From Sinorhizobium garamanticum (GTDB taxonomy: Bacteria; Pseudomonadota; Alphaproteobacteria; Rhizobiales; Rhizobiaceae): a DNA stretch of 64,000 nucleotides. The translations under genes and the position numbers were made by a program. Shown piece after piece: positions 1 to 64,000 of this stretch (the first letter of the stretch is position 1; the number at the start of each line of letters is the position of its first letter). The notes under the pieces were generated by a model. The model worked only from the letters and a program-made list of their open reading frames with translations. It was not told where the DNA came from and searched no databases. Location: NCBI RefSeq assembly GCF_029892065.1, contig NZ_CP120373.1, positions 1,997,501-2,061,500 of the forward strand, in the 5' to 3' direction.

Positions 1-1
1 C

Positions 2-412
2 CATGAATTCGGGACCGTTACGGGGCGCAAGCGCCGCTGCGGCTGGTTCGACGCCGCGCTCGTGCGCCAATCGGTTGCCGCCAACGGCATCACCGGCATC
101 GCGCTCACCAAGCTCGACGTGCTCGATGGCCTCGACGAGTTGAAGATTTGCGTCGCTTATACTCTGGACGGACAGGAGCTTGACCACCTTCCGGCAAGTC
201 AGGCGCAGCAAGCTTCGGTAAAGCCAGTCTACATTACGCTTGAAGGCTGGAAGGAATCGACGGTTGGTGCCCGTAGTTGGGCCGATCTTCCGGCACAAGC
301 GATCAAGTATGTTCGCCAGGTCGAGGAACTGATTGGCGCGCCGGTTGCACTTCTTTCGACGAGCCCGGAACGCGACGACACAATACTTGTGACGGATCCT
401 TTTGAGGACTAG
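2..412 (+). CDS. purA: Adenylosuccinate synthetase, C-terminal part (cut by window edge)
   Basis: C-terminal third of adenylosuccinate synthetase, which joins IMP and aspartate using GTP in AMP synthesis in the cytosol. The reading frame is already open at base 2, so the start lies outside the window. Visible family signatures are [20 protein letters not shown], the stretch [19 protein letters not shown], and a C-terminal GPV-like [18 protein letters not shown] segment. It ends at a TAG and is followed after 63 bases by an unrelated membrane-protein gene on the same strand. Identification is firm; nothing can be said about its promoter. Confidence 0.95.
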
Positions 413-475
413 TGTCGCGCAACGACAGTCGCGTCGTGATTGTGGGCACATGCCTGGGAGTATGAGAAAGTTCTG

Positions 476-2752
476 ATGGCAGATTTTGTTGCAGTTATTC
501 GCAGGACCGTTGACGGCCTGTCGGAAAACACACCGGAAATGCGAGGCAAGGTTTACGAGAAGGCGCGCAGTGCTGTGCGCCGGCAACTCGAAAACATGAG
601 CCCGCGGCCATCGGACGACATGATCAATCGCCAGCTGAACAAGCTGGAACAGGCAATCGGCGAGGTCGAAAGCGAATACGCGGAAGCGCTTCCCGCGGTC
701 GAGGACGCCGGCGCGGTCGAGCCGGGCGTAGCTGAAACGGCGATCGAGCAAGAGCCGCCCGCCTCGGTCGAGCCCGAGACGGCCGCGAGCGCCCCTGAAC
801 CGGAACAGGCGCCGTCTGGAGAGCCGATTGAGGAACCCGCAAGCGAGGAGCCGAGCGTCGAGCAACCGGTGTCGCCGACTCCGGTCAGCGCCGAGGCCGG
901 GGACGAGGAGCCGCACGCTGCGCCGATCAACGAGGCTGCGGCACACGAGCCGGACGCCGCCTATGACGACGGCGCTCCGTCCGAACCGGCGCGGGAAGCA
1001 GAGACAGAAGAGCCCACTGAGGAAACCGCCGCACAATGGCCTTCTTCGACCGAGGAGCAGCCGGCCGCGCGCGAACGCGAAGCCGAGCGGGCGCCGCCGG
1101 TTGAACATATCGGGGAACCTGAGCCGCGCGCAGACGAACTCCACGGCGAGCAGGTTGAGCCTCAGCCCGATCATGCGGAGCCTGTACACTCCGAGCCGCT
1201 GCCGAGCGAGGAGGAAACGAATAAATCGGCCACGTCGGAGTGGGCCCTGCCGGAGTGGGAGGATACACCTCCGACGACGCAGGCGGCCGACACCCAGGCG
1301 GCACCCGAGGATACACCTTCGTCGAAACCCGAGCTTTTGGGCATTCATCCGGTGGAACCGGAAGAGGCCGAGCCCGCGCAGCATGCCCGCGAGGCGGAGC
1401 CGTCGCGCTCCTGGTCCTTCGACGATGGCGATCCTTTCGCGACCACAACGGAGAGCAAAAAGGACAAGGCTGGCGAAAACGATATTTCCGAATGGTCGTG
1501 GCCGGTGGAAAAAGCGCCTGTGCCCGCAAGCCAGGAAGAGCGTGCCAGCACCGCCTGGGACCACATCGACGACTTGCTCGGCTTTGGCGAGAACAACGGG
1601 GCAGCGGCGGCTGCAAACGGAGCGGCCAAGGAGAACGGTCGGGAGCAGCCTCCGGTTTCCGCGCCAGCCCGGCCATCGTCCTACCGAGCGACGCCCAAAC
1701 CTTCCCGGTTCAATTTCAAGCGGCTGGCGATCGGCGCCGTCATTGCGCTTCTCCTCGGCAGCGGCGGTTATGCCTATTGGCAGAACAGGGAGGCGGGCAA
1801 CGCCTGGCTTTCAGGGGTTATCGCGAAGATCATGCCGGCAGCACCGGAAGCCCCCGAAACGCCGGACGGTCAGAACGCGCCTGCTGGTCAATCAAGCGGA
1901 CAGCCGGGTGCGCCTGACGAAACGGCTCGGCCTGAGGACAGCTCGACCAAGTTCACCCAGCGTCTGCTTGCCGATGGCTCCGAAGCGGACGACGGGCCGG
2001 CTGGCGCGAACGGCACGGAAGTCTCCCAGGAGGGCAAATCCGTCGCTCCCCAGACGGAGGCTGGACCGGCGCAAATTGGTGGCGCCGCACCACAGCCGCC
2101 GGCGGGAGAGCAAGCCGCAACGGCACAGGGCCGGACCGCCGGCCAGAACGCAGGCCAGACGCCTCAAGCAGAGATTTCCGTCGCCGATGGCGAGAAGATG
2201 TTCCTTTACGAGGAGCGGCTCGGCCAGTCTTCCCCGACAGCGATTCCTGGCACCGTCGCCTGGTCGATCAAGGATGAATCCCCGGGCGGCGACGCCAAGC
2301 CCGAGCCCGCCATCCAGGCGCAGATCACCGTTCCCGATCGCGGTTTGACCGCGCTGATGACGATCAAGCGCAATGCCGATCCGTCGCTGCCGGCAAGCCA
2401 CGTGGTCGAATTCGTGTTCTCGCTGCCAGAAAACTTCGAGGGCGGCGCTATTGACAGTGTCCAGCGTGTTTCGATGAAGCGCACCGAGCAGGACCGTGGT
2501 GATCCACTGATCGCCGTCCCGGCGAAGATCACCGACGATTTCCACATGATCGCGCTCAACGACTTCGCCGAAGCGGTCAGCAACAATACGGAACTGCTGC
2601 GCAGCCGCAGCTGGATCGATATTCCGATTACCTACCGGAATGGACGCCGCGCCCTGCTGACGCTGGAGAAAGGTGCGGCCGGCGTCGAAGCCTTCAACAA
2701 GGCCATGCAGGCGTGGAGTTCGCTTGGCAACACGGCCGCAAGCAGCCAATAG
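476..2752 (+). CDS. Large acidic, Pro/Glu/Ala-rich single-pass membrane protein of unknown function
   Basis: 758 aa from the ATG at 476 (MADFVAVIRRTVDGL). An in-frame GTG at 440 gives 12 more residues, but the ATG matches the start of the ordered N-terminal helix region. Residues 1-70 look folded and helical. Residues about 70-410 are low-complexity, rich in Glu, Pro and Ala, and probably disordered. A hydrophobic segment near residues 416-436 (AIGAVIALLLGSGGYAYW) is the only membrane span, suggesting a cytoplasmic N-terminus and periplasmic C-terminus. After a second disordered linker, residues from about 565 to the end form an ordered, beta-rich domain. I do not recognise a named family. 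It lies between purA and rpoH. Confidence 0.8.
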   Translation: MADFVAVIRRTVDGLSENTPEMRGKVYEKARSAVRRQLENMSPRPSDDMINRQLNKLEQAIGEVESEYAEALPAVEDAGAVEPGVAETAIEQEPPASVEPETAASAPEPEQAPSGEPIEEPASEEPSVEQPVSPTPVSAEAGDEEPHAAPINEAAAHEPDAAYDDGAPSEPAREAETEEPTEETAAQWPSSTEEQPAAREREAERAPPVEHIGEPEPRADELHGEQVEPQPDHAEPVHSEPLPSEEETNKSATSEWALPEWEDTPPTTQAADTQAAPEDTPSSKPELLGIHPVEPEEAEPAQHAREAEPSRSWSFDDGDPFATTTESKKDKAGENDISEWSWPVEKAPVPASQEERASTAWDHIDDLLGFGENNGAAAAANGAAKENGREQPPVSAPARPSSYRATPKPSRFNFKRLAIGAVIALLLGSGGYAYWQNREAGNAWLSGVIAKIMPAAPEAPETPDGQNAPAGQSSGQPGAPDETARPEDSSTKFTQRLLADGSEADDGPAGANGTEVSQEGKSVAPQTEAGPAQIGGAAPQPPAGEQAATAQGRTAGQNAGQTPQAEISVADGEKMFLYEERLGQSSPTAIPGTVAWSIKDESPGGDAKPEPAIQAQITVPDRGLTALMTIKRNADPSLPASHVVEFVFSLPENFEGGAIDSVQRVSMKRTEQDRGDPLIAVPAKITDDFHMIALNDFAEAVSNNTELLRSRSWIDIPITYRNGRRALLTLEKGAAGVEAFNKAMQAWSSLGNTAASSQ

Positions 2753-2754
2753 CC

Positions 2755-2861
2755 GCTGCTGCATGTTTCCTTAAATCGGAACCGATTTAAGGAAAAAACA
2801 TGCACCATTTCAAAGTGCTACAGCGTCCTTTTGCGCGTCTGATACGACGCGCGGCGCTGTA
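2755..2861. repeat. RIME-type intergenic repeat, full length
   Basis: Intergenic mosaic repeat of about 107 bases made of two palindromic halves. The left half has complementary arms around 2763-2803 (CATGTTTCCTTAAATCGG against CCGATTTAAGG...CATG). The right half runs from CTACAGCGTCC through GCGCGTC-loop-GACGCGC to GCGCTGTA. The same layout recurs many times in this window, which identifies it as the rhizobial RIME family. It lies directly after the stop codon of the preceding gene. Confidence 0.85.
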
Positions 2862-2879
2862 ATGAGACAGCGATGCAAA

Positions 2880-2911
2880 AAATCCCGGCGGGGCAACCCG
2901 GCCGGGATTTT
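2880..2911. terminator. Bidirectional rho-independent terminator between the acidic membrane protein gene and rpoH
   Basis: Perfect 10-base stem AAATCCCGGC (2880-2889) and GCCGGGATTT (2901-2910) with an 11-base loop. A T-run follows on the plus strand, and an A-run (T-run on the minus strand) precedes it, so it can end both the upstream plus-strand gene and the convergent rpoH. Confidence 0.8.
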
Positions 2912-2924
2912 CGTTTGTCCCTGT

Positions 2925-3013
2925 GAATCGCAGCCGATTTAGGGATGAAAACATGCAGCAATTCAAAGTGCTACAGCGTCCTTGCGCGTCTGATAAGACG
3001 TGCGCCGCTGTAG
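2925..3013. repeat. RIME-type repeat, left arm lost
   Basis: Second RIME copy only about 60 bases from the first. It starts at GAATCGCAGCCGATTTAGG, so the outer CATG-TTTCC arm of the left palindrome is missing. The core CATGCAGCAATTCAAAGTGCTACAGCG and the right palindrome, ending in GCCGCTGTAGC, are intact. It lies 12 bases from the rpoH stop codon. Confidence 0.8.
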
Positions 3014-3025
3014 CAAGTCGACCCT

Positions 3026-3931
3026 TTACGCGCCTTCGACGACACGCAGGGCGCTCGAGCGCTCCAGGGCCGCCTTGCGGACGGCATCCTGTACTTTCTC
3101 GAAAGCACGCACTTCGATCTGCCGGACGCGTTCGCGGCTGATGTCGAACTCGGACGAGAGGTCTTCCAGCGTTACCGGTTCCTCTGCCAAGCGACGGGCC
3201 TCGAAAATGCGACGCTCGCGATCATTCAGCACCTTCATCGCGCTGGCGAGCAAGGCCCGGCGATTGTCGAGTTCGTCCTGTTCGATCAGGATCTCTTCCT
3301 GGTTGTCGTGGTCATCGACAAGCCAATCCTGCCACTGGCCGGAGTCGCCCTCGCTTGCCTTGATCGGCGCGTTCAACGAGGCATCGCCCGAAAGGCGGCG
3401 GTTCATCGAAACGACCTCGTCCTCGCTGACCTTCAGGGTCGTCGCGATTTCCTTCACCTGCTCGGGCTTGAGGTCTCCCTCGTCGAGCGCCTGTATGCGG
3501 CCTTTCAGCCGCCGCAGGTTGAAGAACAGCCGTTTCTGATTGGCGGTCGTGCCCATTTTGACGAGCGACCAGGAGCGCAGGATGTATTCCTGGATCGCTG
3601 CCTTGATCCACCACATCGCGTAGGTCGCAAGCCGGAAGCCACGATCGGGCTCGAATTTCTTGACGGCCTGCATCAGGCCGACATTGCCTTCCGATACGAC
3701 TTCGCCGATCGGCAGGCCATAGCCGCGGTAGCCCATCGCGATCTTGGCGACGAGGCGAAGATGGCTTGTCACCAGCTTGTGCGCGGCACTGCGGTCGTCA
3801 TGTTCCTGGTACCGCTTGGCGAGCATGTACTCTTCCTGCGGTTCGAGCATCGGAAACTTGCGGATTTCGTCGAGATAACGGTTGAGACCGCCCTCTCCAG
3901 CGGTAATGGTCGGCAAAGTATTGCGGGCCAT
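3026..3931 (-). CDS. rpoH: RNA polymerase heat-shock sigma factor sigma-32 (RpoH1 type)
   Basis: 301-aa sigma-70-family factor that directs RNA polymerase to heat-shock promoters. Region 2 is at about residues 50-120 (HLRLVAKIAMGYRGYGLPIGE, with the core-binding RGFRLATYAMWWIKAAIQEYI). The RpoH box QKRLFFNLR at residues 132-140 marks the sigma-32 subfamily. The region 4 helix-turn-helix is near residues 250-280 (LEDLSSEFDISRERVRQIEVRAFEKV). It closely matches rhizobial RpoH1. Transcribed alone towards a bidirectional terminator; rluD follows upstream on the same strand. Rhizobia usually carry a second rpoH, not seen here. Confidence 0.96.
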   Translation of the reverse strand: MARNTLPTITAGEGGLNRYLDEIRKFPMLEPQEEYMLAKRYQEHDDRSAAHKLVTSHLRLVAKIAMGYRGYGLPIGEVVSEGNVGLMQAVKKFEPDRGFRLATYAMWWIKAAIQEYILRSWSLVKMGTTANQKRLFFNLRRLKGRIQALDEGDLKPEQVKEIATTLKVSEDEVVSMNRRLSGDASLNAPIKASEGDSGQWQDWLVDDHDNQEEILIEQDELDNRRALLASAMKVLNDRERRIFEARRLAEEPVTLEDLSSEFDISRERVRQIEVRAFEKVQDAVRKAALERSSALRVVEGA

Positions 3932-4013
3932 GAAGCACCCCCCTTTTTGCGTCTCCGGCCTCCGGGACGGCAGACCGGGCTGTGGGTCTTCGTTAAGACC
4001 CCACGAACCTAAT

Positions 4014-4042
4014 AGATAAGTACGGCGAAAGCATGATTCAAG
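4014..4042 (-). promoter_or_regulatory. Candidate sigma-70 promoter of rpoH; the 3932-4240 gap also holds a RIME
   Basis: On the minus strand, CTTGAA (4037-4042) and TTATCT (4014-4019) are separated by exactly 17 bases, close to the rhizobial vegetative promoter pattern. The predicted leader is about 75 bases. It contains an imperfect stem near 3988-4010 (GTGGGTCTT against AAGACCCCAC) that could influence translation. The rest of the gap up to the rluD stop holds a RIME at 4135-4237 and nothing else I can name. Confidence 0.5.
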
Positions 4043-4134
4043 GAGTCCAGTTTCACGCTGTCGTGAGACCGGGGAAGGGAATGTCGCGAGTTGAAGCTTC
4101 TATAAGATTGGAATCCGGGACGGGGAATTCAAGA

Positions 4135-4237
4135 GCTGCTGCATGTTTCCTCGAATCGCACTCGATCTAAGGATAAAAACATGCAGCAATTCAAAGCGCT
4201 ACAGCGTCCGCGCCTGATAAGGCGTGTGGCGCTGTAA
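4135..4237. repeat. RIME-type intergenic repeat
   Basis: Full-length RIME. Left palindrome CATGTTTCCTCGAATCG / CGATCTAAGGATAAAAACATG; joining segment CAGCAATTCAAAGCGCTACAGCG; right palindrome shortened to GCGCCTGATAAGGCG, ending GGCGCTGTAAG. It abuts the 3' end of rluD. Confidence 0.85.
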
Positions 4238-4240
4238 GTA

Positions 4241-5269
4241 TCACTCTTCGGCGCGCAAGGCCGCAACCAGGGCTTCCATGTCCGGGGGCATGGGTGCCTC
4301 GAAATGCATCGTCTCGCCTGTCGTCGGGTGCTCGAATTGCAGCATAAACGCGTGGAGCGCCTGCCGGTGAAAGCGGTTGACCACGGCTTTCGCCAGTTCG
4401 GGCAGCAGATTGGCCTTGGTCCGGAAGGCTGCCCCATATTCGGGGTCGCCGATCAGCGGGTGGCCGATATGGGCCATGTGGACGCGAATCTGGTGGGTGC
4501 GGCCCGTTTCGAGGTGACATGTCACGGTCGAGGCGAGGCAGGTGCCATCCGGCTTTTCATGGTAGCGCTCGACCACTTCATAATGGGTAATGGCTTCGCG
4601 TGCGTCGTCGCTCTCCTCGTGCTTGACGGCCCGCTTCGTTCGGTCTGCGGCCCGTCCCAGTGAGGCGTTGATGGTGCCCTTCAATTGCCGGGGGCGTCCC
4701 CAGACTACCGCCTGATAGGCGCGCTCGAGCGGTCCGGTGCGCCCGTGGTCGGCAAACTGGTCCGAAAGATGACGGTGGGCGGCATCATTTTTTGCCACGA
4801 CCATGACGCCGCTCGTTTCCTTGTCGAGCCGGTGAACGATACCCGGCCGCCTGACGCCTCCGATGCCGGAGAGGCTGTCGCCGCAATGGTGGATAAGCGC
4901 GTTGACGAGCGTGCCTGTCCAGTTGCCAGCACCCGGGTGCACGACCAGGCCGGCCGGCTTCACAAGGACGATCAGGTCGTCGTCCTCAAAAAGCACGTCG
5001 AGAGAGATCGCCTCGCCTTTCGGATCGGGGTCCTCGGGCTCAGGCAAGGCAATCTCGAACACGTCGCCGGGATGCACTTTCCGTTTCGGCTCGACGATCG
5101 TCTGGCCGTTGACGGAGACAGCGCCCTGCTCGATCAGGCTCTTGATGCGATTGCGGGAAAATTCGCCCGAAAGCGCGGCCGTGAGGAAGGCGTCCAGCCT
5201 TCCCGCCGCGTCCTCGTTGGCCTTCAGGACTTTCCTATTGGCGGCCGCTTGTTTAAAGGGATCGTTCAT
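4241..5269 (-). CDS. rluD: 23S rRNA pseudouridine synthase, RluD/RluA family
   Basis: 342 aa. An N-terminal S4 RNA-binding domain (about residues 22-85, RLDAFLTAAL... GAVSVNGQTIVEPKRKVHPGD) precedes an RluA-type catalytic domain. The catalytic motif GIVHRLDKETSG contains the essential Asp, and the C-terminal LETGRTHQIRVHMAHIGHPLIGD segment is typical. RluD modifies uridines of helix 69 of 23S rRNA. RluC/RluA paralogues share these motifs, so the exact target is inferred. Divergent from the small membrane-protein gene at 5299, with only 29 bases between the start codons, implying overlapping promoters. Confidence 0.9.
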   Translation of the reverse strand: MNDPFKQAAANRKVLKANEDAAGRLDAFLTAALSGEFSRNRIKSLIEQGAVSVNGQTIVEPKRKVHPGDVFEIALPEPEDPDPKGEAISLDVLFEDDDLIVLVKPAGLVVHPGAGNWTGTLVNALIHHCGDSLSGIGGVRRPGIVHRLDKETSGVMVVAKNDAAHRHLSDQFADHGRTGPLERAYQAVVWGRPRQLKGTINASLGRAADRTKRAVKHEESDDAREAITHYEVVERYHEKPDGTCLASTVTCHLETGRTHQIRVHMAHIGHPLIGDPEYGAAFRTKANLLPELAKAVVNRFHRQALHAFMLQFEHPTTGETMHFEAPMPPDMEALVAALRAEE

Positions 5270-5298
5270 TCCGTTTCAATTCCGACAGAAAGCCAGCC

Positions 5299-5685
5299 AT
5301 GACTGCATTCGAGCCCGATGAACAGGAAGAAAAGCCGCTTGATCCCGCGATGGAAAATGTCCGTCGCAAGATGGTGCGCCTGCAGCTCGTCTCGGCCGGC
5401 GTGATGCTTGTCATGCTTATGGCTGTCCTTGGGACGATTGTCTACAAGCTGACCCGCACGAATGACGGCGCCGAGGCAGCTCCTATGGCGGCCGTGAACG
5501 TGCCGGGCGACGCGCCGGTAAGCGCGATCGCCGCTCTGCCGGCCGGGTTCTCGGTGAGCAATGTCGCGCTCTCCGGGTCGCAAGTGCTTTTCTATGGCAG
5601 CCTGCCCGGCGCCGAGCCGCGTGCGATCGTGTTCGACATTCCTGCTGGGCGCATCGTCGCTGACATCACCATCAGGACCAATTGA
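5299..5685 (+). CDS. Small single-pass membrane protein (DUF6476-like)
   Basis: 128 aa. The cytoplasmic N-terminus has a charged EPDEQEEKPLDP segment. One membrane span follows at about residues 30-52 (LVSAGVMLVMLMAVLGTIVYKL), then a periplasmic beta-rich tail with ...GSQVLFYGSLPGAEPRAIVFDIPAGRIV. This resembles the small DUF6476 family of rhizobia; no activity is known to me. It ends 10 bases before the start of the downstream RNA methyltransferase and is probably co-transcribed with it. Confidence 0.75.
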   Translation: MTAFEPDEQEEKPLDPAMENVRRKMVRLQLVSAGVMLVMLMAVLGTIVYKLTRTNDGAEAAPMAAVNVPGDAPVSAIAALPAGFSVSNVALSGSQVLFYGSLPGAEPRAIVFDIPAGRIVADITIRTN

Positions 5686-5695
5686 CGGCATTGCC

Positions 5696-6526
5696 ATGAC
5701 GCTGCCCTCCCTCGTCCGCATCGATGATCCATCCGACGCCCGTATCGCCGGGTTTGTCGCGATCAAGGAGCGTGATCTGACGGGGCGGCAGGGTCGTTTC
5801 ATCGCCGAAGGCACGGTCGTGCTCCGTATGCTGGCTGCCGCTCATCGCGCCCGGCGTGGCATCGCCGCGGAGGCAATCCTGCTGCTCGAGAGCCGCGTTG
5901 CCGGCTTGACCGAGGTGCTTGCCGAATTTCCGGCCGATGTCCCCGTCTACGTGGCGGATGGTCGGGTCTTCGACACGATCGCCGGCTTCAACATGCATCG
6001 CGGCGTGCTCGCGCTCGGGCGGAGCGATGCGATGCCGGACCGGGACTCGCTTATCGGGAGCCTTCCGGCAGAGAGCTTCGTCCTCGCCGCTTGCCGGATT
6101 TCGAACCACGACAACATGGGCTCGTTGTTTCGCAACGCCGCTGCCTTCGGCGTCGATGCGGTCCTGATGGATGCAGCGAGCTGCGATCCGATGTATCGCA
6201 AGGCGATCCGGGTGTCGGTCGGATCGGTGCTCACGATGCCGTTCGCACGGGAAGGGATGGGGGCTGCGCTGATCGAACGACTTCAAGTCGCCGGGTTCGC
6301 AATTTGGGGGCTGTCGCCGCGCGGAACGGTCGACATCAGCGACATTCCGCCGGCGCCGCGCACCGCGCTCCTCGTCGGCACCGAAGGCGAAGGGCTGCCG
6401 GAGGCTATCCTGTCTGCGATCCGTACGGCGCGCATCCGCCAGCGGCCGGGTCTCGACAGTCTGAACGTCGCCATGGCCGCCGGCATAGCACTGCATCAGG
6501 TTGCGCTGATCAACGGGCGACTTTGA
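5696..6526 (+). CDS. SpoU/TrmH-family RNA 2'-O-methyltransferase
   Basis: 276 aa from ATG 5696 (MTLPSLVRIDDPSDARIAGF). The longer open frame back to 5561 only overlaps the preceding gene. The N-terminal substrate-binding part (FIAEGTVVLRMLAA) is followed by a SPOUT domain with the three usual motifs: SNHDNMGSLFRNAAAFG (motif 1), LLVGTEGEGLPEAIL (motif 2) and LDSLNVAMAAGIALHQV (motif 3). It should methylate a ribose in rRNA or tRNA using S-adenosylmethionine. The sequence does not show which nucleotide. Confidence 0.9.
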   Translation: MTLPSLVRIDDPSDARIAGFVAIKERDLTGRQGRFIAEGTVVLRMLAAAHRARRGIAAEAILLLESRVAGLTEVLAEFPADVPVYVADGRVFDTIAGFNMHRGVLALGRSDAMPDRDSLIGSLPAESFVLAACRISNHDNMGSLFRNAAAFGVDAVLMDAASCDPMYRKAIRVSVGSVLTMPFAREGMGAALIERLQVAGFAIWGLSPRGTVDISDIPPAPRTALLVGTEGEGLPEAILSAIRTARIRQRPGLDSLNVAMAAGIALHQVALINGRL

Positions 6527-6544
6527 AGCTCGCGCTTTCCGGCC

Positions 6545-6641
6545 GCTACAGCGCCGTGCGTCTTTTAGGACTCACGAAGGAGCTGTAACTCTTTGAACCT
6601 ACGCATCGTGCTTTCCGAAAATCGGGTCCGATTTTCGGGCC
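6545..6641. repeat. RIME-type repeat, diverged
   Basis: Right-type palindrome CTACAGCGCCGTGCGTCTTTTAGG...AGCTGTAACTCTTTGAA, then CATCGTGCTTTCC and the complementary pair GAAAATCGG / CCGATTTTC (6617-6638). It is more diverged than the other copies. It overlaps the gap between the convergent methyltransferase and coiled-coil genes. Confidence 0.6.
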
Positions 6642-6647
6642 GAGGCG

Positions 6648-7808
6648 CTAGCGCTCTGGAGGCAGGATTTCCTTGGCGCGGCTTGCGAGGCTCTTGCGGG
6701 TCGGCGCGCGGTCCGTCTCCTCCCCGGCGAGCAGGGTGCGGATCGGTGAGGCCTTGCCTTCGCTGGCTGCCGTCAGCGCAATCATGCCCGCGGCGATATC
6801 GGCGATCTCTTGCCGGAGCGCCTCGTCATGCGCGGCGGACTTGGCGTTTGTCAGGCGCTCCGAAAGCGCTGTGGCGCGATTACGCAGGTCTTCGGACAAC
6901 ATGGTCGTGTCAGGGCCTTGCATCGCCTTTTTGTGTAGCTCGGCGCTCTTGCTATCCACGGCCGCTGCAGCGACGGCCTTTTTCGGAATGGCGAGGCCAG
7001 CGGCGCGAAGGACCTTCGCCGCTTCCCGCATCTCGTGATTTAACTCTTTCAGGCGCGCCTTCAATTTTTCGATTTCGTCCGCCCGCTGCGCGAGCGCATT
7101 TTCGCGCTGTGCATTGGTGGCGGCTTCGCGCGCGACGGCGGCTTCGAGCTGGCGTATCCGGGCCTCGTCCTTACTGAGCTGCAGCTCCATTTCCCGTGCG
7201 CGGGCATTCTCCGCCTTGAGATCGCCGCGCAGTGCCTGGCGCTCGTCGTGCAGCGCGGCGACCCGGCTCTTCAGATGCTCGATCTCGGTTTCGCGAGCGG
7301 CGAGGTCTATCCGGAGATTGTCGATATCCGCTGTATGTTTGTCCATCTGGCCGTTGAGCGTGCGGATCGCATCGCTCTTGGCGCCGTTGTCCCTTTCCGA
7401 AGTCTCGAAGGTTGCCTTCATCTGCTCGAGACGTTGTTCGAGTTGGCGGACCGTGGAACGCATGTCGGCCGCTGCCACGTTCATGTCGGCCAGTTGGGCC
7501 TGCAGATCGGCATTCTCCCCGGCAAGCCTGCGCGCCTCGCGCAGGGTGTTTTCGTTTTGCAGCATCAGCTTGACGCTCTTGTCGCGTTCGCGCCGCAGCG
7601 CCTGCTGGGCCTTGGCATTTTCGGCCGCATAGGTCGCGCGGGCAGCATCCCTCTGCGCGCGCACCTCCTGGGGGCTGAGAGGCATGGTCGCCTTCAGGCG
7701 ATCCTCCGCAAAGCGCACGATGCGCCTTTGAATGGCGGGGGCGATCATCAGGCCAATGACCACCGCCGTCAGAAAGCCAAGGGCAAAGAGGAGCGCAAAT
7801 TCAATCAC
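6648..7808 (-). CDS. Membrane-anchored long coiled-coil protein
   Basis: 386 aa from a GTG start. One N-terminal membrane span (residues 1-25, IEFALLFALGFLTAVVIGLMIAP) is followed by roughly 230 residues of almost continuous coiled coil with many Ala, Glu, Arg and Gln (for example LRIDLAARETEIEHLKSRVAAL). The C-terminal part is helical, with KKAVAAAAVDSKSAELHKKA and a final RAKEILPPER. No enzymatic motif is visible. The layout suggests a cytoplasmic scaffold tethered to the inner membrane. Function unknown; convergent with the methyltransferase gene. Confidence 0.8.
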   Translation of the reverse strand: MIEFALLFALGFLTAVVIGLMIAPAIQRRIVRFAEDRLKATMPLSPQEVRAQRDAARATYAAENAKAQQALRRERDKSVKLMLQNENTLREARRLAGENADLQAQLADMNVAAADMRSTVRQLEQRLEQMKATFETSERDNGAKSDAIRTLNGQMDKHTADIDNLRIDLAARETEIEHLKSRVAALHDERQALRGDLKAENARAREMELQLSKDEARIRQLEAAVAREAATNAQRENALAQRADEIEKLKARLKELNHEMREAAKVLRAAGLAIPKKAVAAAAVDSKSAELHKKAMQGPDTTMLSEDLRNRATALSERLTNAKSAAHDEALRQEIADIAAGMIALTAASEGKASPIRTLLAGEETDRAPTRKSLASRAKEILPPER

Positions 7809-8034
7809 GAGCTGGCCGTTTCAATCTGGACCGGATGCGCTGCCCGCCGCAGAGGCCGGGCGCCATCTCAGTGCTTTTCCCGCAGTAAACATGATGGCTG
7901 GAATGCTGCAAGTGCTGCAACAGGAAAGCGCGCCTTTTCAGGCGCGCCAAGGTTCCGGTGAGACGGAGAGGTGAGGTTAGTTTCGCGAAGGCCCGGTCAG
8001 CGGTCCGCCGGAACAAGCAGCCGTTCGGAACGCC

Positions 8035-8622
8035 TCAGAAGGGGTTCCACGTCGGTTGCTGCGTCAGCTTGAGGTAGCCGACATTGAGGCCGAGCCTTGC
8101 GCCGATGCCGGTTCGGATCGGCACGACGACAACCTGGTCGTCCGTCAATACGGTCATGCCGATGCCGGCGACAACGTAAGCCGAGCCGGAGACGCCGCCG
8201 AAGCGCTTGTAGAGTGCCGGAACGCTGGGGAGATTGTAGACGAGCATCATGGCGCGGCTGCCCTGGCCGCCCCAATCGAGCCCGAGCGAGGGCCCCTGCC
8301 AGAAGACCGTGTGCTGTCCCACGTTCTTCGTATAGAGCTCGCCCTCGCCGTAGGTGAGGCCGGCGATGAAGGCGCCGGAGCCTTCCTGTCCGAGAATGTA
8401 GCCATTCGGCAGGCCGTAGCGCTCGAAGGCGCGCTCGACGACCTTGGCAAGTCCACCCGAGGTCTCCCCGAAGAAGCTGTGGCCGGCATCGACGATTTCC
8501 TGCATCGTGTACTGGCTGTTGTTCGGGGACTGGGCGTTGGCGGCAGATATGGTGCCGGCTATCAGCATCATCGTCAGGATAGCGCGGACAACCACTGTGG
8601 TTGCCTTCATGAACGGCTGCAT
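8035..8622 (-). CDS. Secreted DUF1134 (YSC84-like) protein
   Basis: 195 aa from ATG 8622, chosen because GGAGGAAACG sits just upstream. The signal peptide is residues 1-28 (MKATTVVVRAILTMMLIAGTISAANA with a cleavable AxA). The mature part is a small beta/glycine-rich domain with VERAFERYGLPNGYILGQE, YGEGELYTKNVG, GLDWGGQGSRAMMLVYNLP and YVVAGIGMT, matching the DUF1134 family of alphaproteobacteria. Likely periplasmic or outer-membrane associated. Transcribed away from chpT. Confidence 0.85.
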   Translation of the reverse strand: MQPFMKATTVVVRAILTMMLIAGTISAANAQSPNNSQYTMQEIVDAGHSFFGETSGGLAKVVERAFERYGLPNGYILGQEGSGAFIAGLTYGEGELYTKNVGQHTVFWQGPSLGLDWGGQGSRAMMLVYNLPSVPALYKRFGGVSGSAYVVAGIGMTVLTDDQVVVVPIRTGIGARLGLNVGYLKLTQQPTWNPF

Positions 8623-8816
8623 CGTTTCCTCCGTCAGGCACGAAAAGTGACCTGCGCCGGCTGTCATGGCCGGTATTTGCATCGGTTGCGCGTCCGGCGC
8701 GGGTCTTGTCCATTTCCAGGGGCGGGCGCGGAAAAGCGTGAAAACTGGTTCCGGCCGCGCATCCTCCAGCGATTCCCGCTGAATTCGGGATGCACCAGCA
8801 ATTTGAACCGATCATC

Positions 8817-8831
8817 TTAACAATCGGTTTA
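8817..8831 (+). promoter_or_regulatory. Candidate CtrA box upstream of chpT (gap 8623-8977)
   Basis: TTAA-CAATCGG-TTTA at 8817-8831 differs by one base from the CtrA consensus TTAA-N7-TTAA and lies about 150 bases before the chpT start. A GANTC methylation site (GATTC) is at 8771-8775. The 355-base gap between the divergent DUF1134 and chpT genes must carry both promoters; I see nothing else in it. Confidence 0.45.
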
Positions 8832-8977
8832 CCAAATGTGATGTCATTATGGCCTATTGATAACCGGCCGCGCCCGCGCGATTCATGGCCCGTGCCATGG
8901 TCGTGCGGAAGCTTTGGTTGCGGGGCAAGAACGTGCGGCGGCGGCGCCGGCAGACGGATAGCGAACAAGGAAGAATG

Positions 8978-9622
8978 ATGGCAAAGAATCCGAACCTGAC
9001 ACTGACGGGACCCGATCTGGCCGCACTGCTCTGCAGCCGGGTTTGCCACGACATCATCTCGCCAGTCGGCGCCATCAACAACGGCCTTGAGCTCCTAGAC
9101 GAGGGGGGAGCAGATGCCGACGCGATGGATCTGATCCGCACCAGTGCCCTCAACGCCTCCGTCCGCCTGAAGTTCGCGCGCCTTGCTTTCGGTGCCTCCG
9201 GGTCGGTTGGCGCATCGATCGACACGGGCGAAGCCGAAAAGGCGGCGAAGGACTTCGCCGCTGCGGAAAAGAAGACCGAGATCAATTGGAGCGGCCCGCG
9301 CGCGATCATCGCCAAGAACCGCGTCAAGCTTCTCCTCAATCTCTTCCTGATCGCCTATGGCTCGATCCCGCGCGGCGGTTCGATCGATGTCACGCTCGAA
9401 AATCCTGAATTCGACGCGACCTTCACGCTCGTCGCCAAGGGGCGAATGATGCGGGTCAACCCGAAGCTGGTGGAATTGCTCTCAGGCACCCCGGAAGAGG
9501 CTGTCGACGCGCATTCGATCCAGCCCTACTACACCGTCCTTTTGGGCGAGGAGGCCGGAATGACGATCGATGTCGTTTCGACCGGCGAGGAGATCGTATT
9601 CACGGCGAAGTCCGAGGCCTAA
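8978..9622 (+). CDS. chpT: Histidine phosphotransferase ChpT of the CtrA phosphorelay
   Basis: 214 aa. ChpT passes phosphate from the hybrid kinase CckA to CtrA and CpdR. The DHp-like helix carries the phosphorylatable His in RVCHDIISPVGAINNGLELL (about His24). It is followed by a second helix (DLIRTSALNASVRLKFARLAFG) and a degenerate ATPase-like C-terminal domain, as in Caulobacter ChpT. The start was set at ATG 8978, since AAGGA at 8967-8971 is well spaced from it; ATG 8975 is possible. The upstream in-frame extension to 8885 is Arg-rich and not credible. ctrA and sciP lie within 4 kb. Confidence 0.9.
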   Translation: MAKNPNLTLTGPDLAALLCSRVCHDIISPVGAINNGLELLDEGGADADAMDLIRTSALNASVRLKFARLAFGASGSVGASIDTGEAEKAAKDFAAAEKKTEINWSGPRAIIAKNRVKLLLNLFLIAYGSIPRGGSIDVTLENPEFDATFTLVAKGRMMRVNPKLVELLSGTPEEAVDAHSIQPYYTVLLGEEAGMTIDVVSTGEEIVFTAKSEA

Positions 9623-9724
9623 AGCGCGTCGCGTTTAATCGGACGCGTGCGACGCGCTTTAGGTCATTGCTATTGTGCATGTCGTTGTCCCAAAACCGTT
9701 GCACACTTTTAGGCGACATGCATG
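9622..9724. repeat. Second intergenic repeat family (AAAGCGCGTCGC palindrome); gap 9623-9980
   Basis: AAAGCGCGTCGC (9621-9632) pairs with GCGACGCGCTTT (9649-9660), beginning on the last base of the chpT stop codon, so it may also act as its terminator. It is followed by a GTGCATGTCGTTGTCCCAAAACCG stretch ending TTAGGCGACATGCAT. It is not a RIME. The remaining gap to 9980 contains a short hairpin near 9833-9854 (CGTCTC...GAGACG) and AT-rich DNA near 9885-9950 that probably holds the promoter of the next gene. Confidence 0.6.
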
Positions 9725-9980
9725 AGGGGCATCCTCTCCGTCCCCTTCGCCGGGCGATATAATCGACACGTAACCGACCCTTCGGCGTCAGTCTGCCGGA
9801 GGGGGTCTTTCATATGCGGCCTTGGGTTGCGCTCGTCTCTCGAGCGATCGAGACGTGTTGAGCTTCGGCGTCCCCGCCAAAAGAAAATATTAAGTAATCG
9901 TCGTAACGGTTTCTTTGCCAAATCTGTATAGGATTTGTTTCATGGATGCGCGTGCGAGTAGAGCGTAAAGGAGTTTGGAC

Positions 9981-10343
9981 ATGCGGCGCTTGATGATTGC
10001 TGATGGCTCGGAAGCTGTCAGGAAAGTTGGAAAGCGCATCCTTTCGGGCATGGGATTTCTGGTGCTCGAGGCGCCGAGCAGCCTTGATGCGCTGGTGCGC
10101 TGCGAGGCCGAGCTGCCGAACATTCTGATCGTCGACGCGGCGCTGGATGGCGCCCTCGATCTGATTGCCAATATCCGGCACCTGCCGAACGGCACGTCGG
10201 TGCGCATCTACTATTGCGTTGTCGAGGCCGACCTGAAGAAGATGATGGCAGGTAAGCGCGCCGGTGCCGACGACTTCCTGCTGAAGCCCTTCGACCGCAA
10301 GATTCTGACGAGCGTCTTTGCCAGCCAGTCGATGGCCGCCTGA
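9981..10343 (+). CDS. Single-domain response-regulator-like protein with degenerate acidic pocket
   Basis: 120 aa from ATG 9981 (AAAGGAG eight bases upstream). It has a lone receiver fold and no output domain. The phospho-acceptor Asp is kept in LIVDAALDG and the conserved Lys in DDFLLKPFD. The usual N-terminal acidic pair is reduced to one Asp (LMIADGSE), and the switch Thr/Ser position reads YYCVVEAD, with Val instead. It may therefore be phosphorylated poorly or work by binding alone. Its position between chpT and ctrA suggests a role in the same phosphorelay, but that is inference. Confidence 0.75.
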   Translation: MRRLMIADGSEAVRKVGKRILSGMGFLVLEAPSSLDALVRCEAELPNILIVDAALDGALDLIANIRHLPNGTSVRIYYCVVEADLKKMMAGKRAGADDFLLKPFDRKILTSVFASQSMAA

Positions 10344-10350
10344 CGGCCTT

Positions 10351-10415
10351 TACTGCGCCGCGCGTCTTTTGAGACGCGCAAAGGTCGCTGTAGCACTTTG
10401 AATCGCTGCATGATC
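10351..10415. repeat. RIME-type repeat, right half only
   Basis: TGCGCCGCGCGTCTTTTGAGACGCGCAAAGGTCGCTGTAGCACTTTGAATCGCTGCATGATC layout: one palindromic half plus joining segment, cut off where the second palindrome should begin. It lies just after the receiver gene. The gap 10344-10738 holds this copy, a second RIME and the ctrA terminator. Confidence 0.75.
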
Positions 10416-10475
10416 TACACGGGCCGCGGCAATTCCGCGGCATTTTTGCGCCTGCGGCACGTCCAATTCGACTCG

Positions 10476-10580
10476 ACACAGCGCCGCGCGTCTTTAATTG
10501 ACGCGCAATGGACGCTGTGACTCTTTGATTTGCTACATGTTTCCTTAAATCGGATCCGATTTAAGGAAACATGTAGCAAG
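10476..10580. repeat. RIME-type repeat, full length
   Basis: Both palindromes are present: GCGCCGCGCGTC...GACGCGCAATGGACGCTGTG, then CTACATGTTTCCTTAAATCGGA against TCCGATTTAAGGAAACATGTAG. The second palindrome is nearly perfect. Confidence 0.85.
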
Positions 10581-10640
10581 AGAAACTGCGGCGCCGTCGT
10601 TTTTCTTTGCCGATGCGAACGCGGCGAAGGCCGACCCCAA

Positions 10641-10670
10641 AAGAAAACCCGCCCGAGAGGCGGGCGGGTT
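10641..10670 (-). terminator. Rho-independent terminator of ctrA
   Basis: AACCCGCCC (10646-10654) pairs with GGGCGGGTT (10662-10670) around a 7-base loop. On the minus strand the stem is followed by TTTTCTTTT, so it ends transcription leaving ctrA. Confidence 0.85.
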
Positions 10671-10738
10671 CTTCGATTGTATGATAGCTGTTCGAGCGGA
10701 CGAGGAAATGCGGGCTCTCGACCGCGATGCTACTGAAA

Positions 10739-11440
10739 TCAGGCCGTTTCCAGGTAGTCGTTGCCTTCCGGCTCGCGTAGCACATAGCCGCGTCCCCAGA
10801 CGGTCTCGATGTAGTTGGCGCCGCCGGCGGCGTTTGCGAGCTTCTTGCGCAGCTTGCAGATGAAGACGTCGATGATCTTCAGCTCGGGCTCGTCCATGCC
10901 GCCGTAAAGATGATTGAGGAACATTTCCTTGGTGAGCGTCGTGCCCTTGCGAAGCGAGAGGAGCTCCAGCATCTGATATTCCTTGCCGGTCAGATGCACG
11001 CGCTGGCCGCCGACTTCCACGGTCTTGGCGTCGAGATTGACAATCAGCTCGCCGGTCGAGATGACCGACTGGGCGTGGCCCTTGGAGCGACGGACGATCG
11101 CGTGGATGCGCGCGACCAGTTCGTCCTTGTGGAACGGCTTGGTCATGTAGTCGTCGGCGCCGAAGCCCAAGCCGCGCACCTTGTCTTCAATTCCCGCCAT
11201 GCCCGACAGGATGAGGATCGGGGTTTTCACCTTCGACAAGCGCAGGGTCCTCAGGACCTCGTAACCGGACATGTCCGGAAGGTTCAGGTCGAGAAGAATG
11301 ATATCGTAGTCATAAAGCTTGCCGAGATCGACGCCTTCTTCACCAAGATCGGTCGTATAAACGTTGAAACTCTCGGACTTAAGCATGAGCTCAATGCTTT
11401 GAGCTGTCGCGCTATCGTCTTCGATCAGTAGAACCCGCAT
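10739..11440 (-). CDS. ctrA: Cell-cycle master response regulator CtrA
   Basis: 233 aa, OmpR-type. Receiver residues 1-120 have the acidic pair in LLIEDDS and phospho-acceptor Asp51 in [15 protein letters not shown]. The C-terminal winged helix carries [34 protein letters not shown] and [15 protein letters not shown]. CtrA binds TTAA-N7-TTAA boxes and controls replication, division, flagella and pili genes. The C-terminus ends ETA; hydrophobic C-termini of CtrA are ClpXP recognition elements in related bacteria. A long promoter region rich in GANTC sites lies upstream. Confidence 0.97.
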
Positions 11441-11883
11441 TTTTTTCCCCTTTTCCGCCGCCCAAGGTCGTCCGTGGCCCCCTTACGCGATACGGATCCA
11501 GTCGTTGCCTGATTTGGAGGCTGCCACCAAATGGTTAACAAATTCTGATTCACTCTGGCAAGGTGTATCGAGATTGTTAAATATTTTTAGCAGTCTCCTG
11601 ATTCAAAAGGTGAATCTCAAATGACATTTCTCATGTAGTACATGAGGAAACGCCGCTATCTGACTCTTCCGACTCGGTAATGGCGAAGTGCCACATTTCG
11701 TGCTTCAGCATTTACGGAGCCTTAAATCATCACACCTATGATTAACGATGCCCGTAAACGAAAGGTTACCAGCGGTAGGCCTTTGTTAAGCTCGCTTCGA
11801 TTTTTTGTTTCCGGCCACCATGGGGCCGGCACGACGGGTCAGTATCAGTAACCGGGGTCTCGGTATCCACGGGAGTATTGCGT
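11441..11883. promoter_or_regulatory. Divergent ctrA / fliJ regulatory region with five GANTC sites
   Basis: 443 bases without a gene, visibly AT-richer than the surroundings. GANTC sites recognised by the cell-cycle methylase CcrM occur at 11547-11551, 11600-11604, 11612-11616, 11662-11666 and 11671-11675. TTAA half-sites of CtrA are at about 11535, 11577, 11743 and 11786, but none forms a perfect TTAA-N7-TTAA pair. This fits a methylation-sensitive, autoregulated ctrA promoter, as known in Caulobacter and Sinorhizobium; the promoter elements themselves were not pinned down. Confidence 0.6.
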
Positions 11884-12234
11884 ATGAAAGCACGTGAGAG
11901 CCTTGTCCGCCTGAAGGAGTTTCAGGTCCGGGAGAAGCAGCGTCAGTTGAACCAGCTTCAGATGATGATGGCTGAGTTCGAGCGAATGACCAAGGATCTG
12001 GAAAGTCAGATTATATTCGAAGAGAAGAAATCGGGAATCTCCGATCCCGCGCATTTTGCCTATCCCACCTTCGCCAAGGCCGCCCGCCAAAGAGCCGACA
12101 ATCTCCAGGTATCGATTCGCGAGCTGAAGGCGCAGCAGGATGCGGCCGAACTTGCGCTGGAGGAGGTCCAGGCCGAATACGCGAAAGCGGCGGCGCTCGA
12201 AGAACGAGATACGGGTGCCCGCATGCGCGCCTGA
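11884..12234 (+). CDS. fliJ: FliJ-like flagellar coiled-coil protein
   Basis: 116 aa from ATG 11884. It is almost wholly helical and charged: MKARESLVRLKEFQVREKQRQLNQLQ, later QRADNLQVSIRELKAQQDAAELALEEV. This is the long antiparallel coiled coil of FliJ, which escorts export substrates to the flagellar ATPase FliI. It lies away from other flagellar genes but divergent from ctrA, which controls flagellar genes in this group. FliJ sequences diverge quickly, so the name rests on size, coiled-coil pattern and context. Confidence 0.65.
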   Translation: MKARESLVRLKEFQVREKQRQLNQLQMMMAEFERMTKDLESQIIFEEKKSGISDPAHFAYPTFAKAARQRADNLQVSIRELKAQQDAAELALEEVQAEYAKAAALEERDTGARMRA

Positions 12235-12430
12235 TGGGACGGCAGCGCTGCCGTCTCCGGCTTGATCGGCAGGCGGCTTGTTGCAGCCTGAAGGGAACCC
12301 GCCTCGCATGTCCAGATGCAAGGCGGGTTAAGCTGTTGACCGGACAAGCTGTTCGTTGAAATGGAAGCGAAGCATGGCAGCAGACCGCATTTCGCGCTCT
12401 TGCGATTCTTTGGCCGTGCGGAGCTACGCG

Positions 12431-12487
12431 TCTACAGAGCCCTTTGCGCGTCTTATAAGACGCGCTGCGCTGTAGCTTCAAAGAGTT
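12431..12487. repeat. RIME-type repeat, partial
   Basis: CTACAGAGCCCTTTGCGCGTCTTATAAGACGCGCTGCGCTGTAGC: the right palindrome of a RIME only, followed by TTCAAAGAG. It lies between fliJ and the convergent GNAT gene. The preceding stretch 12296-12345 contains a weaker GGCGGGTT/AACCCGCC pair that could terminate fliJ. Confidence 0.65.
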
Positions 12488-12510
12488 AGCCGCTCGCGCA
12501 GCAGGCCTGT

Positions 12511-12792
12511 CTATGCCTGGATCACGTCCTGCCACTCCGCGTGCCGCATGGCTTGGGCGCGCATGAAGGGGCAGAGCGGGATGATCTTCCAGCCACCTTT
12601 TCGCGCTTCCTCGACTGCGTGCTTTGCGAGCGCTTGCCCGACACCCTTGCCGCGCAACTCATCCGGCACGAGCGTGTGATCGATGATGATCAAGGTCGGC
12701 GAGGACCGAGAATAGGTCATCTCGCCGGTGTGGCCCTCCACGACCGCCGAATAGCGGCCCTTCGCATTGATTTCCTCGTGGGCGATTTCCAT
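12511..12792 (-). CDS. Small GNAT-family N-acetyltransferase (YidJ/COG2388 type)
   Basis: 93 aa from ATG 12792 (MEIAHEEINAKGRYSAVVEG). The open frame continues upstream to 12909 but adds a hydrophobic, unrelated segment. The acetyl-CoA-binding loop is LVPDELRGKGVGQALAKHAVEEAR, followed by IIPLCPFMRAQAMRHAEWQDV, as in the short GNAT family whose substrate is unknown. Stand-alone gene between fliJ and sciP. Confidence 0.85.
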   Translation of the reverse strand: MEIAHEEINAKGRYSAVVEGHTGEMTYSRSSPTLIIIDHTLVPDELRGKGVGQALAKHAVEEARKGGWKIIPLCPFMRAQAMRHAEWQDVIQA

Positions 12793-12984
12793 CGATCTTC
12801 GCTCCGCATCTGTTGCTGCCGGCGGGGATGCTACAGCATATTGTCCGAGATCGGAATCGACGGGGAAAAATACAAAGAATGCTGCGAGGATGTGCGCAAG
12901 CAGCATCATGCGAACAAAACAACACCGGCGGTGCGGGCAGATCCCGGAACCGCCGGTGTCGAACTATGGACCTGTCGGGCGAAA

Positions 12985-13260
12985 TCAGTGGCGATACTGC
13001 TGGATGCGCGTGGTCCGCAGCCCGGCGAGACCGTGGTCGTTGATGGAGGACTGCCAGGAAAGGAATTCCTCGACGGTTAGCGTGTACCGTTCACATGCCT
13101 CTTCAAGGCTCAAAAGGCCACCGCGCACGGCGGCGACGACTTCAGCCTTCCGGCGGATGACCCAGCGCCGGGTGTTCGCCGGCGGCAGATCCGCGATCGT
13201 CAGAGGGCTGCCATCGGGGCCGATGACATACTTTACGCGTGGTCGCATCATTTCGGTCAT
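12985..13260 (-). CDS. sciP: CtrA inhibitory protein SciP (DUF1153)
   Basis: 91 aa: MTEMMRPRVKYVIGPDGSPL..., a helix-turn-helix in NTRRWVIRRKAEVVAAVRGG and LSLEEACERYTLTVEEFLSW, ending LAGLRTTRIQQYRH. This is the conserved DUF1153/SciP protein, which in Caulobacter binds CtrA or its target promoters and blocks CtrA-dependent transcription. Its nearness to ctrA and chpT and the CtrA-like box in its own promoter fit that role. Confidence 0.92.
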   Translation of the reverse strand: MTEMMRPRVKYVIGPDGSPLTIADLPPANTRRWVIRRKAEVVAAVRGGLLSLEEACERYTLTVEEFLSWQSSINDHGLAGLRTTRIQQYRH

Positions 13261-13314
13261 GGGACTCTCTACACAAACTCAAGACCATATGGTCGCGACC
13301 TTAGCCTGCCACAT

Positions 13315-13329
13315 TTAACATTTGCCTAA
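13315..13329 (-). promoter_or_regulatory. Candidate CtrA box of sciP; gap 13261-13739
   Basis: TTAA-CATTTGC-CTAA (TTAG-N7-TTAA on the sciP strand) lies 55 bases upstream of the sciP start, one base off the CtrA consensus. A GANTC site (GACTC) is at 13263-13267, inside the ribosome-binding region. The rest of the 479-base gap is AT-richer non-coding DNA, with a short palindrome GGAGCGCTCC near 13376-13385, and leads into the luxR-type gene. I see no other gene there. Confidence 0.45.
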
Positions 13330-13739
13330 GCCGCAGGTAACAATTTGCTCATAATTTGAGACACTTCGAAGCGGCTGGAGCGCTCCGGAGCGTTCAAAAG
13401 ACCAGGGGCAGGGCGCGTTATCCTAATTGCTCCGCATTTGCTGTGCTTTGCATGGAAAACCCAAGTTTTGCGCGGTTTTCACATGGGAGCCATGCAATTA
13501 CCACATTTCACTTCAACTAAAATTTTTGGTAACGAGGCGCCCATCAAAGAATGAGCGTTCGCGTGTACGCTCCCGGAATTATCTCCTGGGCACAGCATAT
13601 TTTCTTGATCGGCCGCGTTGCTTGCGCGACCGGCGGAACGGGGCCGGTTGTATTTCAGCTGGCGTCGAAGACGATGCCCGGTTGTAAGGAAGCGTTCAAT
13701 TTCGGCCAGGCGGACGCGCCGGCAACGTGGTGACAAGGT

Positions 13740-14486
13740 ATGAAGGAATCGAGTGAACCGGCCTTGCGGCGCGAGGCTGACGCGGAGACGTTTTTCGAAT
13801 TTGATCCGGCGTCGGTGCGCACCGAATACGAGCTTCTGCACCTGATGCGCAGATTGATCGCGCGCTACCGCTTTCAACGCTTCCTGATCGCGCGGTTGCC
13901 GCTCGCCGAACAGCAGCGGTTTTCCGAAAGCCTGGTGCTCAGCAATTGGCCGGCCGAGCTGGTTCGCCAGTACGATGCCTCCGGCGCCTTTCACGCGAGC
14001 GTCCTCGTCGAGCGCCTGCGCCAGACGAAGCTGCCGATAGCGGGCGGCGCGGAGCTCCTGGACGCAGCAAGCAAGGATGGAGGGGAAGTGTCCGTTCGCC
14101 ACTTGCAGGTCGATCCCGACATGGCGCGTCATTTTGCCTTGCTCTTGCATACGACCTATGGGGAGCCGTTCATCGTCATGCTTTCGGGCGCTCGAGAGGA
14201 GCCGGTCGGTGCCGAATGCGCGATGCTCTATCTGACGCTCGTGCAGCTTTTCGAGTGCCTCGAGCGCACCTTTGATGCGGGCAGCACGGTGCGTGAAAAG
14301 TTGTCCGGCCGCGAGATCGAGTGCCTGCGCTGGGCGGCGGCCGGCAAGAGCAGCGACGAGATCGCCATCATTCTCGGCATTTCCGCCTATACGGTCAGCA
14401 GCTATTTCAAGAGCGCGACCCGCAAGCTCGATGCCGTCAACCGAATGCAGGCGATCGCCCGGGCGATGCGGATGAAGCTGATCTGA
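13740..14486 (+). CDS. LuxR-family transcriptional regulator with autoinducer-type sensor domain
   Basis: 248 aa. Residues about 20-175 resemble the N-acyl-homoserine-lactone-binding domain (TEYELLHLMRRLIARYRFQRFLIAR, LSNWPAELVRQYDASGAF). Residues about 186-243 are the LuxR helix-turn-helix (LSGREIECLRWAAAGKSSDEIAIILGISAYTVSSYFKSATRKL). No luxI-type synthase is nearby, so it is an orphan regulator that may sense an exogenous or non-AHL signal. AAGG just before the ATG supports this start. The gene lies close to sciP but points the other way. Confidence 0.85.
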   Translation: MKESSEPALRREADAETFFEFDPASVRTEYELLHLMRRLIARYRFQRFLIARLPLAEQQRFSESLVLSNWPAELVRQYDASGAFHASVLVERLRQTKLPIAGGAELLDAASKDGGEVSVRHLQVDPDMARHFALLLHTTYGEPFIVMLSGAREEPVGAECAMLYLTLVQLFECLERTFDAGSTVREKLSGREIECLRWAAAGKSSDEIAIILGISAYTVSSYFKSATRKLDAVNRMQAIARAMRMKLI

Positions 14487-14684
14487 CAGCGTCGTTCAGC
14501 CGCCAAGACCTCCGCCCCAAAACCTCCGCTCTTGCCGCAAGGCGGACAAGTTTCTATATGTCGCGGCACAGAAAACTTTGAAAATGCCGCCCGGCGCCGC
14601 GTTTTGCGGAAGGCCCACGGCAAGAGCATGAAACAGGGCGGCACAAGCGATCGGCGCGTGCGCCGCAATGCCGGATTGGATCCC

Positions 14685-15881
14685 GTGAACAGTCTCGATT
14701 TTGACCGCAAGCCCGAAGATACGCGCGTCGTCGTCGCCATGTCCGGCGGCGTCGATTCCTCCGTCGTGGCGGGGCTGCTCAAACGCGAGGGCTATGACGT
14801 ACTCGGCATCACGCTGCAGCTCTATGATCACGGTGCGGCGGTGCATCGCGCCGGTTCCTGCTGCGCCGGCCAGGACATCGATGACGCGCGGCGCGTCTGC
14901 GAGACGCTTGGCATTCCGCATTATGTGCTGGATTATGAAGCGCGCTTCCGCGAAACGGTGATCAATCCCTTCGCCGAAAGCTATATCGCCGGCGAGACGC
15001 CGATCCCCTGCGTTGCCTGCAACCAGACGGTCAAGTTCGCCGATCTGCTGGCGACCGCCAAGGAACTCGGTGCCGATGCGCTCGCCACCGGCCACTACAT
15101 TCGTTCGCGGCCGAGCCCGAACCCGCGTTACTTGGGGCAGCGCGCGCTCTACCGGCCGACGGATGCCGAGCGGGACCAGAGCTATTTCCTGTTTGCGACC
15201 ACGCAAGAACAGATCGACTACCTGCGCTTCCCCCTGGGCGGCCTTTCCAAGGCCGAGACGCGGGCGCTGGCCGAAGACATGGGCCTGATCGTCGCCAAGA
15301 AGGCCGACAGCCAGGACATCTGCTTCGTGCCGCAGGGCAAATACAGCGACATCGTCTCGAAGCTGAAGCCGAATGCGGCGCTTGCCGGCGAGATCGTCCA
15401 CCTCGACGGCCGCGTGCTCGGCAGCCACGATGGCATTCTGCACTACACGATCGGCCAGCGGCGCGGCATCGGGGTCGCCACCGGCGAACCGCTTTACGTC
15501 GTTTATCTCGACGCCCGCTCGCGCCGCGTCATCGTCGGCCCGAAGGAGGCGCTGGAGACGCGCCGCGTCTATCTGCGCGACGTCAACTGGCTGGGTGACG
15601 AGGAGCTTGAGCAGGCAGCCGTCCGCGGCTTCGACTGCTTCGCCAAGGTGCGCTCCACCCGACAGCCGATGGCAGCAGTCCTGAAAAGCGATGCCGACGG
15701 CCTTCATGTCGAGCTTGCCGAAGGGGAGGCGGGCGTCGCGCCCGGCCAGGCCTGCGCCCTCTATTCCGGCACCGGCGAAGACGCGCGCGTCTATGGCGGC
15801 GGCTTCATTCGCAAATCCGAGCGCGAGCCCGGCGCGGAAGCGGCACTCAAGGCGCTTTTGCAGGCGCCGGCGGCGGCTTGA
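14685..15881 (+). CDS. mnmA: tRNA-specific 2-thiouridylase MnmA
   Basis: 398 aa. MnmA installs the 2-thio group of 5-substituted 2-thiouridine at position 34 of tRNA Lys, Glu and Gln. The PP-loop [12 protein letters not shown] binds ATP. The catalytic cysteines lie in [14 protein letters not shown] and [11 protein letters not shown], and [11 protein letters not shown] is another family signature. The start is taken as GTG 14685 ([13 protein letters not shown]), the N-terminus I know for Sinorhizobium MnmA; the frame stays open to 14532 but that extension is Arg-rich. A tRNA gene follows 135 bases downstream. TusA, which relays sulfur in some bacteria, has a homologue at 35982. Confidence 0.93.
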
Positions 15882-15933
15882 GACGGCGTGACCAGCAACG
15901 TCAGGAAAAGTTCACATTTTCCAGCAGACTTTG

Positions 15934-15962
15934 CTTGACACTAGCCGGAACAGCACCTTATA
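15934..15962 (+). promoter_or_regulatory. Sigma-70 promoter of tRNA-Met
   Basis: CTTGAC (15934-15939) and CTTATA (15957-15962) separated by exactly 17 bases, a near-perfect rhizobial vegetative promoter about 50 bases before the tRNA 5' end. The stretch between them and the tRNA holds a CCCGTC...GACGGG hairpin in the leader. Confidence 0.75.
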
Positions 15963-16016
15963 AGCCGCCCGTCCAGCCGAGACGGGCTTCCCAGAGGAGG
16001 CTTCCACGGCACCGGC

Positions 16017-16093
16017 GGCGGAGTAGCTCAGTAGGTTAGAGCAGAGGAATCATAATCCTTGTGTCGGGGGTTCGAATCCCTCCTCCGCTACCA
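16017..16093 (+). tRNA. tRNA-Met (anticodon CAT), elongator type
   Basis: 77 bases, folds as a cloverleaf. Acceptor GGCGGAG / CTCCGCT (first pair G-T); D arm GCTC...GAGC; anticodon stem GAGGA/TCCTT with loop ATCATAA (anticodon CAT); T arm GGGGG-TTCGAAT-CCCTC; encoded CCA at 16091-16093. The sequence resembles the elongator tRNA-Met of alphaproteobacteria rather than the initiator, which would have a mismatched C1-A72. tRNA-Ile(CAU) is a less likely alternative. Confidence 0.93.
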
Positions 16094-16104
16094 ACAGAAC
16101 AGTC

Positions 16105-16160
16105 CATACCGCAGACATAGGTAACAGTTTGTCCCTAAGACATGGGTGACAACCTCGTTA
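16105..16160. mobile_element. Possible insertion-sequence end remnant
   Basis: Two near-identical 14-base motifs, AGACATAGGTAACA (16113-16126) and AGACATGGGTGACA (16138-16151), lie 25 bases apart just after tRNA-Met. Repeated motifs like these resemble terminal sequences of some IS481-type elements, but no transposase remains and the match is from memory. The following 16160-16344 stretch is AT-richer than the neighbourhood and has no gene I can see. Confidence 0.3.
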
Positions 16161-16344
16161 TAGCCCGCCACACTTTTTCGGATTTTGACAGTGAAATCCG
16201 GAGAAATAAAACTTCCGCGCCCTCGTCAAAAAAACCACTTTGATGCGCTTAAAGGGCCTTCAAAGCAGCCTTATGGGCTAGCCACCTTCTCCGACTAAGA
16301 TCGACTCGCGTAAGACTCCCGATCGAACAACTCGGGATGACGCG

Positions 16345-17151
16345 ATGAGCAAGAATCGAATTCCAGAGAACCTGATCTCACTCCACGCCGGCGAAGAGGC
16401 GGTGAGCCGCAGCTCCCTTGAGCTTATTTCAGGGGATGAAGACTTGCTGCTGCACGTCCTAATGATTGAGCGAGTAATGGACACACTCCAGTTCTACCGC
16501 GTCAGCTACGATGAGGAGACTGAGGAACAGCTCATCGTCAAACTGCTGGGTGCCCGTCTCTTCAACGCCCTGGGGTCAGCCATGAAGCTCTTATTGAGCG
16601 GCTACTATCAGGCGGCCGCCATGCACATTCGCGATATTCTCGAGACGTCTTTCCTGTTGGACTACTTCTCCACCGACAGGCAACTGATTGAGCGGTGGAA
16701 AGCCGTTCCAGAAGACCAGCGAAATAAAGAGTTCGGCCCTGTGGTCGTCCGAAAAGCCCTGGATCAGCGGGATGGTTTCAAAGAAATGAAGCGCGCCGAG
16801 CACTACAAGCTCTTGTGTAAGCTAGCGGGGCATCCAACTTTTGAAGGCCTCGGGATGCTGCGCCCGGCGCCGGGAGAGGATGCCCATATGGGGCCTTTCT
16901 TTGTCCCGGCGCTCCTGGTTGCGACGATCCAAGAGCTGGTCAAAGTCGGCGTCCTTGCATCTGGCACCTTCACCCACTTCTTCCGCCCAACGACAGGCGA
17001 GCAATTTCGAGCGTCCATTCACCGCCTCGAATTTACGTCGGTCTGGTTCAAGAAGGTATTTGGCCGCGAACATGACGCCGCGGGTTATGAAAGCCTGAAG
17101 GAGATGCTTCGGGAGATGGAAGCAGAAGAGCAAGGCGGACCAGGGATCTAG
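16345..17151 (+). CDS. Unrecognised mostly helical protein (weakly DUF5677-like)
   Basis: 268 aa, cytoplasmic, no signal peptide. Helix-rich with EELIV-like KLLGARLFNALGSAMKLLLSGYYQAAAMHIRDILETSFLLDYF, then YKLLCKLAGHPTFEGLGM and a C-terminal helix ending EMEAEEQGGPGI. The GYY-x-AA-x(3)-RD-x(2)-E and Y-x(2)-L-x(5)-H pattern recalls DUF5677-type proteins; I cannot name a function. Codon use is less GC-biased than in neighbours (many ATT, AGC, CGA, GAA), and it sits alone between a tRNA with an IS-like scar and an orphan terminator. Both facts suggest an acquired gene. Confidence 0.7.
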   Translation: MSKNRIPENLISLHAGEEAVSRSSLELISGDEDLLLHVLMIERVMDTLQFYRVSYDEETEEQLIVKLLGARLFNALGSAMKLLLSGYYQAAAMHIRDILETSFLLDYFSTDRQLIERWKAVPEDQRNKEFGPVVVRKALDQRDGFKEMKRAEHYKLLCKLAGHPTFEGLGMLRPAPGEDAHMGPFFVPALLVATIQELVKVGVLASGTFTHFFRPTTGEQFRASIHRLEFTSVWFKKVFGREHDAAGYESLKEMLREMEAEEQGGPGI

Positions 17152-17251
17152 TGGTCTATGGACGTTTCGAGCATCGGCGCAGCGCGTCAGGTTGAAGTGT
17201 GCCGATCGGTCACAGTGTGCGAGCTTCATACGAGGCCACCGGCTGCCCCCC

Positions 17252-17279
17252 AAGAAAAAGCCCCGCGCGATGGCGGGGC
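17252..17279 (-). terminator. Orphan terminator on the minus strand, possible small RNA end; gap 17152-17492
   Basis: GCCCCGC (17260-17266) pairs with GCGGGGC (17273-17279) around a 6-base loop. On the minus strand the stem is followed by TTTTTCTTGG, a classic terminator. No minus-strand gene ends nearby: the nearest is at 17650. It may end a small RNA transcribed leftwards from about 17440, or it may serve the plus-strand gene ending at 17151. The rest of the gap shows no coding region. Confidence 0.6.
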
Positions 17280-17492
17280 AAGTTTCGCATCCCGTTGCCT
17301 TCATGGGATGCGGGGGAAAGATGTAGCTCCAGCGGAAACTACGGTGCGACGCTATCCATGGAGTGGTTGGAGAGGAAGGTCGGATTCTTCGATTCCGGTA
17401 CGCTTCTGCAAATAAAGGCCCGCATGCCGATCTGCTGCATTTGTGCGATAAAATTTAGGATTTACTAAATCATTTATCGCTAAGATTCCTGA

Positions 17493-17660
17493 ATGCGCGG
17501 CTTGCTACTCCTCATTGTTGGACTGTGTGGCCTCTTGGCGATCGATCAGATCGCAACCGAAGGCCGGTATCGCCGCGCGGCCTGGAGCGAGGCAAAAGCG
17601 CAAGGCAACTCGCTCCAGGATCGGGTGGAATATTGGGTTAATGGCATCATCAGGCTTTGA
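17493..17660 (+). CDS. 55-aa small membrane protein
   Basis: Short open frame from ATG 17493 to TGA 17660. The N-terminal hydrophobic segment MRGLLLLIVGLCGLLAIDQI (residues 1-20) is followed by EGRYRRAAWSEAKAQGNSLQ and DRVEYWVNGIIRL. The pattern hydrophobic helix, then DxxxxxGRYRxAAW, recurs as I recall in small hypothetical proteins of rhizobia, which supports it being real. Probably anchored in the inner membrane with a cytoplasmic or periplasmic amphipathic tail. It overlaps by 11 bases the 3' end of the convergent gene at 17650. Confidence 0.6.
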   Translation: MRGLLLLIVGLCGLLAIDQIATEGRYRRAAWSEAKAQGNSLQDRVEYWVNGIIRL

Positions 17661-17955
17661 CGCGGGCTCGCCGCGCGGCTCTGCGTTCCGCCATTTTTGC
17701 CTGGAGTTTTTCGCTGAACCGCGGCGAGCTCGCTAGTGCCATATTCATGGCCTTGTCCAGATCTTCCCGGTACCAGAATTTGCGCCTGGGGCCTTCAACG
17801 AGGCGTGGCTGCGGGTAAATTGTCCCGATTCGCTCGAGGAAGTCCTCGACGTGCTTTTCGCCAACGTAACCGGCCGCCATCTCAGCCATCATGCGTGGCG
17901 GCCAGCTACCGGAGGGAATCTGGGCGGCACGACGTTTTCTGTCTTTTTCGAGCAT
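17650..17955 (-). CDS. Small basic protein, probable DNA-binding (excisionase/HTH-like)
   Basis: 101 aa from ATG 17955 (MLEKDRKRRAAQ); the frame remains open upstream only because it enters a RIME. The core RMMAEMAAGYVGEKHVEDFLERIG looks like a helix-turn-helix of the kind that places a recognition helix after AAxYVG. KFWYREDLDKAM follows, as in MerR/excisionase-like proteins. The tail is strongly basic (AKMAERRAARRARVKA). Function unknown; no integrase is present nearby. Confidence 0.65.
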   Translation of the reverse strand: MLEKDRKRRAAQIPSGSWPPRMMAEMAAGYVGEKHVEDFLERIGTIYPQPRLVEGPRRKFWYREDLDKAMNMALASSPRFSEKLQAKMAERRAARRARVKA

Positions 17956-17990
17956 CGCGGCACCGTTTCCTCGACCACAACCGAAACCTC

Positions 17991-18091
17991 CTACAGCGCT
18001 GCGCGTGCTTGAGACGCGCAAAGATCGCTGCAGCACTTTGAATCGCTGCAAGATCCCTCAGAACGATTTCGATTTGAGGATCTTACAGTAG
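17991..18091. repeat. RIME-type repeat, full length; gap 17956-18319
   Basis: CTACAGCGCTGCGCG...GACGCGCAAAGATCGCTGCAGCACTTTGAATCGCTGCAAGATCC, then TTTCGATTTGAGGATCTTACAGTAG. The second palindrome is worn. It lies upstream of the small basic-protein gene. The rest of the gap, 18092-18319, contains a coding-like stretch described separately. Confidence 0.75.
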
Positions 18092-18149
18092 GCTCTCACA
18101 GCCCGGGTTGCAGTCAAGAATTAGGGCGCCCGCCAAAGGGAGTAGGGGC

Positions 18150-18319
18150 GGTCAATATGCCGGCTACGGTCATGTGGCCACACCTGTCGCGGATTGGATC
18201 GCCGCCGAAATTGCCGCGCAAGGGCGCCTCCGGCTGATCGCTTCCGAAATCGACGCGGTCCGTCGGGCGACGAGCTCGCTGCGAGCGAACATCATCGTCG
18301 GCGAGACGGCCTGCCCCGC
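18150..18319 (+). pseudogene. Coding-like stretch without start, possible gene remnant
   Basis: The plus-strand frame that opens at 18108 reads YGHVATPVADWIAAEIAAQG, then RLRLIASEIDAVRRATSSLR and ANIIVGE, with GC-biased third positions typical of real genes here. It has no plausible ribosome-binding site, and its end runs antisense into hutD. It may be a leftover of a decayed gene or only chance in GC-rich DNA. I cannot assign a family. Confidence 0.2.
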
Positions 18320-18904
18320 TCAGGCCGCGCCGCCTGGCACGATCTCGACAAGGAAGAGCCCGGACGCGATGTCCGCCGTCAGCGTGAGGGGAAGTGGCTG
18401 GACGAGGATCGCCGCGTCCAGCGCATGAAGCGTTGCGTTCACGCCTTCCGTCGCCAGCGTGACGCTTCCGCGGTGACAGAAGACGATGAGCTCCCGGGCG
18501 TGGGATTCGAGCGACTGCGAGCCCTCGACGTGAAGCCGCCGCACGCGGTGCTTCAGCACGCCGCGTCGCGTCATGACGTTAAGATCGATCACCGGGCCGT
18601 CCCGAAGCGTTGCCGATGTCGACGCCTCGGCGGGGAAGGAGAGGGGCGCATCCGCGACCGTCAGCAGCTTCGGCTGCCGGCCTTCGATTGCCAGCGTCAT
18701 GCCGGCGCCTTCGAGGATCGAGAGCGTGCGGTCGATGCCGGGGAAGCTGGAGAAAGAGCCATCGCTCGCGACGGTCGCCATGCTGATGCGCCAATCGAAA
18801 TCGGAAAGCGACGCGCGCTCCGGAGAGACGGCGATTTCCACGGTTTCACCGCCGCCGTTCTTCCACGGCATGTGCCTGTATTCGTTCGAGCGCAGGATCT
18901 TCAT
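18320..18904 (-). CDS. hutD: HutD-family cupin protein of histidine utilisation
   Basis: 194 aa beta-barrel (bicupin-like) protein of the HutD/Ves family: YRHMPWKNGGGETVEIAV, FDWRISMATVASDGSFSSFPGIDRTLSILEG, VIDLNVMTRRG. HutD proteins accompany hut operons and are thought to limit or tune histidine breakdown; no reaction is established. Last gene of the hut operon. Its ATG overlaps the hutH stop by four bases, so the two are translationally coupled. Confidence 0.9.
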   Translation of the reverse strand: MKILRSNEYRHMPWKNGGGETVEIAVSPERASLSDFDWRISMATVASDGSFSSFPGIDRTLSILEGAGMTLAIEGRQPKLLTVADAPLSFPAEASTSATLRDGPVIDLNVMTRRGVLKHRVRRLHVEGSQSLESHARELIVFCHRGSVTLATEGVNATLHALDAAILVQPLPLTLTADIASGLFLVEIVPGGAA

Positions 18905-20388
18905 AGCGTAGCTCCTTGCATCAGATTGCGAATTCGGTCGAAATCCTCGTTCATAGGCCGGTCGTCGGCATAGGTCGAGATCGTTTCGCGAATGCGGCCA
19001 TAGAGGGAGGCCGTCCGCTTCGCCTTGGTTCCGGATCGTGGTTGCAGATCATAGGCCTGAGCGGCCGCGAGCAGCTCGATCGCCAGGATTCGCTCGAGAT
19101 TGTCGAGGATCGAGAGCGTCTTCAAGGCAGCGGGTGTCGCGTGAGTGAGAATGTCCTCCTGAAGCGCAGAAGTGATGCCGCCGTCGAGGCTTGCCGGTGC
19201 CGCCAGCCTACGGTTCTCCGCCACAAGCGCCGCTGCCGTGTATTGCGCGATCATGTAGCCCGACGCAACGCCGCTGTCGCCGGCGAGAAAGGCGGGAAGG
19301 CCGCTGACGAGCGGGTTCACCAACCGATCGATGCGACGCTCGGAGATGGCTGCGATCTCAGCCGCGGCGATCGCGAGACCGTCCATGGCGAGGCCGAGGG
19401 CGGCACCGACCGCGTGTGCCTGGGAATGTACCTCCGGTTCTTCCGGCGTGCCGGAGACCGCCGGATTATCCGTGACGCTCGAAAGCTCGCGGTTCACAAC
19501 CTCGGCCACATGGTCGAAGGTGTCGCGAGCGGCGCCGTGCACGTGTGGCACAGCACGCAGGCTCAATGGGTCCTGTGTGCGGGTCCCGGCCGTTTCGGCA
19601 AGCATGGGGCTTTGCGCCAGCCAGTCACGCAATCTCTTGCCGACGGTCTGAAGGCCGCGTGATCGCCGCAGCGCCAACGGTCCCTCGGCGAAGGCATTTG
19701 CCTGACTGCCGAGATTTTCGTAGGTCATCGCAGCGGCCGCGTCCGCCCAGTCGAGAAGCCGCTCCATACGGGCAAGGGCCAGTGCGGCCTGGCCTGTGGC
19801 GCAGGGCGTGCCGTTCACGAGGCTGAGGCCTTCCTTCGCCTCGAGTCGCAAGGGTTCGAGACCGATGCGATCAAGGGCTTCGGCACCGCTCAATCGTTCG
19901 GTTCCGTGCATCGCTGATCCATGCCCGATCAGCACCAGGCCAATTGCCGCCGCATGGGTGAGATAGCCGACCGAGCCGCGCGACGGGATCAGTGGAATGA
20001 TGTTGGCGTTGAGAAGCGCAAGCAGGGCCTCGACGATTTCGATTCGAACACCTGAGTAGCCATGGGCAAAGTTGGCGATCTGCGCCGCCATCACCGCGCG
20101 CGCCTCCACGTTTGCGAGCGGCTCACCCACGCCGCAGGCATGACTGAGGACTATGTTGCGCGAAAGAGCCTGCTGATTCTCGCGGCTGATGACCACGTCG
20201 CAAAGGGCGCCAACGCCGGTATTAATTCCGTAACCGCGGATACCACGCTCGACCAGCGCATCGACGATCCGTCGCGCATCGACGACCCGCTTGCGGGCGG
20301 CATCCGACATGGCGAGGCGGGCTCCCCCAGCGACAGTGGCAATCTCTCGCCAGGTGAGCGGTCCATCTATGGTGATCGTCTCAGGCAT
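18901..20388 (-). CDS. hutH: Histidine ammonia-lyase homologue lacking the MIO-forming Ala-Ser-Gly
   Basis: 495 aa from ATG 20388, overlapping the hutV stop by 8 bases. It belongs to the HAL/PAL family along its whole length: GYGINTGVGALCD (about 52-64), LSHACGVGEPL, SLVNGTPCATGQ, SSVTDNPAV, ISERRIDRLVNPLVSG, QEDILTHATP. The normal GSVGASGDLAPLAH motif reads GSVGYLTHAAAIG (138-150), missing exactly the Ala-Ser-Gly that cyclises to the MIO electrophile. The catalytic Tyr of QDPYSLR is Leu (QDPLSLR, 272-278). In known enzymes both are needed for ammonia elimination. The frame is intact, so it may have another role (binding, regulation, different chemistry) while a true HutH lies elsewhere. Confidence 0.85.
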   Translation of the reverse strand: MPETITIDGPLTWREIATVAGGARLAMSDAARKRVVDARRIVDALVERGIRGYGINTGVGALCDVVISRENQQALSRNIVLSHACGVGEPLANVEARAVMAAQIANFAHGYSGVRIEIVEALLALLNANIIPLIPSRGSVGYLTHAAAIGLVLIGHGSAMHGTERLSGAEALDRIGLEPLRLEAKEGLSLVNGTPCATGQAALALARMERLLDWADAAAAMTYENLGSQANAFAEGPLALRRSRGLQTVGKRLRDWLAQSPMLAETAGTRTQDPLSLRAVPHVHGAARDTFDHVAEVVNRELSSVTDNPAVSGTPEEPEVHSQAHAVGAALGLAMDGLAIAAAEIAAISERRIDRLVNPLVSGLPAFLAGDSGVASGYMIAQYTAAALVAENRRLAAPASLDGGITSALQEDILTHATPAALKTLSILDNLERILAIELLAAAQAYDLQPRSGTKAKRTASLYGRIRETISTYADDRPMNEDFDRIRNLMQGATL

Positions 20389-21208
20389 GGGCTTCGGGTC
20401 TTCCTTGCCGACGCTGAACAAAGCGCGCGACATAGTCGTTTGCCGGATTGCCCAGAATATCATCTGGCGTCCCGACCTGCACGACCTGGCCGTCCTTTAG
20501 GATCGCGATTTCCGAGCCGATGCGCAGCGCTTCATCAAGATCGTGGGTGATGAAGACGATGGTTTTCGAGAGATTCTGCTGCAATTGCAGAAGCTGGTCC
20601 TGCATGTCGGCGCGGATCAACGGATCGAGGGCGCTGAAAGCCTCGTCCATTAGGATCACGTCGGTGTCGGCGGCAAGCGCCCGGGCAAGGCCAACGCGCT
20701 GCTTCATGCCGCCGGAAAGCTGATGTGGGAATTTCGCGTCGTAGCCCGCTAGTCCGACCGTCTCGATCCATTTCATGCCGATGCCGCGCGCATCGGCTTT
20801 CGATACGCCACGCACGCGCTGGCCGTAGACGACGTTCTGCAGCACGGTCCGATGCGGCATCAGGGCGAAACTCTGAAAGACCATGCTGACGCGGCGCATG
20901 CGAAATGCACGCAGCGCCTTGGCGTGCAGATCGAGAATGTTGCTGCCATCGAAGACAACCTCGCCGCTCGTTGGCTCGATCAACCGGTTGATATGGCGTA
21001 CCAGCGTCGACTTGCCGGAGCCGGAAAGCCCCATGATGACGAAGATCTTGCCGGCGCCGATCTTGAGGCTGACGTTGTTAAGGCCAACGCTGCAGCCGGA
21101 GCGGGCGAGGATGGCGGCCTTGTCCAGGCCGTCTTTGGCCATGGCGAGCGCCGTCTTCGAGTCGTGCCCGAAAATCTTGTAGACGTTGCGGATTTCGATG
21201 TCAGCCAT
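20381..21208 (-). CDS. hutV: Histidine ABC transporter, ATP-binding subunit HutV
   Basis: 275 aa, glycine-betaine/proline-type ABC ATPase. Walker A GLSGSGKST, Q-loop in VFQSFALMPHRTV, signature LSGGMKQRVGLARAL, Walker B VILMDEAFSALD and switch His in FITHDLDEAL. The insertion before the core (DSKTALAMAKDGLDKAAILARSG) is typical of the ProV/OpuA subgroup; the regulatory CBS tail is absent. With HutW and HutX it imports histidine, and in Sinorhizobium also related betaines. Overlaps hutW by 8 bases. Confidence 0.93.
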   Translation of the reverse strand: MADIEIRNVYKIFGHDSKTALAMAKDGLDKAAILARSGCSVGLNNVSLKIGAGKIFVIMGLSGSGKSTLVRHINRLIEPTSGEVVFDGSNILDLHAKALRAFRMRRVSMVFQSFALMPHRTVLQNVVYGQRVRGVSKADARGIGMKWIETVGLAGYDAKFPHQLSGGMKQRVGLARALAADTDVILMDEAFSALDPLIRADMQDQLLQLQQNLSKTIVFITHDLDEALRIGSEIAILKDGQVVQVGTPDDILGNPANDYVARFVQRRQGRPEAHA

Positions 21209-22058
21209 TGCGGGCGTCCTCCGTCCGGGTCTTGCCGAAGCCCTGGGTAATGCGGTCGAGCACGATCGCGAGAATGACGATGCCGATGCCAGCCTCGAGG
21301 CCCTTGCCGACGTCGAGCGTCTGGATGCCGTTCAGCACCTGTTCGCCAAGACCGCGCGCACCGATCATCGAAGCGACCACCACCATCGAAAGCGCCATCA
21401 TGATCGTCTGGTTGAGACCCGCCATGATCGTTGGCGTCGCGAGCGGCAATTCGACGCCGAAAAGAATCTGTGCCGGGCTGCCACCGAAGGCGGTCGCTGC
21501 CTCGACAACCTCGCTGTCGACCTGGCGGATGCCGAGATCGGTGAGACGGATCAGCGGCGGGACCGCATAGATGATGGTGGCGAGGATCGCCGGCACCTTG
21601 CCGAGGCCGAAAAGCATCAACGCGGGGATGAGATAAACGAAGCTCGGCATCGTCTGCATGACGTCGAGCACGGGCAGGGTGATATTGCGGACGACCCGAC
21701 TCTTGGCGACGAGAATGCCCATCGGCACGCCGATCACCACCGAGACGATCGTTGCCATCAGCATCAGCGCCAGGGTCTGCATGGTCAGGTCCCAGAGGCC
21801 GAGCACGCCAACGGCAAGCAGCAGGGCGCCAACGGCGACGGTCAGCGACCAGCGACGCGAGCTCTGCCAGGCGAGCGCCATGAAGGCGAGGATGACGAGC
21901 CACCAGGGCAGGCCGCGCAGGATCCATTCGATGAACAGCACGGCTTTCAGGATGACGCCGCTGATCGCTTTGAAGACCCAGCCATAGTTGGTGACGAGCG
22001 CTTGGATGAAGTCATTCACAGGCGCCCGGATGGAAAGATTGAGAGAGTCCGGAAACAT
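21201..22058 (-). CDS. hutW: Histidine ABC transporter, permease HutW
   Basis: 285 aa, about six or seven membrane spans (for example WWLVILAFMALAW, VAVGALLLAVGVLGLWDL). The binding-protein-dependent transport motif is around ILFGVELPLATPTIMAGLNQTIMMAL. It matches the ProW/OpuAB permease type. The 150-base gap between hutX and this gene contains a strong hairpin, while hutV follows with an overlap, so permease and ATPase are coupled to each other more tightly than to the binding protein. Confidence 0.92.
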   Translation of the reverse strand: MFPDSLNLSIRAPVNDFIQALVTNYGWVFKAISGVILKAVLFIEWILRGLPWWLVILAFMALAWQSSRRWSLTVAVGALLLAVGVLGLWDLTMQTLALMLMATIVSVVIGVPMGILVAKSRVVRNITLPVLDVMQTMPSFVYLIPALMLFGLGKVPAILATIIYAVPPLIRLTDLGIRQVDSEVVEAATAFGGSPAQILFGVELPLATPTIMAGLNQTIMMALSMVVVASMIGARGLGEQVLNGIQTLDVGKGLEAGIGIVILAIVLDRITQGFGKTRTEDARNG

Positions 22059-22141
22059 CGGATGTCGTTCCTTGTTCAGGCGCCTTGGCGGTCTTCACCG
22101 CAAGCGTGCCTGCTCTGCGGAAACAGCTTTTTAAGCCATGG

Positions 22142-22186
22142 CCGCCACGCCCCTGTCCCATGCTGAAGGCGGAAGAGGCGTGGCGG
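22142..22186 (-). promoter_or_regulatory. Intercistronic hairpin between hutX and hutW
   Basis: CCGCCACGCC (22142-22151) pairs perfectly with GGCGTGGCGG (22177-22186) across a 25-base loop. No T-run follows, so it is more likely an mRNA-stabilising or partial-attenuation structure that raises the binding protein relative to permease and ATPase, as is common in ABC operons. Confidence 0.5.
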
Positions 22187-22208
22187 GCACGGTTCGGCAA
22201 AACTGTCG

Positions 22209-23249
22209 TTACTTCAGGCTTGCTTCGATCTTGCCGCGCGCGTCGTCGGAGACCCACTTGCCCCAGACGTCGGCCTTGGTTTTCAGGAACTCGGCAGCGG
22301 CGGCCGTGGCGTCGACCTTGTTGTCGGCCATGTAGGCGAGACTACCGTTGACGTCCTCAAGCGGGAAGGTTGCCTTTTCGAGGACAGCGACGATCTCCGG
22401 CGCCTCCGCAGCGAAGGTGCTGTTCACGCCGTAGGCAACGTCGACCGAGGGAAAGGCGCAACCTTCGTCACGCTTGCCGTTGGCGCTGCTCAGTTCCTTC
22501 CAGCAGGCCTCGTTGTATGCCGGCTCTTCAAGCTGGACGAGCTTGAACTTGCCCATGATCGCGGTCGGCGACCAATAGTAGAAGAGAATCGGCTCGCCCT
22601 GCAGATAGGCCGAGGTGATCGCCGAATCGAGCGCCGTACCGGTGCCGGGGCGGAAGTTCACATAGGTTTCGCCGAGTTTGTAAGCTTCGAGCTTGGCGGA
22701 GCTTACGCCTTCGCAGGTCCAGCCGGACGGGCAATTCAGGAAGCGGCCCTTGGACGGCTCTTCCGGATCCGCGAAGATCTCCACGATCTTCGGGTCGGAA
22801 AGCTGCGACACGCTCTTCAGGTCCGGCGCCTTCGCCTCGATGTTGCGCGAGGGATCACCGTGAACGATGTAGTCCGGCACGAACCAGCCTTCGCTGGCGC
22901 CGACGAAAGTCTTGCCGACGGCGACGACCTTCTTTTCCTCGACGGCCTTGTTCCAGACATCGGAGCGGCCAAGCCATTCTTCGGCGAAGATCTGGACATC
23001 GTTGTTGGCTGTCGCCTGTTCGAGCGTCACCGAATTGCCCGGAATGGAATCCACCTGGCAATCATAACCCTTGGCAAGGATCGCCTTCATGACTTCGGTG
23101 ATGAAGGCACCGCTTTCCCAGTCGATGCCGGCAAAAGTCACGGTCTTGCCGTCGCCGCAATAGGAGGCGCTGGCGCTGCCGGTGGAGGCCGCAACCATCA
23201 GGCCGGCGGCGGCGAGGGTGAGTTTCAGTGTGCTGATCGACATGCGCAT
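22209..23249 (-). CDS. hutX: Histidine ABC transporter, periplasmic binding protein HutX
   Basis: 346 aa. Sec signal peptide in residues 1-28 (LKLTLAAAGLMVAASTGSASA). The mature part is an OpuAC-type binding protein: KTVTFAGIDWESGAFITEVMKAIL, DVQIFAEEWLGRSDVWNKA, EGWFVPDYIV, GEPILFYYWSPTAIMGKF. Four Cys in the C-terminal half may form disulfides. It captures histidine (or related quaternary compounds) for HutW/HutV. Starts 27 bases after the hutF stop, in the same operon. Confidence 0.92.
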   Translation of the reverse strand: MRMSISTLKLTLAAAGLMVAASTGSASASYCGDGKTVTFAGIDWESGAFITEVMKAILAKGYDCQVDSIPGNSVTLEQATANNDVQIFAEEWLGRSDVWNKAVEEKKVVAVGKTFVGASEGWFVPDYIVHGDPSRNIEAKAPDLKSVSQLSDPKIVEIFADPEEPSKGRFLNCPSGWTCEGVSSAKLEAYKLGETYVNFRPGTGTALDSAITSAYLQGEPILFYYWSPTAIMGKFKLVQLEEPAYNEACWKELSSANGKRDEGCAFPSVDVAYGVNSTFAAEAPEIVAVLEKATFPLEDVNGSLAYMADNKVDATAAAAEFLKTKADVWGKWVSDDARGKIEASLK

Positions 23250-23276
23250 TCCCCTTTTTTGATCGTCGCTTCGATA

Positions 23277-24653
23277 CTATTTCAGTTTCGTCAGAACCCG
23301 CCCGAAGGCGCGGTCTATGTCTTCCTCCCGATCATGGCGTCCGTTGCGGATCTTCCATTGGCCGGCGACCATGACGTCGCGGACCGTTTCGCCGCCAAGT
23401 GCAAAGAGCCAGCGGTCGAGAAGCTGGTTGCCGCTTGCCGCGGCGATATAGGGATTGGCCCCGTCGAGGACGACGAGATCGGCGTGTGCGCCGGCTTTGA
23501 TGCCGGGTGCGTCGAGACCGGCGGCTTGCGCCCCGCCGGCAAGGGCGGCCTCGAAGATCGATCGCCCGACGGACGCGCCGGGACCGGCGGCGAGCCGGTT
23601 GCGCCGGCGATCGCGCAGCCGCTGGCCGTATTCGAGAAGGCGCAGTTCTTCCGCGATGCTGGTTGCGACATGGCTATCGGTGCCGATGCCGACGCGGCCG
23701 CCCTCGGCGATGAACTCGACTGCGGGAAAGATGCCGTCGCCGAGATTGGCCTCGGTTGCGGGGCAAAGGCCGGCGACCGCCCCCGAAGCAGCCAGCCGCT
23801 TCGTTTCCTCAGCCGTCATGTGGGTCGCGTGGATGGCGCACCAGCGTGCGTCGACGGGCATCTCGTCAAGCAGCCATTCGACCGGCCGCCGGCCGCTCCA
23901 TGCCAGGCAGTCGTCGACTTCGCGCGTCTGCTCGGCCACATGAATGTGAATGGGGCCGGAGGCCGGAGCCGCATCGAGAATTGTCCGCATCTCGTCCGGC
24001 GTCGCGGCGCGCAAGGAATGAATGGCATAGCCGAGTTTTGCGCCAGCCTTCGAACAGGCGGGGCCGAGGCGATCGAGAAGAGCGAGAAAGCGATCCGGAT
24101 CATGCAGGAACGGACGCTGGCCGGGATTAGGCGCCGCACCGCCGAAATTGGTATGGGCATAAAAGACGGGCAGATGGGTCAGACCGATGCCCGTCGCCTT
24201 GGCCGCGCTCAATATCCGGAGCGACATTTCGGCCGGATCGGCATAAGGGGTGCCGTCTGCCTGGTGATGAAGATAATGGAACTCGACCACGCGGCCGAAG
24301 CCGCCCTTCAGCATCTCCATGTAAAGCTTGGCGGCGATGGCCTCGACGTCATCAGGGTCGACGAGGCCGACAGTGCGGTACATTTCCTCGCGCCAGGTCC
24401 AGAAACTGTCGTCTCCCGTGCCCGCCACTTCCGCGAGGCCGGCCATGGCGCGTTGAAACGCATGGGAGTGAAGGTTGGCAATCGCCGGAACCACCGGTCC
24501 CGAAAGTCGCTCATCGCCTTCCGCGATGGATTGGCCTGATGTGACCGATGTGATGGCGCCTCTACCGTCAAGGGTAATGGCCACGTTTTCGGCCCAGCCG
24601 CTTGGAAGGAGAGCACGTTCCGCGAAGAGCCGTTGGACGGGAAAAGTTGCCAT
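23277..24653 (-). CDS. hutF: Formimidoylglutamate deiminase HutF
   Basis: 458 aa amidohydrolase. It converts N-formimino-L-glutamate to N-formyl-L-glutamate and ammonia in the five-step histidine pathway. Metal-binding motif NLHSHAFQRAMAG, second ligands HIHVAEQTREVDDC and CAIHATHMT, and GIGTDSHVATSIAEELRLLEYGQRL are diagnostic of HutF rather than HutI. First gene of the operon hutF-X-W-V-H-D and divergent from hutC, 133 bases apart. The formylglutamate deformylase hutG and hutU/hutI are not in this window. Confidence 0.93.
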   Translation of the reverse strand: MATFPVQRLFAERALLPSGWAENVAITLDGRGAITSVTSGQSIAEGDERLSGPVVPAIANLHSHAFQRAMAGLAEVAGTGDDSFWTWREEMYRTVGLVDPDDVEAIAAKLYMEMLKGGFGRVVEFHYLHHQADGTPYADPAEMSLRILSAAKATGIGLTHLPVFYAHTNFGGAAPNPGQRPFLHDPDRFLALLDRLGPACSKAGAKLGYAIHSLRAATPDEMRTILDAAPASGPIHIHVAEQTREVDDCLAWSGRRPVEWLLDEMPVDARWCAIHATHMTAEETKRLAASGAVAGLCPATEANLGDGIFPAVEFIAEGGRVGIGTDSHVATSIAEELRLLEYGQRLRDRRRNRLAAGPGASVGRSIFEAALAGGAQAAGLDAPGIKAGAHADLVVLDGANPYIAAASGNQLLDRWLFALGGETVRDVMVAGQWKIRNGRHDREEDIDRAFGRVLTKLK

Positions 24654-24676
24654 GTCGCGATTTTCCTGTACGTGGT

Positions 24677-24694
24677 TGTATATGGAACTATAGA
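24677..24694. promoter_or_regulatory. Candidate HutC operator between hutF and hutC
   Basis: TGTATA-N6-TATAGA, an imperfect inverted repeat (TGTATA against TATACA with one mismatch), in the AT-rich part of the 133-base divergent intergenic region, 24 bases upstream of the hutF start. GntR/HutC-type repressors bind short TGTATA-containing palindromes, so this is the best candidate site for control of both transcripts. Confidence 0.4.
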
Positions 24695-24786
24695 TATTTT
24701 ATGGTGGCGCGCAAGGCTAAAATGGACGAAAAGGTCATCCATTGCCGGACGGTCGCCGCCTTATCGGCGTAAGATGGGAGTAGACA

Positions 24787-25530
24787 ATGACGCTACGGGG
24801 GGGGACAAGCGACATACCGACTTTCGCTGAAGGACCCGTGCCGCGCTATGAGGCGGTAAAGCAATTCATTCGCAGCCGAATCGAGAGCGGCGAATGGCCC
24901 GCCAATCATCGGATACCGTCCGAAAACGATATCGTCGCGGATCTCGGCGTCAGCCGGATGACGGCGAACCGAGCGTTGCGAGAGCTTGCTAGCGAAGGCG
25001 CGATCACTCGGGTTCAGGGGGTCGGATCCTTTGTTGCGGCCCATAAGGGCAGCACGGCGCTCCTCGAGGTCCGCAACATCGCGGACGAGATCCGCGAGCG
25101 CGGCCATCGACACACCTCCCGGCTGACCGTGTTGCAGGAGGAGCCGGCGAGCCCCGAGATCGGCCACGCACTCGGGCTTCCGACGGGAGCCAGGGTGTTC
25201 CATTCGATCATGGTCCACAGCGAGAACGAGATGCCGATCCAGATCGAGGATCGGTTCGTCAACCCGGCTGTCTGCCCTGAATACATGGCGCAGGATTTCC
25301 GAGCCATGACCCCGAACGCCTATCTGACCCTGGTGGCGCCGATCACCCGCACCGAGCAGATCGTCGAGGCGGTGTCGCCCAAGCCCTGGGAATGCAAGCT
25401 TCTCGCGATCGGCCGCAACGAACCGTGCCTGATGATCCGTCGCCGGACCTGGTCGGAAACGGCGAGCGTGACCACCGCGCGGCTGCTTTATCCGGGCACG
25501 CGCTATCGCCTTGAGGGCGTCTCGCAGTGA
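24787..25530 (+). CDS. hutC: GntR-family repressor HutC
   Basis: 247 aa. N-terminal GntR winged helix: PRYEAVKQFIRSRIESGEWP, NHRIPSENDIVADLGVSRMT, ANRALRELASEGAITRVQGVG. The C-terminal UTRA domain (HSIMVHSENEMPIQIEDRFVN, APITRTEQIVEAVSPKPWEC, LMIRRRTWSETASVT) binds a small effector, urocanate in known HutC proteins. Here it should repress the divergent hut operon and its own transcript, which continues after 31 bases into the kinase-aminotransferase fusion. Confidence 0.92.
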   Translation: MTLRGGTSDIPTFAEGPVPRYEAVKQFIRSRIESGEWPANHRIPSENDIVADLGVSRMTANRALRELASEGAITRVQGVGSFVAAHKGSTALLEVRNIADEIRERGHRHTSRLTVLQEEPASPEIGHALGLPTGARVFHSIMVHSENEMPIQIEDRFVNPAVCPEYMAQDFRAMTPNAYLTLVAPITRTEQIVEAVSPKPWECKLLAIGRNEPCLMIRRRTWSETASVTTARLLYPGTRYRLEGVSQ

Positions 25531-25561
25531 GGCGGTCCCGCGAATAAACGGGAATGGAAGC

Positions 25562-28489
25562 ATGGACGGAGAAACGCTCAAGCTCCGCACGCAACTCGCA
25601 AGACCGGACGTCTCCGCCGAGGAGGCGAAACGCGTTCTATCGGAACAATACAACCTTTCCGGCGCGCTGACCGAGCTCGGCAGCCAGCAGGATCGAAACT
25701 ACCGCGTGGATACGGAGGATGGCAGTTTCGTCCTGAAAATCTGCCGGATGGAATATGCACGGGTCGAACTTGAGGCGCAGAATGCAGCCCTGCATCATCT
25801 TGGCGCCACCTCGGGCGCTCCGAAGGTGCCGGCCGTCATCTCGGCGCTGAATGGCGAGGAGATTGTCGTCGCTGCCGTCCGGGACGTGCCCTATCAGTTC
25901 CGGCTGCTCACCTATCTTGACGGCACGCCTTTGACCCGCCGCAAGCATCTTCCGGCGCAAACGGTGGCGGAACTTGGCGACCTCGCCGGCCGGCTGGCTG
26001 CGGCACTCAAGGGGCTCGATCATCCCGGGCTCGAACGCGAACTGCAATGGGACCTCCGACGGGCCGGACCGGTCGCGCTGCAACTGCTGCAGACCATGAC
26101 CGACGTGGATTTGCGCAAGCGCGTCGCCGAGGCAATGGTCGCCGCGATGCGGCGCGTGCAGCCGCTGATGCCGGAGTTGCGGGTGCAGGCGATCCATCAG
26201 GACGTCACGGACGACAACGTCGTGAGCAGGGTGGAGGCAGGTGGCAGGCTTGTGCCCGAGGGCGTGATCGACTTCGGTGACGTCCTCAAGGGGTGGCTCG
26301 TCGCCGAACTGGCGGTCACCTGTGCGTCGCTGCTTCACCATGCCGATGGCGACCCGTTCTTCATCCTGCCGGCGGTCCAGGCCTTCCACGCGGCATCCCC
26401 GCTGACGGATGTCGAGCTGAAGGCGCTCTGGCCACTCATCGTGGCACGAGCGGGGATTCTGGTCGCAAGTACGGAACAGCAGTTGGAGATCGATCCCGAC
26501 AACGCCTATGTGCGTGGAAACGCCGCCCATGAGCGTGAAATCCTCGATGTCGCGCTGTCGGTGCCTTTCGGCCTGATGGAGCGGGCAATCCACCAGGCCG
26601 TAGGGAAGGGGGCGGCATTGACCGTGCCCTTGACGGCCGGCCGGCTGCTGCCGGACATCGAACCCTCCCGCGTCGGTATCGTCGATCTTTCGCTCCTTGG
26701 GCCTCATCTTCCGGCCGACCGCTGGCATTATGAGGATACCGAAGCGCTGCTCTTGCAGTCGGCGGCGCGGGCGGCCGGCGCCTCCGCTACGCGATACGGC
26801 GAATTCCGCCTGACCGAAACGCGGCTTCTCCAAGCAAGGTCGCCTGCGACCTTCGCTCTGCACGTCGATCTCTGTCTGCATGGACAAACTGTCGTCCATG
26901 CGCCTTTCGCGGGCAATCTCGGGCGGCGCGGCGAAAAACTGGTTCTATCGGCCGATGGGCTGCATCTCCATCTCAATGGCGTCGAACCGGCCGATGCCGC
27001 CGAAGGCGCGATCGAAGCCGGAGCGCCGATCGGCGTCGTTCCCGGCGATCCGCCAGCGCTGGGCTTCATCCGCGTCCAGCTCTGCAGGGAAGCGGACATC
27101 GACCCGCCGCCCTTCGCCACAGCGAGCCAGGCAGAAGCCTGGCGGGCACTCTGCCCGTCGCCCGCCCAAATGCTCGGTTTCGACTGTGATGCGCCCTTGC
27201 CGGCAGCGGGCGAACTGCTTCAGCGCCGGCAACGCCATTTCGCACGGGCCCAGAAGAACTATTATCGCCAGCCGCCGCAGATCGAGCGGGGTTGGAAGGA
27301 ACATCTCTTTGATGTCGAGGGCCGTGCCTATCTCGACATGGTCAACAATGTCACGATCGTCGGCCACGGCCATCCGCGCCTTTCGGCGGCGGTTGGCCGG
27401 CAATGGTCGCTGCTCAACACCAATTCGCGCTTCCACTATGCATCGGTGGCGGAATTTTCGGAGCGGCTCGCCGGGTTGGCGCCCGAGGGGCTCGACACGG
27501 TTTTTCTCGTCAACAGCGGCTCGGAGGCAAACGACCTTGCGATCCGACTCGCCTGGGCACATTCCGGCGCGCGTCACATGCTCTCGCTGCTCGAAGCCTA
27601 TCACGGCTGGACGATCGCGAGCGATGCGGTCTCGACGTCGATCGCCGACAATCCGCAGGCGCTGACGACGCGGCCCGACTGGGTGCATCCGGTCGTTTCC
27701 CCGAACACCTATCGCGGACCGTTTCGCGGAGAAGGCTCGACCAGCAACTATGTTCGCGACGTTACCGAGCAACTGGAGGAACTCGACGAACGTCGGGTGG
27801 GCCTTGCGGGCTTCATTTGCGAAGCGGTCTATGGCAACGCCGGCGGCATCCCGCTGCCGCCCGGATATCTCGAGGCCGTCTATGCCATGGTGAGGGCAAG
27901 AGGCGGCGTCTGCATCGCCGATGAGGTACAGGTGGGCTACGGCCGCCTCGGCCACCATTTCTGGGGGTTCGAAGAGCAGGGCGTCGTTCCGGACCTCATC
28001 ACGGTCGCCAAGGGCATGGGCAACGGCCATCCGCTCGGCGCCGTCATCACGCGGCGCGAGATCGCGGAGGCGCTGGAGAAGGAAGGCTACTTCTTCTCGT
28101 CGGCCGGTGGCAGTCCGGTAAGCTCCGTCGTGGGCCTGACCGTGCTCGACATTCTTCACGACGAGGCCTTGCAGGAGAATGCCCGCACGGTCGGCGACCA
28201 TCTCAAGGCGCGGCTGCAGGCGCTCGGCGACCGCTTTCCGATCGTCGGCGCGGTCCACGGCATGGGGCTTTATCTCGGCGTCGAGTTCGTCCGTGACCGT
28301 GAAACGCTGGAGCCTGCGACGGAGGAGACGGCGGCGATCTGCAACCGCCTCCTTGAACTCGGCGTCATCATGCAGCCGACCGGCGATCACCTGAATGTCT
28401 TGAAGATCAAGCCGCCGCTCTGCCTCAGCCACGAGAGCGCCGACTTCTTTGCCGCGATGCTGGAGCGGGTGCTGGAAGAGGGCTGGTGA
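25562..28489 (+). CDS. Three-part fusion: APH-type kinase, middle beta domain, class III aminotransferase/phospho-lyase
   Basis: 975 aa from ATG 25562. Residues about 40-330 are an aminoglycoside/choline-kinase-like domain with HQDVTDDN (His212, Asp214, Asn219) and VIDFGD. Residues about 350-545 form a beta-rich middle part with LHVDLCLHGQTVVHAPFAGN, recalling an M23-peptidase fold without its full zinc ligands. Residues about 570-970 are a PLP enzyme with NSGSEANDLA, FICEAVYGNAGGI, ADEVQVGYGRLG and the Schiff-base Lys817 in VAKGMGNGHP. Human hydroxylysine kinase and phosphohydroxylysine phospho-lyase correspond to the first and last parts, so phosphorylation then elimination of a hydroxylated amine is a reasonable inference. 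Probably co-transcribed with hutC. Confidence 0.85.
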   Translation: MDGETLKLRTQLARPDVSAEEAKRVLSEQYNLSGALTELGSQQDRNYRVDTEDGSFVLKICRMEYARVELEAQNAALHHLGATSGAPKVPAVISALNGEEIVVAAVRDVPYQFRLLTYLDGTPLTRRKHLPAQTVAELGDLAGRLAAALKGLDHPGLERELQWDLRRAGPVALQLLQTMTDVDLRKRVAEAMVAAMRRVQPLMPELRVQAIHQDVTDDNVVSRVEAGGRLVPEGVIDFGDVLKGWLVAELAVTCASLLHHADGDPFFILPAVQAFHAASPLTDVELKALWPLIVARAGILVASTEQQLEIDPDNAYVRGNAAHEREILDVALSVPFGLMERAIHQAVGKGAALTVPLTAGRLLPDIEPSRVGIVDLSLLGPHLPADRWHYEDTEALLLQSAARAAGASATRYGEFRLTETRLLQARSPATFALHVDLCLHGQTVVHAPFAGNLGRRGEKLVLSADGLHLHLNGVEPADAAEGAIEAGAPIGVVPGDPPALGFIRVQLCREADIDPPPFATASQAEAWRALCPSPAQMLGFDCDAPLPAAGELLQRRQRHFARAQKNYYRQPPQIERGWKEHLFDVEGRAYLDMVNNVTIVGHGHPRLSAAVGRQWSLLNTNSRFHYASVAEFSERLAGLAPEGLDTVFLVNSGSEANDLAIRLAWAHSGARHMLSLLEAYHGWTIASDAVSTSIADNPQALTTRPDWVHPVVSPNTYRGPFRGEGSTSNYVRDVTEQLEELDERRVGLAGFICEAVYGNAGGIPLPPGYLEAVYAMVRARGGVCIADEVQVGYGRLGHHFWGFEEQGVVPDLITVAKGMGNGHPLGAVITRREIAEALEKEGYFFSSAGGSPVSSVVGLTVLDILHDEALQENARTVGDHLKARLQALGDRFPIVGAVHGMGLYLGVEFVRDRETLEPATEETAAICNRLLELGVIMQPTGDHLNVLKIKPPLCLSHESADFFAAMLERVLEEGW

Positions 28490-28544
28490 TCAGAGCTCCC
28501 CTCACAGGTGGCCGCAGCCGGACATAGGATTTGCTGAGCTGGAC

Positions 28545-29486
28545 TTAGCCCTCGCTCAGCATCTCCCTCTCGCCACTCAATCGTTCGACGAGGCTGCGGC
28601 GAACGCGGCCGATATGGCGCGCCGGCGGCTCGCCGAATTGACGGGAATATTCGCGGCTGAACTGCGACTGGCTCTCATAGCCGACCTGATGGCCGGCATC
28701 GCCTGCATCGAGACGCTCTTCCAGCATCAGGCGCCTCGCTTCCTGCAGCCGGAGCTGCTTCTGATACTGCAGCGGACTCATCGCCGTGATCGCCTTGAAG
28801 TGATGATGAAGCGAGGAAACGCTCATGCTGACGCGGCTCGCAAGATCGTCGATGCGCAACGGGTGCGCATAGTGCTCCTTCAGCCATGCCACGGCGCGAC
28901 CAATCTGGTGCGGCTGACTTTCCGCCGTCGTCATCTGCCTGAGCCTCGTGCCGTGCGGCCCGGTGAGCAGGCGGTAGAGGAGTTCCTGCTCGATCAACGG
29001 CAGAAGGGCGGCGATGTCGTCCGGGCGCTCGAGCAGCCGCAGCAGGCGGAGCGTCGCGTCTTCGAGATCAGGTGTTATCTTGCTGACCGTCATTCCGCGC
29101 GCGGAGGCCGACGGCTTCGCCCGGTGGTCACCGATCAGATCCAGCAGTGCCGGGATCTTGCCGGTATCGATCTGGAACGCCAGGCTCATGTAGGGCTCTT
29201 CCGGCGACGCCTGTGAGACCTGGGAGATGACCGGCAGGTCAATCGAGGTCAACAGATAGTCCGAAGCGCCGTAGACGAGGGTCTCGTCGCCGAGCACCAC
29301 GCGCTTGGCGCCCTGCACGATGATCGCCAAGCTCGGCTTGTAAGCTGCGCAATTCGGTTTCGCAGTGCTTGAATGCCGGTGGACGCTGAGACCGGGTACG
29401 AGCGTTACGTGGTCCCCATCTTTCTCGGCGATACGGGCAATGATATCGATCATCTCCAAGCGTGGCGTCTGTCGTGTCGTCGTCAT
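28545..29486 (-). CDS. AraC-family regulator, YqhC-like
   Basis: 313 aa from ATG 29486. The N-terminal AraC_N cupin-like domain has KPSLAIIVQGAKRVVLGDET, YLLTSIDLPVISQVSQASPE and EPYMSLAFQID. The C-terminal double helix-turn-helix has RIDDLASRVSMSVSSLHHHF, KAITAMSPLQYQKQLRLQEA and VGYESQSQFSREYSRQFGEP. The N-terminal type is that of E. coli YqhC, which activates an aldehyde reductase in response to reactive aldehydes. The divergent neighbour is an alcohol dehydrogenase, so the same logic is likely here. Confidence 0.88.
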   Translation of the reverse strand: MTTTRQTPRLEMIDIIARIAEKDGDHVTLVPGLSVHRHSSTAKPNCAAYKPSLAIIVQGAKRVVLGDETLVYGASDYLLTSIDLPVISQVSQASPEEPYMSLAFQIDTGKIPALLDLIGDHRAKPSASARGMTVSKITPDLEDATLRLLRLLERPDDIAALLPLIEQELLYRLLTGPHGTRLRQMTTAESQPHQIGRAVAWLKEHYAHPLRIDDLASRVSMSVSSLHHHFKAITAMSPLQYQKQLRLQEARRLMLEERLDAGDAGHQVGYESQSQFSREYSRQFGEPPARHIGRVRRSLVERLSGEREMLSEG

Positions 29487-29703
29487 ATTCAGCGGCCTTT
29501 CCAGTATCTTAGGTCTGCGCGGTCTGCCGTTCAGATAGGTTCCCGGCACGGCCTCGCCACGGCGCGGCCGTCATTGATGCAGGATTGTGCAAAACTTTTG
29601 CAGGATCGCACTAACGCATCATGGCTCCGGGACAGCATAGTCCGCCCTGTCGCTGGCGGTCCACGCCTCAGCGCATTATTCCCAAGACATCAAGGACAGA
29701 CCC

Positions 29704-30750
29704 ATGGCTATAGCTAGAGGATATGCGGCGACCGATGCTTCGAAGCCGCTTACGCCTTTCACATTCGAGCGCCGCGAACCGCGCGACGACGATGTGGTCA
29801 TCGACATCAAATATTGCGGCGTTTGCCACTCCGATATTCATCAGGCCCGCAATGAATGGGGCAACTCCACTTTTCCCATGGTGCCGGGCCACGAGATCGT
29901 CGGCATTATTTCGGCGGTCGGATCAAACGTCACGAAGTTCAAGGTCGGCGACCGCGCCGGCGTCGGCTGCTTTGTCGATTCCTGCACGACCTGCGCCACC
30001 CGCGATCTCGATCTGGAACATTATCTTCCGGGTCTGGTCGTGACCTACAATGGCGTCGAGGCCGACGGAAAGACCCCGACCCAGGGCGGCTACTCGGATC
30101 ATATCGTCGTCAAGGAAGGCTATGTGCTTTCGATTCCCGAGAACCTCCCGCTCGACGCCGCCGCCCCGTTGCTTTGCGCCGGCATCACGCTTTACTCGCC
30201 GCTCCGTCACTGGAAGGCGGGGCCGGGGAAGAAGGTGGCAATCGTCGGCATGGGTGGCCTCGGGCACATGGGCGTGAAGCTCGCCCACGCCATGGGCGCC
30301 GAAGTCACGGTGCTGAGCCAGAGCCTCTCGAAAAAGGAGGACGGACTGAAACTCGGCGCGGATCATTATTACGCGACCAACGATCCGGAGACGTTCCAGG
30401 CGCTTGCCGGGAGTTTCGACCTGATCATCTGCACGGTTGCCGCCGAGATCGACTGGAACGCCTATCTCAATCTCCTGAAGGTCGATGGCGACCTAGTGCT
30501 TGTCGGCATTCCGGAGAACCCGGTACCGGTCCACGCCTTCTCGTTGGTTCCTGCACGGCGCAGTATTTCTGGTTCGATGATCGGTTCGATCAAGGAAACC
30601 CAGGAAATGCTGGATTTCTGCAGTGAGCACGGCATCGTTTCGGAGATCGAGACGATTGAGATGGATCAGATCAACGAGGCCTACGAGCGGGTGATCAAGA
30701 GCGACGTGCGCTACCGCTTCGTGATCGACATGGCTTCGCTCAAAGCGTGA
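29704..30750 (+). CDS. Zinc-dependent NADP alcohol dehydrogenase (YahK/cinnamyl-alcohol type)
   Basis: 348 aa medium-chain dehydrogenase. Catalytic zinc ligands: Cys in [16 protein letters not shown], His in VPGHEIVG, and the later Cys in [14 protein letters not shown]. The structural-zinc loop is [21 protein letters not shown]. The NADP-binding motif is [22 protein letters not shown]. Family members reduce a broad range of aldehydes. The preceding AraC-type gene on the other strand is its probable regulator. Confidence 0.92.
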
Positions 30751-30814
30751 CTTCCTTACTGCGCCGTATGCCTTGCCGCACATATGGCGCTTTAGGGGGC
30801 TGGAGGGGCCCCAT

Positions 30815-30995
30815 AACCCCCCTCTACCCTGCCGGGCATCTCCCCCACAAGGGGGGAGATCGGCTGGAGCAACCGCCTGCCCCTATAAGCACACGATATC
30901 CAGAGCCAGCAGGCCGAACCATTGGTGGAGCGAGGCATCGCCACTTGCCAATCTCCCCCCTTGTGGGGGAGATGCCCGGCAGGGCAGAGGGGGGT
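30815..30995. repeat. Long inverted repeat, MITE-like (CCCCCTCT...AGAGGGGG arms)
   Basis: Left arm 30815-30860 and right arm 30951-30995 are almost perfect reverse complements (about 45 bases, containing CTGCCGGGCATCTCCCCC and GGGGGAGATGCCCGGCAG). They enclose about 90 bases with no gene. Each arm itself contains a small CTCCCCC/GGGGGAG hairpin. It is not a RIME. It lies between the dehydrogenase and lrp stop codons and could end both transcripts. Confidence 0.75.
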
Positions 30996-31039
30996 GTTAA
31001 CTGCGCATCCCGGAGATGCCGCTGCCCAGACCTGTTGCT

Positions 31040-31504
31040 CTAGACGAGCGGCAGCGGACCGTCGTTCTTGATCTCTTCCATGACCGCGTAGGTGCGGGTT
31101 TCCTTGACGCCGGGCAGCGTCCAAAGCACCTGCCCTAGGAAGTTGCGGTAGGCGGTCATGTCCTCGAAGCGGGTCTTGACCAGATAGTCGAAGCCGCCGG
31201 CGACCATGTGGCATTCGAGCACGGCGGGAGCCTGCTTGATGGCGATCGCAAACTGATCGAAGACTTCCGGCGTCGTCTTGTCCAGCATGACCTCGATGAA
31301 GACGAGCAGACCGAAACCGAGCTTGTGCGGGTCGAGGCGTGCACCGAAGCCCGAGACATAGCCCTCCTTGAGCAGTCGTCGCAGCCGCTCGCTGGTTGCC
31401 GTCGGCGAGAGGCCGATGCGGTCCGCCAGTTCGAGATTGGTGATGCGCCCATCCGCCTGCAGGATGTTCAGGATTCTGCGATCCGTCTTGTCGATCTGGT
31501 GCAT
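31040..31504 (-). CDS. lrp: Lrp/AsnC-family transcriptional regulator
   Basis: 154 aa. N-terminal helix-turn-helix: DKTDRRILNILQADGRITNL, ELADRIGLSPTATSERLRRL, LKEGYVSGFGARLD. The C-terminal RAM/AsnC effector domain has LLVFIEVMLDKTTPEVFDQF, ECHMVAGGFDYLVKTRFEDM and LPGVKETRTYAVMEEIKND. Members sense amino acids and form octamers. It lies 26 bases downstream of the M20 amidohydrolase stop on the same strand, so it may belong to or control that neighbour. The specific amino acid is not evident. Confidence 0.9.
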   Translation of the reverse strand: MHQIDKTDRRILNILQADGRITNLELADRIGLSPTATSERLRRLLKEGYVSGFGARLDPHKLGFGLLVFIEVMLDKTTPEVFDQFAIAIKQAPAVLECHMVAGGFDYLVKTRFEDMTAYRNFLGQVLWTLPGVKETRTYAVMEEIKNDGPLPLV

Positions 31505-31530
31505 TGCCGCCGCCTCCCCCTTTTTGTCTC

Positions 31531-32694
31531 TCAGGCGGCCAGTCGCGTTTCAGCGAGCTTCACCCAATAGGAAATGCCGTGGGGGATTGCCTCGTCGTTG
31601 AAGTCGTAGGCCGGATGGTGAAGGCCGGCCGTGTCGCCGTTGCCCATGAAGATGAAGGCGCCGGGGCGGGCAAGCAGCATGTAGGAAAAATCCTCGCCGC
31701 CCATCATCGGGTCGAGTGAAGCATTGACCTGGGCGGCGCCGGCAACCGTCGCGGCTGCCGCAAGGGCGTGGGCGGTCTCGTCGGCATGGTTGACCGTCAC
31801 GGGATAGTTGCGGCCGTACCAGACGTTCACCGTCGCGCCGTAGGCGCCGGCGATGCTTTCGGCAATCTGGCGGATGCGCGCCTCGCCGGTGTCGCGCACT
31901 TCCGGCATCAGGGTGCGGACGGTTCCGGCGAGGACCGCCTGCTCGGGAATGACGTTGTGGGCGAAGCCGGCGTTGAACTTGGTGACCGAGACGACGACGG
32001 ATCCGAGGGGATCGACGGTGCGCGAGGCGATCGTCTGGAGTGCGTTGACGATCTGCGCGCCGACGACGATTGGATCGATGGTCTTGTGCGGCTGGGCCGC
32101 ATGCCCGCCGCGGCCGTTGATGGTGATGGTGAACTCGTCGGTGGACGCCATGATCGGGCCGATGCGGCTGCCGAAATGGCCGACCGGCATGCCCGGCATA
32201 TTGTGCATGCCGTAGACCTCCGCGATCGCGAAACGCTCCATCATGCCGTCCTTGACCATCTCGTTGCCGCCGCCGCCGCCTTCTTCCGCCGGCTGGAAAA
32301 TGACCGCCACGGAGCCCGCGAAATTGCGCGTCTCAGCGAGATATTTTGCCGCGCCGAGCAGCATGGCCGTGTGGCCATCATGGCCGCAGGCGTGCATCTT
32401 GCCGGCGGTCGCCGATGCCCAGGGCTTGCCGCTCGTCTCGATGATCGGCAGGGCGTCCATATCGGCCCTGAGCCCGATGGTCCGGCCGGCACCGAGATTG
32501 CCGCGGATGATGCCGACGACACCGGTCCTGCCAAGACCAGTCACGATTTCGTCAACGCCGAATTCCTTCAGTTTCCTTTCCACAAAGGCTGCCGTATTTT
32601 CCACCGCGAACAGCAGTTCGGGATTCATGTGCAGGTGGCGCCGCCACTCGGTCACTTCGTTTTGGAGTTCGGCAGCGCGGTTGAGAATCGGCAT
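31531..32694 (-). CDS. M20-family amidohydrolase (hippurate/N-acyl-amino-acid hydrolase type)
   Basis: 387 aa from ATG 32694 (MPILNRAAELQNEV); the frame runs on into a RIME upstream. Metal and catalytic motifs: HMHACGHDGHTAMLLG, FQPAEEGGGGGNEM, YGMHNMPGMP, and MMGGEDFSYMLLARPGAFIFMGNG near the C-terminus. The dimerisation domain contains GRGGHAAQPHKTIDP. It should hydrolyse an N-acylated or N-benzoylated amino acid. The natural substrate is unknown. Confidence 0.92.
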   Translation of the reverse strand: MPILNRAAELQNEVTEWRRHLHMNPELLFAVENTAAFVERKLKEFGVDEIVTGLGRTGVVGIIRGNLGAGRTIGLRADMDALPIIETSGKPWASATAGKMHACGHDGHTAMLLGAAKYLAETRNFAGSVAVIFQPAEEGGGGGNEMVKDGMMERFAIAEVYGMHNMPGMPVGHFGSRIGPIMASTDEFTITINGRGGHAAQPHKTIDPIVVGAQIVNALQTIASRTVDPLGSVVVSVTKFNAGFAHNVIPEQAVLAGTVRTLMPEVRDTGEARIRQIAESIAGAYGATVNVWYGRNYPVTVNHADETAHALAAAATVAGAAQVNASLDPMMGGEDFSYMLLARPGAFIFMGNGDTAGLHHPAYDFNDEAIPHGISYWVKLAETRLAA

Positions 32695-32722
32695 AGGGTC
32701 GTCCTGTCGGTCTGTTCGGTCA

Positions 32723-32830
32723 CTACTGCATGATTCCTTAAATCGGAACCGATTTAAGGATAAAATCAATGCAGAAACTCAAAGCTCTACAGCGACCGTT
32801 GCGCGTCTGATTGGACTCGCGGCGCTGTAA
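32723..32830. repeat. RIME-type repeat, full length
   Basis: CTGCATGATTCCTTAAATCGG against CCGATTTAAGGATAAAATCAATGCAG, joining segment AAACTCAAAGCTCTACAGCGACC, right palindrome GCGCGTCTGATTGGACTCGCGGCGCTGTAA. It lies between the divergent amidohydrolase and carboxypeptidase genes, so any promoter there must sit beside it. Confidence 0.85.
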
Positions 32831-32940
32831 GCGCGCAGTGGATTGGCGCGGCAGCCATGGATTGGGCTTTGCCATCTCCTCGCCATATAGGCTAAATACC
32901 GGGACGAGGCGAGGCAATTGCGGAAATTCGAGGTCGGATT

Positions 32941-34071
32941 GTGGTGACAGGTGGATTCTTGGGGCGTGACGGGGCGAGGGCGATGGGCGTTCTCGTGGGA
33001 GCCTGTGCGGCATTCCTGGCGGCGATGCTTCCCGCATCTGCCAATCCGCGGCTGGTCGTCGACGTCAACTCGCTCAAGGTCTATGAGCATCAGGACATCT
33101 TCAAGAGATGGTACCCGGCATCGCTGACCAAGCTGATGACCGCCTACACGACGTTTCGGGCGATCAAGACGGGGCAGTTGACGCTGGAAAGCCCGGTCGT
33201 GATGACGAAGAACGCTGCGTCCGAACCGCCGAGCAAGATGTTCTACAAGCCCGGCCAGGCGATGACGCTCGATAGCGCGCTCAAGATGATGCTGGTGAAA
33301 TCAGCAAATGACGTCGCCGTTGCCATCGCGGAAACGGTCGGCGGATCCGAACCGGCCTTCATCGAGCGGATGAATGCCGAGGCACGCCGTATCGGGCTGA
33401 CCTCGTCGCATTTCATCAATGCCAACGGACTGCCCGGTGAGGGGCAGTACACGACGGCGCGCGACCTCGCCGTGCTCGCCGTCACATTGAAGCGCGAGTT
33501 CCCCGAATATGCTTCCTATTTCTCGCTGGAGGGCTTCACCACCGGCAAGAAGGACTATGCCAATTACAACATGCTGATCGGCCGCTTCGACGGCGCGGAC
33601 GGCATGAAGACCGGCTTTATCTGCGCCTCTGGCTTCAACCAGGTCTCGTCGGCGACGCGCGGTGGCCGCAGCGTCATTTCGGTTGTCCTCGGGGAAGACA
33701 GTCTTGGCGCCCGGGCCGACGAGTCCGCTCGGCTGTTGCAGATGGCGCTGACGACCAGCGATGCCAACAAGCAGTCTCTGACGCAGATCGCCCCCTATGG
33801 CGAAGGCCGCGACATGGTTGCCGATGTCAGCAAGGAGATCTGCTCCAAGGCCGCGGCGAAGGTGCGCAGCGAAGGCCGGGATGAAGCCGGTCGCCAGAAG
33901 CTGCTTTCGCCCTACATCCGCGAAATCAATCGCCCGCTGAAGCTTGCGTTTGCTGGGCTTATTCCCGGCAGCGGCGACAAGATCGCCAAGGCCGGCAGCG
34001 ATGTCGCGGCGCAGGGTGATGCTACCGAGATCGCCAACGTGCCGATCCCGGTTCCTCGCCCGAGTTTCTGA
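32941..34071 (+). CDS. D-alanyl-D-alanine carboxypeptidase (DacA/PBP5 type)
   Basis: 376 aa from GTG 32941, preferred over ATG 32983 because only it gives a signal peptide with a positive N-region (GRDGARAMGVLVGACAAFLAAMLPASA). Active-site motifs: SLTK (PASLTKLMTAY), SAN (VKSANDVAVAIAE) and KTG (GMKTGFICAS). It trims the terminal D-Ala of peptidoglycan stem peptides in the periplasm. The long C-terminus after the catalytic domain is basic and then Pro-rich (VPIPVPRPSF) and lacks the amphipathic anchor of PBP5. Confidence 0.93.
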   Translation: MVTGGFLGRDGARAMGVLVGACAAFLAAMLPASANPRLVVDVNSLKVYEHQDIFKRWYPASLTKLMTAYTTFRAIKTGQLTLESPVVMTKNAASEPPSKMFYKPGQAMTLDSALKMMLVKSANDVAVAIAETVGGSEPAFIERMNAEARRIGLTSSHFINANGLPGEGQYTTARDLAVLAVTLKREFPEYASYFSLEGFTTGKKDYANYNMLIGRFDGADGMKTGFICASGFNQVSSATRGGRSVISVVLGEDSLGARADESARLLQMALTTSDANKQSLTQIAPYGEGRDMVADVSKEICSKAAAKVRSEGRDEAGRQKLLSPYIREINRPLKLAFAGLIPGSGDKIAKAGSDVAAQGDATEIANVPIPVPRPSF

Positions 34072-34084
34072 GCGGGATAATATG

Positions 34085-34155
34085 CGGCCTTCGGCTGCAT
34101 CCCGCGTCTCAATTAGATTTCGGACGATTCGACCCGAAATCAGCGTGATCTAAGA
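34085..34155. repeat. Degenerate copy of the GATTTTGG/GAATCGACC repeat
   Basis: TAGATTTCGG-ACGATTCGACCCGAAATCAGCGTGATCTA contains TTTCGG/CCGAAA complementarity and shares the ATTCGACCC-AAATCA layout with the element at 43581-43694. It is short and worn, located between the carboxypeptidase and the CobW-type gene. Confidence 0.4.
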
Positions 34156-34166
34156 CGGAGTCCGCC

Positions 34167-35312
34167 ATGAACGGTCCATTGCCGGTGGTGTCGGTATCGA
34201 TCCTCACCGGCTTCCTCGGTGCGGGCAAGACGACGCTTCTCAATCGCTTGCTCAAGGATCCCAACCTCGCCGATACCGCGGTTATCATCAACGAATTCGG
34301 CGATGTCTCGATCGACCACCTGCTGGTCGAGGCGTCGAGCGATGGTGTGATTGAGCTTTCCGACGGGTGCCTCTGCTGCACGGTGCGCGGCGAGCTTGTC
34401 GATACACTCGCCGACCTCATGGACCGGATGCAGACCGGTCGCATCAAACCGCTGAGACGCGTCGTCATCGAAACGACCGGGCTTGCCGATCCGGCGCCGG
34501 TGCTACAAGCGGTGCTCGGCAATCCGGTCATCGCGCAGAACTTCCGGCTGGACGGTGTCGTCACGGTCGTGGACGCCGTCAACGGCCTGCAGACGATCGC
34601 GAATCACGTGGAAGCCTTGAAACAGGTCGCGGTCGCCGACCGGCTCGTCATCAGCAAGACCAAGCTCGCCAATGACGCGGGGCGCGATGCGCTCTTGCAA
34701 CGGCTCAGGGACCTTAATCTCCGCGCGCCCATCATCGACGGTGATGCGGACGAGGCCGGCCGTGCGGATCTGTTCGCCTGCGGTCTCTATGACACATCGA
34801 CCAAGGTCGCCGACGTCGGCCGTTGGCTTCAAGACGAGGCGCACGCCGATCACCATGATCATGACCACGATCACCATGGGCATGACCATCATCGTGGGCG
34901 TCACGACCACCACCATCACGACGTCACGCGCCACGGCTCGGACATCCGGTCCTTCAGTATCGTCCACGATCGTCCGATCGAGCCGATGGCGCTTGAAATG
35001 TTCATCGATCTTCTACGCTCGGCCCATGGCGATAAGCTGCTGCGGATGAAGGCAGTCGTTTCCGTGGCGGACAATCCTGAACGGCCGCTTGTCCTGCACG
35101 GCGTGCAGACCGTTTTTCATACGCCGGAGCGGCTGGCCGCCTGGCCCGATCCCGCCGACCAGCGCACGCGCATGGTGCTGATCACGAAGGGGCTCGAGGA
35201 AGTGTTCGTGCGCGACCTCTTCGATGCCTTCACCGGCAAACCCCGGATCGACCGGCCGGACGCGCAAGCGCTCTCCGATAATCCCCTCGCAGTTCCCGGC
35301 ATGAAATTCTAG
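34167..35312 (+). CDS. CobW/COG0523-family GTPase with histidine-rich metal loop
   Basis: 381 aa. P-loop LTGFLGAGKTTLLNRLL, ENEFG-like INEFGDVSIDHLL, metal site SDGCLCCTVRGEL (CxCC), NTPase motifs VVIETTGLADPAPVL and LVISKTKLAND. Between about residues 228 and 253 a run of His and Asp (HDHDHDHHGHDHH) precedes the C-terminal CobW_C domain (LEMFIDLLRSAHGDKLLRMK, VFHTPERLAAWPDPADQRTR). These proteins hand zinc or other metals to enzymes. Being far from vitamin B12 genes by gene order, zinc handling is likelier than cobalt. I see no Zur box upstream. Confidence 0.9.
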   Translation: MNGPLPVVSVSILTGFLGAGKTTLLNRLLKDPNLADTAVIINEFGDVSIDHLLVEASSDGVIELSDGCLCCTVRGELVDTLADLMDRMQTGRIKPLRRVVIETTGLADPAPVLQAVLGNPVIAQNFRLDGVVTVVDAVNGLQTIANHVEALKQVAVADRLVISKTKLANDAGRDALLQRLRDLNLRAPIIDGDADEAGRADLFACGLYDTSTKVADVGRWLQDEAHADHHDHDHDHHGHDHHRGRHDHHHHDVTRHGSDIRSFSIVHDRPIEPMALEMFIDLLRSAHGDKLLRMKAVVSVADNPERPLVLHGVQTVFHTPERLAAWPDPADQRTRMVLITKGLEEVFVRDLFDAFTGKPRIDRPDAQALSDNPLAVPGMKF

Positions 35313-35367
35313 ACCGGCAGTGCGCAGGAATCGGTTGGGTCTCCTAGTCGGGCCGCGGTTTTGATTT

Positions 35368-35850
35368 TCACAACCAGCGGCGGACGCGGCTCTTGTAGCT
35401 CCGATAGGCGTCACCGAACTTGCGTTCGAGATAGGCTTCCTCTCGGGCGACCACCAGGTAGCGGATGACGAAGTAAAACGGCACCAGCAGGATGAGGAGC
35501 CAAAGGCTGTCGAAGCCGACGGCGAGGCCGATCAGGCCGAGAAACATGCCGATATAGATCGGATTACGGCTGTAGCGGTAGGGCCCCTCTTCGACGATCG
35601 TCGTCGTCGGCTGGGTGGTCGGGATGTGCGTTCCCGCCCGGCGGAAGGTCGTCGCCGCCCAGATCAAAAGTGCCAGACCAGCGAGGAACACGATGGCGCC
35701 TAACCAACCGGCCGGCACTGCCGTCGGCAGGAAGGGCAATGGGTAGAGCACGTCAATCAGGCGCCCCGCAACGACGGCGAGGGCCCAGACGATCGGCGGT
35801 CGCACCGCCGCGCCGGAACTGTCGTGCAAATTGCCGCTGGCATCGTTCAT
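35368..35850 (-). CDS. Isoprenylcysteine carboxyl methyltransferase-like membrane methyltransferase
   Basis: 160 aa, four to five membrane spans (AIVFLAGLALLIWAATTF, LWLLILLVPFYFVIRYLVV). The hallmark GPYRYSRNPIYIGMFLGLIG and the following REEAYLERKFGDAYRSYKSRVRRWL tail mark the ICMT/PEMT superfamily, which uses S-adenosylmethionine at the membrane. Bacterial members act on small hydrophobic thiols or lipids; the substrate here is unknown. Confidence 0.88.
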   Translation of the reverse strand: MNDASGNLHDSSGAAVRPPIVWALAVVAGRLIDVLYPLPFLPTAVPAGWLGAIVFLAGLALLIWAATTFRRAGTHIPTTQPTTTIVEEGPYRYSRNPIYIGMFLGLIGLAVGFDSLWLLILLVPFYFVIRYLVVAREEAYLERKFGDAYRSYKSRVRRWL

Positions 35851-35981
35851 TGTGCAGCCCGCATTGTATTTCGCTGATCATAGCAAGAATTCCGACTGCC
35901 TTGGAGCGTGTCGATGTCGAGAGCAGCCGGAACCGGCGCGAAATGCGGGAAAGCAGAAGCGGCGATGTTTCGGTGGATCCG

Positions 35982-36218
35982 CTAAGTTTTCTTGCGGATG
36001 ACGAAGCGATGGCCGCCTTCGGTCGGCGCGGCTTCCTCGAGCCGGTGTCCGTCCTCGTTGCAGAAATGCGGAATGTCGATCACCGCGAGCGGATCCGTCG
36101 TCTCGATTTCGAGCAGGGCACCCGGAGCGAGCGTCTGCATTCGCTTGCGCGTCTTCAAAACGGGAAGGGGGCATTTCAGCCCCCTCAGATCATAGACGGT
36201 CCTGGGCTCGTCCGGCAT
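35982..36218 (-). CDS. TusA-family sulfur carrier protein
   Basis: 78 aa from ATG 36218. The CPxP signature is in DLRGLKCPLPVLKTRKRM, with the persulfide-carrying Cys; it is followed by LLEIETTDPLAVIDIPHFCN. TusA-type proteins relay sulfur to partners such as tRNA thiolation or molybdenum-cofactor enzymes. The start overlaps the last base of the L,D-transpeptidase stop (TGATG), so the two are translated together, though no functional link is obvious. Confidence 0.88.
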   Translation of the reverse strand: MPDEPRTVYDLRGLKCPLPVLKTRKRMQTLAPGALLEIETTDPLAVIDIPHFCNEDGHRLEEAAPTEGGHRFVIRKKT

Positions 36219-37654
36219 CAATTGCCCCAGATCTTCCAGAACGGGCGCTTCTTCGGCTGCTCGGCGGCGGGTTGTTCGGCTGCCGCCTGCGGGTTTTCCG
36301 CCGGAGCCGCGGCCACTTGTGCGTCGTTTTCGGCCGGCGCGGGTGCCTGCTTCTGGTCGGCTGCCGACGGCTGCTGGGTTGCCGCGGGCTGCGGCGCACC
36401 CGGCTTAATGGCGGCCGGCTGCTCGGGCGCCTGGACCGTCGGCGCGGCGGCGGCTTCCGGCTCGCTTGCCGAGAAAAGGTTCCAGAAGGATTTCCGGGCC
36501 GGCGCCGGTTGGATGGCGGCTTGTAGAACAGGACGCTCGACTGGGCTTGCCTGCGGCACCGGCACGCTCGCGCCGCCGCGGGTCGCTTTCTCCAGCGCCT
36601 CCTTCTGGATCAGCGCCGCCTGTTTGGCTTCCTCGGCCGCCTTCTGGTCAGCGAGCTTCTTTTCGAGGTCGCTCACCTTCATCAGCTTGCCGGCGTCGAG
36701 GGAGTTGCCCGTTGGAGCATAGGCGAGCTCGCGGCCTTTGCGCTGTTCGGCTACGATCGCCTTGCGTTCCGCTTCGGTCGGCTCATACCAGACCATGCCT
36801 TCGTACTTCTTCAGCGCCTTGTCGTAATCGCGCTGATAGTCCTTCTCGAAGCCTGCCATCGCCACCTGCAACGCCGGCGGCGTCGACATGGCGGGGCATT
36901 GGCCCATGGGATTGAACGTGCCGTCGCTTTGCTGGTTGAAGACGTATTTCCTCTCGCAGACATTCACTTCCGGCGGGCGCTTCGTCACCTCGAACTGGTC
37001 GTAGCCCGCCTTCAGCATCTTCCAGAACTCGATGTTCGGGTTGTTGCGATGACGGGCCATGTTCTCCGCGGTCATACGGAAGGGAAAGGCCTGGAGCTGG
37101 ACGCTTTGCTGCCCACCCTTGAAGGCGTCACGCGCAAGCGCGAAGATCTCGATGATCTGCTCGTCGGTCATCGAGTAGCAGCCCGACGAAGAGCAGGCGC
37201 CATGGATCATCAGATGCGTGCCTGAGCGGCCGTTCGCCTTGTCGTAGGTATTGGGGAAACCCGTATTGATCGCGAGATAATAGTTGGAATTGGGATTCAG
37301 CTGGTGCGGGAACAGCGGATAGAACCCTTCCGGGGCCTGCCGGTCGCCCTCCTTCACCTTCGGACCGAGCTTTCCGGACCACGCGCAGATCTTGTAGCTC
37401 TTCAGCAGTTGAAAGCGGTTCGCCGCGTTGGCCTTCCAGACTTCGAGCGTGCCTTCCTCTTTGAAGATCCGCAGCGCGATCGGAGAGGTCTTCTGCATCC
37501 CCAGTTCGCGCATCTTCGCGGTCATCTTGCTCGAAAGCTGATACTCGGTCTTGCTCTTGACCGAGGAGAGGTTGACCGAATCCAGGGTCTCGTTGGTGCA
37601 GCCGGCGAGCGCGGCAGCAATAGCGGCGGTAGCGACAAGGTTCCTGAAACGCAT
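36218..37654 (-). CDS. Lipoprotein murein L,D-transpeptidase (YafK/YkuD type)
   Basis: 478 aa from ATG 37654. Lipoprotein signal peptide MRFRNLVATAAIAAALAGC with lipobox LAGC. The catalytic motif HLMIHGACSSSGCYSM supplies the His and the nucleophilic Cys of the YkuD fold. GFPNTYDKANGRSGTHLMIH is typical of the YafK group. The C-terminal 170 residues are Ala/Pro/Gln-rich and probably disordered, ending KKRPFWKIWGN. It should form or cut 3-3 or protein-peptidoglycan links at the envelope; YafK of E. coli detaches Braun lipoprotein. Confidence 0.88.
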   Translation of the reverse strand: MRFRNLVATAAIAAALAGCTNETLDSVNLSSVKSKTEYQLSSKMTAKMRELGMQKTSPIALRIFKEEGTLEVWKANAANRFQLLKSYKICAWSGKLGPKVKEGDRQAPEGFYPLFPHQLNPNSNYYLAINTGFPNTYDKANGRSGTHLMIHGACSSSGCYSMTDEQIIEIFALARDAFKGGQQSVQLQAFPFRMTAENMARHRNNPNIEFWKMLKAGYDQFEVTKRPPEVNVCERKYVFNQQSDGTFNPMGQCPAMSTPPALQVAMAGFEKDYQRDYDKALKKYEGMVWYEPTEAERKAIVAEQRKGRELAYAPTGNSLDAGKLMKVSDLEKKLADQKAAEEAKQAALIQKEALEKATRGGASVPVPQASPVERPVLQAAIQPAPARKSFWNLFSASEPEAAAAPTVQAPEQPAAIKPGAPQPAATQQPSAADQKQAPAPAENDAQVAAAPAENPQAAAEQPAAEQPKKRPFWKIWGN

Positions 37655-37867
37655 CGGCAGAGGCCCGTTAAAAAACACAATCCGTCATTGAGCGCAGCGC
37701 CCGTCGAGGAGCGCCCTCAACGAATCAGTAAGCGATTATTCTTCACGAAATCTTAACCCTGCAGGATCCCCCCGCGCACGCCGTCTTTCATGACCGCACG
37801 AATATGGCCAAGATTTGGCCACAGTTTGATTTCCGGTTGCCGTTGCCGCGTTTTTAATCGCAATGGT

Positions 37868-38821
37868 TCAGAGATTTCGGCCGATGTTGAGGTATTTCTG
37901 CCGGCGGTCCGCCCGCAGTTCTTCACCCTTGCGGCCGGACAGCTCCTTGAGTGCATCGGCGATCACGGTTCCGGTGCGGCTGATGACCGATACCGGGTCG
38001 CGATGGGCGCCGCCGACCGGTTCGGGAATGATGCCGTCGATGATGCCGAGGGCTTTCAGGTCCTCGGCGGTGATCTTCATGTTGCTGGCCGCCTCCTTGG
38101 CGCGCGTTGAATCGCGCCACAGGATCGACGCCGCGCCTTCCGGCGAGATGACGCTGTAGATCGAATGCTCCAGCATATATACGCGGTTGCCCGTTGCGAT
38201 CGCGATCGCCCCGCCGGAGCCGCCTTCGCCGATGACCACGGTGACGATCGGCACCTTGACGTTGAGGCACATCTCGGTCGAGCGGGCGATTGCCTCGGCC
38301 TGGCCGCGCTCCTCGGCGCCGACGCCCGGATAGGCACCTGCCGTATCGACCAGCGTGATCAGCGGCAGGCCGAAGCGGTCGGCCATCTCCATGACGCGGA
38401 TCGCTTTGCGGTAGCCTTCCGGACGCGGGCTGCCGAAATTGTGCTTGATGCGCGACTTGGTGTCGTTGCCTTTTTCCTGACCGAGGACGGCGACGGGCAT
38501 GCCGCGAAAGCGGGCGAGCCCCGCCTGGATTGCATCGTCGTTGCCGAAGTTGCGGTCGCCGGCAAGCGGCGTGAATTCGGTGAAAAGTTCGGCTGCGTAG
38601 TCGAGAAAATGCGGGCGTGACGGGTGGCGGGCGACCTGGGTCTTCTGCCACGGCGACAGCTTGGAATAGATCTCGGCCATCGCGTCGCGTACGCGCACCT
38701 CAAGCCGTGCGATCTCGTCGGATGTGTTCACACTCTCATCTTCGCTGGCAAGTTTCTTCAGTTCGAGAATCTTGCCTTCGAGATCAGAAATGGGTTTTTC
38801 GAAATCGAGATAGTTGTGCAT
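37868..38821 (-). CDS. accA: Acetyl-CoA carboxylase carboxyltransferase subunit alpha
   Basis: 317 aa, the usual length. Start [21 protein letters not shown]; conserved [52 protein letters not shown] (family core), then [40 protein letters not shown]. With AccD it transfers carboxyl from biotin to acetyl-CoA, the first step of fatty-acid synthesis. Here it is separated from accD and follows xerD on the same strand after 63 bases. Confidence 0.97.
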
Positions 38822-38884
38822 GAGATGCGTTTCCGATCAATTTGCGACAGGGCTGTCCGGTCGAAGCCAGCCTGCCCGGCGGTC

Positions 38885-39838
38885 CTAATCCTGTTTTTTC
38901 GCCTGTTTGGCAAGGGGGTGATGGTTTTGCACGAGGTCATGCAGCCGTTCTTCGAGCACATGCGTATAGATTTGTGTCGTTGAAATGTCTGAATGGCCGA
39001 GCAGTTCCTGCACGGCGCGCAGGTCGGCGCCGTTGGCAAGCAGGTGGCTGGCGAAGGCATGGCGCAGCACGTGTGGCGAGATCGTCGCGACCCTTATGCC
39101 GGCGCGCGCCGCGAGGCCTTTGAGGTCGCGTGCGAAAACCTGGCGCGGCAGATAGCCGGCCTTGCCGTAGGAAGGAAAGAGCCATGGGCTCTCCTCGGGC
39201 CGATCGGCCTCCGCATTCTTCGACCGAAGCGCGTCGCCATAGGCGCGCATGGCGCTGATGGCGGCCTGCGACAACGGCACCAGTCTTTCCTTGTTGCCCT
39301 TGCCGCGAATGACGAGGAAGCGGCCGTTCTGCGAGAGCACGCTTGCGGGCAGAGAGACGAGTTCGCTGACACGCATCCCCGTCGCATAGAGAAGCTCGAT
39401 CAGCGCGTGCATGCGCAGTTTCACCAGCGCGTCTTCGCCGCCGGTGGCAGCTTCGGTTTCCGCCTGATCGATCAGCCTGGAGACGTCATCGATGCTAAGC
39501 GTCTTCGGCAGCGCGCGCGCCTTCTTCGGCGCGTCGAGGATCCCGGTTGGATCGTCGCCCCGGAGGCCCTCGGCGTACAGAAACTTGTAGAATTGCCGCA
39601 AAGCCGACAGACGGCGCGCCTGCGACGAGGATTTGAAGCCCTCGCCGGCGAGATGCGAAAGGTAGCTTCTCAAGTCGTCGGCCGAGGCATCGGTCAACCG
39701 TGTGCCACAGGTCCGCAGGAAGGAGCGCGCGTCTTCCAGATCGCGCTCATAGGATTGCAGCGTATTGGTCGCCGCGCCGCGCTCGGCGCTCATCATTTCC
39801 AGAAAGGATTCGACATAGGCGGCGGATCGGTCGGTCAT
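38885..39838 (-). CDS. xerD: Site-specific tyrosine recombinase XerD
   Basis: 317 aa. N-terminal SAM-like domain ([33 protein letters not shown]). The catalytic domain has Arg in [15 protein letters not shown], HxxR in [14 protein letters not shown], His in [16 protein letters not shown] and the nucleophilic Tyr in the same segment. With XerC it resolves chromosome dimers at dif. Its ATG overlaps by 4 bases the stop of a small upstream membrane-protein gene. Confidence 0.95.
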
Positions 39839-39984
39839 TGCGGTTTGTTGACCCGTTCCGATGGAATGCGCACCGTTACGTCCCGTTCGACCGGCTCGAC
39901 GAAAGTCACGAGCGCGACCATCGTGCCATAGACGATGGCGCCAAAAACGGCCAAGAAGAACAGGAAGCGGAAAAGGGTCGGCAT
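39835..39984 (-). CDS. 49-aa small membrane protein upstream of xerD
   Basis: Short frame from ATG 39984 to TGA 39835, the stop overlapping the xerD ATG (ATGA). Residues 1-30 are a hydrophobic span ([20 protein letters not shown], then [10 protein letters not shown]), and the short tail is charged ([19 protein letters not shown]). GGAGACC precedes the start. Its coupling to xerD and the good codon use support it as a real gene. The function is unknown. Confidence 0.7.
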
Positions 39985-39995
39985 TTCGGTCTCCT

Positions 39996-40079
39996 CTGCA
40001 TGAGTCCTAATCGGCGCCGGTTAAAATCATGCAGTTGTTCTTCAAAGTCCTGCAGCGACCTTCCATGCGTCTGCAGCGG
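39996..40079. repeat. RIME-type repeat, degenerate
   Basis: TCTGCATGAGTCCTAATCGGCGCCGGTTAAAATCATGCAG (left palindrome with changes), joining TTCTTCAAAGTCCTGCAGCGACC, and a worn right half. It separates the divergent xerD operon and aroK. Confidence 0.65.
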
Positions 40080-40197
40080 ATGAACTATATGAACGGCCCC
40101 GCCGCCGAGTTCAAGAAGCGTCGCGTGGCAAGCGCGACGACTTGACGCTCCCCGTCGATTTGTCGATATCGGAGGGGAATGGGGAAGATGAAGTGCA

Positions 40198-40788
40198 ATG
40201 AACGACGTGACCGAACCGGTTTCCGCGACGCTTGCCGAACGGGCGAAGCTCGCCCTCGGTAAGCGCAATCTCGTTTTCATCGGATTGATGGGAGCGGGAA
40301 AATCGGCAATCGGCCGACTGACCGCGCAGGCGCTCGGCATTCCCTTCATCGATTCCGATCATGAGATCGAGCGGGTTTCCCGCATGACGATCAGCGAGCT
40401 TTTCGCCGCCTATGGCGAGGAAGAATTTCGGGCGCTCGAGGCCCGCGTGCTGAAACGACTGCTGAGGTCCGGTCCCCGGGTGGTCTCGACTGGCGGCGGC
40501 GCCTACATCAACGAACGCTCGCGCCGACAGATCAAGAAGGGCGGCATGACGATCTGGCTCAATGCGGATCTCGACGTGCTGTGGGAGCGGGTGAACAAGC
40601 GCGACACCCGGCCGCTTCTGAAAACCGAGAACCCGAAACAGACGCTCGAAAACCTGATGCGCGCGCGTTACCCGATCTATGCGGAGGCGGATCTGACCGT
40701 CCTTTCGCGCGACGTGAGGAAGGAAATGATCGTCGAGGAGGTTCTCACCGCCATCGCCGATCGCCAGAAAGCTCAAAGTCATGAATAG
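40198..40788 (+). CDS. aroK: Shikimate kinase
   Basis: 196 aa. Walker [12 protein letters not shown], substrate-binding DSDHEIE and [20 protein letters not shown], the GGGAY loop ([15 protein letters not shown]) and lid segment [20 protein letters not shown]. It phosphorylates shikimate in aromatic amino-acid synthesis. It overlaps aroB by 8 bases, forming the aroK-aroB unit common in proteobacteria, here extended by a CorC-type gene. Confidence 0.96.
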
Positions 40789-41914
40789 CCATGTGACATC
40801 CGCCGCCGAACGCAAGGTCCGCGTCGACCTTGGAGATCGCTCCTATGACATTCTCATCGGCCCCGGCCTCATCGCCGCGGCCGGCAAGGAAATCGCGTCG
40901 CGCCTCAAGGGCCGGAAGATGGCGGTGATCACCGACGAGAACGTGGCGCCTCGCTATCTCCAGCCGCTGATGGCGAGCCTCAATGTAAATGGCATCGATG
41001 CGGTGTCGCTCGTGCTGCCCGCTGGCGAGAAGACGAAGAGCTTCGATCATCTCATTCCGGTCTGCGAGACCGTGCTCGGCGCCAGGATCGAGCGGAACGA
41101 CGCGGTGATCGCGCTCGGCGGTGGCGTCATCGGCGATCTTACCGGCTTTGCGGCTGGCATCGTCCGCCGCGGCTCGCGCTTCATCCAGGTTCCGACATCG
41201 CTGCTGGCGCAGGTCGATTCTTCCGTCGGCGGCAAGACCGGGATCAATTCGCCGCATGGCAAGAACCTGATCGGTGTCTTTCATCAGCCGGATCTCGTCC
41301 TCGCCGACACCGACGTGCTCGATACCTTAAGCCCGCGCGAATTCCGGGCGGGTTACGCCGAAGTCGCCAAATACGGCCTGATCGACAAGCCGGAATTTTT
41401 CGAGTGGCTCGAACGGAACTGGCAGTCCGTCTTCGCCGGAGGGCCGGCTCGGATCGAGGCCATTGCCGTCAGCTGCCAGGCGAAGGCCGACGTCGTGGCT
41501 GCCGACGAACGCGAGAACGGCTTGCGCGCGCTTCTCAATCTCGGACACACCTTCGGCCACGCTCTGGAAGCTGCGACGGAATATGACAGTGCGCGTTTGG
41601 TGCACGGCGAGGGCGTCGCGATCGGCATGGTGCTGGCACACGAGTTTTCTGCCCGCATGAACCTCGCGAGCCCGGACGATGCGCGGCGCGTGGAAACCCA
41701 TCTCAAAGCGGTCGGCCTGCCGACGCGGATGGCCGACATACCCGGCAGCCTGCCGCCCGCCGAGCGGCTGATGGACGCGATCGCCCAGGACAAGAAGGTG
41801 AAGGGCGGCAAACTCACCTTCATCCTGACCAGGGGCATCGGCCAGTCCTTTGTCGCCGATGATGTTCCGGCTTCCGAGGTGCTGAGCTTCCTCAAGGAAA
41901 AACATCCCCGATGA
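40781..41914 (+). CDS. aroB: 3-dehydroquinate synthase
   Basis: 377 aa. NAD-binding core [45 protein letters not shown] (family signature split over about residues 112-158), metal ligands in [21 protein letters not shown] and [18 protein letters not shown]. It makes the first carbocycle of the shikimate pathway. Overlaps aroK (8 bases) and the next gene (4 bases). Confidence 0.97.
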
Positions 41915-43218
41915 CCAGCGACACGCTATGGGCATTCGTGTTGGAGCATTGGCCGTCTCTCGTTTCGGTCATTTGCCTGCTGTTGCTCTCGGCGTTCTTT
42001 TCCGGATCGGAGGCTGCCTTGACTGCGGCCTCCCGGGCGCGGATGCACACCCTCGAGAGCAACGGCGATCGCCGGGCGGGTATCGTCAATCGGCTGATCG
42101 AGCGGCGTGACCGCCTCGTTGGAACGCTGCTCCTCGGCAACAACCTCGTCACTATTCTGGCGACATCGCTGGCCACGAGCCTTCTGATCGGCCTCATTGG
42201 CAGTTCCGCAGTGGCAATCGCCACGGTTAGCATGACGGTGCTGCTTGTCGTCTTTGCCGAAGTGCTGCCGAAGAGCTGGGCTATTGCCTCACCGGATCGG
42301 TTCGCGCTCGCCGTGGCACCGCTGGTAAGGCCCTTCATGGCTGTTGCCGGCCCGGTATCAGCACTCATCAACACGTTCGTCCGGCGCCTTTTGACCCTCT
42401 TTGGCGTGAACGTTGCCTCCGACAAGCCGATGTTGTCGGCGCACGAGGAACTGCGCGGCGCGGTTGACCTGCTTCACCGGGAGGGATCCGTGATCAAGGC
42501 GGACCTCGACCGGCTCGGTGGCGTGCTGGATCTCGGTGAACTCGAGGTCTCCGACATCATGATCCACCGCACCGCCATGCAGGCTGTCAATGCGGAAGAC
42601 CCGTCGGAGGTCTGCGTTCGGGAAATCCTCGAAAGCCCATTCACGCGCCTGCCGGTCTGGCGTGGATCGACCGACAACATCATCGGCGTCGTCCATTCCA
42701 AGGATCTTCTGCGCGCGCTTGCGGAACCGGACGTCGAGCCAGCGAGTGTCGATATCGTCAAGATCGCGCAGAAGCCCTGGTTCGTGCCGGATACGACCAA
42801 CCTCAAGGACCAGCTCAACGCCTTTCTGCGGCGCAAGCTGCATCTCGCCATCGTCGTCGACGAATACGGCCAGGTACAGGGTCTCGTGACGCTCGAAGAT
42901 ATCCTCGAGGAGATCGTCGGCGATATTGCCGATGAACACGACATCGACATCCAGGGCGTGCTGCAGGAGGCTGACGGATCGATCGTCGTCGACGGCTCGG
43001 TGCCGATCCGCGACCTCAACAGGGCGCTGGACTGGTCGCTGCCCGACGAGGAGGCAACCACCGTCGCGGGTCTCGTCATCCATGAATCGAAGAGCATTCC
43101 GGAGGAACGGCAGGCCTTCACCTTCTACGGCAAGCGCTTCATCGTCATGAAGCGGGTCAAGAACCGGATCACCAAGCTGCGCATCCGCCCGGCCGAGGAT
43201 GGAACGTCGATCGGTTAG
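41911..43218 (+). CDS. CNNM/CorC-type membrane protein (DUF21, two CBS, CorC_HlyC domain)
   Basis: 435 aa. The N-terminal DUF21 domain has about four membrane spans ([41 protein letters not shown]). Two CBS repeats lie at about 210-335 ([50 protein letters not shown]). The C-terminal CorC_HlyC domain is [20 protein letters not shown]. Such proteins are implicated in magnesium efflux or transport control. Translationally coupled to aroB by ATGA overlap, with no pathway connection visible. Confidence 0.92.
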
Positions 43219-43280
43219 GGTGGTTCACGGTTTCTGCCGGGAATTGCGCAGTTCAAAGATTAGAGACCACGCCAAGCGGC

Positions 43281-43562
43281 TCACCAGCTCGTCGGCTCTC
43301 CCGGTGCGGCCGGCTCAACCGCGAGCGCGTGCAGACCCGCATCGAGCTCCGGCTTCAAGAGGTCGTTGATCGCGCGGTGGCGCGCCACCCGGCTCATGCC
43401 GGAAAATGCGCTGGAGACGATCCTGATCCGGAAATGCGTTTCGCCTTCGCCGTCGAAGCCGGGCTGGTGACCGGCATGCAGATGGCTTTCGTTGATCACC
43501 GCAAGGCGCTCGGGATGGAAGGCTTCGAGGAGTTTCTGTTCGATCCGGCTTTGCAGCGACAT
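43281..43562 (-). CDS. BolA-family protein
   Basis: 93 aa. The BolA fold has IEQKLLEAFHPERLAVINES, HLHAGH..., ETHFRIRIVSSAFSGMSRVARHRAINDLL and a short LHALAVEPAAPGEPTSW tail. BolA proteins bind [2Fe-2S] clusters together with monothiol glutaredoxins and affect stress response and morphology. Convergent with the CorC gene; a repeat cluster lies upstream. Confidence 0.92.
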   Translation of the reverse strand: MSLQSRIEQKLLEAFHPERLAVINESHLHAGHQPGFDGEGETHFRIRIVSSAFSGMSRVARHRAINDLLKPELDAGLHALAVEPAAPGEPTSW

Positions 43563-43580
43563 TGTTCCGTCCTATTTCCC

Positions 43581-43694
43581 TAGATCACGATGATTTTGGC
43601 TCGAATCGACCCAAAATCATAAACGGGATCGATTCTAATAAGTTAGAGCGGGATGCGGGCGGAATACCGCACACTTTTCCTCATCCCGCTCTAG
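43581..43694. repeat. Third intergenic repeat family with two hairpins
   Basis: First hairpin ATGATTTTGG...CCAAAATCAT (about 43590-43620); second AGAGCGGGATG (from 43646) with CATCCCGCTCT (to 43693). Unlike RIME it lacks the GCGCGTC core. It lies in the divergent region between bolA and the J-domain gene. A worn relative is at 34085-34155. Confidence 0.65.
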
Positions 43695-43803
43695 TTGCTG
43701 CCAGAGGCAGTGCCGTCCACGCCCTGGCGGCGCAAAATGCTCGCACAAAGCCAGCAACATTCGTCTTTGTCAATTCTTGTTGTAGGGGCCTCCAAACCCC
43801 ATA

Positions 43804-44439
43804 ATGTCGGCTATGAAACTCGATTCAAAATACTTCGATCGCATCCGTACGCGCCGCAAGGTGGAGCCGCGCGCAGAGCCCTCTGCGCCCGTATGTCAGT
43901 GGGACGGCTGCGACAAGAAGGCGATGCATCGAGCTCCCGTCGGCCGCAATGCCGAGGGCGAATATTTCATGTTCTGCTTCGAGCATGTGAAGGAATACAA
44001 CAAGGGCTACAATTACTTCTCCGGGCTCTCCGACACGGAGATCGCGCGCTACCAGAAGGAAGCCGTGACGGGCCATCGTCCGACCTGGACCGTCGGCGTC
44101 AACAAGAGCGCCCGAAACGGCCCAACTCAGTCGCAGATGCGCTCCGGCACGGCGGGGGCGCAGGCCCGCATGCGCGATCCGTTCGGCTTCTTCAACGAGG
44201 CGCGCGCCCGGTCGGCTCGGCATGAACCGCGCCTGCGCAAGCTGAAGACCCTCGAAGGCAAAGCCTTCGAAACGCTTGGCCTCGCTGCCTCGGCAACAGC
44301 TGCCGACATTAAGGCGGCCTACAAGGAGCTCGTGAAGAAGCACCACCCCGATGCGAATGGCGGAGACAGGGGATCGGAGGACCGTTTTCGCGCGGTTATT
44401 CAAGCCTATCAATTGTTAAAACAGGCTGGTTTCTGCTAA
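43804..44439 (+). CDS. C-terminal J-domain (DnaJ-like) protein
   Basis: 211 aa (a second ATG at 43813 is possible). The N-terminal part has a Cys/His-containing segment [20 protein letters not shown] and [21 protein letters not shown], possibly a small metal site. The C-terminal J-domain is [38 protein letters not shown]... with the HPD motif intact, so it should stimulate an Hsp70. It directly precedes cobS and cobT, which suggests but does not prove a role with that AAA+ complex. Confidence 0.9.
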
Positions 44440-44515
44440 CAACGCGGATTATGACAGAAAGCACTTTTTGCAGGCGAATGCGCGGGTGCCGACCGGCGGC
44501 CGCTCTGGAGACATG

Positions 44516-45511
44516 ATGAGTAAGATTGACCTCGACATTTCCAACCTCCCTGACACGACGATCTCTGTCCGGGAGGTCTTCGGCATTGATACGGATTTGC
44601 GCGTTCCTGCCTATTCGAAGGGCGACGCCTATGTCCCCGATCTCGACCCGGACTATCTCTTCGATCGCGAAACGACGCTCGCCATTCTTGCAGGATTCGC
44701 TCACAACCGGCGCGTGATGGTTGCCGGCTACCATGGGACCGGCAAGTCCACCCATATCGAACAGGTTGCGGCGAGGCTCAACTGGCCCTGCGTGCGCGTC
44801 AACCTCGACAGCCATGTCAGCCGTATCGACCTCGTGGGCAAGGATGCGATCGTCGTCAAGGACGGGCTGCAGGTCACCGAGTTCAAGGACGGCATCCTCC
44901 CCTGGGCCTATCAGCACAATGTCGCGCTCGTCTTCGACGAATACGATGCCGGCCGACCGGACGTCATGTTCGTCATTCAGCGTGTGCTTGAATCCTCCGG
45001 TCGCCTGACGCTGCTCGACCAGAGCCGCGTCATTCGCCCGCATCCGGCCTTCCGCCTGTTTGCGACCGCGAACACGGTCGGCCTCGGCGACACGACCGGC
45101 CTCTATCACGGTACGCAGCAGATCAACCAGGCGCAGATGGACCGCTGGTCGATCGTCACGACGCTCAACTATCTGCCGCATGACAAGGAGGTCGACATCG
45201 TCGCCGCCAAGGTCAAGGGCTTTACCGCCGACAAGGGACGGGAGACGGTATCCAAGATGGTTCGCGTCGCGGATCTGACGCGTGCGGCTTTCATCAATGG
45301 CGACCTTTCGACGGTCATGAGCCCGCGTACCGTGATCACCTGGGCGGAGAACGCCTATATCTTCGGCGATATCGCCTTCGCCTTCCGAGTGACGTTCCTG
45401 AACAAGTGCGACGAGCTGGAGCGGGCGCTGGTCGCCGAGCACTACCAGCGGGCCTTCGGCGTTGAGCTCAAGGAGAGCGCCGCCAATATCGTGCTGGAAG
45501 CCACAGCCTAA
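44516..45511 (+). CDS. cobS: Cobaltochelatase subunit CobS
   Basis: 331 aa from ATG 44516 (ATG 44513 adds one Met). AAA+ ATPase: Walker [18 protein letters not shown], Walker [14 protein letters not shown], sensor [24 protein letters not shown], arginine-rich [20 protein letters not shown]. With CobT and CobN it inserts cobalt into hydrogenobyrinic acid a,c-diamide in the aerobic cobalamin pathway. cobT follows 103 bases later; cobN is not in this window. Confidence 0.96.
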
Positions 45512-45614
45512 GGCTTTCTGACGCCGGCTTCGGGTAGAAGCCGGCGCTCAGGCTTCACAGTCAAGCGGATTTAAGCACCCGGATGTCACCGTATCTGGCT
45601 GAAAAGGATTTGTC

Positions 45615-47510
45615 GTGAGCTCGAACTCCAAGGCGAAACCGAACACGAGGGAAAACGCCGCTGAACCGTTCAAGCGGGCGCTTTCCGGCTGTATCCGGTC
45701 GATTGCCGGCGATGCCGAGATCGAGGTCGCCTTCGCAAACGAACGCCCCGGAATGGCGGGCGAGCGCATCCGGCTTCCGGAACTCTCCAAACGCCCGACC
45801 CGGCAGGAGCTTGCCGTGGCGCGAGGCCTGGGCGACTCCATGGCACTGCGCAAGGCGTGCCACGACGCACGCGTCCATGCGACGATGTCGCCGCAGGGAG
45901 CGGATGCGCGGGCGATCTTCGATGCCGTCGAACAGGCGCGCGTCGAGGCGATCGGTGCGCTCCGGATGGCGGGTGTCGCCGACAACCTCTCCTCGATGCT
46001 CGACGAGAAATACGCCAAGGCGAATTTCGCGGCGATCGAGAGCCAGTCGGATGCGCCGCTCGAAGAGGCGGTGGCGCTTCTCGTGCGCGAAAAGCTGACC
46101 GGGCAGAAGCCACCAGCATCGGCCGGCAAGGTGCTCGACCTCTGGCGCGATTTCATCGAGAGCAAGGCGGCCGCGGACATGCGCAACCTGCCCGCCGCGA
46201 TTACCAATCAGCAGGCCTTCGCTCGCGTCGTGCGCGACATGCTGTCGTCGATGGATGTCGCCGAGAAATACGGCGAGGACGATATCGAGCCGGACGAGCA
46301 GGAAAGCGAGACCGACGAGGACCAACCGCGCAGCCAGGAGCAGGACGAGAACGCCAGCGACGAGGAAGAAGGCTCCGACGCAGCCCCCGCCGATGAGAAC
46401 CAGTCTGCCGAGGAGCAGATGGAAGAAGGCGAGATGGACGGCGCCGAGATTTCCGATGACGACCTTCAGGACGAGGGCGAAGAGGAGAGCGAGACGCCCG
46501 GCGAGGTCAAGCGGCCGAACCACCCCTTTGCGGATTTCAATGAGAAGGTCGACTACACCGTCTTTACGCGCGAGTTCGACGAGACGATCACCGCCGAGGA
46601 GCTTTGCGACGAGGCGGAGCTCGATCGCCTCCGTGCGTTCCTCGACAAGCAGCTGGCCCACCTGCAAGGGGCGGTCGGCCGCCTCGCCAACCGGCTGCAG
46701 CGCCGGCTGATGGCGCAGCAGAACCGCTCCTGGGAATTCGACCTCGAGGAAGGCTATCTCGACACGGCCCGGCTCCAACGCATCATCATCGACCCGATGC
46801 AGCCACTTTCCTTCAAGCGCGAGAAGGACACGACCTTCCGCGATACTGTGGTGACGCTGCTGATCGACAATTCCGGCTCGATGCGCGGCCGACCGATCAC
46901 GGTTGCGGCGACCTGCGCCGACATTCTCGCCCGCACGCTGGAGCGTTGCGGCGTCAAGGTGGAGATCCTCGGCTTTACCACCAAGGCGTGGAAGGGCGGG
47001 CAGTCGCGCGAGAAATGGCTGGCGAGCGGCAAGCCGCAGGCACCCGGCCGTCTCAATGATCTGAGGCACATCGTCTATAAATCCGCCGATGCCCCTTGGC
47101 GTCGGGCGCGCCGCAATCTCGGGCTGATGATGCGCGAAGGCTTGCTGAAAGAGAACATCGATGGCGAGGCGCTGATGTGGGCGCACGACCGGCTGCTGGC
47201 GCGGCCGGAGCAACGGCGCATCCTGATGATGATCTCTGACGGCGCGCCGGTCGATGATTCCACCTTGTCTGTGAACCCTGGAAACTATCTCGAACGTCAC
47301 CTGCGCGCCGTCATCGAGCAGATCGAGACCCGTTCGCCGGTTGAGCTTCTGGCGATCGGCATCGGCCACGACGTGACGCGCTATTATCGCCGCGCGGTGA
47401 CCATTGTCGACGCGGACGAACTGGCGGGTGCGATGACGGAGCAGCTCGCAGGGCTCTTCGAGGACGAAAGCCTGCATCGACGCCCAGGGCGCATGCGCCG
47501 CGCGGGGTAG
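45615..47510 (+). CDS. cobT: Cobaltochelatase subunit CobT
   Basis: 631 aa from GTG 45615, with AAGGA upstream. An N-terminal helical domain precedes a highly acidic linker (about residues 215-300, [20 protein letters not shown] and similar). The C-terminal von Willebrand A domain carries the MIDAS motif [12 protein letters not shown] and ISDGAPVDD. It partners CobS as a AAA+/VWA chaperone-like chelatase. The acidic linker is normal for CobT. Confidence 0.95.
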
Positions 47511-47639
47511 TGATCAGCCGATCCACGGCCCGGCACTGATTGAGTTTCCGCCTGCGAAGGCTTCTACGCCCGATTTGATAGCGGCAATGCCGTCGCGGCT
47601 TGTCACGCCCTCGCATTGCCCTCCGAAGGTCCCTTTTAG

Positions 47640-48635
47640 ATGCTCCGTCAAAGCCTTGTCCTCCTCTCCCTTCTGGCATCGCCTGCAATCGCGCAGCCGG
47701 AGCCGACGACCGAGATCGTGCCGGTTCAGGCGCGGCAGATAAGGCAGTTCAAAGCCGGCTCCAATGAGACAGTGTTTGGCGGACTCGAATTCATCGGTGG
47801 CATTGAAATAACCTCGCCGAACCCGCTGCTCGGCGCGATTTCCGCGATCCGGTTCCGCCCGGGCAGCGATTCCTTCGTCGCCGTGATGGATACCGGCCAC
47901 TGGGTGGAGGGAGCCGTCGTCCGGGACGATAGAGGCAGGCCGCTGGGGCTGACCGACCTGACCGTGACCTCGATGATCGATGGGGACGGCGGTGCCGAGC
48001 TCGAAAAATGGAGGGTGGACTCGGAAGGGTTGGCGCTGCGCGACGGTGAGGCGATCGTCAGCTTCGAGCAACTAGCCCGCATCGAGGTCTATCCCGATCC
48101 GGGTTTCGCGCGATCAAGACCCGTCGGACATATGGTCCTGCCGTTTCCCATCGAAGAATTGCGTATCAACGGTGGCCTTGAAACGATCGCGGTCTCGCCA
48201 AAGAACAGTCCGCTTCAGGGCGCTGCGGTCGTGGTTGCGGAACGCAGCGTCGACAAAGCGGACAACCTTCTGGCGAGCATTCTCGAGGGGCCGATGAAGG
48301 GTGCATTCACGGTCGTTCGCGAGGATCCTTATGCGGTCACCGACGGCGACTTCCTGCCAAACGGCGATCTGCTTCTCTTGGAACGCCGGTTCAATCTGGC
48401 CTCCGGCCTCGGCATGCGCATTCGCAGGGTTGCCGCCGGCGACATCCATCCCGGCGCCGTCGTCGACGGCGAGGTGCTGCTCCAGGCCGACATGAGCTAC
48501 CAGATCGACAATATGGAGGGGCTGGATGTCGTCGTGCGGCCCGACCGCGAGATTCGCGTGATCGTCGTTTCCGATGACAACCATTCGATTCTCGAGCGCA
48601 ACCTGATGCTCGAATTCCGGCTGGTCGTGGATTGA
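47640..48635 (+). CDS. Secreted phytase-like / esterase-like beta-propeller protein
   Basis: 331 aa. Signal peptide MLRQSLVLLSLLASPAIA. The mature part has FGGLEFIGGIEITSPNPLLG, ISAIRFRPGSDSFVAVMDTG, WRVDSEGLALRDGEAIVSFE, GGLETIAVSPKN, DPYAVTDGDFLPNGDLLLLE and YQIDNMEGLDVV. This is the pattern of the phytase-like (esterase-like activity of phytase) family, a predicted periplasmic propeller. Substrate unknown. It follows cobT by 129 bases and may be read from the same transcript. Confidence 0.85.
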   Translation: MLRQSLVLLSLLASPAIAQPEPTTEIVPVQARQIRQFKAGSNETVFGGLEFIGGIEITSPNPLLGAISAIRFRPGSDSFVAVMDTGHWVEGAVVRDDRGRPLGLTDLTVTSMIDGDGGAELEKWRVDSEGLALRDGEAIVSFEQLARIEVYPDPGFARSRPVGHMVLPFPIEELRINGGLETIAVSPKNSPLQGAAVVVAERSVDKADNLLASILEGPMKGAFTVVREDPYAVTDGDFLPNGDLLLLERRFNLASGLGMRIRRVAAGDIHPGAVVDGEVLLQADMSYQIDNMEGLDVVVRPDREIRVIVVSDDNHSILERNLMLEFRLVVD

Positions 48636-48723
48636 GTTAACTCAGCTCTTCGTCGGGAGCGTGGAAAGTCGCAAACGAAAACGGGGCCGCATCGCGACCC
48701 GTCATTTCCGTTCTTCACTGGCC

Positions 48724-49362
48724 TTATGCGGTGGCGTTGGCCGCCGGCATCGGCTTGATGACGCTCATCAGCGCTCCATAGGGCAGCAGCAGCACGATGC
48801 CACATAGGATCTTCACCAGAAGATCGCCGAGCGCCCAGGAAATCCAGCGCGGCGCCCCTGCTGCAAGCACGCCGAGCAGGGGAGCGGCTTCGAGCGCAAA
48901 GCTGTCGTTCGGTCCGAAGAACACGAAGAGCGGTGCGAAGGCGAAGGAGAAGAACATCGCGGTGTCCAAAGCCGAGCCGATGAGGGAGCCGGCGAGCGGC
49001 GCTTGCCACCAGGTCTGCCGACGCAGCCGGTTGAACACGGAAATGTCGAGGAGCTGACCGAACAGGAACGCCGAGCCGGAGGCGATCGCGATGCGCGGCG
49101 TCGCGAGGTAGATCGAGAAAGTGACGCCGGCGACAAAACCGGCGACGACCACGCGCCGCGCGATCCGCGGTCCGAAATGGCGGTTGGTGAGATCTGTGAC
49201 GAGGAAGGCGAAGGGATAGCTGAAAGCGCCCCAGGTCCACAGATCGCCGAGGTTCATGCCGGCAATGGAGCCCGGAAGCGGGTACTGGACGAGGAAATTC
49301 GACGCCACGACCACGAGGGTCATAACTGCGACATAGACAAAGAAGGTGCGGTTGATCAGCAT
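48724..49362 (-). CDS. yhhQ: Queuosine-precursor transporter (VUT/YhhQ family)
   Basis: 212 aa, about six membrane spans (FFVYVAVMTLVVVASNFLVQ; FSYPFAFLVTDLTNRHFGPR). VTDLTNRHFGPRIARRVVVAGF and the substrate-pocket segment GSLIGSALDTAMFFSFAFAP are typical of YhhQ/QPTR, which imports preQ0/preQ1 for queuosine modification of tRNA. Its 5' leader contains a structured element reaching the start codon, described separately. rpmB lies upstream, ending in a terminator. Confidence 0.92.
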   Translation of the reverse strand: MLINRTFFVYVAVMTLVVVASNFLVQYPLPGSIAGMNLGDLWTWGAFSYPFAFLVTDLTNRHFGPRIARRVVVAGFVAGVTFSIYLATPRIAIASGSAFLFGQLLDISVFNRLRRQTWWQAPLAGSLIGSALDTAMFFSFAFAPLFVFFGPNDSFALEAAPLLGVLAAGAPRWISWALGDLLVKILCGIVLLLPYGALMSVIKPMPAANATA

Positions 49363-49388
49363 TTTTTTATCCTGGGTGATGCCACCAG
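49358..49388 (-). promoter_or_regulatory. Candidate preQ1-type riboswitch / pseudoknot leader of yhhQ
   Basis: On the minus strand CTGGTG-GCAT-CACCCAG (49371-49388) forms a hairpin with one bulged C. It is followed by GGAT, seven A residues and the start codon (TTT...CAT on the plus strand). The loop GCAT is complementary to ATGC at the start codon, giving a 4-bp pseudoknot that would hide translation initiation. A short hairpin followed by an A-rich tail pairing back to the loop is the plan of preQ1-I riboswitches, and the gene imports preQ1 precursors. Loop lengths are shorter than in classic examples, so the assignment is tentative. Confidence 0.4.
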
Positions 49389-49443
49389 TTGGAGAAACCG
49401 GGACCGGGCGCTTGCCCGGGCGACTGAATAGGTCTCGACACGA

Positions 49444-49477
49444 GAAAAAGGCTTGCCGGACGAAGTCCGCAAGCCTT
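49444..49477 (-). terminator. Rho-independent terminator of rpmB
   Basis: AAGGCTTGC (49448-49456) pairs with GCAAGCCTT (49469-49477); an inner GGAC-GAA-GTCC stem closes the loop. On the minus strand it is followed by TTTTTCTCG. It separates rpmB from yhhQ, so yhhQ needs its own promoter in the 80 bases between. Confidence 0.9.
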
Positions 49478-49505
49478 CAAGTCTTGTCGGAAGAGCTGGC
49501 GCCGA

Positions 49506-49796
49506 TCAGGCTGCTTCAGCGGTCTTCTTGACGATCTGGCGGCGCAGCAGGCGAGCGCGCATGCTCAGCTCGTTCTCGTTAGCCTTCAGCAGGAAAGCGT
49601 CGAGACCGCCGCGGTGTTCGACCGAGCGGAGAGCGGCTGCGGAAACGCGCAGACGGAAGCGCTGGCCGAGAGCATCGGAAATCAGCGTGACGTTGCACAG
49701 GTTCGGGAGGAACTTGCGCTTGGTCTTGTTGTTGGCGTGGCTGACATTGTGGCCCGACTGGACGCCCTTGCCGGTCAATTCGCAACTACGGGACAT
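49506..49796 (-). CDS. rpmB: 50S ribosomal protein L28
   Basis: 96 aa: [60 protein letters not shown]. These are the standard L28 motifs of alphaproteobacteria, whose L28 is longer at the C-terminus than in E. coli ([20 protein letters not shown]). It has its own strong promoter and terminator, so it is a single-gene transcript, without rpmG beside it. Confidence 0.97.
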
Positions 49797-49890
49797 GGTA
49801 CACCTATTCTCTTATCGCCGCCGGACAATGCGGTAGCGGGCCCAGAGCCCAGGCCGCGTTCCTGTTGGCCATTATTGGAAAGTCGCGGTT

Positions 49891-49919
49891 CTATAGTCAC
49901 AGAAGGCCTGCCAGTCAAG
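49891..49919 (-). promoter_or_regulatory. Sigma-70 promoter of rpmB
   Basis: On the minus strand CTTGAC (49914-49919), a 17-base spacer and CTATAG (49891-49896): one base from the rhizobial consensus CTTGAC-N17-CTATAT. The predicted leader of about 90 bases is consistent with a strongly expressed ribosomal-protein gene. Confidence 0.8.
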
Positions 49920-50161
49920 CCAAACACTGCGCATTCTCGAAAAACCGCAACGCGATCGCTGCCGCCGCTACAATAATCTCTGCCGATACCCATTCCAAGC
50001 CGTTATTCACTGCGCTATTTCTCTCAAAACGCCGTGCAACGAAAAGGTGCCGCTCGTTCTGCTTGCGGCGGCCGGTTTTTGAGCAATTGGCGCAAAAAAA
50101 GCCGCAAACCGCTTGCATCCCAGAGGATTGCAACGGGCAAGGAACGACAGGGCTTTCGGGC

Positions 50162-50938
50162 ATGAAAAGGCGCAATGGCTTCCGGGCATCAGCATTGCTG
50201 ACTGCCATGATGTTTTCCACAGCATCCTTGGCTGCGGATATCGAGCATCAAACGGATTACAGTATTGCGCTTGCCGGCCTGCCTTTGGCTCGCGCCACTT
50301 TCCACACCCAACTTGTAAAGAATCGCTACACGATTTCCGGCACGCTGAATTCCGCAGGACTCGTCGACATCATCAGTCGCACGTCCGGGCAGACACGCGT
50401 TTCCGGGGTGATCGCGAATGATCATCTGCGCGCCTCGCAATATTCGATGTCCTATCGCAGTGGCAGAAAGTCACGCGCAATCAGCGTGACCTTCCGCAAC
50501 GGCAATGTCGTGCGCGCGAGCATGACCCCGAAACGCAACCCGCTGCCGAAGAACTGGGTGCCGGTCACGAGCCGTGACATGCGCAACGTGCTGGACCCGC
50601 TCTCCGGGCTGATTATTCCGGGGAAGAGCAGGGTCTGCCCCAACACGCTGCCGATCTTCGATGGCGAATCGCGGCTCGACATCAAGCTCTCGCCCAAGGG
50701 GACCCGAAGCTTCAAGACCAGAGGATTCGAGGGCGAAGTCATTGTCTGCGGTGTCCGCTTCGTCCCGAAAGCGGGGTATAGGAAGGGGCGCGAGGATGTC
50801 GAATATCTGCGCCGGCTGGAGACGATGGAGGTCTGGTTTGCAAGGGCCGAGGCCGTCGATGTCTATGCCCCGGTCTATGTCCGTATTCCGACGAAGCTTG
50901 GCCCCGTGACGGTTTCCGCGACGCGGTTCGGCGATTGA
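50162..50938 (+). CDS. Periplasmic DUF3108 protein
   Basis: 258 aa from ATG 50162; the upstream open frame to 49865 runs antisense to the rpmB promoter and is not credible. Signal peptide ...GFRASALLTAMMFSTASLAA. The mature beta-rich part has YSIALAGLPLARATFHTQLV, YTISGTLNSAGLVDIISRTS, MRNVLDPLSGLIIP and LETMEVWFARAEAVDVYAPV, matching DUF3108. Such proteins adopt a lipid-carrier-like fold; no activity is established. Confidence 0.88.
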   Translation: MKRRNGFRASALLTAMMFSTASLAADIEHQTDYSIALAGLPLARATFHTQLVKNRYTISGTLNSAGLVDIISRTSGQTRVSGVIANDHLRASQYSMSYRSGRKSRAISVTFRNGNVVRASMTPKRNPLPKNWVPVTSRDMRNVLDPLSGLIIPGKSRVCPNTLPIFDGESRLDIKLSPKGTRSFKTRGFEGEVIVCGVRFVPKAGYRKGREDVEYLRRLETMEVWFARAEAVDVYAPVYVRIPTKLGPVTVSATRFGD

Positions 50939-51044
50939 TCGATCCCGAAATTCTCTTTCGTCCGTCGCGAACGGACGCTAACTATGCATGGCATGGTTGA
51001 TTTGACACGGCTTTCACGCATGTGGGCCGGGCGTGGGGGCAGGA

Positions 51045-51935
51045 ATGAAGTTCAAGGCAACGCTGATCGGTTTTTCTGCGATCCTGATGTGGTCGCTGCT
51101 GGCGCTCTTTACCGCCGCTTCGGGCAAAATGCCGCCGTTCCAGCTGTCGGCGATCTGCTTCCTCATCGGTAGCCTGCCGGGCATCGCCGTGCTTGCCCTG
51201 AAGCCGGAGCGATTCAAGCTGCTGAAGCAGCCGGCCAAGGTCTGGATCACCGGAATTGCCGGGCTTTTCGGCTATCACTTTCTCTATTTCACCGCGCTTC
51301 GAAACGCCCCGGCCGTCGAGGCGGGCCTGATCGCCTATCTCTGGCCGCTGCTGATCGTGGTCGGCTCGGCGCTGCTGCCGGGCGAAAAGCTTCGCTGGTA
51401 TCACATCGCCGGCGCGCTCGCGGGACTTGGCGGCACGATCCTGATCATCGCACGTAACGGCATCGCCTTCGACGAAGCCTATACGCTCGGCTACGGCGCG
51501 GCATTCCTCTGCGCCTTCACCTGGTCGGGCTATTCGCTGCTGACGCGCCGCTTCGACGCGGTTTCGACCGATGTCGTCACCGGTTTCTGCCTTGCGACGT
51601 CCATCCTTTCCTTCCTCTGCCACCTCGGTCTCGAATCGACGATCTGGCCGCAGACGGCTTTCGAATGGCTGGCGGTCGCCGGACTCGGCCTGTTGCCGGT
51701 CGGCGCGGCTTTCTATGCCTGGGACTTCGGCGTGAAGAATGGAGACATCCAGCTTCTCGGCGTGGCCAGCTATGTCGCACCGGTCTTCTCGACGCTCATC
51801 CTGATCCTGTTCGGCTTTGCAGACCCTTCCTGGCGTATTGCCGCCGCCTGCCTGCTCGTGACCGGCGGTGCCGTGCTGGCGGCGAAGGATATGATCTTTC
51901 GCAAGAGGAGCGCCGCACCGCAGCCGGCGGAGTAG
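51045..51935 (+). CDS. EamA/DMT-family exporter (YddG-like aromatic amino-acid exporter)
   Basis: 296 aa from ATG 51045 (MKFKATLIGFSAILMWSLLA); GTG 51033 adds four residues. Ten predicted spans in two EamA repeats, for example VWITGIAGLFGYHFLYFTAL and LLGVASYVAPVFSTLILILF. The start of the protein and RNAPAVEAGLIAYLWPLLIV closely follow YddG, which exports aromatic amino acids. The exact substrate is inferred. Confidence 0.87.
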   Translation: MKFKATLIGFSAILMWSLLALFTAASGKMPPFQLSAICFLIGSLPGIAVLALKPERFKLLKQPAKVWITGIAGLFGYHFLYFTALRNAPAVEAGLIAYLWPLLIVVGSALLPGEKLRWYHIAGALAGLGGTILIIARNGIAFDEAYTLGYGAAFLCAFTWSGYSLLTRRFDAVSTDVVTGFCLATSILSFLCHLGLESTIWPQTAFEWLAVAGLGLLPVGAAFYAWDFGVKNGDIQLLGVASYVAPVFSTLILILFGFADPSWRIAAACLLVTGGAVLAAKDMIFRKRSAAPQPAE

Positions 51936-51939
51936 GGGG

Positions 51940-52380
51940 TCAGCTCTCTGGCGGCTGCCAGCCGGGTGCCGCCATCTCGAATGCGGAAAAGTCGAAGCCG
52001 GGCGCCACGGTGCAGCCGACGAGCGTCCAGTCTCCGAGTGAGGCGGCCGACTGCCACCAATTGGCGGGAACGACGTGCTGCGGCCTTTCGTCCTCAAGCA
52101 GGTCCGGACCAAGCCGGAAACGCGAGGCCGACTTGCCCGGCTCGGCGATGCTGAGTTCGAGAGGGGCGCCCGCGTAGTAGTGCCAGATCTCGGCCGCGTC
52201 GCGGACGCGATGCCAGTGCGAACGCTCGCCCCTTTCGAGCAGATAGTAGATCGCCGTCGAATGGCTGCGTGGCGCGCCATCATCGCGGAAGGTTTCCACA
52301 TACCAGCCGCCCTCCGGATGTCTCGCTAATCCAAGCGCGTCGACGATTGCGGCCGGCGTAAGACCCCGTGGGACGTCCAT
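51940..52380 (-). CDS. Cupin, DUF985 family
   Basis: 146 aa. HPEGGWYVETFRDDG, STAIYYLLERGERSHWHRVR, DAAEIWHYYAGAPLELSI, and QHVVPANWWQSAASLGDWTLVGCTVAPGFDF are the conserved DUF985 (cupin_5) motifs forming a small beta barrel with a possible metal site. Function unknown. Its ATG overlaps the gloB stop by one base, so the pair is co-translated. Confidence 0.9.
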   Translation of the reverse strand: MDVPRGLTPAAIVDALGLARHPEGGWYVETFRDDGAPRSHSTAIYYLLERGERSHWHRVRDAAEIWHYYAGAPLELSIAEPGKSASRFRLGPDLLEDERPQHVVPANWWQSAASLGDWTLVGCTVAPGFDFSAFEMAAPGWQPPES

Positions 52381-53150
52381 CAGAAATTATCCTTGCGCTT
52401 GCGGATCTCTGCAAACACCTCCGCGTCGCTCGCTCTCTCCAGGCCGAGATGCTTGCGGATCTTCTGGTCGCCTGCGCGAAGGAACGGGTTGGTCCGCTTT
52501 TCGAGGCCGATCGTCGTTGGCGCGGTGTACCCGCCGTCCGACCGCGTCTCCTCGATTTCGGCGGCACGCGCCTTGAGCGCTGCGTTTTCGGGATCGATCG
52601 TCACGGCGAAATGCGCATTGCTGAGCGTGTACTCGTGGCCGAAATAAACGGACGTGTCGTCCGGGAGCGCCATCAGCCGGTTGAGTGATTGCCACATGGT
52701 CTCGGCCGTTCCCTCGAAGAGCCGCCCGCAGCCGAGCGCAAACAGCGTATCCGCTGCAAACAGCAACTTATCCTTGGGGAAATGGAAGCAGATGTGGCCG
52801 GCTGTATGTCCCGGCGTTTCGATGACCTCGACCGGATGCCCGGCAAAATCGAAGTGGTCCCCTTGGCCAACGCTCCTGTCGATGCCGGGGATCTTTGATG
52901 CCTCGCCTTTCGGGCCGATGATCGTGACGCCGAAGCGTTCTTTCAGGCTGACATTCGCCGCCACGTGGTCGCCGTGGTGGTGGGTCGTCAGGATATGCGT
53001 GAGGCGCCAGCCCCGCCGCTCCAGCGTGTCGAGAATCGGTCGTTCTTCTGGAGCATCGATCGATGCCGTTGCGCCGCTCTCCGGATCATGGAGAAGCACA
53101 CCAAAATTATCGGTACGGCAGAGGAAGAGGTCGAGTTCGAGCGCGGCCAT
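52380..53150 (-). CDS. gloB: Hydroxyacylglutathione hydrolase (glyoxalase II)
   Basis: 256 aa from ATG 53150 ([20 protein letters not shown]). Metallo-beta-lactamase fold with the di-metal motif [13 protein letters not shown], later [32 protein letters not shown] and [16 protein letters not shown]. The C-terminal GloB domain has [18 protein letters not shown]. It hydrolyses S-lactoylglutathione in methylglyoxal detoxification. Divergent from a methyltransferase gene. Confidence 0.95.
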
Positions 53151-53268
53151 GATGAGGTCCTCCGATCGGGCGTGACGTGGCATGCGGGCGAAACTGCGTC
53201 CCCCCGCTCCAGCCGAATGTAGCGAGGCTCGCCTTGAAGTCTACCGTTCCAAAGCTAACATGTTGGCC

Positions 53269-54012
53269 ATGCACACGGATATCGTCGACCTTCGTCAATT
53301 TTATCATTCCGAGCTGGGCCGGATGGCGGAGCATTCCGTCAGCATGGCGCTCTCCTCGGTCTGGGCACGCTTGCCTGAGGAGCGGCTGGTCGGCCTCGGC
53401 TATGCCGTGCCCTACCTTGAGCGGTTCCGCGCCGATACGGAGCGGACCTTCGCCTTCATGCCGGCCGGGCAGGGGGCGGTGAACTGGCCTGTCGCGGAGT
53501 TGTCCTCGACGGCGCTGGTCTTCGACGAGGAACTGCCATTGCCTGACGCTTCGATCGACCGCGTCCTGATGGTTCATTCCCTGGAGTTCGCCGAAAGCCC
53601 GCGCGAAACGATGAAGGAGATCTGGCGCGTTCTCGCGCCCGGTGGCCGGCTGGTCATCGTCGTGCCGAATCGCCGCGGCGTCTGGGCGCGGATGGAGCAC
53701 ACACCTTTCGGCTCGGGGCGGCCCTATTCGCGCGGACAGTTGACGGCGCTTTTGCGCGAGACGAATTTCACGCCCGGCGCGACCTCCGAGGCACTGTTCT
53801 TTCCGCCGTCGAAGCGCAAGATCGTTCTGCGCCTGCGACACAGCCTGGAGCGCTTTGGCCGTTCCTTTTGGCCGGTGTTTTCGGGAGTGATCATCGTAGA
53901 GGCGCAAAAGCGGCTCTATCAGGGGCTTCCGGTGGCCGTCCGCGCCTCGCGTCGCGTCTTCGTTCCGGTGCTGGCACCCCATGGGGTGCCAAGCACGCGC
54001 AGTCGATCGTAA
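53269..54012 (+). CDS. Class I SAM-dependent methyltransferase
   Basis: 247 aa from ATG 53269 ([20 protein letters not shown]); ATG 53260 is also possible. The SAM site is atypical at motif I ([20 protein letters not shown] rather than DxGxGxG). LDLP-like [25 protein letters not shown] and [33 protein letters not shown] are those of Methyltransf_11 proteins. As I recall, gloB is commonly next to this methyltransferase in alphaproteobacteria. Substrate unknown. Confidence 0.88.
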
Positions 54013-54098
54013 GTCGGGGCGCTTACCACGTCGCACTCGACAAATTTCCTCGGCCCCGGTATTGGCTTTGCCACATTTCTCCCGTGAAAGCCGATCCG

Positions 54099-55205
54099 AT
54101 GAACCTTGTTTCAAAGAGCCCGCAGCCGCGTCCCGGAATTCTGGACATTGCCGCCTATGTGCCAGGTAAGGAACATGCGCCGGGTGTTGCCAAGGTCCAC
54201 AAGCTTTCGTCTAACGAGACGCCGCTCGGCGCCAGCCCGCGCGCGATCGAGGCGTTCCAGAAGGCGGCTTTCAATCTCGAACGTTATCCGGATGGCCAGG
54301 CGCAGGCTCTCAAGGACGCGATCGCTGCGGTTCACGGCCTCAACCCGGCCAATATCGTTTGCGGCAACGGCTCCGACGAGCTGCTCGGGCTGCTCTGCCA
54401 CACCTATCTCGGCCCAGGCGACGAGGGGATCGTTACCGAGCACGGCTTCCTCGTCTATAAGATCCAGATCATGGCGGCGGGCGCCACAGCGGTTACGGTC
54501 AAGGAAAAAGACGCACGTGTCGATGTCGACGCGATCCTTGCGGCGGTGACAGAGCGGACGAAGATCGTCTTCATCGCCAATCCGGCCAACCCGACAGGCA
54601 CCTATATCCCGGTGGACGAGGTCCGCCGGCTGCACGCGAGCCTTCCCGCCGGCGTGTTGCTGGTGCTCGACGCCGCCTATGCGGAATATGTCCGGCGCAA
54701 CGACTATGAGGCGGGCCTTGAACTGGTGTCGGCCAATCGCAATGTCGTGATGACGCGGACGTTCTCGAAGATCTACGGGCTCGCCGGGCTTCGCATCGGC
54801 TGGATGTTTGCCCCGCGCGAGATCGTGGACGCCGTGGACCGTGTGCGCGGCCCGTTCAATCTCAATGCGCCGGCGATTGCGGCGGGCGCGGCAGCGATCC
54901 GCGACCAGGCCTTCGTTGCCGCGGCCGTCGATCACAATCTTACATGGCTCGCGAAGGTCACAGCGGCCTTGCAGGAAATCGGCCTGCGGGTGACGCCTTC
55001 GGTCACCAACTTCGTGCTGATCCACTTTCCGGAAAACGGCGGGAGGACGGCCGAGGAGGCGGATGCATTCCTGACGGCTCGCGGCTTCATCCTGCGCGCC
55101 GTGCGCGCTTACGGCTTTCCCAATGCGCTCCGCATGACCATTGGTTCCGAGGAAGCGAACGAAGGCGTCATCGCCGCACTGACTGAATTCATGGGACAAG
55201 AATGA
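54099..55205 (+). CDS. hisC: Histidinol-phosphate / aromatic aminotransferase
   Basis: 368 aa from ATG 54099; the frame remains open upstream inside the methyltransferase gene. Class II PLP fold: [70 protein letters not shown] and the Schiff-base Lys in [20 protein letters not shown]. Because the next, overlapping gene is a prephenate/arogenate dehydrogenase, it may serve mainly as an aromatic aminotransferase (the HisC2 situation) rather than, or besides, histidine synthesis. Confidence 0.92.
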
Positions 55206-56128
55206 TGGCTCAACAGTTCGAAACGATCGCCCTCGTCGGCATTGGCCTGATCGGATCGTCGATCGCCCGGGAAATCCGCGAAAAGCAGCTTGCCGGCACG
55301 CTCGTCGTTTCGACGCGGAGTGCGGCGACGCTCACCCGGGCTGAACAGCTCGGCCTCGGCGACCGCTACACGCTTTCGGCAGCCGAGGCGGTCAAGGGTG
55401 CCGACCTCGTCGTCGTTTCGGTGCCGGTCGGCGCTTCCGGTGCCGTCGCCGCGGAAATCGCCGCGCATTTGAAGCCCGGCGCGATCGTTACCGATGTCGG
55501 TTCCACAAAGGGCTCGGTCATCGCGCAGATGGCGCCGCATCTGCCCGACACGGTTCATTTTATCCCCGGCCACCCGATCGCGGGCACCGAGCATTCCGGC
55601 CCCGACGCCGGGTTCGTCGGACTTTTCCGCGGACGCTGGTGCATCCTGACGCCGCCCACCGGCGCCGACGAAGAGGCCGTCGCGAAGCTCAGGCTTTTCT
55701 GGGAGACGATGGGCTCGATGGTCGACGAGATGGATCCGGAGCATCACGACAAAGTGCTGGCGATCGTCTCGCACGTTCCACACATCATCGCCTACAACAT
55801 CGTCGGCACGGCAGATGACCTGGAAGCGGTCACCGAGTCTGAGGTCATCAAATATTCGGCGTCCGGCTTTCGCGACTTCACGCGCCTCGCAGCCTCGGAC
55901 CCGACGATGTGGCGTGACGTCTGCCTGCACAACAAGGACGCGATCCTCGAAATGCTGGCCCGCTTTTCCGAGGACCTAGCCTACCTGCAGCGAGCGATCC
56001 GCTGGGGCGACGGCGACAAGCTGTTCGACCTCTTCACCCGCACGCGGGCAATCCGTCGCTCGATCATTCAGGCGGGCCAGGACACGGCGATGCCGGACTT
56101 CGGCCGGCATGCAATGGATCCCAAATAA
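55202..56128 (+). CDS. tyrC: Prephenate/arogenate dehydrogenase (TyrC type)
   Basis: 308 aa. N-terminal Rossmann motif [55 protein letters not shown], the catalytic-region [20 protein letters not shown] and [13 protein letters not shown], then the helical dimerisation domain. It makes tyrosine precursors by NAD-dependent oxidative decarboxylation. The ATG overlaps hisC by four bases, an aromatic two-gene unit. Confidence 0.93.
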
Positions 56129-56140
56129 TCGGTACTGCGC

Positions 56141-56247
56141 TTACAGCGCCGCACGTCTTGTCAGACGCGCAAAGGACGCTGTAACACTTTGAATTGCTGC
56201 ATGTTTTTATCCTTAGATCGGCTACGATCTAAGGAAACATGCAGTAG
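56141..56247. repeat. RIME-type repeat, full length
   Basis: TTACAGCGCCGCACGTCTTGTCAGACGCGCAAAGGACGCTGTAACACTTTGAATTGCTGCATGTTT layout, then TCCTTAGATCG / CGATCTAAGGA and ACATGCAGTAG. It lies between the convergent tyrC and DUF2125 genes. Confidence 0.85.
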
Positions 56248-56252
56248 GCGCT

Positions 56253-57266
56253 TCAGAGTGGCGGCAATACGCCGACCGGAATGAAGGCCAGGAAGGCGGT
56301 ACCGTCGCGGACGTTGAGCTTCACCGTTGCCTCATTCTTGCCGCCGGCAAACGCTTTCAGCATGTTGGCGATGTTGTCGATCAGGTCCGTTTCGTCCGGA
56401 ATCACCTTCACGAGGCTCGCCCGCCAGGCATCGATATTCATCATCGTCAGCGAGAATTCGCCGGAAATCAGGCCCTGATCATCTACCGAAAAGGGGCCCG
56501 AAAGCTTCGCGCTCATTCCGTCGCCGGCGTCAAGCGTCAAGTGACGCAGTTCGCCGCTGCTGCCGCGAAGCATGTGCTCTGAAAGGGCACCTGCTTGCAT
56601 CCATCCGGCCTTGCCGACGACAGTGACATCCGCTGCGACATCGACCGGGGAGGCGAGGCTCGGCCCTTGCTCCGGGCGCAGGTCGAGCTTCTCCACGCTC
56701 AGGGCGGCGTCGAGGTCTTCGCCGTTCTGGCGCAGGTGCATCTCGCCGTGGCTTGCGCCGAAACCCAGGCTGTCGCCCGTGAGCGGCCAACGCGCCGTTC
56801 CCGTGAGATTGTCATAGGCGATCGACGTGCGGTCGAGGCCCGACATCGTCGCCTTGAGGCTCGCGTGCAGCAGCGTCCAATCGGCCGAGAGCGTCAGGCC
56901 AGGTGACATCCGGACCTCGGCGGGACCGTCGAGTTCGACGACGGCATGCCCCGGCTGATAGACTTGGGCGGCCGTTCTCAAGGCGCCGAAGGATGCGGAA
57001 GCGCCGCGAACATTGTCGTCGAGCCGCAGTTCGTCGCAGAAGAGGCCGATGCGGAACGGAAAGCCGCGCACGTCCATCTCCGTGCACTCACCGCCAAGAC
57101 CATTTTCCCGCTTTTCCGAGAGGTAGGTTGTCAGTCGCTTTTCGATCTGGTCTGCAGCGAAGAACCAGCCGGCCGAATAAATGCCGGCGGCGAGCACGAC
57201 GCCCACTGTCAGCCAGAGGAATTTCTTGCCGGCTGGTGATCCGTTGGCGACATCGGTGACGGTCAT
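56253..57266 (-). CDS. DUF2125 membrane-anchored periplasmic protein
   Basis: 337 aa from ATG 57266 (MTVTDVANGSPAGKKFLWLT). One N-terminal membrane span (KFLWLTVGVVLAAGIYSAGW). The periplasmic beta-rich part has ECTEMDVRGFPFRIGLFCDE, with two Cys that may form a disulfide, and repeated lipid-transfer-like strands (TLSADWTLLHASLKATMSG, DLDAALSVEKLDLRPEQGPS). This matches DUF2125 of alphaproteobacteria; the role is unknown. Confidence 0.88.
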   Translation of the reverse strand: MTVTDVANGSPAGKKFLWLTVGVVLAAGIYSAGWFFAADQIEKRLTTYLSEKRENGLGGECTEMDVRGFPFRIGLFCDELRLDDNVRGASASFGALRTAAQVYQPGHAVVELDGPAEVRMSPGLTLSADWTLLHASLKATMSGLDRTSIAYDNLTGTARWPLTGDSLGFGASHGEMHLRQNGEDLDAALSVEKLDLRPEQGPSLASPVDVAADVTVVGKAGWMQAGALSEHMLRGSSGELRHLTLDAGDGMSAKLSGPFSVDDQGLISGEFSLTMMNIDAWRASLVKVIPDETDLIDNIANMLKAFAGGKNEATVKLNVRDGTAFLAFIPVGVLPPL

Positions 57267-57509
57267 TCTAATCGCGTACTCCAATTACTGCTGTGGCTGG
57301 AACCGCTTCGGATCATTGTGATCGAAGGTGGAGATGAAGAAACGGCTTTTTCTCATTCCGTTCCGGGTGGCGGTTGCCGATCCTGCAAACTATTTTCCAT
57401 TCCTGTATACGGTTGCCGCCCTCTCTTCCGTGTGCCGACGACGTTTCGGCTTGATCGATCGCGACAGCGTTGGCGAATGATGCGACGTGTGGCAGGCGGC
57501 TAAGATTGA

Positions 57510-58082
57510 ATGGCAGTGGATATGGACGAATTTTGGGTCTTTGGCTACGGGTCGTTGATGTGGAACCCGGGTTTCCGTTTTGAGGAGAAGTCGACGGCGC
57601 GCGCCTTCGGCTACAGGCGCTCCCTCTGCGTGCATTCATGGGTGCATCGCGGCACGCAGCAGCGGCCCGGTCTTGTGCTCGGCCTCGACTATGGCGGCTC
57701 CTGCATCGGCACGGCATTTCGCGTGCCCGGAGGAGAAAAGGCCGATGTGGTCGACTATCTGCGCGAGCGCGAACTTGTAACGCAAGTCTACAGGGAGCGG
57801 ACCATGCCGGTTCAGCTTGCCGACGGGCGCCGTGTGCCGGCGCTTGCCTATGTGGTCGACCGCGGTCACGCCCAATACGCCGGGGCACTCAGCGCGGCGG
57901 AAGCGGCGGAAACGGTCGCGACCGCCTCCGGCAAGTCCGGGCAGAACAGCGAATACGTGCTCAATACGCTCGCCCATCTCAGGGAAATGGGGATTCGCGA
58001 CCAGTGGCTGGAGGATGTCGTTGCAAGATTGACCGCGACGACAGCGCCGCGCGTCCTTCCAGACGCGCAAAGGACGCTGTAG
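57510..58082 (+). CDS. chaC: ChaC-like gamma-glutamylcyclotransferase with RIME-encoded tail
   Basis: 190 aa. GGCT fold: WVFGYGSLMWNPGFRFEEKS, ARAFGYRRSLCVHSWVHRGT, PGLVLGLDYGGSCIGTAFRV, YLRERELVTQVYRERTM and YVVDRGHAQYAG. In ChaC the catalytic Glu follows the YLxxRE segment, present here. It cleaves glutathione to 5-oxoproline and Cys-Gly. The final 13 or so residues (TAPRVLPDAQRTL) and the TAG stop are encoded by a RIME repeat, so the native C-terminus has been replaced or extended. Confidence 0.93.
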   Translation: MAVDMDEFWVFGYGSLMWNPGFRFEEKSTARAFGYRRSLCVHSWVHRGTQQRPGLVLGLDYGGSCIGTAFRVPGGEKADVVDYLRERELVTQVYRERTMPVQLADGRRVPALAYVVDRGHAQYAGALSAAEAAETVATASGKSGQNSEYVLNTLAHLREMGIRDQWLEDVVARLTATTAPRVLPDAQRTL

Positions 58083-58141
58083 CACTTTGACGTGCTGCGT
58101 GTTTGTCCTTAGATCCGCGCCGACCTAGGGAAGCATGCAGT
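58040..58141. repeat. RIME-type repeat overlapping the 3' end of chaC
   Basis: ACAGCGCCGCGCGTCCTTCCAGACGCGCAAAGGACGCTGTAGCACTTTGACGTGCTGCGTGTTTGTCC layout, then a worn second palindrome CTTAGATCCGCGCCGACCTAGGG and AAGCATGCAGT. Its first 43 bases are translated as the end of ChaC; the CTGTAG of the repeat provides the stop. Confidence 0.85.
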
Positions 58142-58155
58142 GGCGCGGCTATGGC

Positions 58156-58941
58156 TCAGGAAGCCTGACCGAGTTCGCGCAGCCGCTGCTTTGCCGTCTC
58201 CGGCAAGGGCAGATGCGGGTTGGCCTTGACGGTCTCGACCAGCAGTTCGTCGCTTGCGGCCTCGGTTACCTCGACCAGCTTTTTGAGAAACGCATCTGGA
58301 TCCATCCCGGCCTCGACCGGCGGGAGGATGCGCACCTTGAAATGACCGGGGAAGCGCAGGAATTTGCGTCGCGGCCAGAAGAGGCCTGGATGCATGGCAA
58401 CGGGCACGACCGGAACTTTCAGATCGCGGTAGAGGCGGGCGATGCCATATTTGTACTCGGGCGGTGCACCCGGAGGACGGCGCGTGCCTTCCGGATAGAT
58501 GATCAATTGCCGCCCGGTCGCCATCTCGTTCTTGGTGCGCTCCATAACGTCGGTCATCGCCTTGCCGCGCGCCGCGCGGTTTACCGGCACCATGCGCTGC
58601 TTGATGATGTACCAGCCGAACAGCGGTATCCAGGTGAGTTCGCGCTTGAGGATGTAGAACGGATCGTCGAGCCATGGCAGGAGCGCATAGGCATCCCAGA
58701 AGGACTGGTGCTTGGGCGCGAAAATGTAAGACCCCTCCGGAATATTCTCCAAACCTTCGATTTCGAATGTCGTGCCGACAATCTTCTCCAGGAGCCAGTG
58801 GTTGCTGCGCACCCAATTCTTCGGCACGAACCAGGCCTTCTTGCGGGGTACAATAAAATAGATCGGCGTCAACACGATCATCTGCACGACCAGATTGGCA
58901 TAGAAAACCATATTGAAAAGGATCGAACGCAGGATGATCAT
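58156..58941 (-). CDS. plsC: 1-acyl-sn-glycerol-3-phosphate acyltransferase
   Basis: 261 aa from ATG 58941 (MIILRSILFNMVFYANLVVQ). N-terminal membrane segment, then acyltransferase motif I KHQSFWDAYALLPW (HxxxxD), motif II around LTWIPLFGWYIIKQRMVPVNR, motif III IIYPEGTRRPPG and motif IV VPVVPVAMHPG. It adds the second acyl chain to make phosphatidic acid at the inner membrane. Last gene of the ftsE-ftsX-ydcF-plsC direction. Confidence 0.93.
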   Translation of the reverse strand: MIILRSILFNMVFYANLVVQMIVLTPIYFIVPRKKAWFVPKNWVRSNHWLLEKIVGTTFEIEGLENIPEGSYIFAPKHQSFWDAYALLPWLDDPFYILKRELTWIPLFGWYIIKQRMVPVNRAARGKAMTDVMERTKNEMATGRQLIIYPEGTRRPPGAPPEYKYGIARLYRDLKVPVVPVAMHPGLFWPRRKFLRFPGHFKVRILPPVEAGMDPDAFLKKLVEVTEAASDELLVETVKANPHLPLPETAKQRLRELGQAS

Positions 58942-59101
58942 CAGGTGGCTCTCGATGAGGGCTGGGCGGCATTGGCGGCCGGGGCCGGCCGCTCTCCGCT
59001 GCCTACACGAATATGTCGCCAAGGAAAACCGCTGCGACGTCCACGCAGGCTTTTACCAGCGCAAAAGTCGCGGTCGACTCTGCTTCGTGCCGTTTGGCTA
59101 T

Positions 59102-59833
59102 CTACTCTTCCGCCGGAGTCACCCGAGAGGAAATAGCCTCCCTCAGGCCGTTCGTCGGCCGCGCGCCCATCATGTCGAGCAGGGAGGCGACGGAATATTT
59201 GCCATATTCAAGCAGAATGGCCTTCAGGACCAGAGGGTTGCGCAGCCAGTTGGTCGTCTTCAGATCGGAATTGACGACCGGATAGGCGATGAATTCCGTG
59301 TCCGGCTTGGCGCGCCGCAACTCCAGAAGGCTGCGCGGCATGTGATAATTGTTGGTGACGACGAGCACGCTCCGATAGCTGCGGTCGCGGATCCACTGCG
59401 CAGCCTCCGTGGCGTTGCCGATCGTGTCGATCGCTTCATGCCCGATGTCGACGCAGCATTTGAAGAGATCGGCCGAGCTCTGCGTGTTTCGGCGTATCTG
59501 GCTTCCCGTCGTGGTCGGGTGGACGCCGGAAATCAACAGACGCTTGCCTGCTCCGGATTTCAGAAGATCCACCGCCTGATCGATCCGCTGGAAACCACCC
59601 GTCAGGACGACGATTGCATCGGCCTTTGGACGTGTGGGTGGCTGCAGCGATGCGACCGTATCGGCAAATTGCAGGAAACCGGCGACGAAAACGGCGAGAA
59701 AGATGAGGAGCACAAAAAACGTCCGTCGCAGAAGTTTGCGCACCAGGCTGCGGGACCGACGGCGGCGCGCGGCCCTCTCTCGCCATCTGCCCCTCTCGGC
59801 CATTCCGCTCTCGCGCAGTTCTTGCCCCATCAT
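59102..59833 (-). CDS. YdcF/SanA-like DUF218 membrane protein
   Basis: 243 aa from ATG 59833. A TTG further upstream lies at the edge of a RIME and is less likely. A strongly basic N-terminus (RERAARRRRSRSLVRKLLRR) precedes a membrane span (TFFVLLIFLAVFVAGFLQFA). The DUF218 domain follows: KADAIVVLTGGFQRIDQAVD, LLISGVHPTTTGSQIRRN, VVTNNYHMPRSLLELRRA. The family is linked to envelope and peptidoglycan-precursor handling (ElyC, SanA); its substrate is unknown. Confidence 0.9.
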   Translation of the reverse strand: MMGQELRESGMAERGRWRERAARRRRSRSLVRKLLRRTFFVLLIFLAVFVAGFLQFADTVASLQPPTRPKADAIVVLTGGFQRIDQAVDLLKSGAGKRLLISGVHPTTTGSQIRRNTQSSADLFKCCVDIGHEAIDTIGNATEAAQWIRDRSYRSVLVVTNNYHMPRSLLELRRAKPDTEFIAYPVVNSDLKTTNWLRNPLVLKAILLEYGKYSVASLLDMMGARPTNGLREAISSRVTPAEE

Positions 59834-59845
59834 GATTCTCTTCAA

Positions 59846-59952
59846 ATACAGCGCCGCGCGTCCAATCGGACGCGCAAAGGTCGCTGTAGCACTTTGAATT
59901 GCTGCATGATTTTGTCCTTAAATCGATCCCGATTTAAGGAATCATGCAGTAG
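59846..59952. repeat. RIME-type repeat between ftsX and ydcF
   Basis: ATACAGCGCCGCGCGTCCAATCGGACGCGCAAAGGTCGCTGTAGCACTTTGAATTGCTGCATGATT, then TCCTTAAATCG / CGATTTAAGGA and ATCATGCAGTAG. One of the least worn copies here. It splits what is otherwise an ftsE-ftsX-ydcF-plsC gene string. Confidence 0.88.
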
Positions 59953-60000
59953 CCGCAGATTGCGGCAAGGAATAGATGGCGTGAGCGCGGTTCATGGCTG

Positions 60001-61005
60001 TCAGCTTTGATAGGTGTCCGTCCGGCCGGGATCCGACCGGATGAGATCTATTTCGTAGATCGTCCGCATGACTGTAAGGCGAGCCGTCAGAGTCGTCAGC
60101 AGGGCGATGACGATTATGATCGCGAAAATGCCGAGATAGCCGGTGTAGCCGATGGCAAATCGGCCAAACAGCGCCGTTGCCTGGTCCGATTCTGGGGTGG
60201 CGAGCGTCTGCGATTGCCAGAAACTGGCCATGGCGAAGGAAAGCGCGGCCAGCAAGCCGCCCGCACCGGCGCCTTTCAGGCTGATTCGGAGGAAGTGCTT
60301 CTGGAACTCGGAGGCCACGAAACTCGCCTCCGCACCGACAAAATGCAGCACTTCGACGATGTGACGGTTGCCGGACAACGCGCCGCGGGTTGCGAAGACG
60401 ACGGTCAGAACCATGGCCGAGAAAACCAGCGCGAGGACGCCGCTGCCAATCATCGCGGTGGTATTGGCCATTGCCACCAGACGGTCGACCCAGGTGCGAT
60501 GATCGTCGAGAAAAGCCTGCGGGATGGTTTCCGTCAGCGCCTCGCGCATGGCGGCGAAATCGGGCGGGTTGTTCTCGTCGATCGTAACGACGATCAGTCG
60601 CGGCACAGGCAGTTCGTCGAGATCGAGCCCCTCGCCGAGCCACGGCTCGAGCAGCCGGGCCGTGGCGGCCCGGTCGACAATCTTCCCGCCGGTCGTGCCG
60701 CTGAAGGTCAGCGCCAGGTCGCGCGCATCGGCGAGCGCCTTTTCCATGTCGAGTTTGTCGTCGGGCTTGATCTGGATGGTGATTTCCCGGGAGATCTGGG
60801 ACTGCCAGCTTTGCGCCGTCGCCCGTACCATGCTGACCCCGCCGAGCGTCAGGCAGGCGAGGAAGGACATGATCGCGATGACGCACATCAGTGCATGGCC
60901 GGAAACGTTGGCCGAAGGCACGATCGGACCGGTCGGGCGCACGCGCATCTCGGCGCGGCGCTGCTGCTGTTCGGGTTCGCGGCGGGGGACGCTGTTCTCA
61001 TTCAT
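60001..61005 (-). CDS. ftsX: Cell-division ABC transporter permease FtsX
   Basis: 334 aa. Cytoplasmic basic N-terminus, membrane span 1 (HALMCVIAIMSFLACLTLGG), a periplasmic loop of about 130 residues (SREITIQIKPDDKLDMEKAL...), then three spans (ALVFSAMVLTVVFATRGALS; TGYLGIFAIIIVIALLTTLT). With FtsE it activates peptidoglycan hydrolases at the septum. Overlaps ftsE by 8 bases. Confidence 0.93.
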   Translation of the reverse strand: MNENSVPRREPEQQQRRAEMRVRPTGPIVPSANVSGHALMCVIAIMSFLACLTLGGVSMVRATAQSWQSQISREITIQIKPDDKLDMEKALADARDLALTFSGTTGGKIVDRAATARLLEPWLGEGLDLDELPVPRLIVVTIDENNPPDFAAMREALTETIPQAFLDDHRTWVDRLVAMANTTAMIGSGVLALVFSAMVLTVVFATRGALSGNRHIVEVLHFVGAEASFVASEFQKHFLRISLKGAGAGGLLAALSFAMASFWQSQTLATPESDQATALFGRFAIGYTGYLGIFAIIIVIALLTTLTARLTVMRTIYEIDLIRSDPGRTDTYQS

Positions 61006-61657
61006 AGATGTCGAGCCGTCCCTGTGACAGGATCATGCGCCGGGCTTCGACCTGGTCCATCAAAGACAGGTCGTGGGTCGCTATCACCACCGCCGTTCCA
61101 AGGCGATTGAGCTCCAGGAAGAGGTTCAGCAGCCGGCGCGCCATCGGCGGGTCGACGTTACCCGTCGGCTCGTCGGCGAGCAGGATCTCCGGCCGGTCGA
61201 TCAGAGCTCGGGCGATCGCTGCACGTTGTTTTTCGCCACCCGAGAGCACAGGCGGCAGCACGTTGATGCGCTCGCCGAGCCCGACCCATTTGAGAAGTTC
61301 GAGCACATCCGCGCGGTAGCTTGCCTCCTCCTTGCCGCGCACTCTCAGCGGCAGGGCGACGTTTTCGTAGGTCGTCAGATGGTCAAGCAGGCGGAAGTCC
61401 TGGAAGACAATTCCGACGCGCCGGCGCAGCATCGGGAATTCGTCCCTCGGGATGGAGGAGATGTTACGGTCGAACATGCGGATCAACCCGCGCGTCGGCT
61501 GCAGCGACAAAAAGAGCAGCCGCAGCAAGGTCGTCTTGCCGGCGCCCGACGGTCCGGTGAGAAACTGAAACGACCGGCGTGGGATGTCGAATGTCAGGTC
61601 CCGGAGGATTTCCGGTCCCATGCCATAGCGCAATCCGACGTTCTCAAAGTGAATCAA
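60998..61657 (-). CDS. ftsE: Cell-division ATP-binding protein FtsE
   Basis: 219 aa from TTG 61657 (reads IHFENVGLRYGMGPEIL), the family-typical start; ATG 61693 would add 12 residues. Walker A TGPSGAGKTTLLRLLF, VFQDFRLLDHLTTYENV, signature LSGGEKQRAAIARALI, Walker B ILLADEPTGNVDP and VIATHDLSLMDQ. Upstream, in the 300-base gap shared with a divergent gene, is a consensus-matching CtrA box. Confidence 0.93.
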   Translation of the reverse strand: MIHFENVGLRYGMGPEILRDLTFDIPRRSFQFLTGPSGAGKTTLLRLLFLSLQPTRGLIRMFDRNISSIPRDEFPMLRRRVGIVFQDFRLLDHLTTYENVALPLRVRGKEEASYRADVLELLKWVGLGERINVLPPVLSGGEKQRAAIARALIDRPEILLADEPTGNVDPPMARRLLNLFLELNRLGTAVVIATHDLSLMDQVEARRMILSQGRLDIYE

Positions 61658-61765
61658 TGGGCCAGCCCAGTTTCTCGTCACGACCTTCGACATCCGCCGC
61701 CAAGCCGATCGTCCGCGCAGAGGGCAGCAGGTCCGCCTGGGTACAATCGATGTGCGGCACGGTGG

Positions 61766-61781
61766 TTAAGCGGCGGTTAAC
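61766..61781. promoter_or_regulatory. Consensus CtrA box between ftsE and the DUF3426 gene; gap 61658-61995
   Basis: TTAAGCGGCGGTTAAC is an exact TTAA-N7-TTAAC match, lying 109 bases upstream of the ftsE TTG start (73 from the ATG) and 215 bases upstream of the divergent gene. A further TTAACC is at about 61826. The rest of the 338-base gap shows no gene, although parts are open in several frames. Confidence 0.6.
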
Positions 61782-61995
61782 TTTCCATGAAAAGGCGTCG
61801 CTTTCACGGCTTCTTTCCGAAACATTAACCATTTCCGTTTACGTGTCGTCAGGATTTGATGCAATGCCCTGTTTCTTGCACAGGCTGGTTACAGGCATTG
61901 CCCGCAAGCTCCGCTCAAGGCTGCCGCCGGTCGCGCTGCCGATCCGCGTGCACGATGCTCCGGGAGGAGCGAGGGAGCGATCCCGAGGGGAACCC

Positions 61996-62628
61996 ATGCA
62001 GGCATTTCGCTCAAGAACCACCGCACGCGTCGATCTGCTTCCCCCGGAACGGGAGGCGCGTCCAAGTGGCGCCCCGGCCAGAAACCTCGACTATGTCGAC
62101 GCCGAATTCGAGACCATCGCCACCATCGTGCGGCCAAGCCCCTATCCGGTTTTCAACGACAACGGGCGAGTCGTTCGCCGCAGGCGCGGAAAGCCGTCTG
62201 GGCAATTTCTGACGGTCGTCGAGGCGAGGTTGCGCCGCATGCCGCCCCGCCGTTTCGCCGGGCTGGTCAGCGGGCTGGGCCTTGGGGTGTTTCTTCTGAT
62301 CGCGGGACTTTTCAGCGGAGGCCAGGCGGACACCCAATCTCTGTCGATCGAAGGCGTCACGACTTCCTTCGACTATGCCGGCGGCATGCAGGTGCTTTCG
62401 GTCTACGGAAGCATCGACAACCGCTCCGGCATCGAGCAGCGTCTGCCGCTTGTCGTGGTCGACGTCAGAAGCAACGGACGCAAGGTGACAGCAACGCGTT
62501 TGATGCCCGATGGCGCGTCGATTGCACCCGGCGAGAGCCGTCATTTCGCTGCCCGCCTTCCTTACGCGGGCGGAAAAATGCCTGACGTGACGGTTTCTTT
62601 CGCCGAAAACAGTGTTTCTCGGCTCTGA
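61996..62628 (+). CDS. DUF3426-type single-pass membrane protein lacking a zinc ribbon
   Basis: 210 aa from ATG 61996 (MQAFRSRTTARVDLLPPERE), preceded by GAGGGGAACCC. The cytoplasmic part is Arg/Pro-rich. One membrane span follows (FAGLVSGLGLGVFLLIAGLF), then a periplasmic beta domain with VLSVYGSIDNRSGIEQRLPL, VVVDVRSNGRKVTATRLMPD and IAPGESRHFAARLPYAGGKM. This C-terminal pattern is that of DUF3426 proteins, which normally begin with an MJ0042 zinc ribbon; none is visible in this frame. Function unknown. Confidence 0.75.
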   Translation: MQAFRSRTTARVDLLPPEREARPSGAPARNLDYVDAEFETIATIVRPSPYPVFNDNGRVVRRRRGKPSGQFLTVVEARLRRMPPRRFAGLVSGLGLGVFLLIAGLFSGGQADTQSLSIEGVTTSFDYAGGMQVLSVYGSIDNRSGIEQRLPLVVVDVRSNGRKVTATRLMPDGASIAPGESRHFAARLPYAGGKMPDVTVSFAENSVSRL

Positions 62629-62696
62629 TTGTGCTAAGCGGCGCTTGAAAGGAAGGCGCTCCTTGTCTTCCGCAATGAAGTGCTGGAGAGCCCCGC

Positions 62697-63242
62697 ATGC
62701 CCGTCGTCCGCGGCAAGAACATCGAAGTCCTTTACAGCGCCGAGACGATCGCTGCCCGCAATCACGAAATGGCCGATGCGATCGTTCGCGGCCCGCACAA
62801 GGATCTGCTGGTCATTTCGATATTGAAAGGCTCGTTCGTCTTCGCGGCCGATCTCATCCGCGCCATGCATGACGCCGGTCTCGCACCGGAGGTCGAATTC
62901 ATCACGCTGTCGAGCTACGGTACGGGAACAGAATCCAAGGGCGTGAAGATCACCAAGGACATCGACAGCGACGTGCACGATCGCGATGTCTTGCTGATCG
63001 ATGACATTCTCGAATCCGGCCGGACATTGCGTTTCGCCAAGGACCTGCTTCTGGAGCGCGGCGCGCGCAATGTTACGATCGCCGTTCTCTTGGACAAGCG
63101 GGTGAAGCGGCGGGTCGATCTGGAGGCTGATTATGTCGGCTTCGAGTGCCCGGACCATTTCGTCGTCGGCTACGGCATGGACGTCGCCTACGCCTTCCGC
63201 GAACTGCCATTCGTCGGCGTCGTCACGGGCGACGCTGAGTGA
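62697..63242 (+). CDS. hpt: Hypoxanthine phosphoribosyltransferase
   Basis: 181 aa. The PRPP-binding motif VLLIDDILESGRTLRFAKDL, catalytic-loop LKGSFVFAADLIRAM, flexible-loop ITLSSYGTGTESKGVKITKD and the purine-binding YVGFECPDHFVVGYGMDVAY are standard. It salvages hypoxanthine (and guanine) to IMP/GMP. Preceded by a short 68-base gap after the DUF3426 gene, same strand. Confidence 0.95.
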   Translation: MPVVRGKNIEVLYSAETIAARNHEMADAIVRGPHKDLLVISILKGSFVFAADLIRAMHDAGLAPEVEFITLSSYGTGTESKGVKITKDIDSDVHDRDVLLIDDILESGRTLRFAKDLLLERGARNVTIAVLLDKRVKRRVDLEADYVGFECPDHFVVGYGMDVAYAFRELPFVGVVTGDAE

Positions 63243-63244
63243 TA

Positions 63245-63344
63245 CCTACAGCGCCGGGCGTCTAGTTAGACGCGCATAGGTCGCTGCGAGCCCTTTGAAT
63301 GCTGCATGATCTGTCCTTGGGCCGGACTGTCCAAGCAATGATGC
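63245..63344. repeat. RIME-type repeat, second half worn
   Basis: CCTACAGCGCCGGGCGTCTAGTTAGACGCGCATAGGTCGCTGCGAGCCCTTTGAATGCTGCATGATCTG layout, then TCCTTGGGCCGGACTGTCCAAGCAATGATGC, a worn second palindrome. It follows the hpt stop codon. Confidence 0.75.
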
Positions 63345-63570
63345 GCCGCCTTTTCTGAAAATCGACGCTGCGGCGTTTACCGAAAGCAAACGAAAAGCTG
63401 GTTGTTTGGATGGGCGTCACGGCTTCGGCCATGCCGAAACGTGGCGTCGGCATATGCTCGAAATCGGCAGCGGTTTCAGCAGGCATGATGCTCGAGTTCA
63501 ACGAGATGAGCGTCCTTTGCCACTTCAAGGGACGCATGGCGCTCTATGGGAGCGAACACGGGAGGCCATG

Positions 63571-63930
63571 ATGGCGAGAATCCTGATTACCGAGGATGAG
63601 GATGCCCTGCGCTCATTTGTGGCGCGCGCATTGCGACTCGATGGACATGAAACTGTCGAGGCGGGAGATGGAGCCGACGGGCTCGCCTGCCTGCAAAGCC
63701 AGGCCTTTGATCTGCTCTTATCCGACATCCGCATGCCGGTGATGGATGGCATCGAATTGGCGCATCAGGCCTCTGCCGCGTTTCCCGCGCTCAAGATCCT
63801 GCTGATGACCGGCTATGCGGAACAGCGCGAACGCGCGGACGATCTCTCGGGCAAGGTTGTCGATGTGATTTCCAAGCCGTTTTCGCTGCCCGATATTCGC
63901 AAGGCGGTCGCCTTGGCGCTCGTCGCCTGA
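63571..63930 (+). CDS. cpdR: CpdR-like single-domain response regulator
   Basis: 119 aa from ATG 63571 (MARILITEDEDALRSFVARA). Complete receiver: acidic cluster ITEDEDA, phospho-acceptor Asp in DLLLSDIRMPVMDGIELAHQ, Thr in ILLMTGYAEQRERADDL, and Lys in VISKPFSLPDIRKAV. No output domain. This matches the CpdR type, which when unphosphorylated helps ClpXP degrade CtrA and is itself phosphorylated by ChpT. Rhizobia have two CpdR paralogues, so the exact copy (CpdR1) is inferred. The long upstream open frame from 63406 is not the start. Confidence 0.7.
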   Translation: MARILITEDEDALRSFVARALRLDGHETVEAGDGADGLACLQSQAFDLLLSDIRMPVMDGIELAHQASAAFPALKILLMTGYAEQRERADDLSGKVVDVISKPFSLPDIRKAVALALVA

Positions 63931-64000
63931 CAGCCATTTCCGATTTCCGGCCTTCGCCGCTTGCCGGCGACGGCCGGTTATGTGCGTGCTTCTACACGCA

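Follow-up and report, generated by a model that had tools for sequence, protein, structure and literature searches.

For the histidine ammonia-lyase (HAL) of Geobacillus, the accessible part of one study states that Tyr52, His82, Asn194 and Glu411 are needed, that Gln274 and Arg280 assist substrate placement, that Ser-His 81-82 is the histidine-recognition motif, and that Tyr277 may aid the glutamate and Phe325 may stabilise a cation (PMC11432326). MIO-free lyases of the histidase fold are also already known: in the accessible text of PMC13405746, ergothionase is an enzyme without MIO that converts ergothioneine to trimethylamine and thiourocanic acid. The protein described here, HutH2, is encoded in a stretch of 64,000 nucleotides of the Sinorhizobium garamanticum genome, referred to as the window, in the gene order hutF-hutX-hutW-hutV-hutH2-hutD with hutC divergent. 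The same order is found at the S. meliloti locus (L014), where the HutH2 protein is 84% identical. HutH2 of the S. meliloti hutXWV-hutH2 operon was reportedly described by Boncompagni et al. in 2000 as a putative histidase. Neither a title on this enzyme nor a remark that rhizobial HutH2 lacks MIO was found in the open-licence literature searched, and the sources naming HutH2-type proteins mostly call them histidine ammonia-lyases or members of the HAL/PAL/TAL family, which the active site contradicts. Hercynine is N-alpha-trimethylhistidine, the betaine of histidine, and we know of no enzyme that degrades it. A hercynine lyase was not found in the titles and abstract openings of the open-licence literature searched, a scope beyond which a subscription paper could exist. 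Next to the known ergothionase, the hercynine branch proposed below, which did not turn up in these searches, appears to be the new part.

Loss of the MIO site and the rebuilt active site

The hutH2 gene (18901..20388, minus strand) encodes a MIO-less histidase homologue of 495 amino acids, and its frame of 495 codons is full-length and intact, as the preliminary description of this DNA had stated. The start of hutH2 (ATG at 20388) and the hutV stop overlap by 8 bases, and 4 bases are shared by the hutH2 stop and the hutD ATG, in agreement with the translational coupling proposed there. The protein matches PF00221 with 508.6 bits and has the aromatic amino acid lyase fold, but it reaches neither cut-off of the two NCBIfam models for histidine ammonia-lyase (482.8 bits against 524, 470.4 against 539). 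In the AF2 monomer model (pLDDT 91.6, pTM 0.92), HutH2 is confidently modelled as a full-length histidase homologue with an intact predicted fold; the active site of HAL, by comparison, is formed by several subunits.

In the alignment to P. putida HAL, the ASGD of GSVG-ASGD-LAP is replaced by a single Tyr, which leaves a three-residue gap and the motif GSVGYLTH (residues 138-145; 19954..19977, minus strand). An exact deletion of ASG had been claimed earlier; the gap of three residues stands, but taking ASG rather than SGD as the deleted triplet is a choice of alignment, and Asp145, adjoining the MIO triad, is also lost or displaced. The reported exchange of the Tyr of QDPYSLR for Leu was found as QDPLSLR at residues 272-278 (19555..19575, minus strand), where Leu275 stands at HAL Tyr280 and Gln272 and Arg278 are kept.

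The homologue set comprised 80 loci and 120 proteins, 200 sequences in overlapping sets, or 201 with the window's own protein; the 80 loci are mostly from Rhizobiaceae and not independent. ASGD occurs in 0/201 of these sequences, and Tyr142, Leu275 and Tyr383 are each present in 80/80 loci and 120/120 proteins. Thus, the absence of ASG and the change of Tyr to Leu are common to 200/200 homologues, which settles the conservation check suggested earlier. The dN/dS of hutH2 against five relatives was 0.073-0.102. Sequencing error, once named as a way to overturn the reading, and a decaying pseudogene are both ruled out by the conservation and the low dN/dS. The loss of MIO is confirmed, as far as sequence comparison can tell, as permanent and under selection, as the preliminary description had assumed. 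Among 385 class-level genomes, nine met the HutH2 profile threshold (1e-165); the window-type motif was present in five of them, including the window's own genome, and a sister motif in four, all of one genus.

The active site was compared by computation in 19 HutH2, 17 HutH and 14 ergothionase-like proteins and the T. denticola ergothionase. HAL residues Tyr53, His83, Asn195, Gln277, Arg283 and Glu414 are retained in HutH2 in 80/80 loci and 120/120 proteins, and among the residues with a role in the Geobacillus enzyme only the equivalents of Tyr277 and Phe325 are missing. The retained Ser82-His83 (20140..20145, minus strand) is the SH motif, which in HALs is linked to the recognition of histidine, according to the accessible part of PMC11432326. 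HutH2 has gained Tyr142, His145, His325, Tyr383 and His416. Two of these, Tyr142 (19963-19965, minus strand) and His145, are signatures of the family within GSVGYLTH. His325-Ala326 (19411..19416, minus strand) takes the place of HAL Asn328-Phe329, Tyr383 (19240..19242, minus strand) that of HAL Val386, which is the position of a lysine conserved in ergothionases, and the segment 19141..19158 (minus strand) runs from Glu411, the kept HAL Glu414, to His416, at HAL Met419. The changes Phe329 to Ala, Val386 to Tyr and Met419 to His were each found in 19/19 HutH2 proteins and Asn328 to His in 18/19. Leu at HAL position 280 is shared by HutH2 and the ergothionase group, the two MIO-free sets of this comparison.

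HutH, ergothionase and further relatives

The window genome has three PF00221 genes: L001, L003 and hutH2. L001, on another contig, carries GSVGASGDLAP and QDPYCIR, scores 746.6 bits to the HutH model and is a canonical HutH, so that the search for a second, ASG-containing HutH advised earlier was successful. It lies in a minus-strand run with HutU (NCBIfam) and frames read as hutI and hutG, which were used as neighbourhood-search seeds. HutH2 as the host's sole histidase was rejected, since L001 is canonical. L003 has the motifs GSMGCADIGLMGQ and HDPLSLR, and in the PDB it matches ergothionase best (4.9e-56). It is followed by ErtD, ErtE, thiohydantoin desulfurase and thiourocanate hydratase, all above NCBIfam cut-offs; this stretch (L094, G000:C1:2626000-2645500) is the complete ergothioneine-degradation cluster of the genome, with its ergothionase-like lyase. 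The window gene as the genome's ergothionase was rejected in favour of L003. Because a canonical HutH and an ergothionase-like gene are both present separately, the window gene is neither of them. No match to PF10017 (EgtD-type) was found in the window genome, and hercynine is therefore probably not made at home by an EgtD-type route.

HutH2 shares the SH motif, Asn195, Gln277, Arg283 and Glu414 with the HAL-type HutH proteins (P. putida 1b8f; L001). It is closer to HutH (34-37% identity in nine rows) than to the ergothionase-like proteins (24-27% in five rows). Unlike HAL, it has no MIO precursor, carries Leu280, Ala329 and the gained Tyr and His residues, and stays below the NCBIfam HutH cut-offs. 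In the phylogenetic trees the HutH2, ergothionase and HutH groups each lie on one side of a branch, with long branches flagged; the second tree was built with ASG_L123 removed and the MIO and QDP columns taken out.

Canonical HutH was found in 63/66 of the HutH2 genomes checked (18/20 and 45/46), a check that covered the genomes of 66 of the 80 loci, and at 22/80 loci the fetched stretch itself also holds a canonical HutH. The co-occurrence indicates that HutH2 adds something rather than replacing HutH. Canonical HutH was not found in G002, an isolate draft, in G007, a MAG, and in G629, a MAG in which the contig with HutH2 stops ~1.4 kb past the gene; since the other two cases are MAGs, the absence of HutH rests on G002. 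There (L074), hutF, hutI, hutG and hutU surround HutH2, and the other PF00221 gene (L127) is ergothionase-like. These hut genes around HutH2, together with the missing canonical HutH, point to urocanate as the product of HutH2. Among 198 genomes of the family of G002, no second case of HutH2 without HutH was taken further.

Several other relatives were observed. The sister group of HutH2 (L160, L161 in G254, G382; motif type also in G480, G557) has GSVGYIVH or GSVGYITH and QDALSIR, and in L160 the gene adjoins a LysR regulator and an HlyD/MacB/OEP efflux system, not hut genes, possibly with a different substrate. A deep HutH2 relative of Acidisoma silvae (L119/L131), 40% identical, has GSVGYLIATAHIG, keeps the Tyr after GSVG and Tyr386, and has Ser at 195. 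A third MIO-free type in the Acidisoma genomes G005 and G006 (L132, L134, L135) combines GSIGAGDLGLAAH with QDALSFR, is ~34% identical to T. denticola ergothionase, and has Lys386 while lacking Lys63, with His83 exchanged for Arg. An OpuAC gene was located ~3.7 kb away from that of L135 in G006. In Rhizobium rhizogenes (L126, G015:C7), an ergothionase homologue with GSVGEADITLASHIG, 35% identical to that of T. denticola, occurs with thiourocanate hydratase on the contig that also carries HutH2, at a distance of ~26 kb from it.

A betaine transporter and hut genes beside hutH2

The genes upstream of hutH2 encode a transporter of the betaine type. HutV (20381..21208, minus strand) is a ProV-type ATPase of a betaine/proline/choline ABC transporter (TIGR01186, 347.8 bits, cut-off 326.6), HutW (21201..22058, minus strand) is a ProW-type permease (PF00528; the nearest NCBIfam models, ChoW and ProW, are both under cut-off), and HutX (22209..23249, minus strand) is an OpuAC-type betaine-binding periplasmic protein (PF04069, 209 bits), whose best PDB relatives are glycine betaine/proline-binding proteins. 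They are accompanied by hutF, for formimidoylglutamate deiminase (23277..24653, minus strand; TIGR02022, 720 bits, cut-off 413), by the divergent hutC, for a GntR-family repressor of histidine utilisation (24787..25530, plus strand; TIGR02018, 299.7 bits, cut-off 220), and by hutD (18320..18904, minus strand; PF05962, 191 bits). Next to hutC, positions 25511-28489 encode a 992-aa protein in which an APH-type phosphotransferase is fused to a class III aminotransferase (NF004800, 1592.8 bits; PF01636, PF00202).

Neighbours were assigned by phmmer similarity to single seeds, and the 19 control stretches around canonical hutH were chosen without G004, G008, G011 and G018, where HutH2 lies near canonical HutH; G015 contributed two, and five were shorter than 15 kb. 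An OpuAC protein was found within 6 kb in 59/80 HutH2 loci and in 0/19 canonical hutH stretches. Within the same distance, HutU, HutI, HutG, HutF and HutC occurred at 26, 26, 24, 48 and 63 of the 80 HutH2 loci and at 13, 12, 12, 9 and 15 of the 19 canonical ones; at least one of hutU, hutI, hutG and hutF was present in 51/80 HutH2 loci. As the seeds for OpuAC had been taken from HutH2 loci, the transporter test was repeated with PF04069 over 18 whole genomes. OpuAC was then within 6 kb of HutH2 in 10/16 genomes having HutH2 and within 6 kb of 1/19 canonical hutH genes (G009, a weak match of 58.7 bits). The contrast stands, although it is less absolute than in the seed search. No OpuAC was found near HutH2 in six of the 16 genomes by Pfam (G005, G006, G009, G019, G020, G257) and within 6 kb in 21/80 loci by seeds, and 8/80 loci had neither OpuAC nor hutU/I/G/F within 6 kb (L044, L048, L063, L065, L071, L075, L077, L079). 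In L081, HutH2 is preceded by a betaine transporter of another kind, which has two permeases and is accompanied by a regulator resembling HutC. The urocanases beside HutH2 in L052, L074 and L076 were identified as HutU, with 913-979 bits, and stay below the cut-offs for thiourocanate hydratase. The HutH2 relative L162 (G257) sits with an SBP_bac_3 amino-acid-type transporter. Elsewhere in G257 (G257:C1:1071260-1073734), an OpuAC gene lies ~0.4 kb from a PF00221 gene of ergothionase strength (278 bits), possibly a second link of betaine uptake to a putative MIO-free lyase.

Hercynine as the candidate substrate

HutH2 is probably an active MIO-free lyase that converts hercynine to urocanate and trimethylamine and feeds the Hut pathway. 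Hercynine would be imported by the HutXWV betaine transporter, HutH2 would beta-eliminate trimethylamine from it, the resulting urocanate would lift the HutC repression, and HutU, HutI, HutF and HutG would carry it to glutamate. Since the site is of the imidazole type, the importer is one for betaines and the product would be urocanate, we infer hercynine as the natural substrate; the importer and the urocanate pathway expected beside a hercynine lyase are those found here. Trimethylamine is already a good leaving group, and the MIO, needed by HAL to expel ammonia, may therefore be dispensable on chemical grounds. The space of MIO and that freed by the changes of Tyr280 to Leu and Phe329 to Ala would take the trimethylammonium group, against the new Tyr142 and Tyr383. 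The imidazole would be held by the kept Ser82-His83 and Glu414, the carboxylate by Arg283, Asn195 and Gln277, and the beta-proton may be taken by Tyr53 or Glu414. For the use of trimethylamine, TIGR03105, presumably a glutamine-synthetase-III, GMAS-like family and the sole one tried, gave no match over cut-off in the window genome. HutXWV of S. meliloti is said to move also histidine, proline and proline betaine, and a hutH2 mutant of this species reportedly grows ~30% less on histidine. Such a defect counts against the hercynine reading but could be explained, for example, by polarity on hutD. The neighbourhoods of L162 and L160 suggest that more than one substrate may be used within the wider MIO-free clade.

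The closest precedent raises the question of whether HutH2 is itself an ergothionase, forming thiourocanate and trimethylamine from ergothioneine (or the sulfonate). Ergothioneine is likewise a betaine, and T. denticola ergothionase (6s7j/6s7q) shares with HutH2 the HAL fold, the lack of ASG and MIO, Leu for Tyr280, and the kept Tyr53, His83, Arg283 and Glu414, at 27% identity in the structural alignment and a phmmer E of 1.4e-49 to 6s7j. However, ergothionase replaces ASGD by two residues plus Asp and HutH2 by one Tyr, and the lysines at HAL 63 and 386, present in 14/14 ergothionase-like rows and T. denticola, occur in 0/19 HutH2 rows, which have Cys, Ser or Ala and Tyr, respectively. Work by Maurer et al. 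from 2019 reportedly found lysines to be catalytic. Moreover, HutH2 and ergothionase form separate groups in the tree (support 98/94 and 100/99), the window genome has its separate ergothioneine cluster, and the three urocanases tested beside HutH2 are HutU, so that an ergothionase role is quite unlikely. A trimethylamine-lyase for another betaine, or a different reaction on an imidazole compound, would agree with the betaine family of the transporter and with the differing neighbourhoods of the relatives, which show that other roles are possible for the scaffold; this is rather improbable, as the SH motif, Glu414 and the HutC/F/U/I/G neighbours point to an imidazole substrate and a urocanate product.

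It is also conceivable, if unlikely, that HutH2 eliminates ammonia from histidine without MIO, or uses a partly N-methylated histidine, and makes urocanate beside HutH. The kept SH motif and carboxylate-binding residues, the hutF, hutI, hutG and hutU genes with HutH2 in G002, where no canonical HutH was found, and the growth defect reported for S. meliloti fit this possibility, but without the electrophile the elimination of ammonia should be severely impaired, histidine is already served by canonical HutH in nearly all genomes checked, and the transporter is of the betaine type. A non-catalytic protein, sensing histidine or urocanate or modifying HutH as a partner, was among the options of the preliminary description and is very unlikely. 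The missing electrophile, the coupling to transporter and hutD genes, and the hut neighbours, at some loci with canonical HutH, speak for it. Against any non-catalytic role stand the catalytic-set residues, invariant in 200/200, and the MIO-free catalytic precedent of ergothionase, which also has Leu. That only 22/80 loci hold a canonical HutH in the fetched stretch, and that none was found in G002, argues against an obligate HutH-modifying subunit, although the presence of HutH somewhere in most HutH2 genomes is compatible with a partner role. New chemistry, the third option then listed, is the most probable of the three.

If the hercynine reading is correct, histidine betaine, which occurs in soil, would have both its enzyme and its transporter, and the trimethylamine of the rhizosphere would have a possible origin. 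According to the accessible part of PMC4595634, the histidine betaine of a crust cyanobacterium was unused by the isolates studied, yet depleted in the crust; the HutH2 family could fill this gap, which that text leaves to unidentified microbes. It would also show how a lyase that depends on a cofactor can lose it once the leaving group is a different one. Summarizing, we lean, with some reserve, towards HutH2 as the first hercynine-degrading enzyme, which would have traded the MIO cofactor for a tyrosine pocket, would be, next to ergothionase, a second MIO-free lyase with a specialisation of its own, and may lead into the Hut pathway through a hidden betaine branch, in rhizobia as well as in further Alphaproteobacteria.
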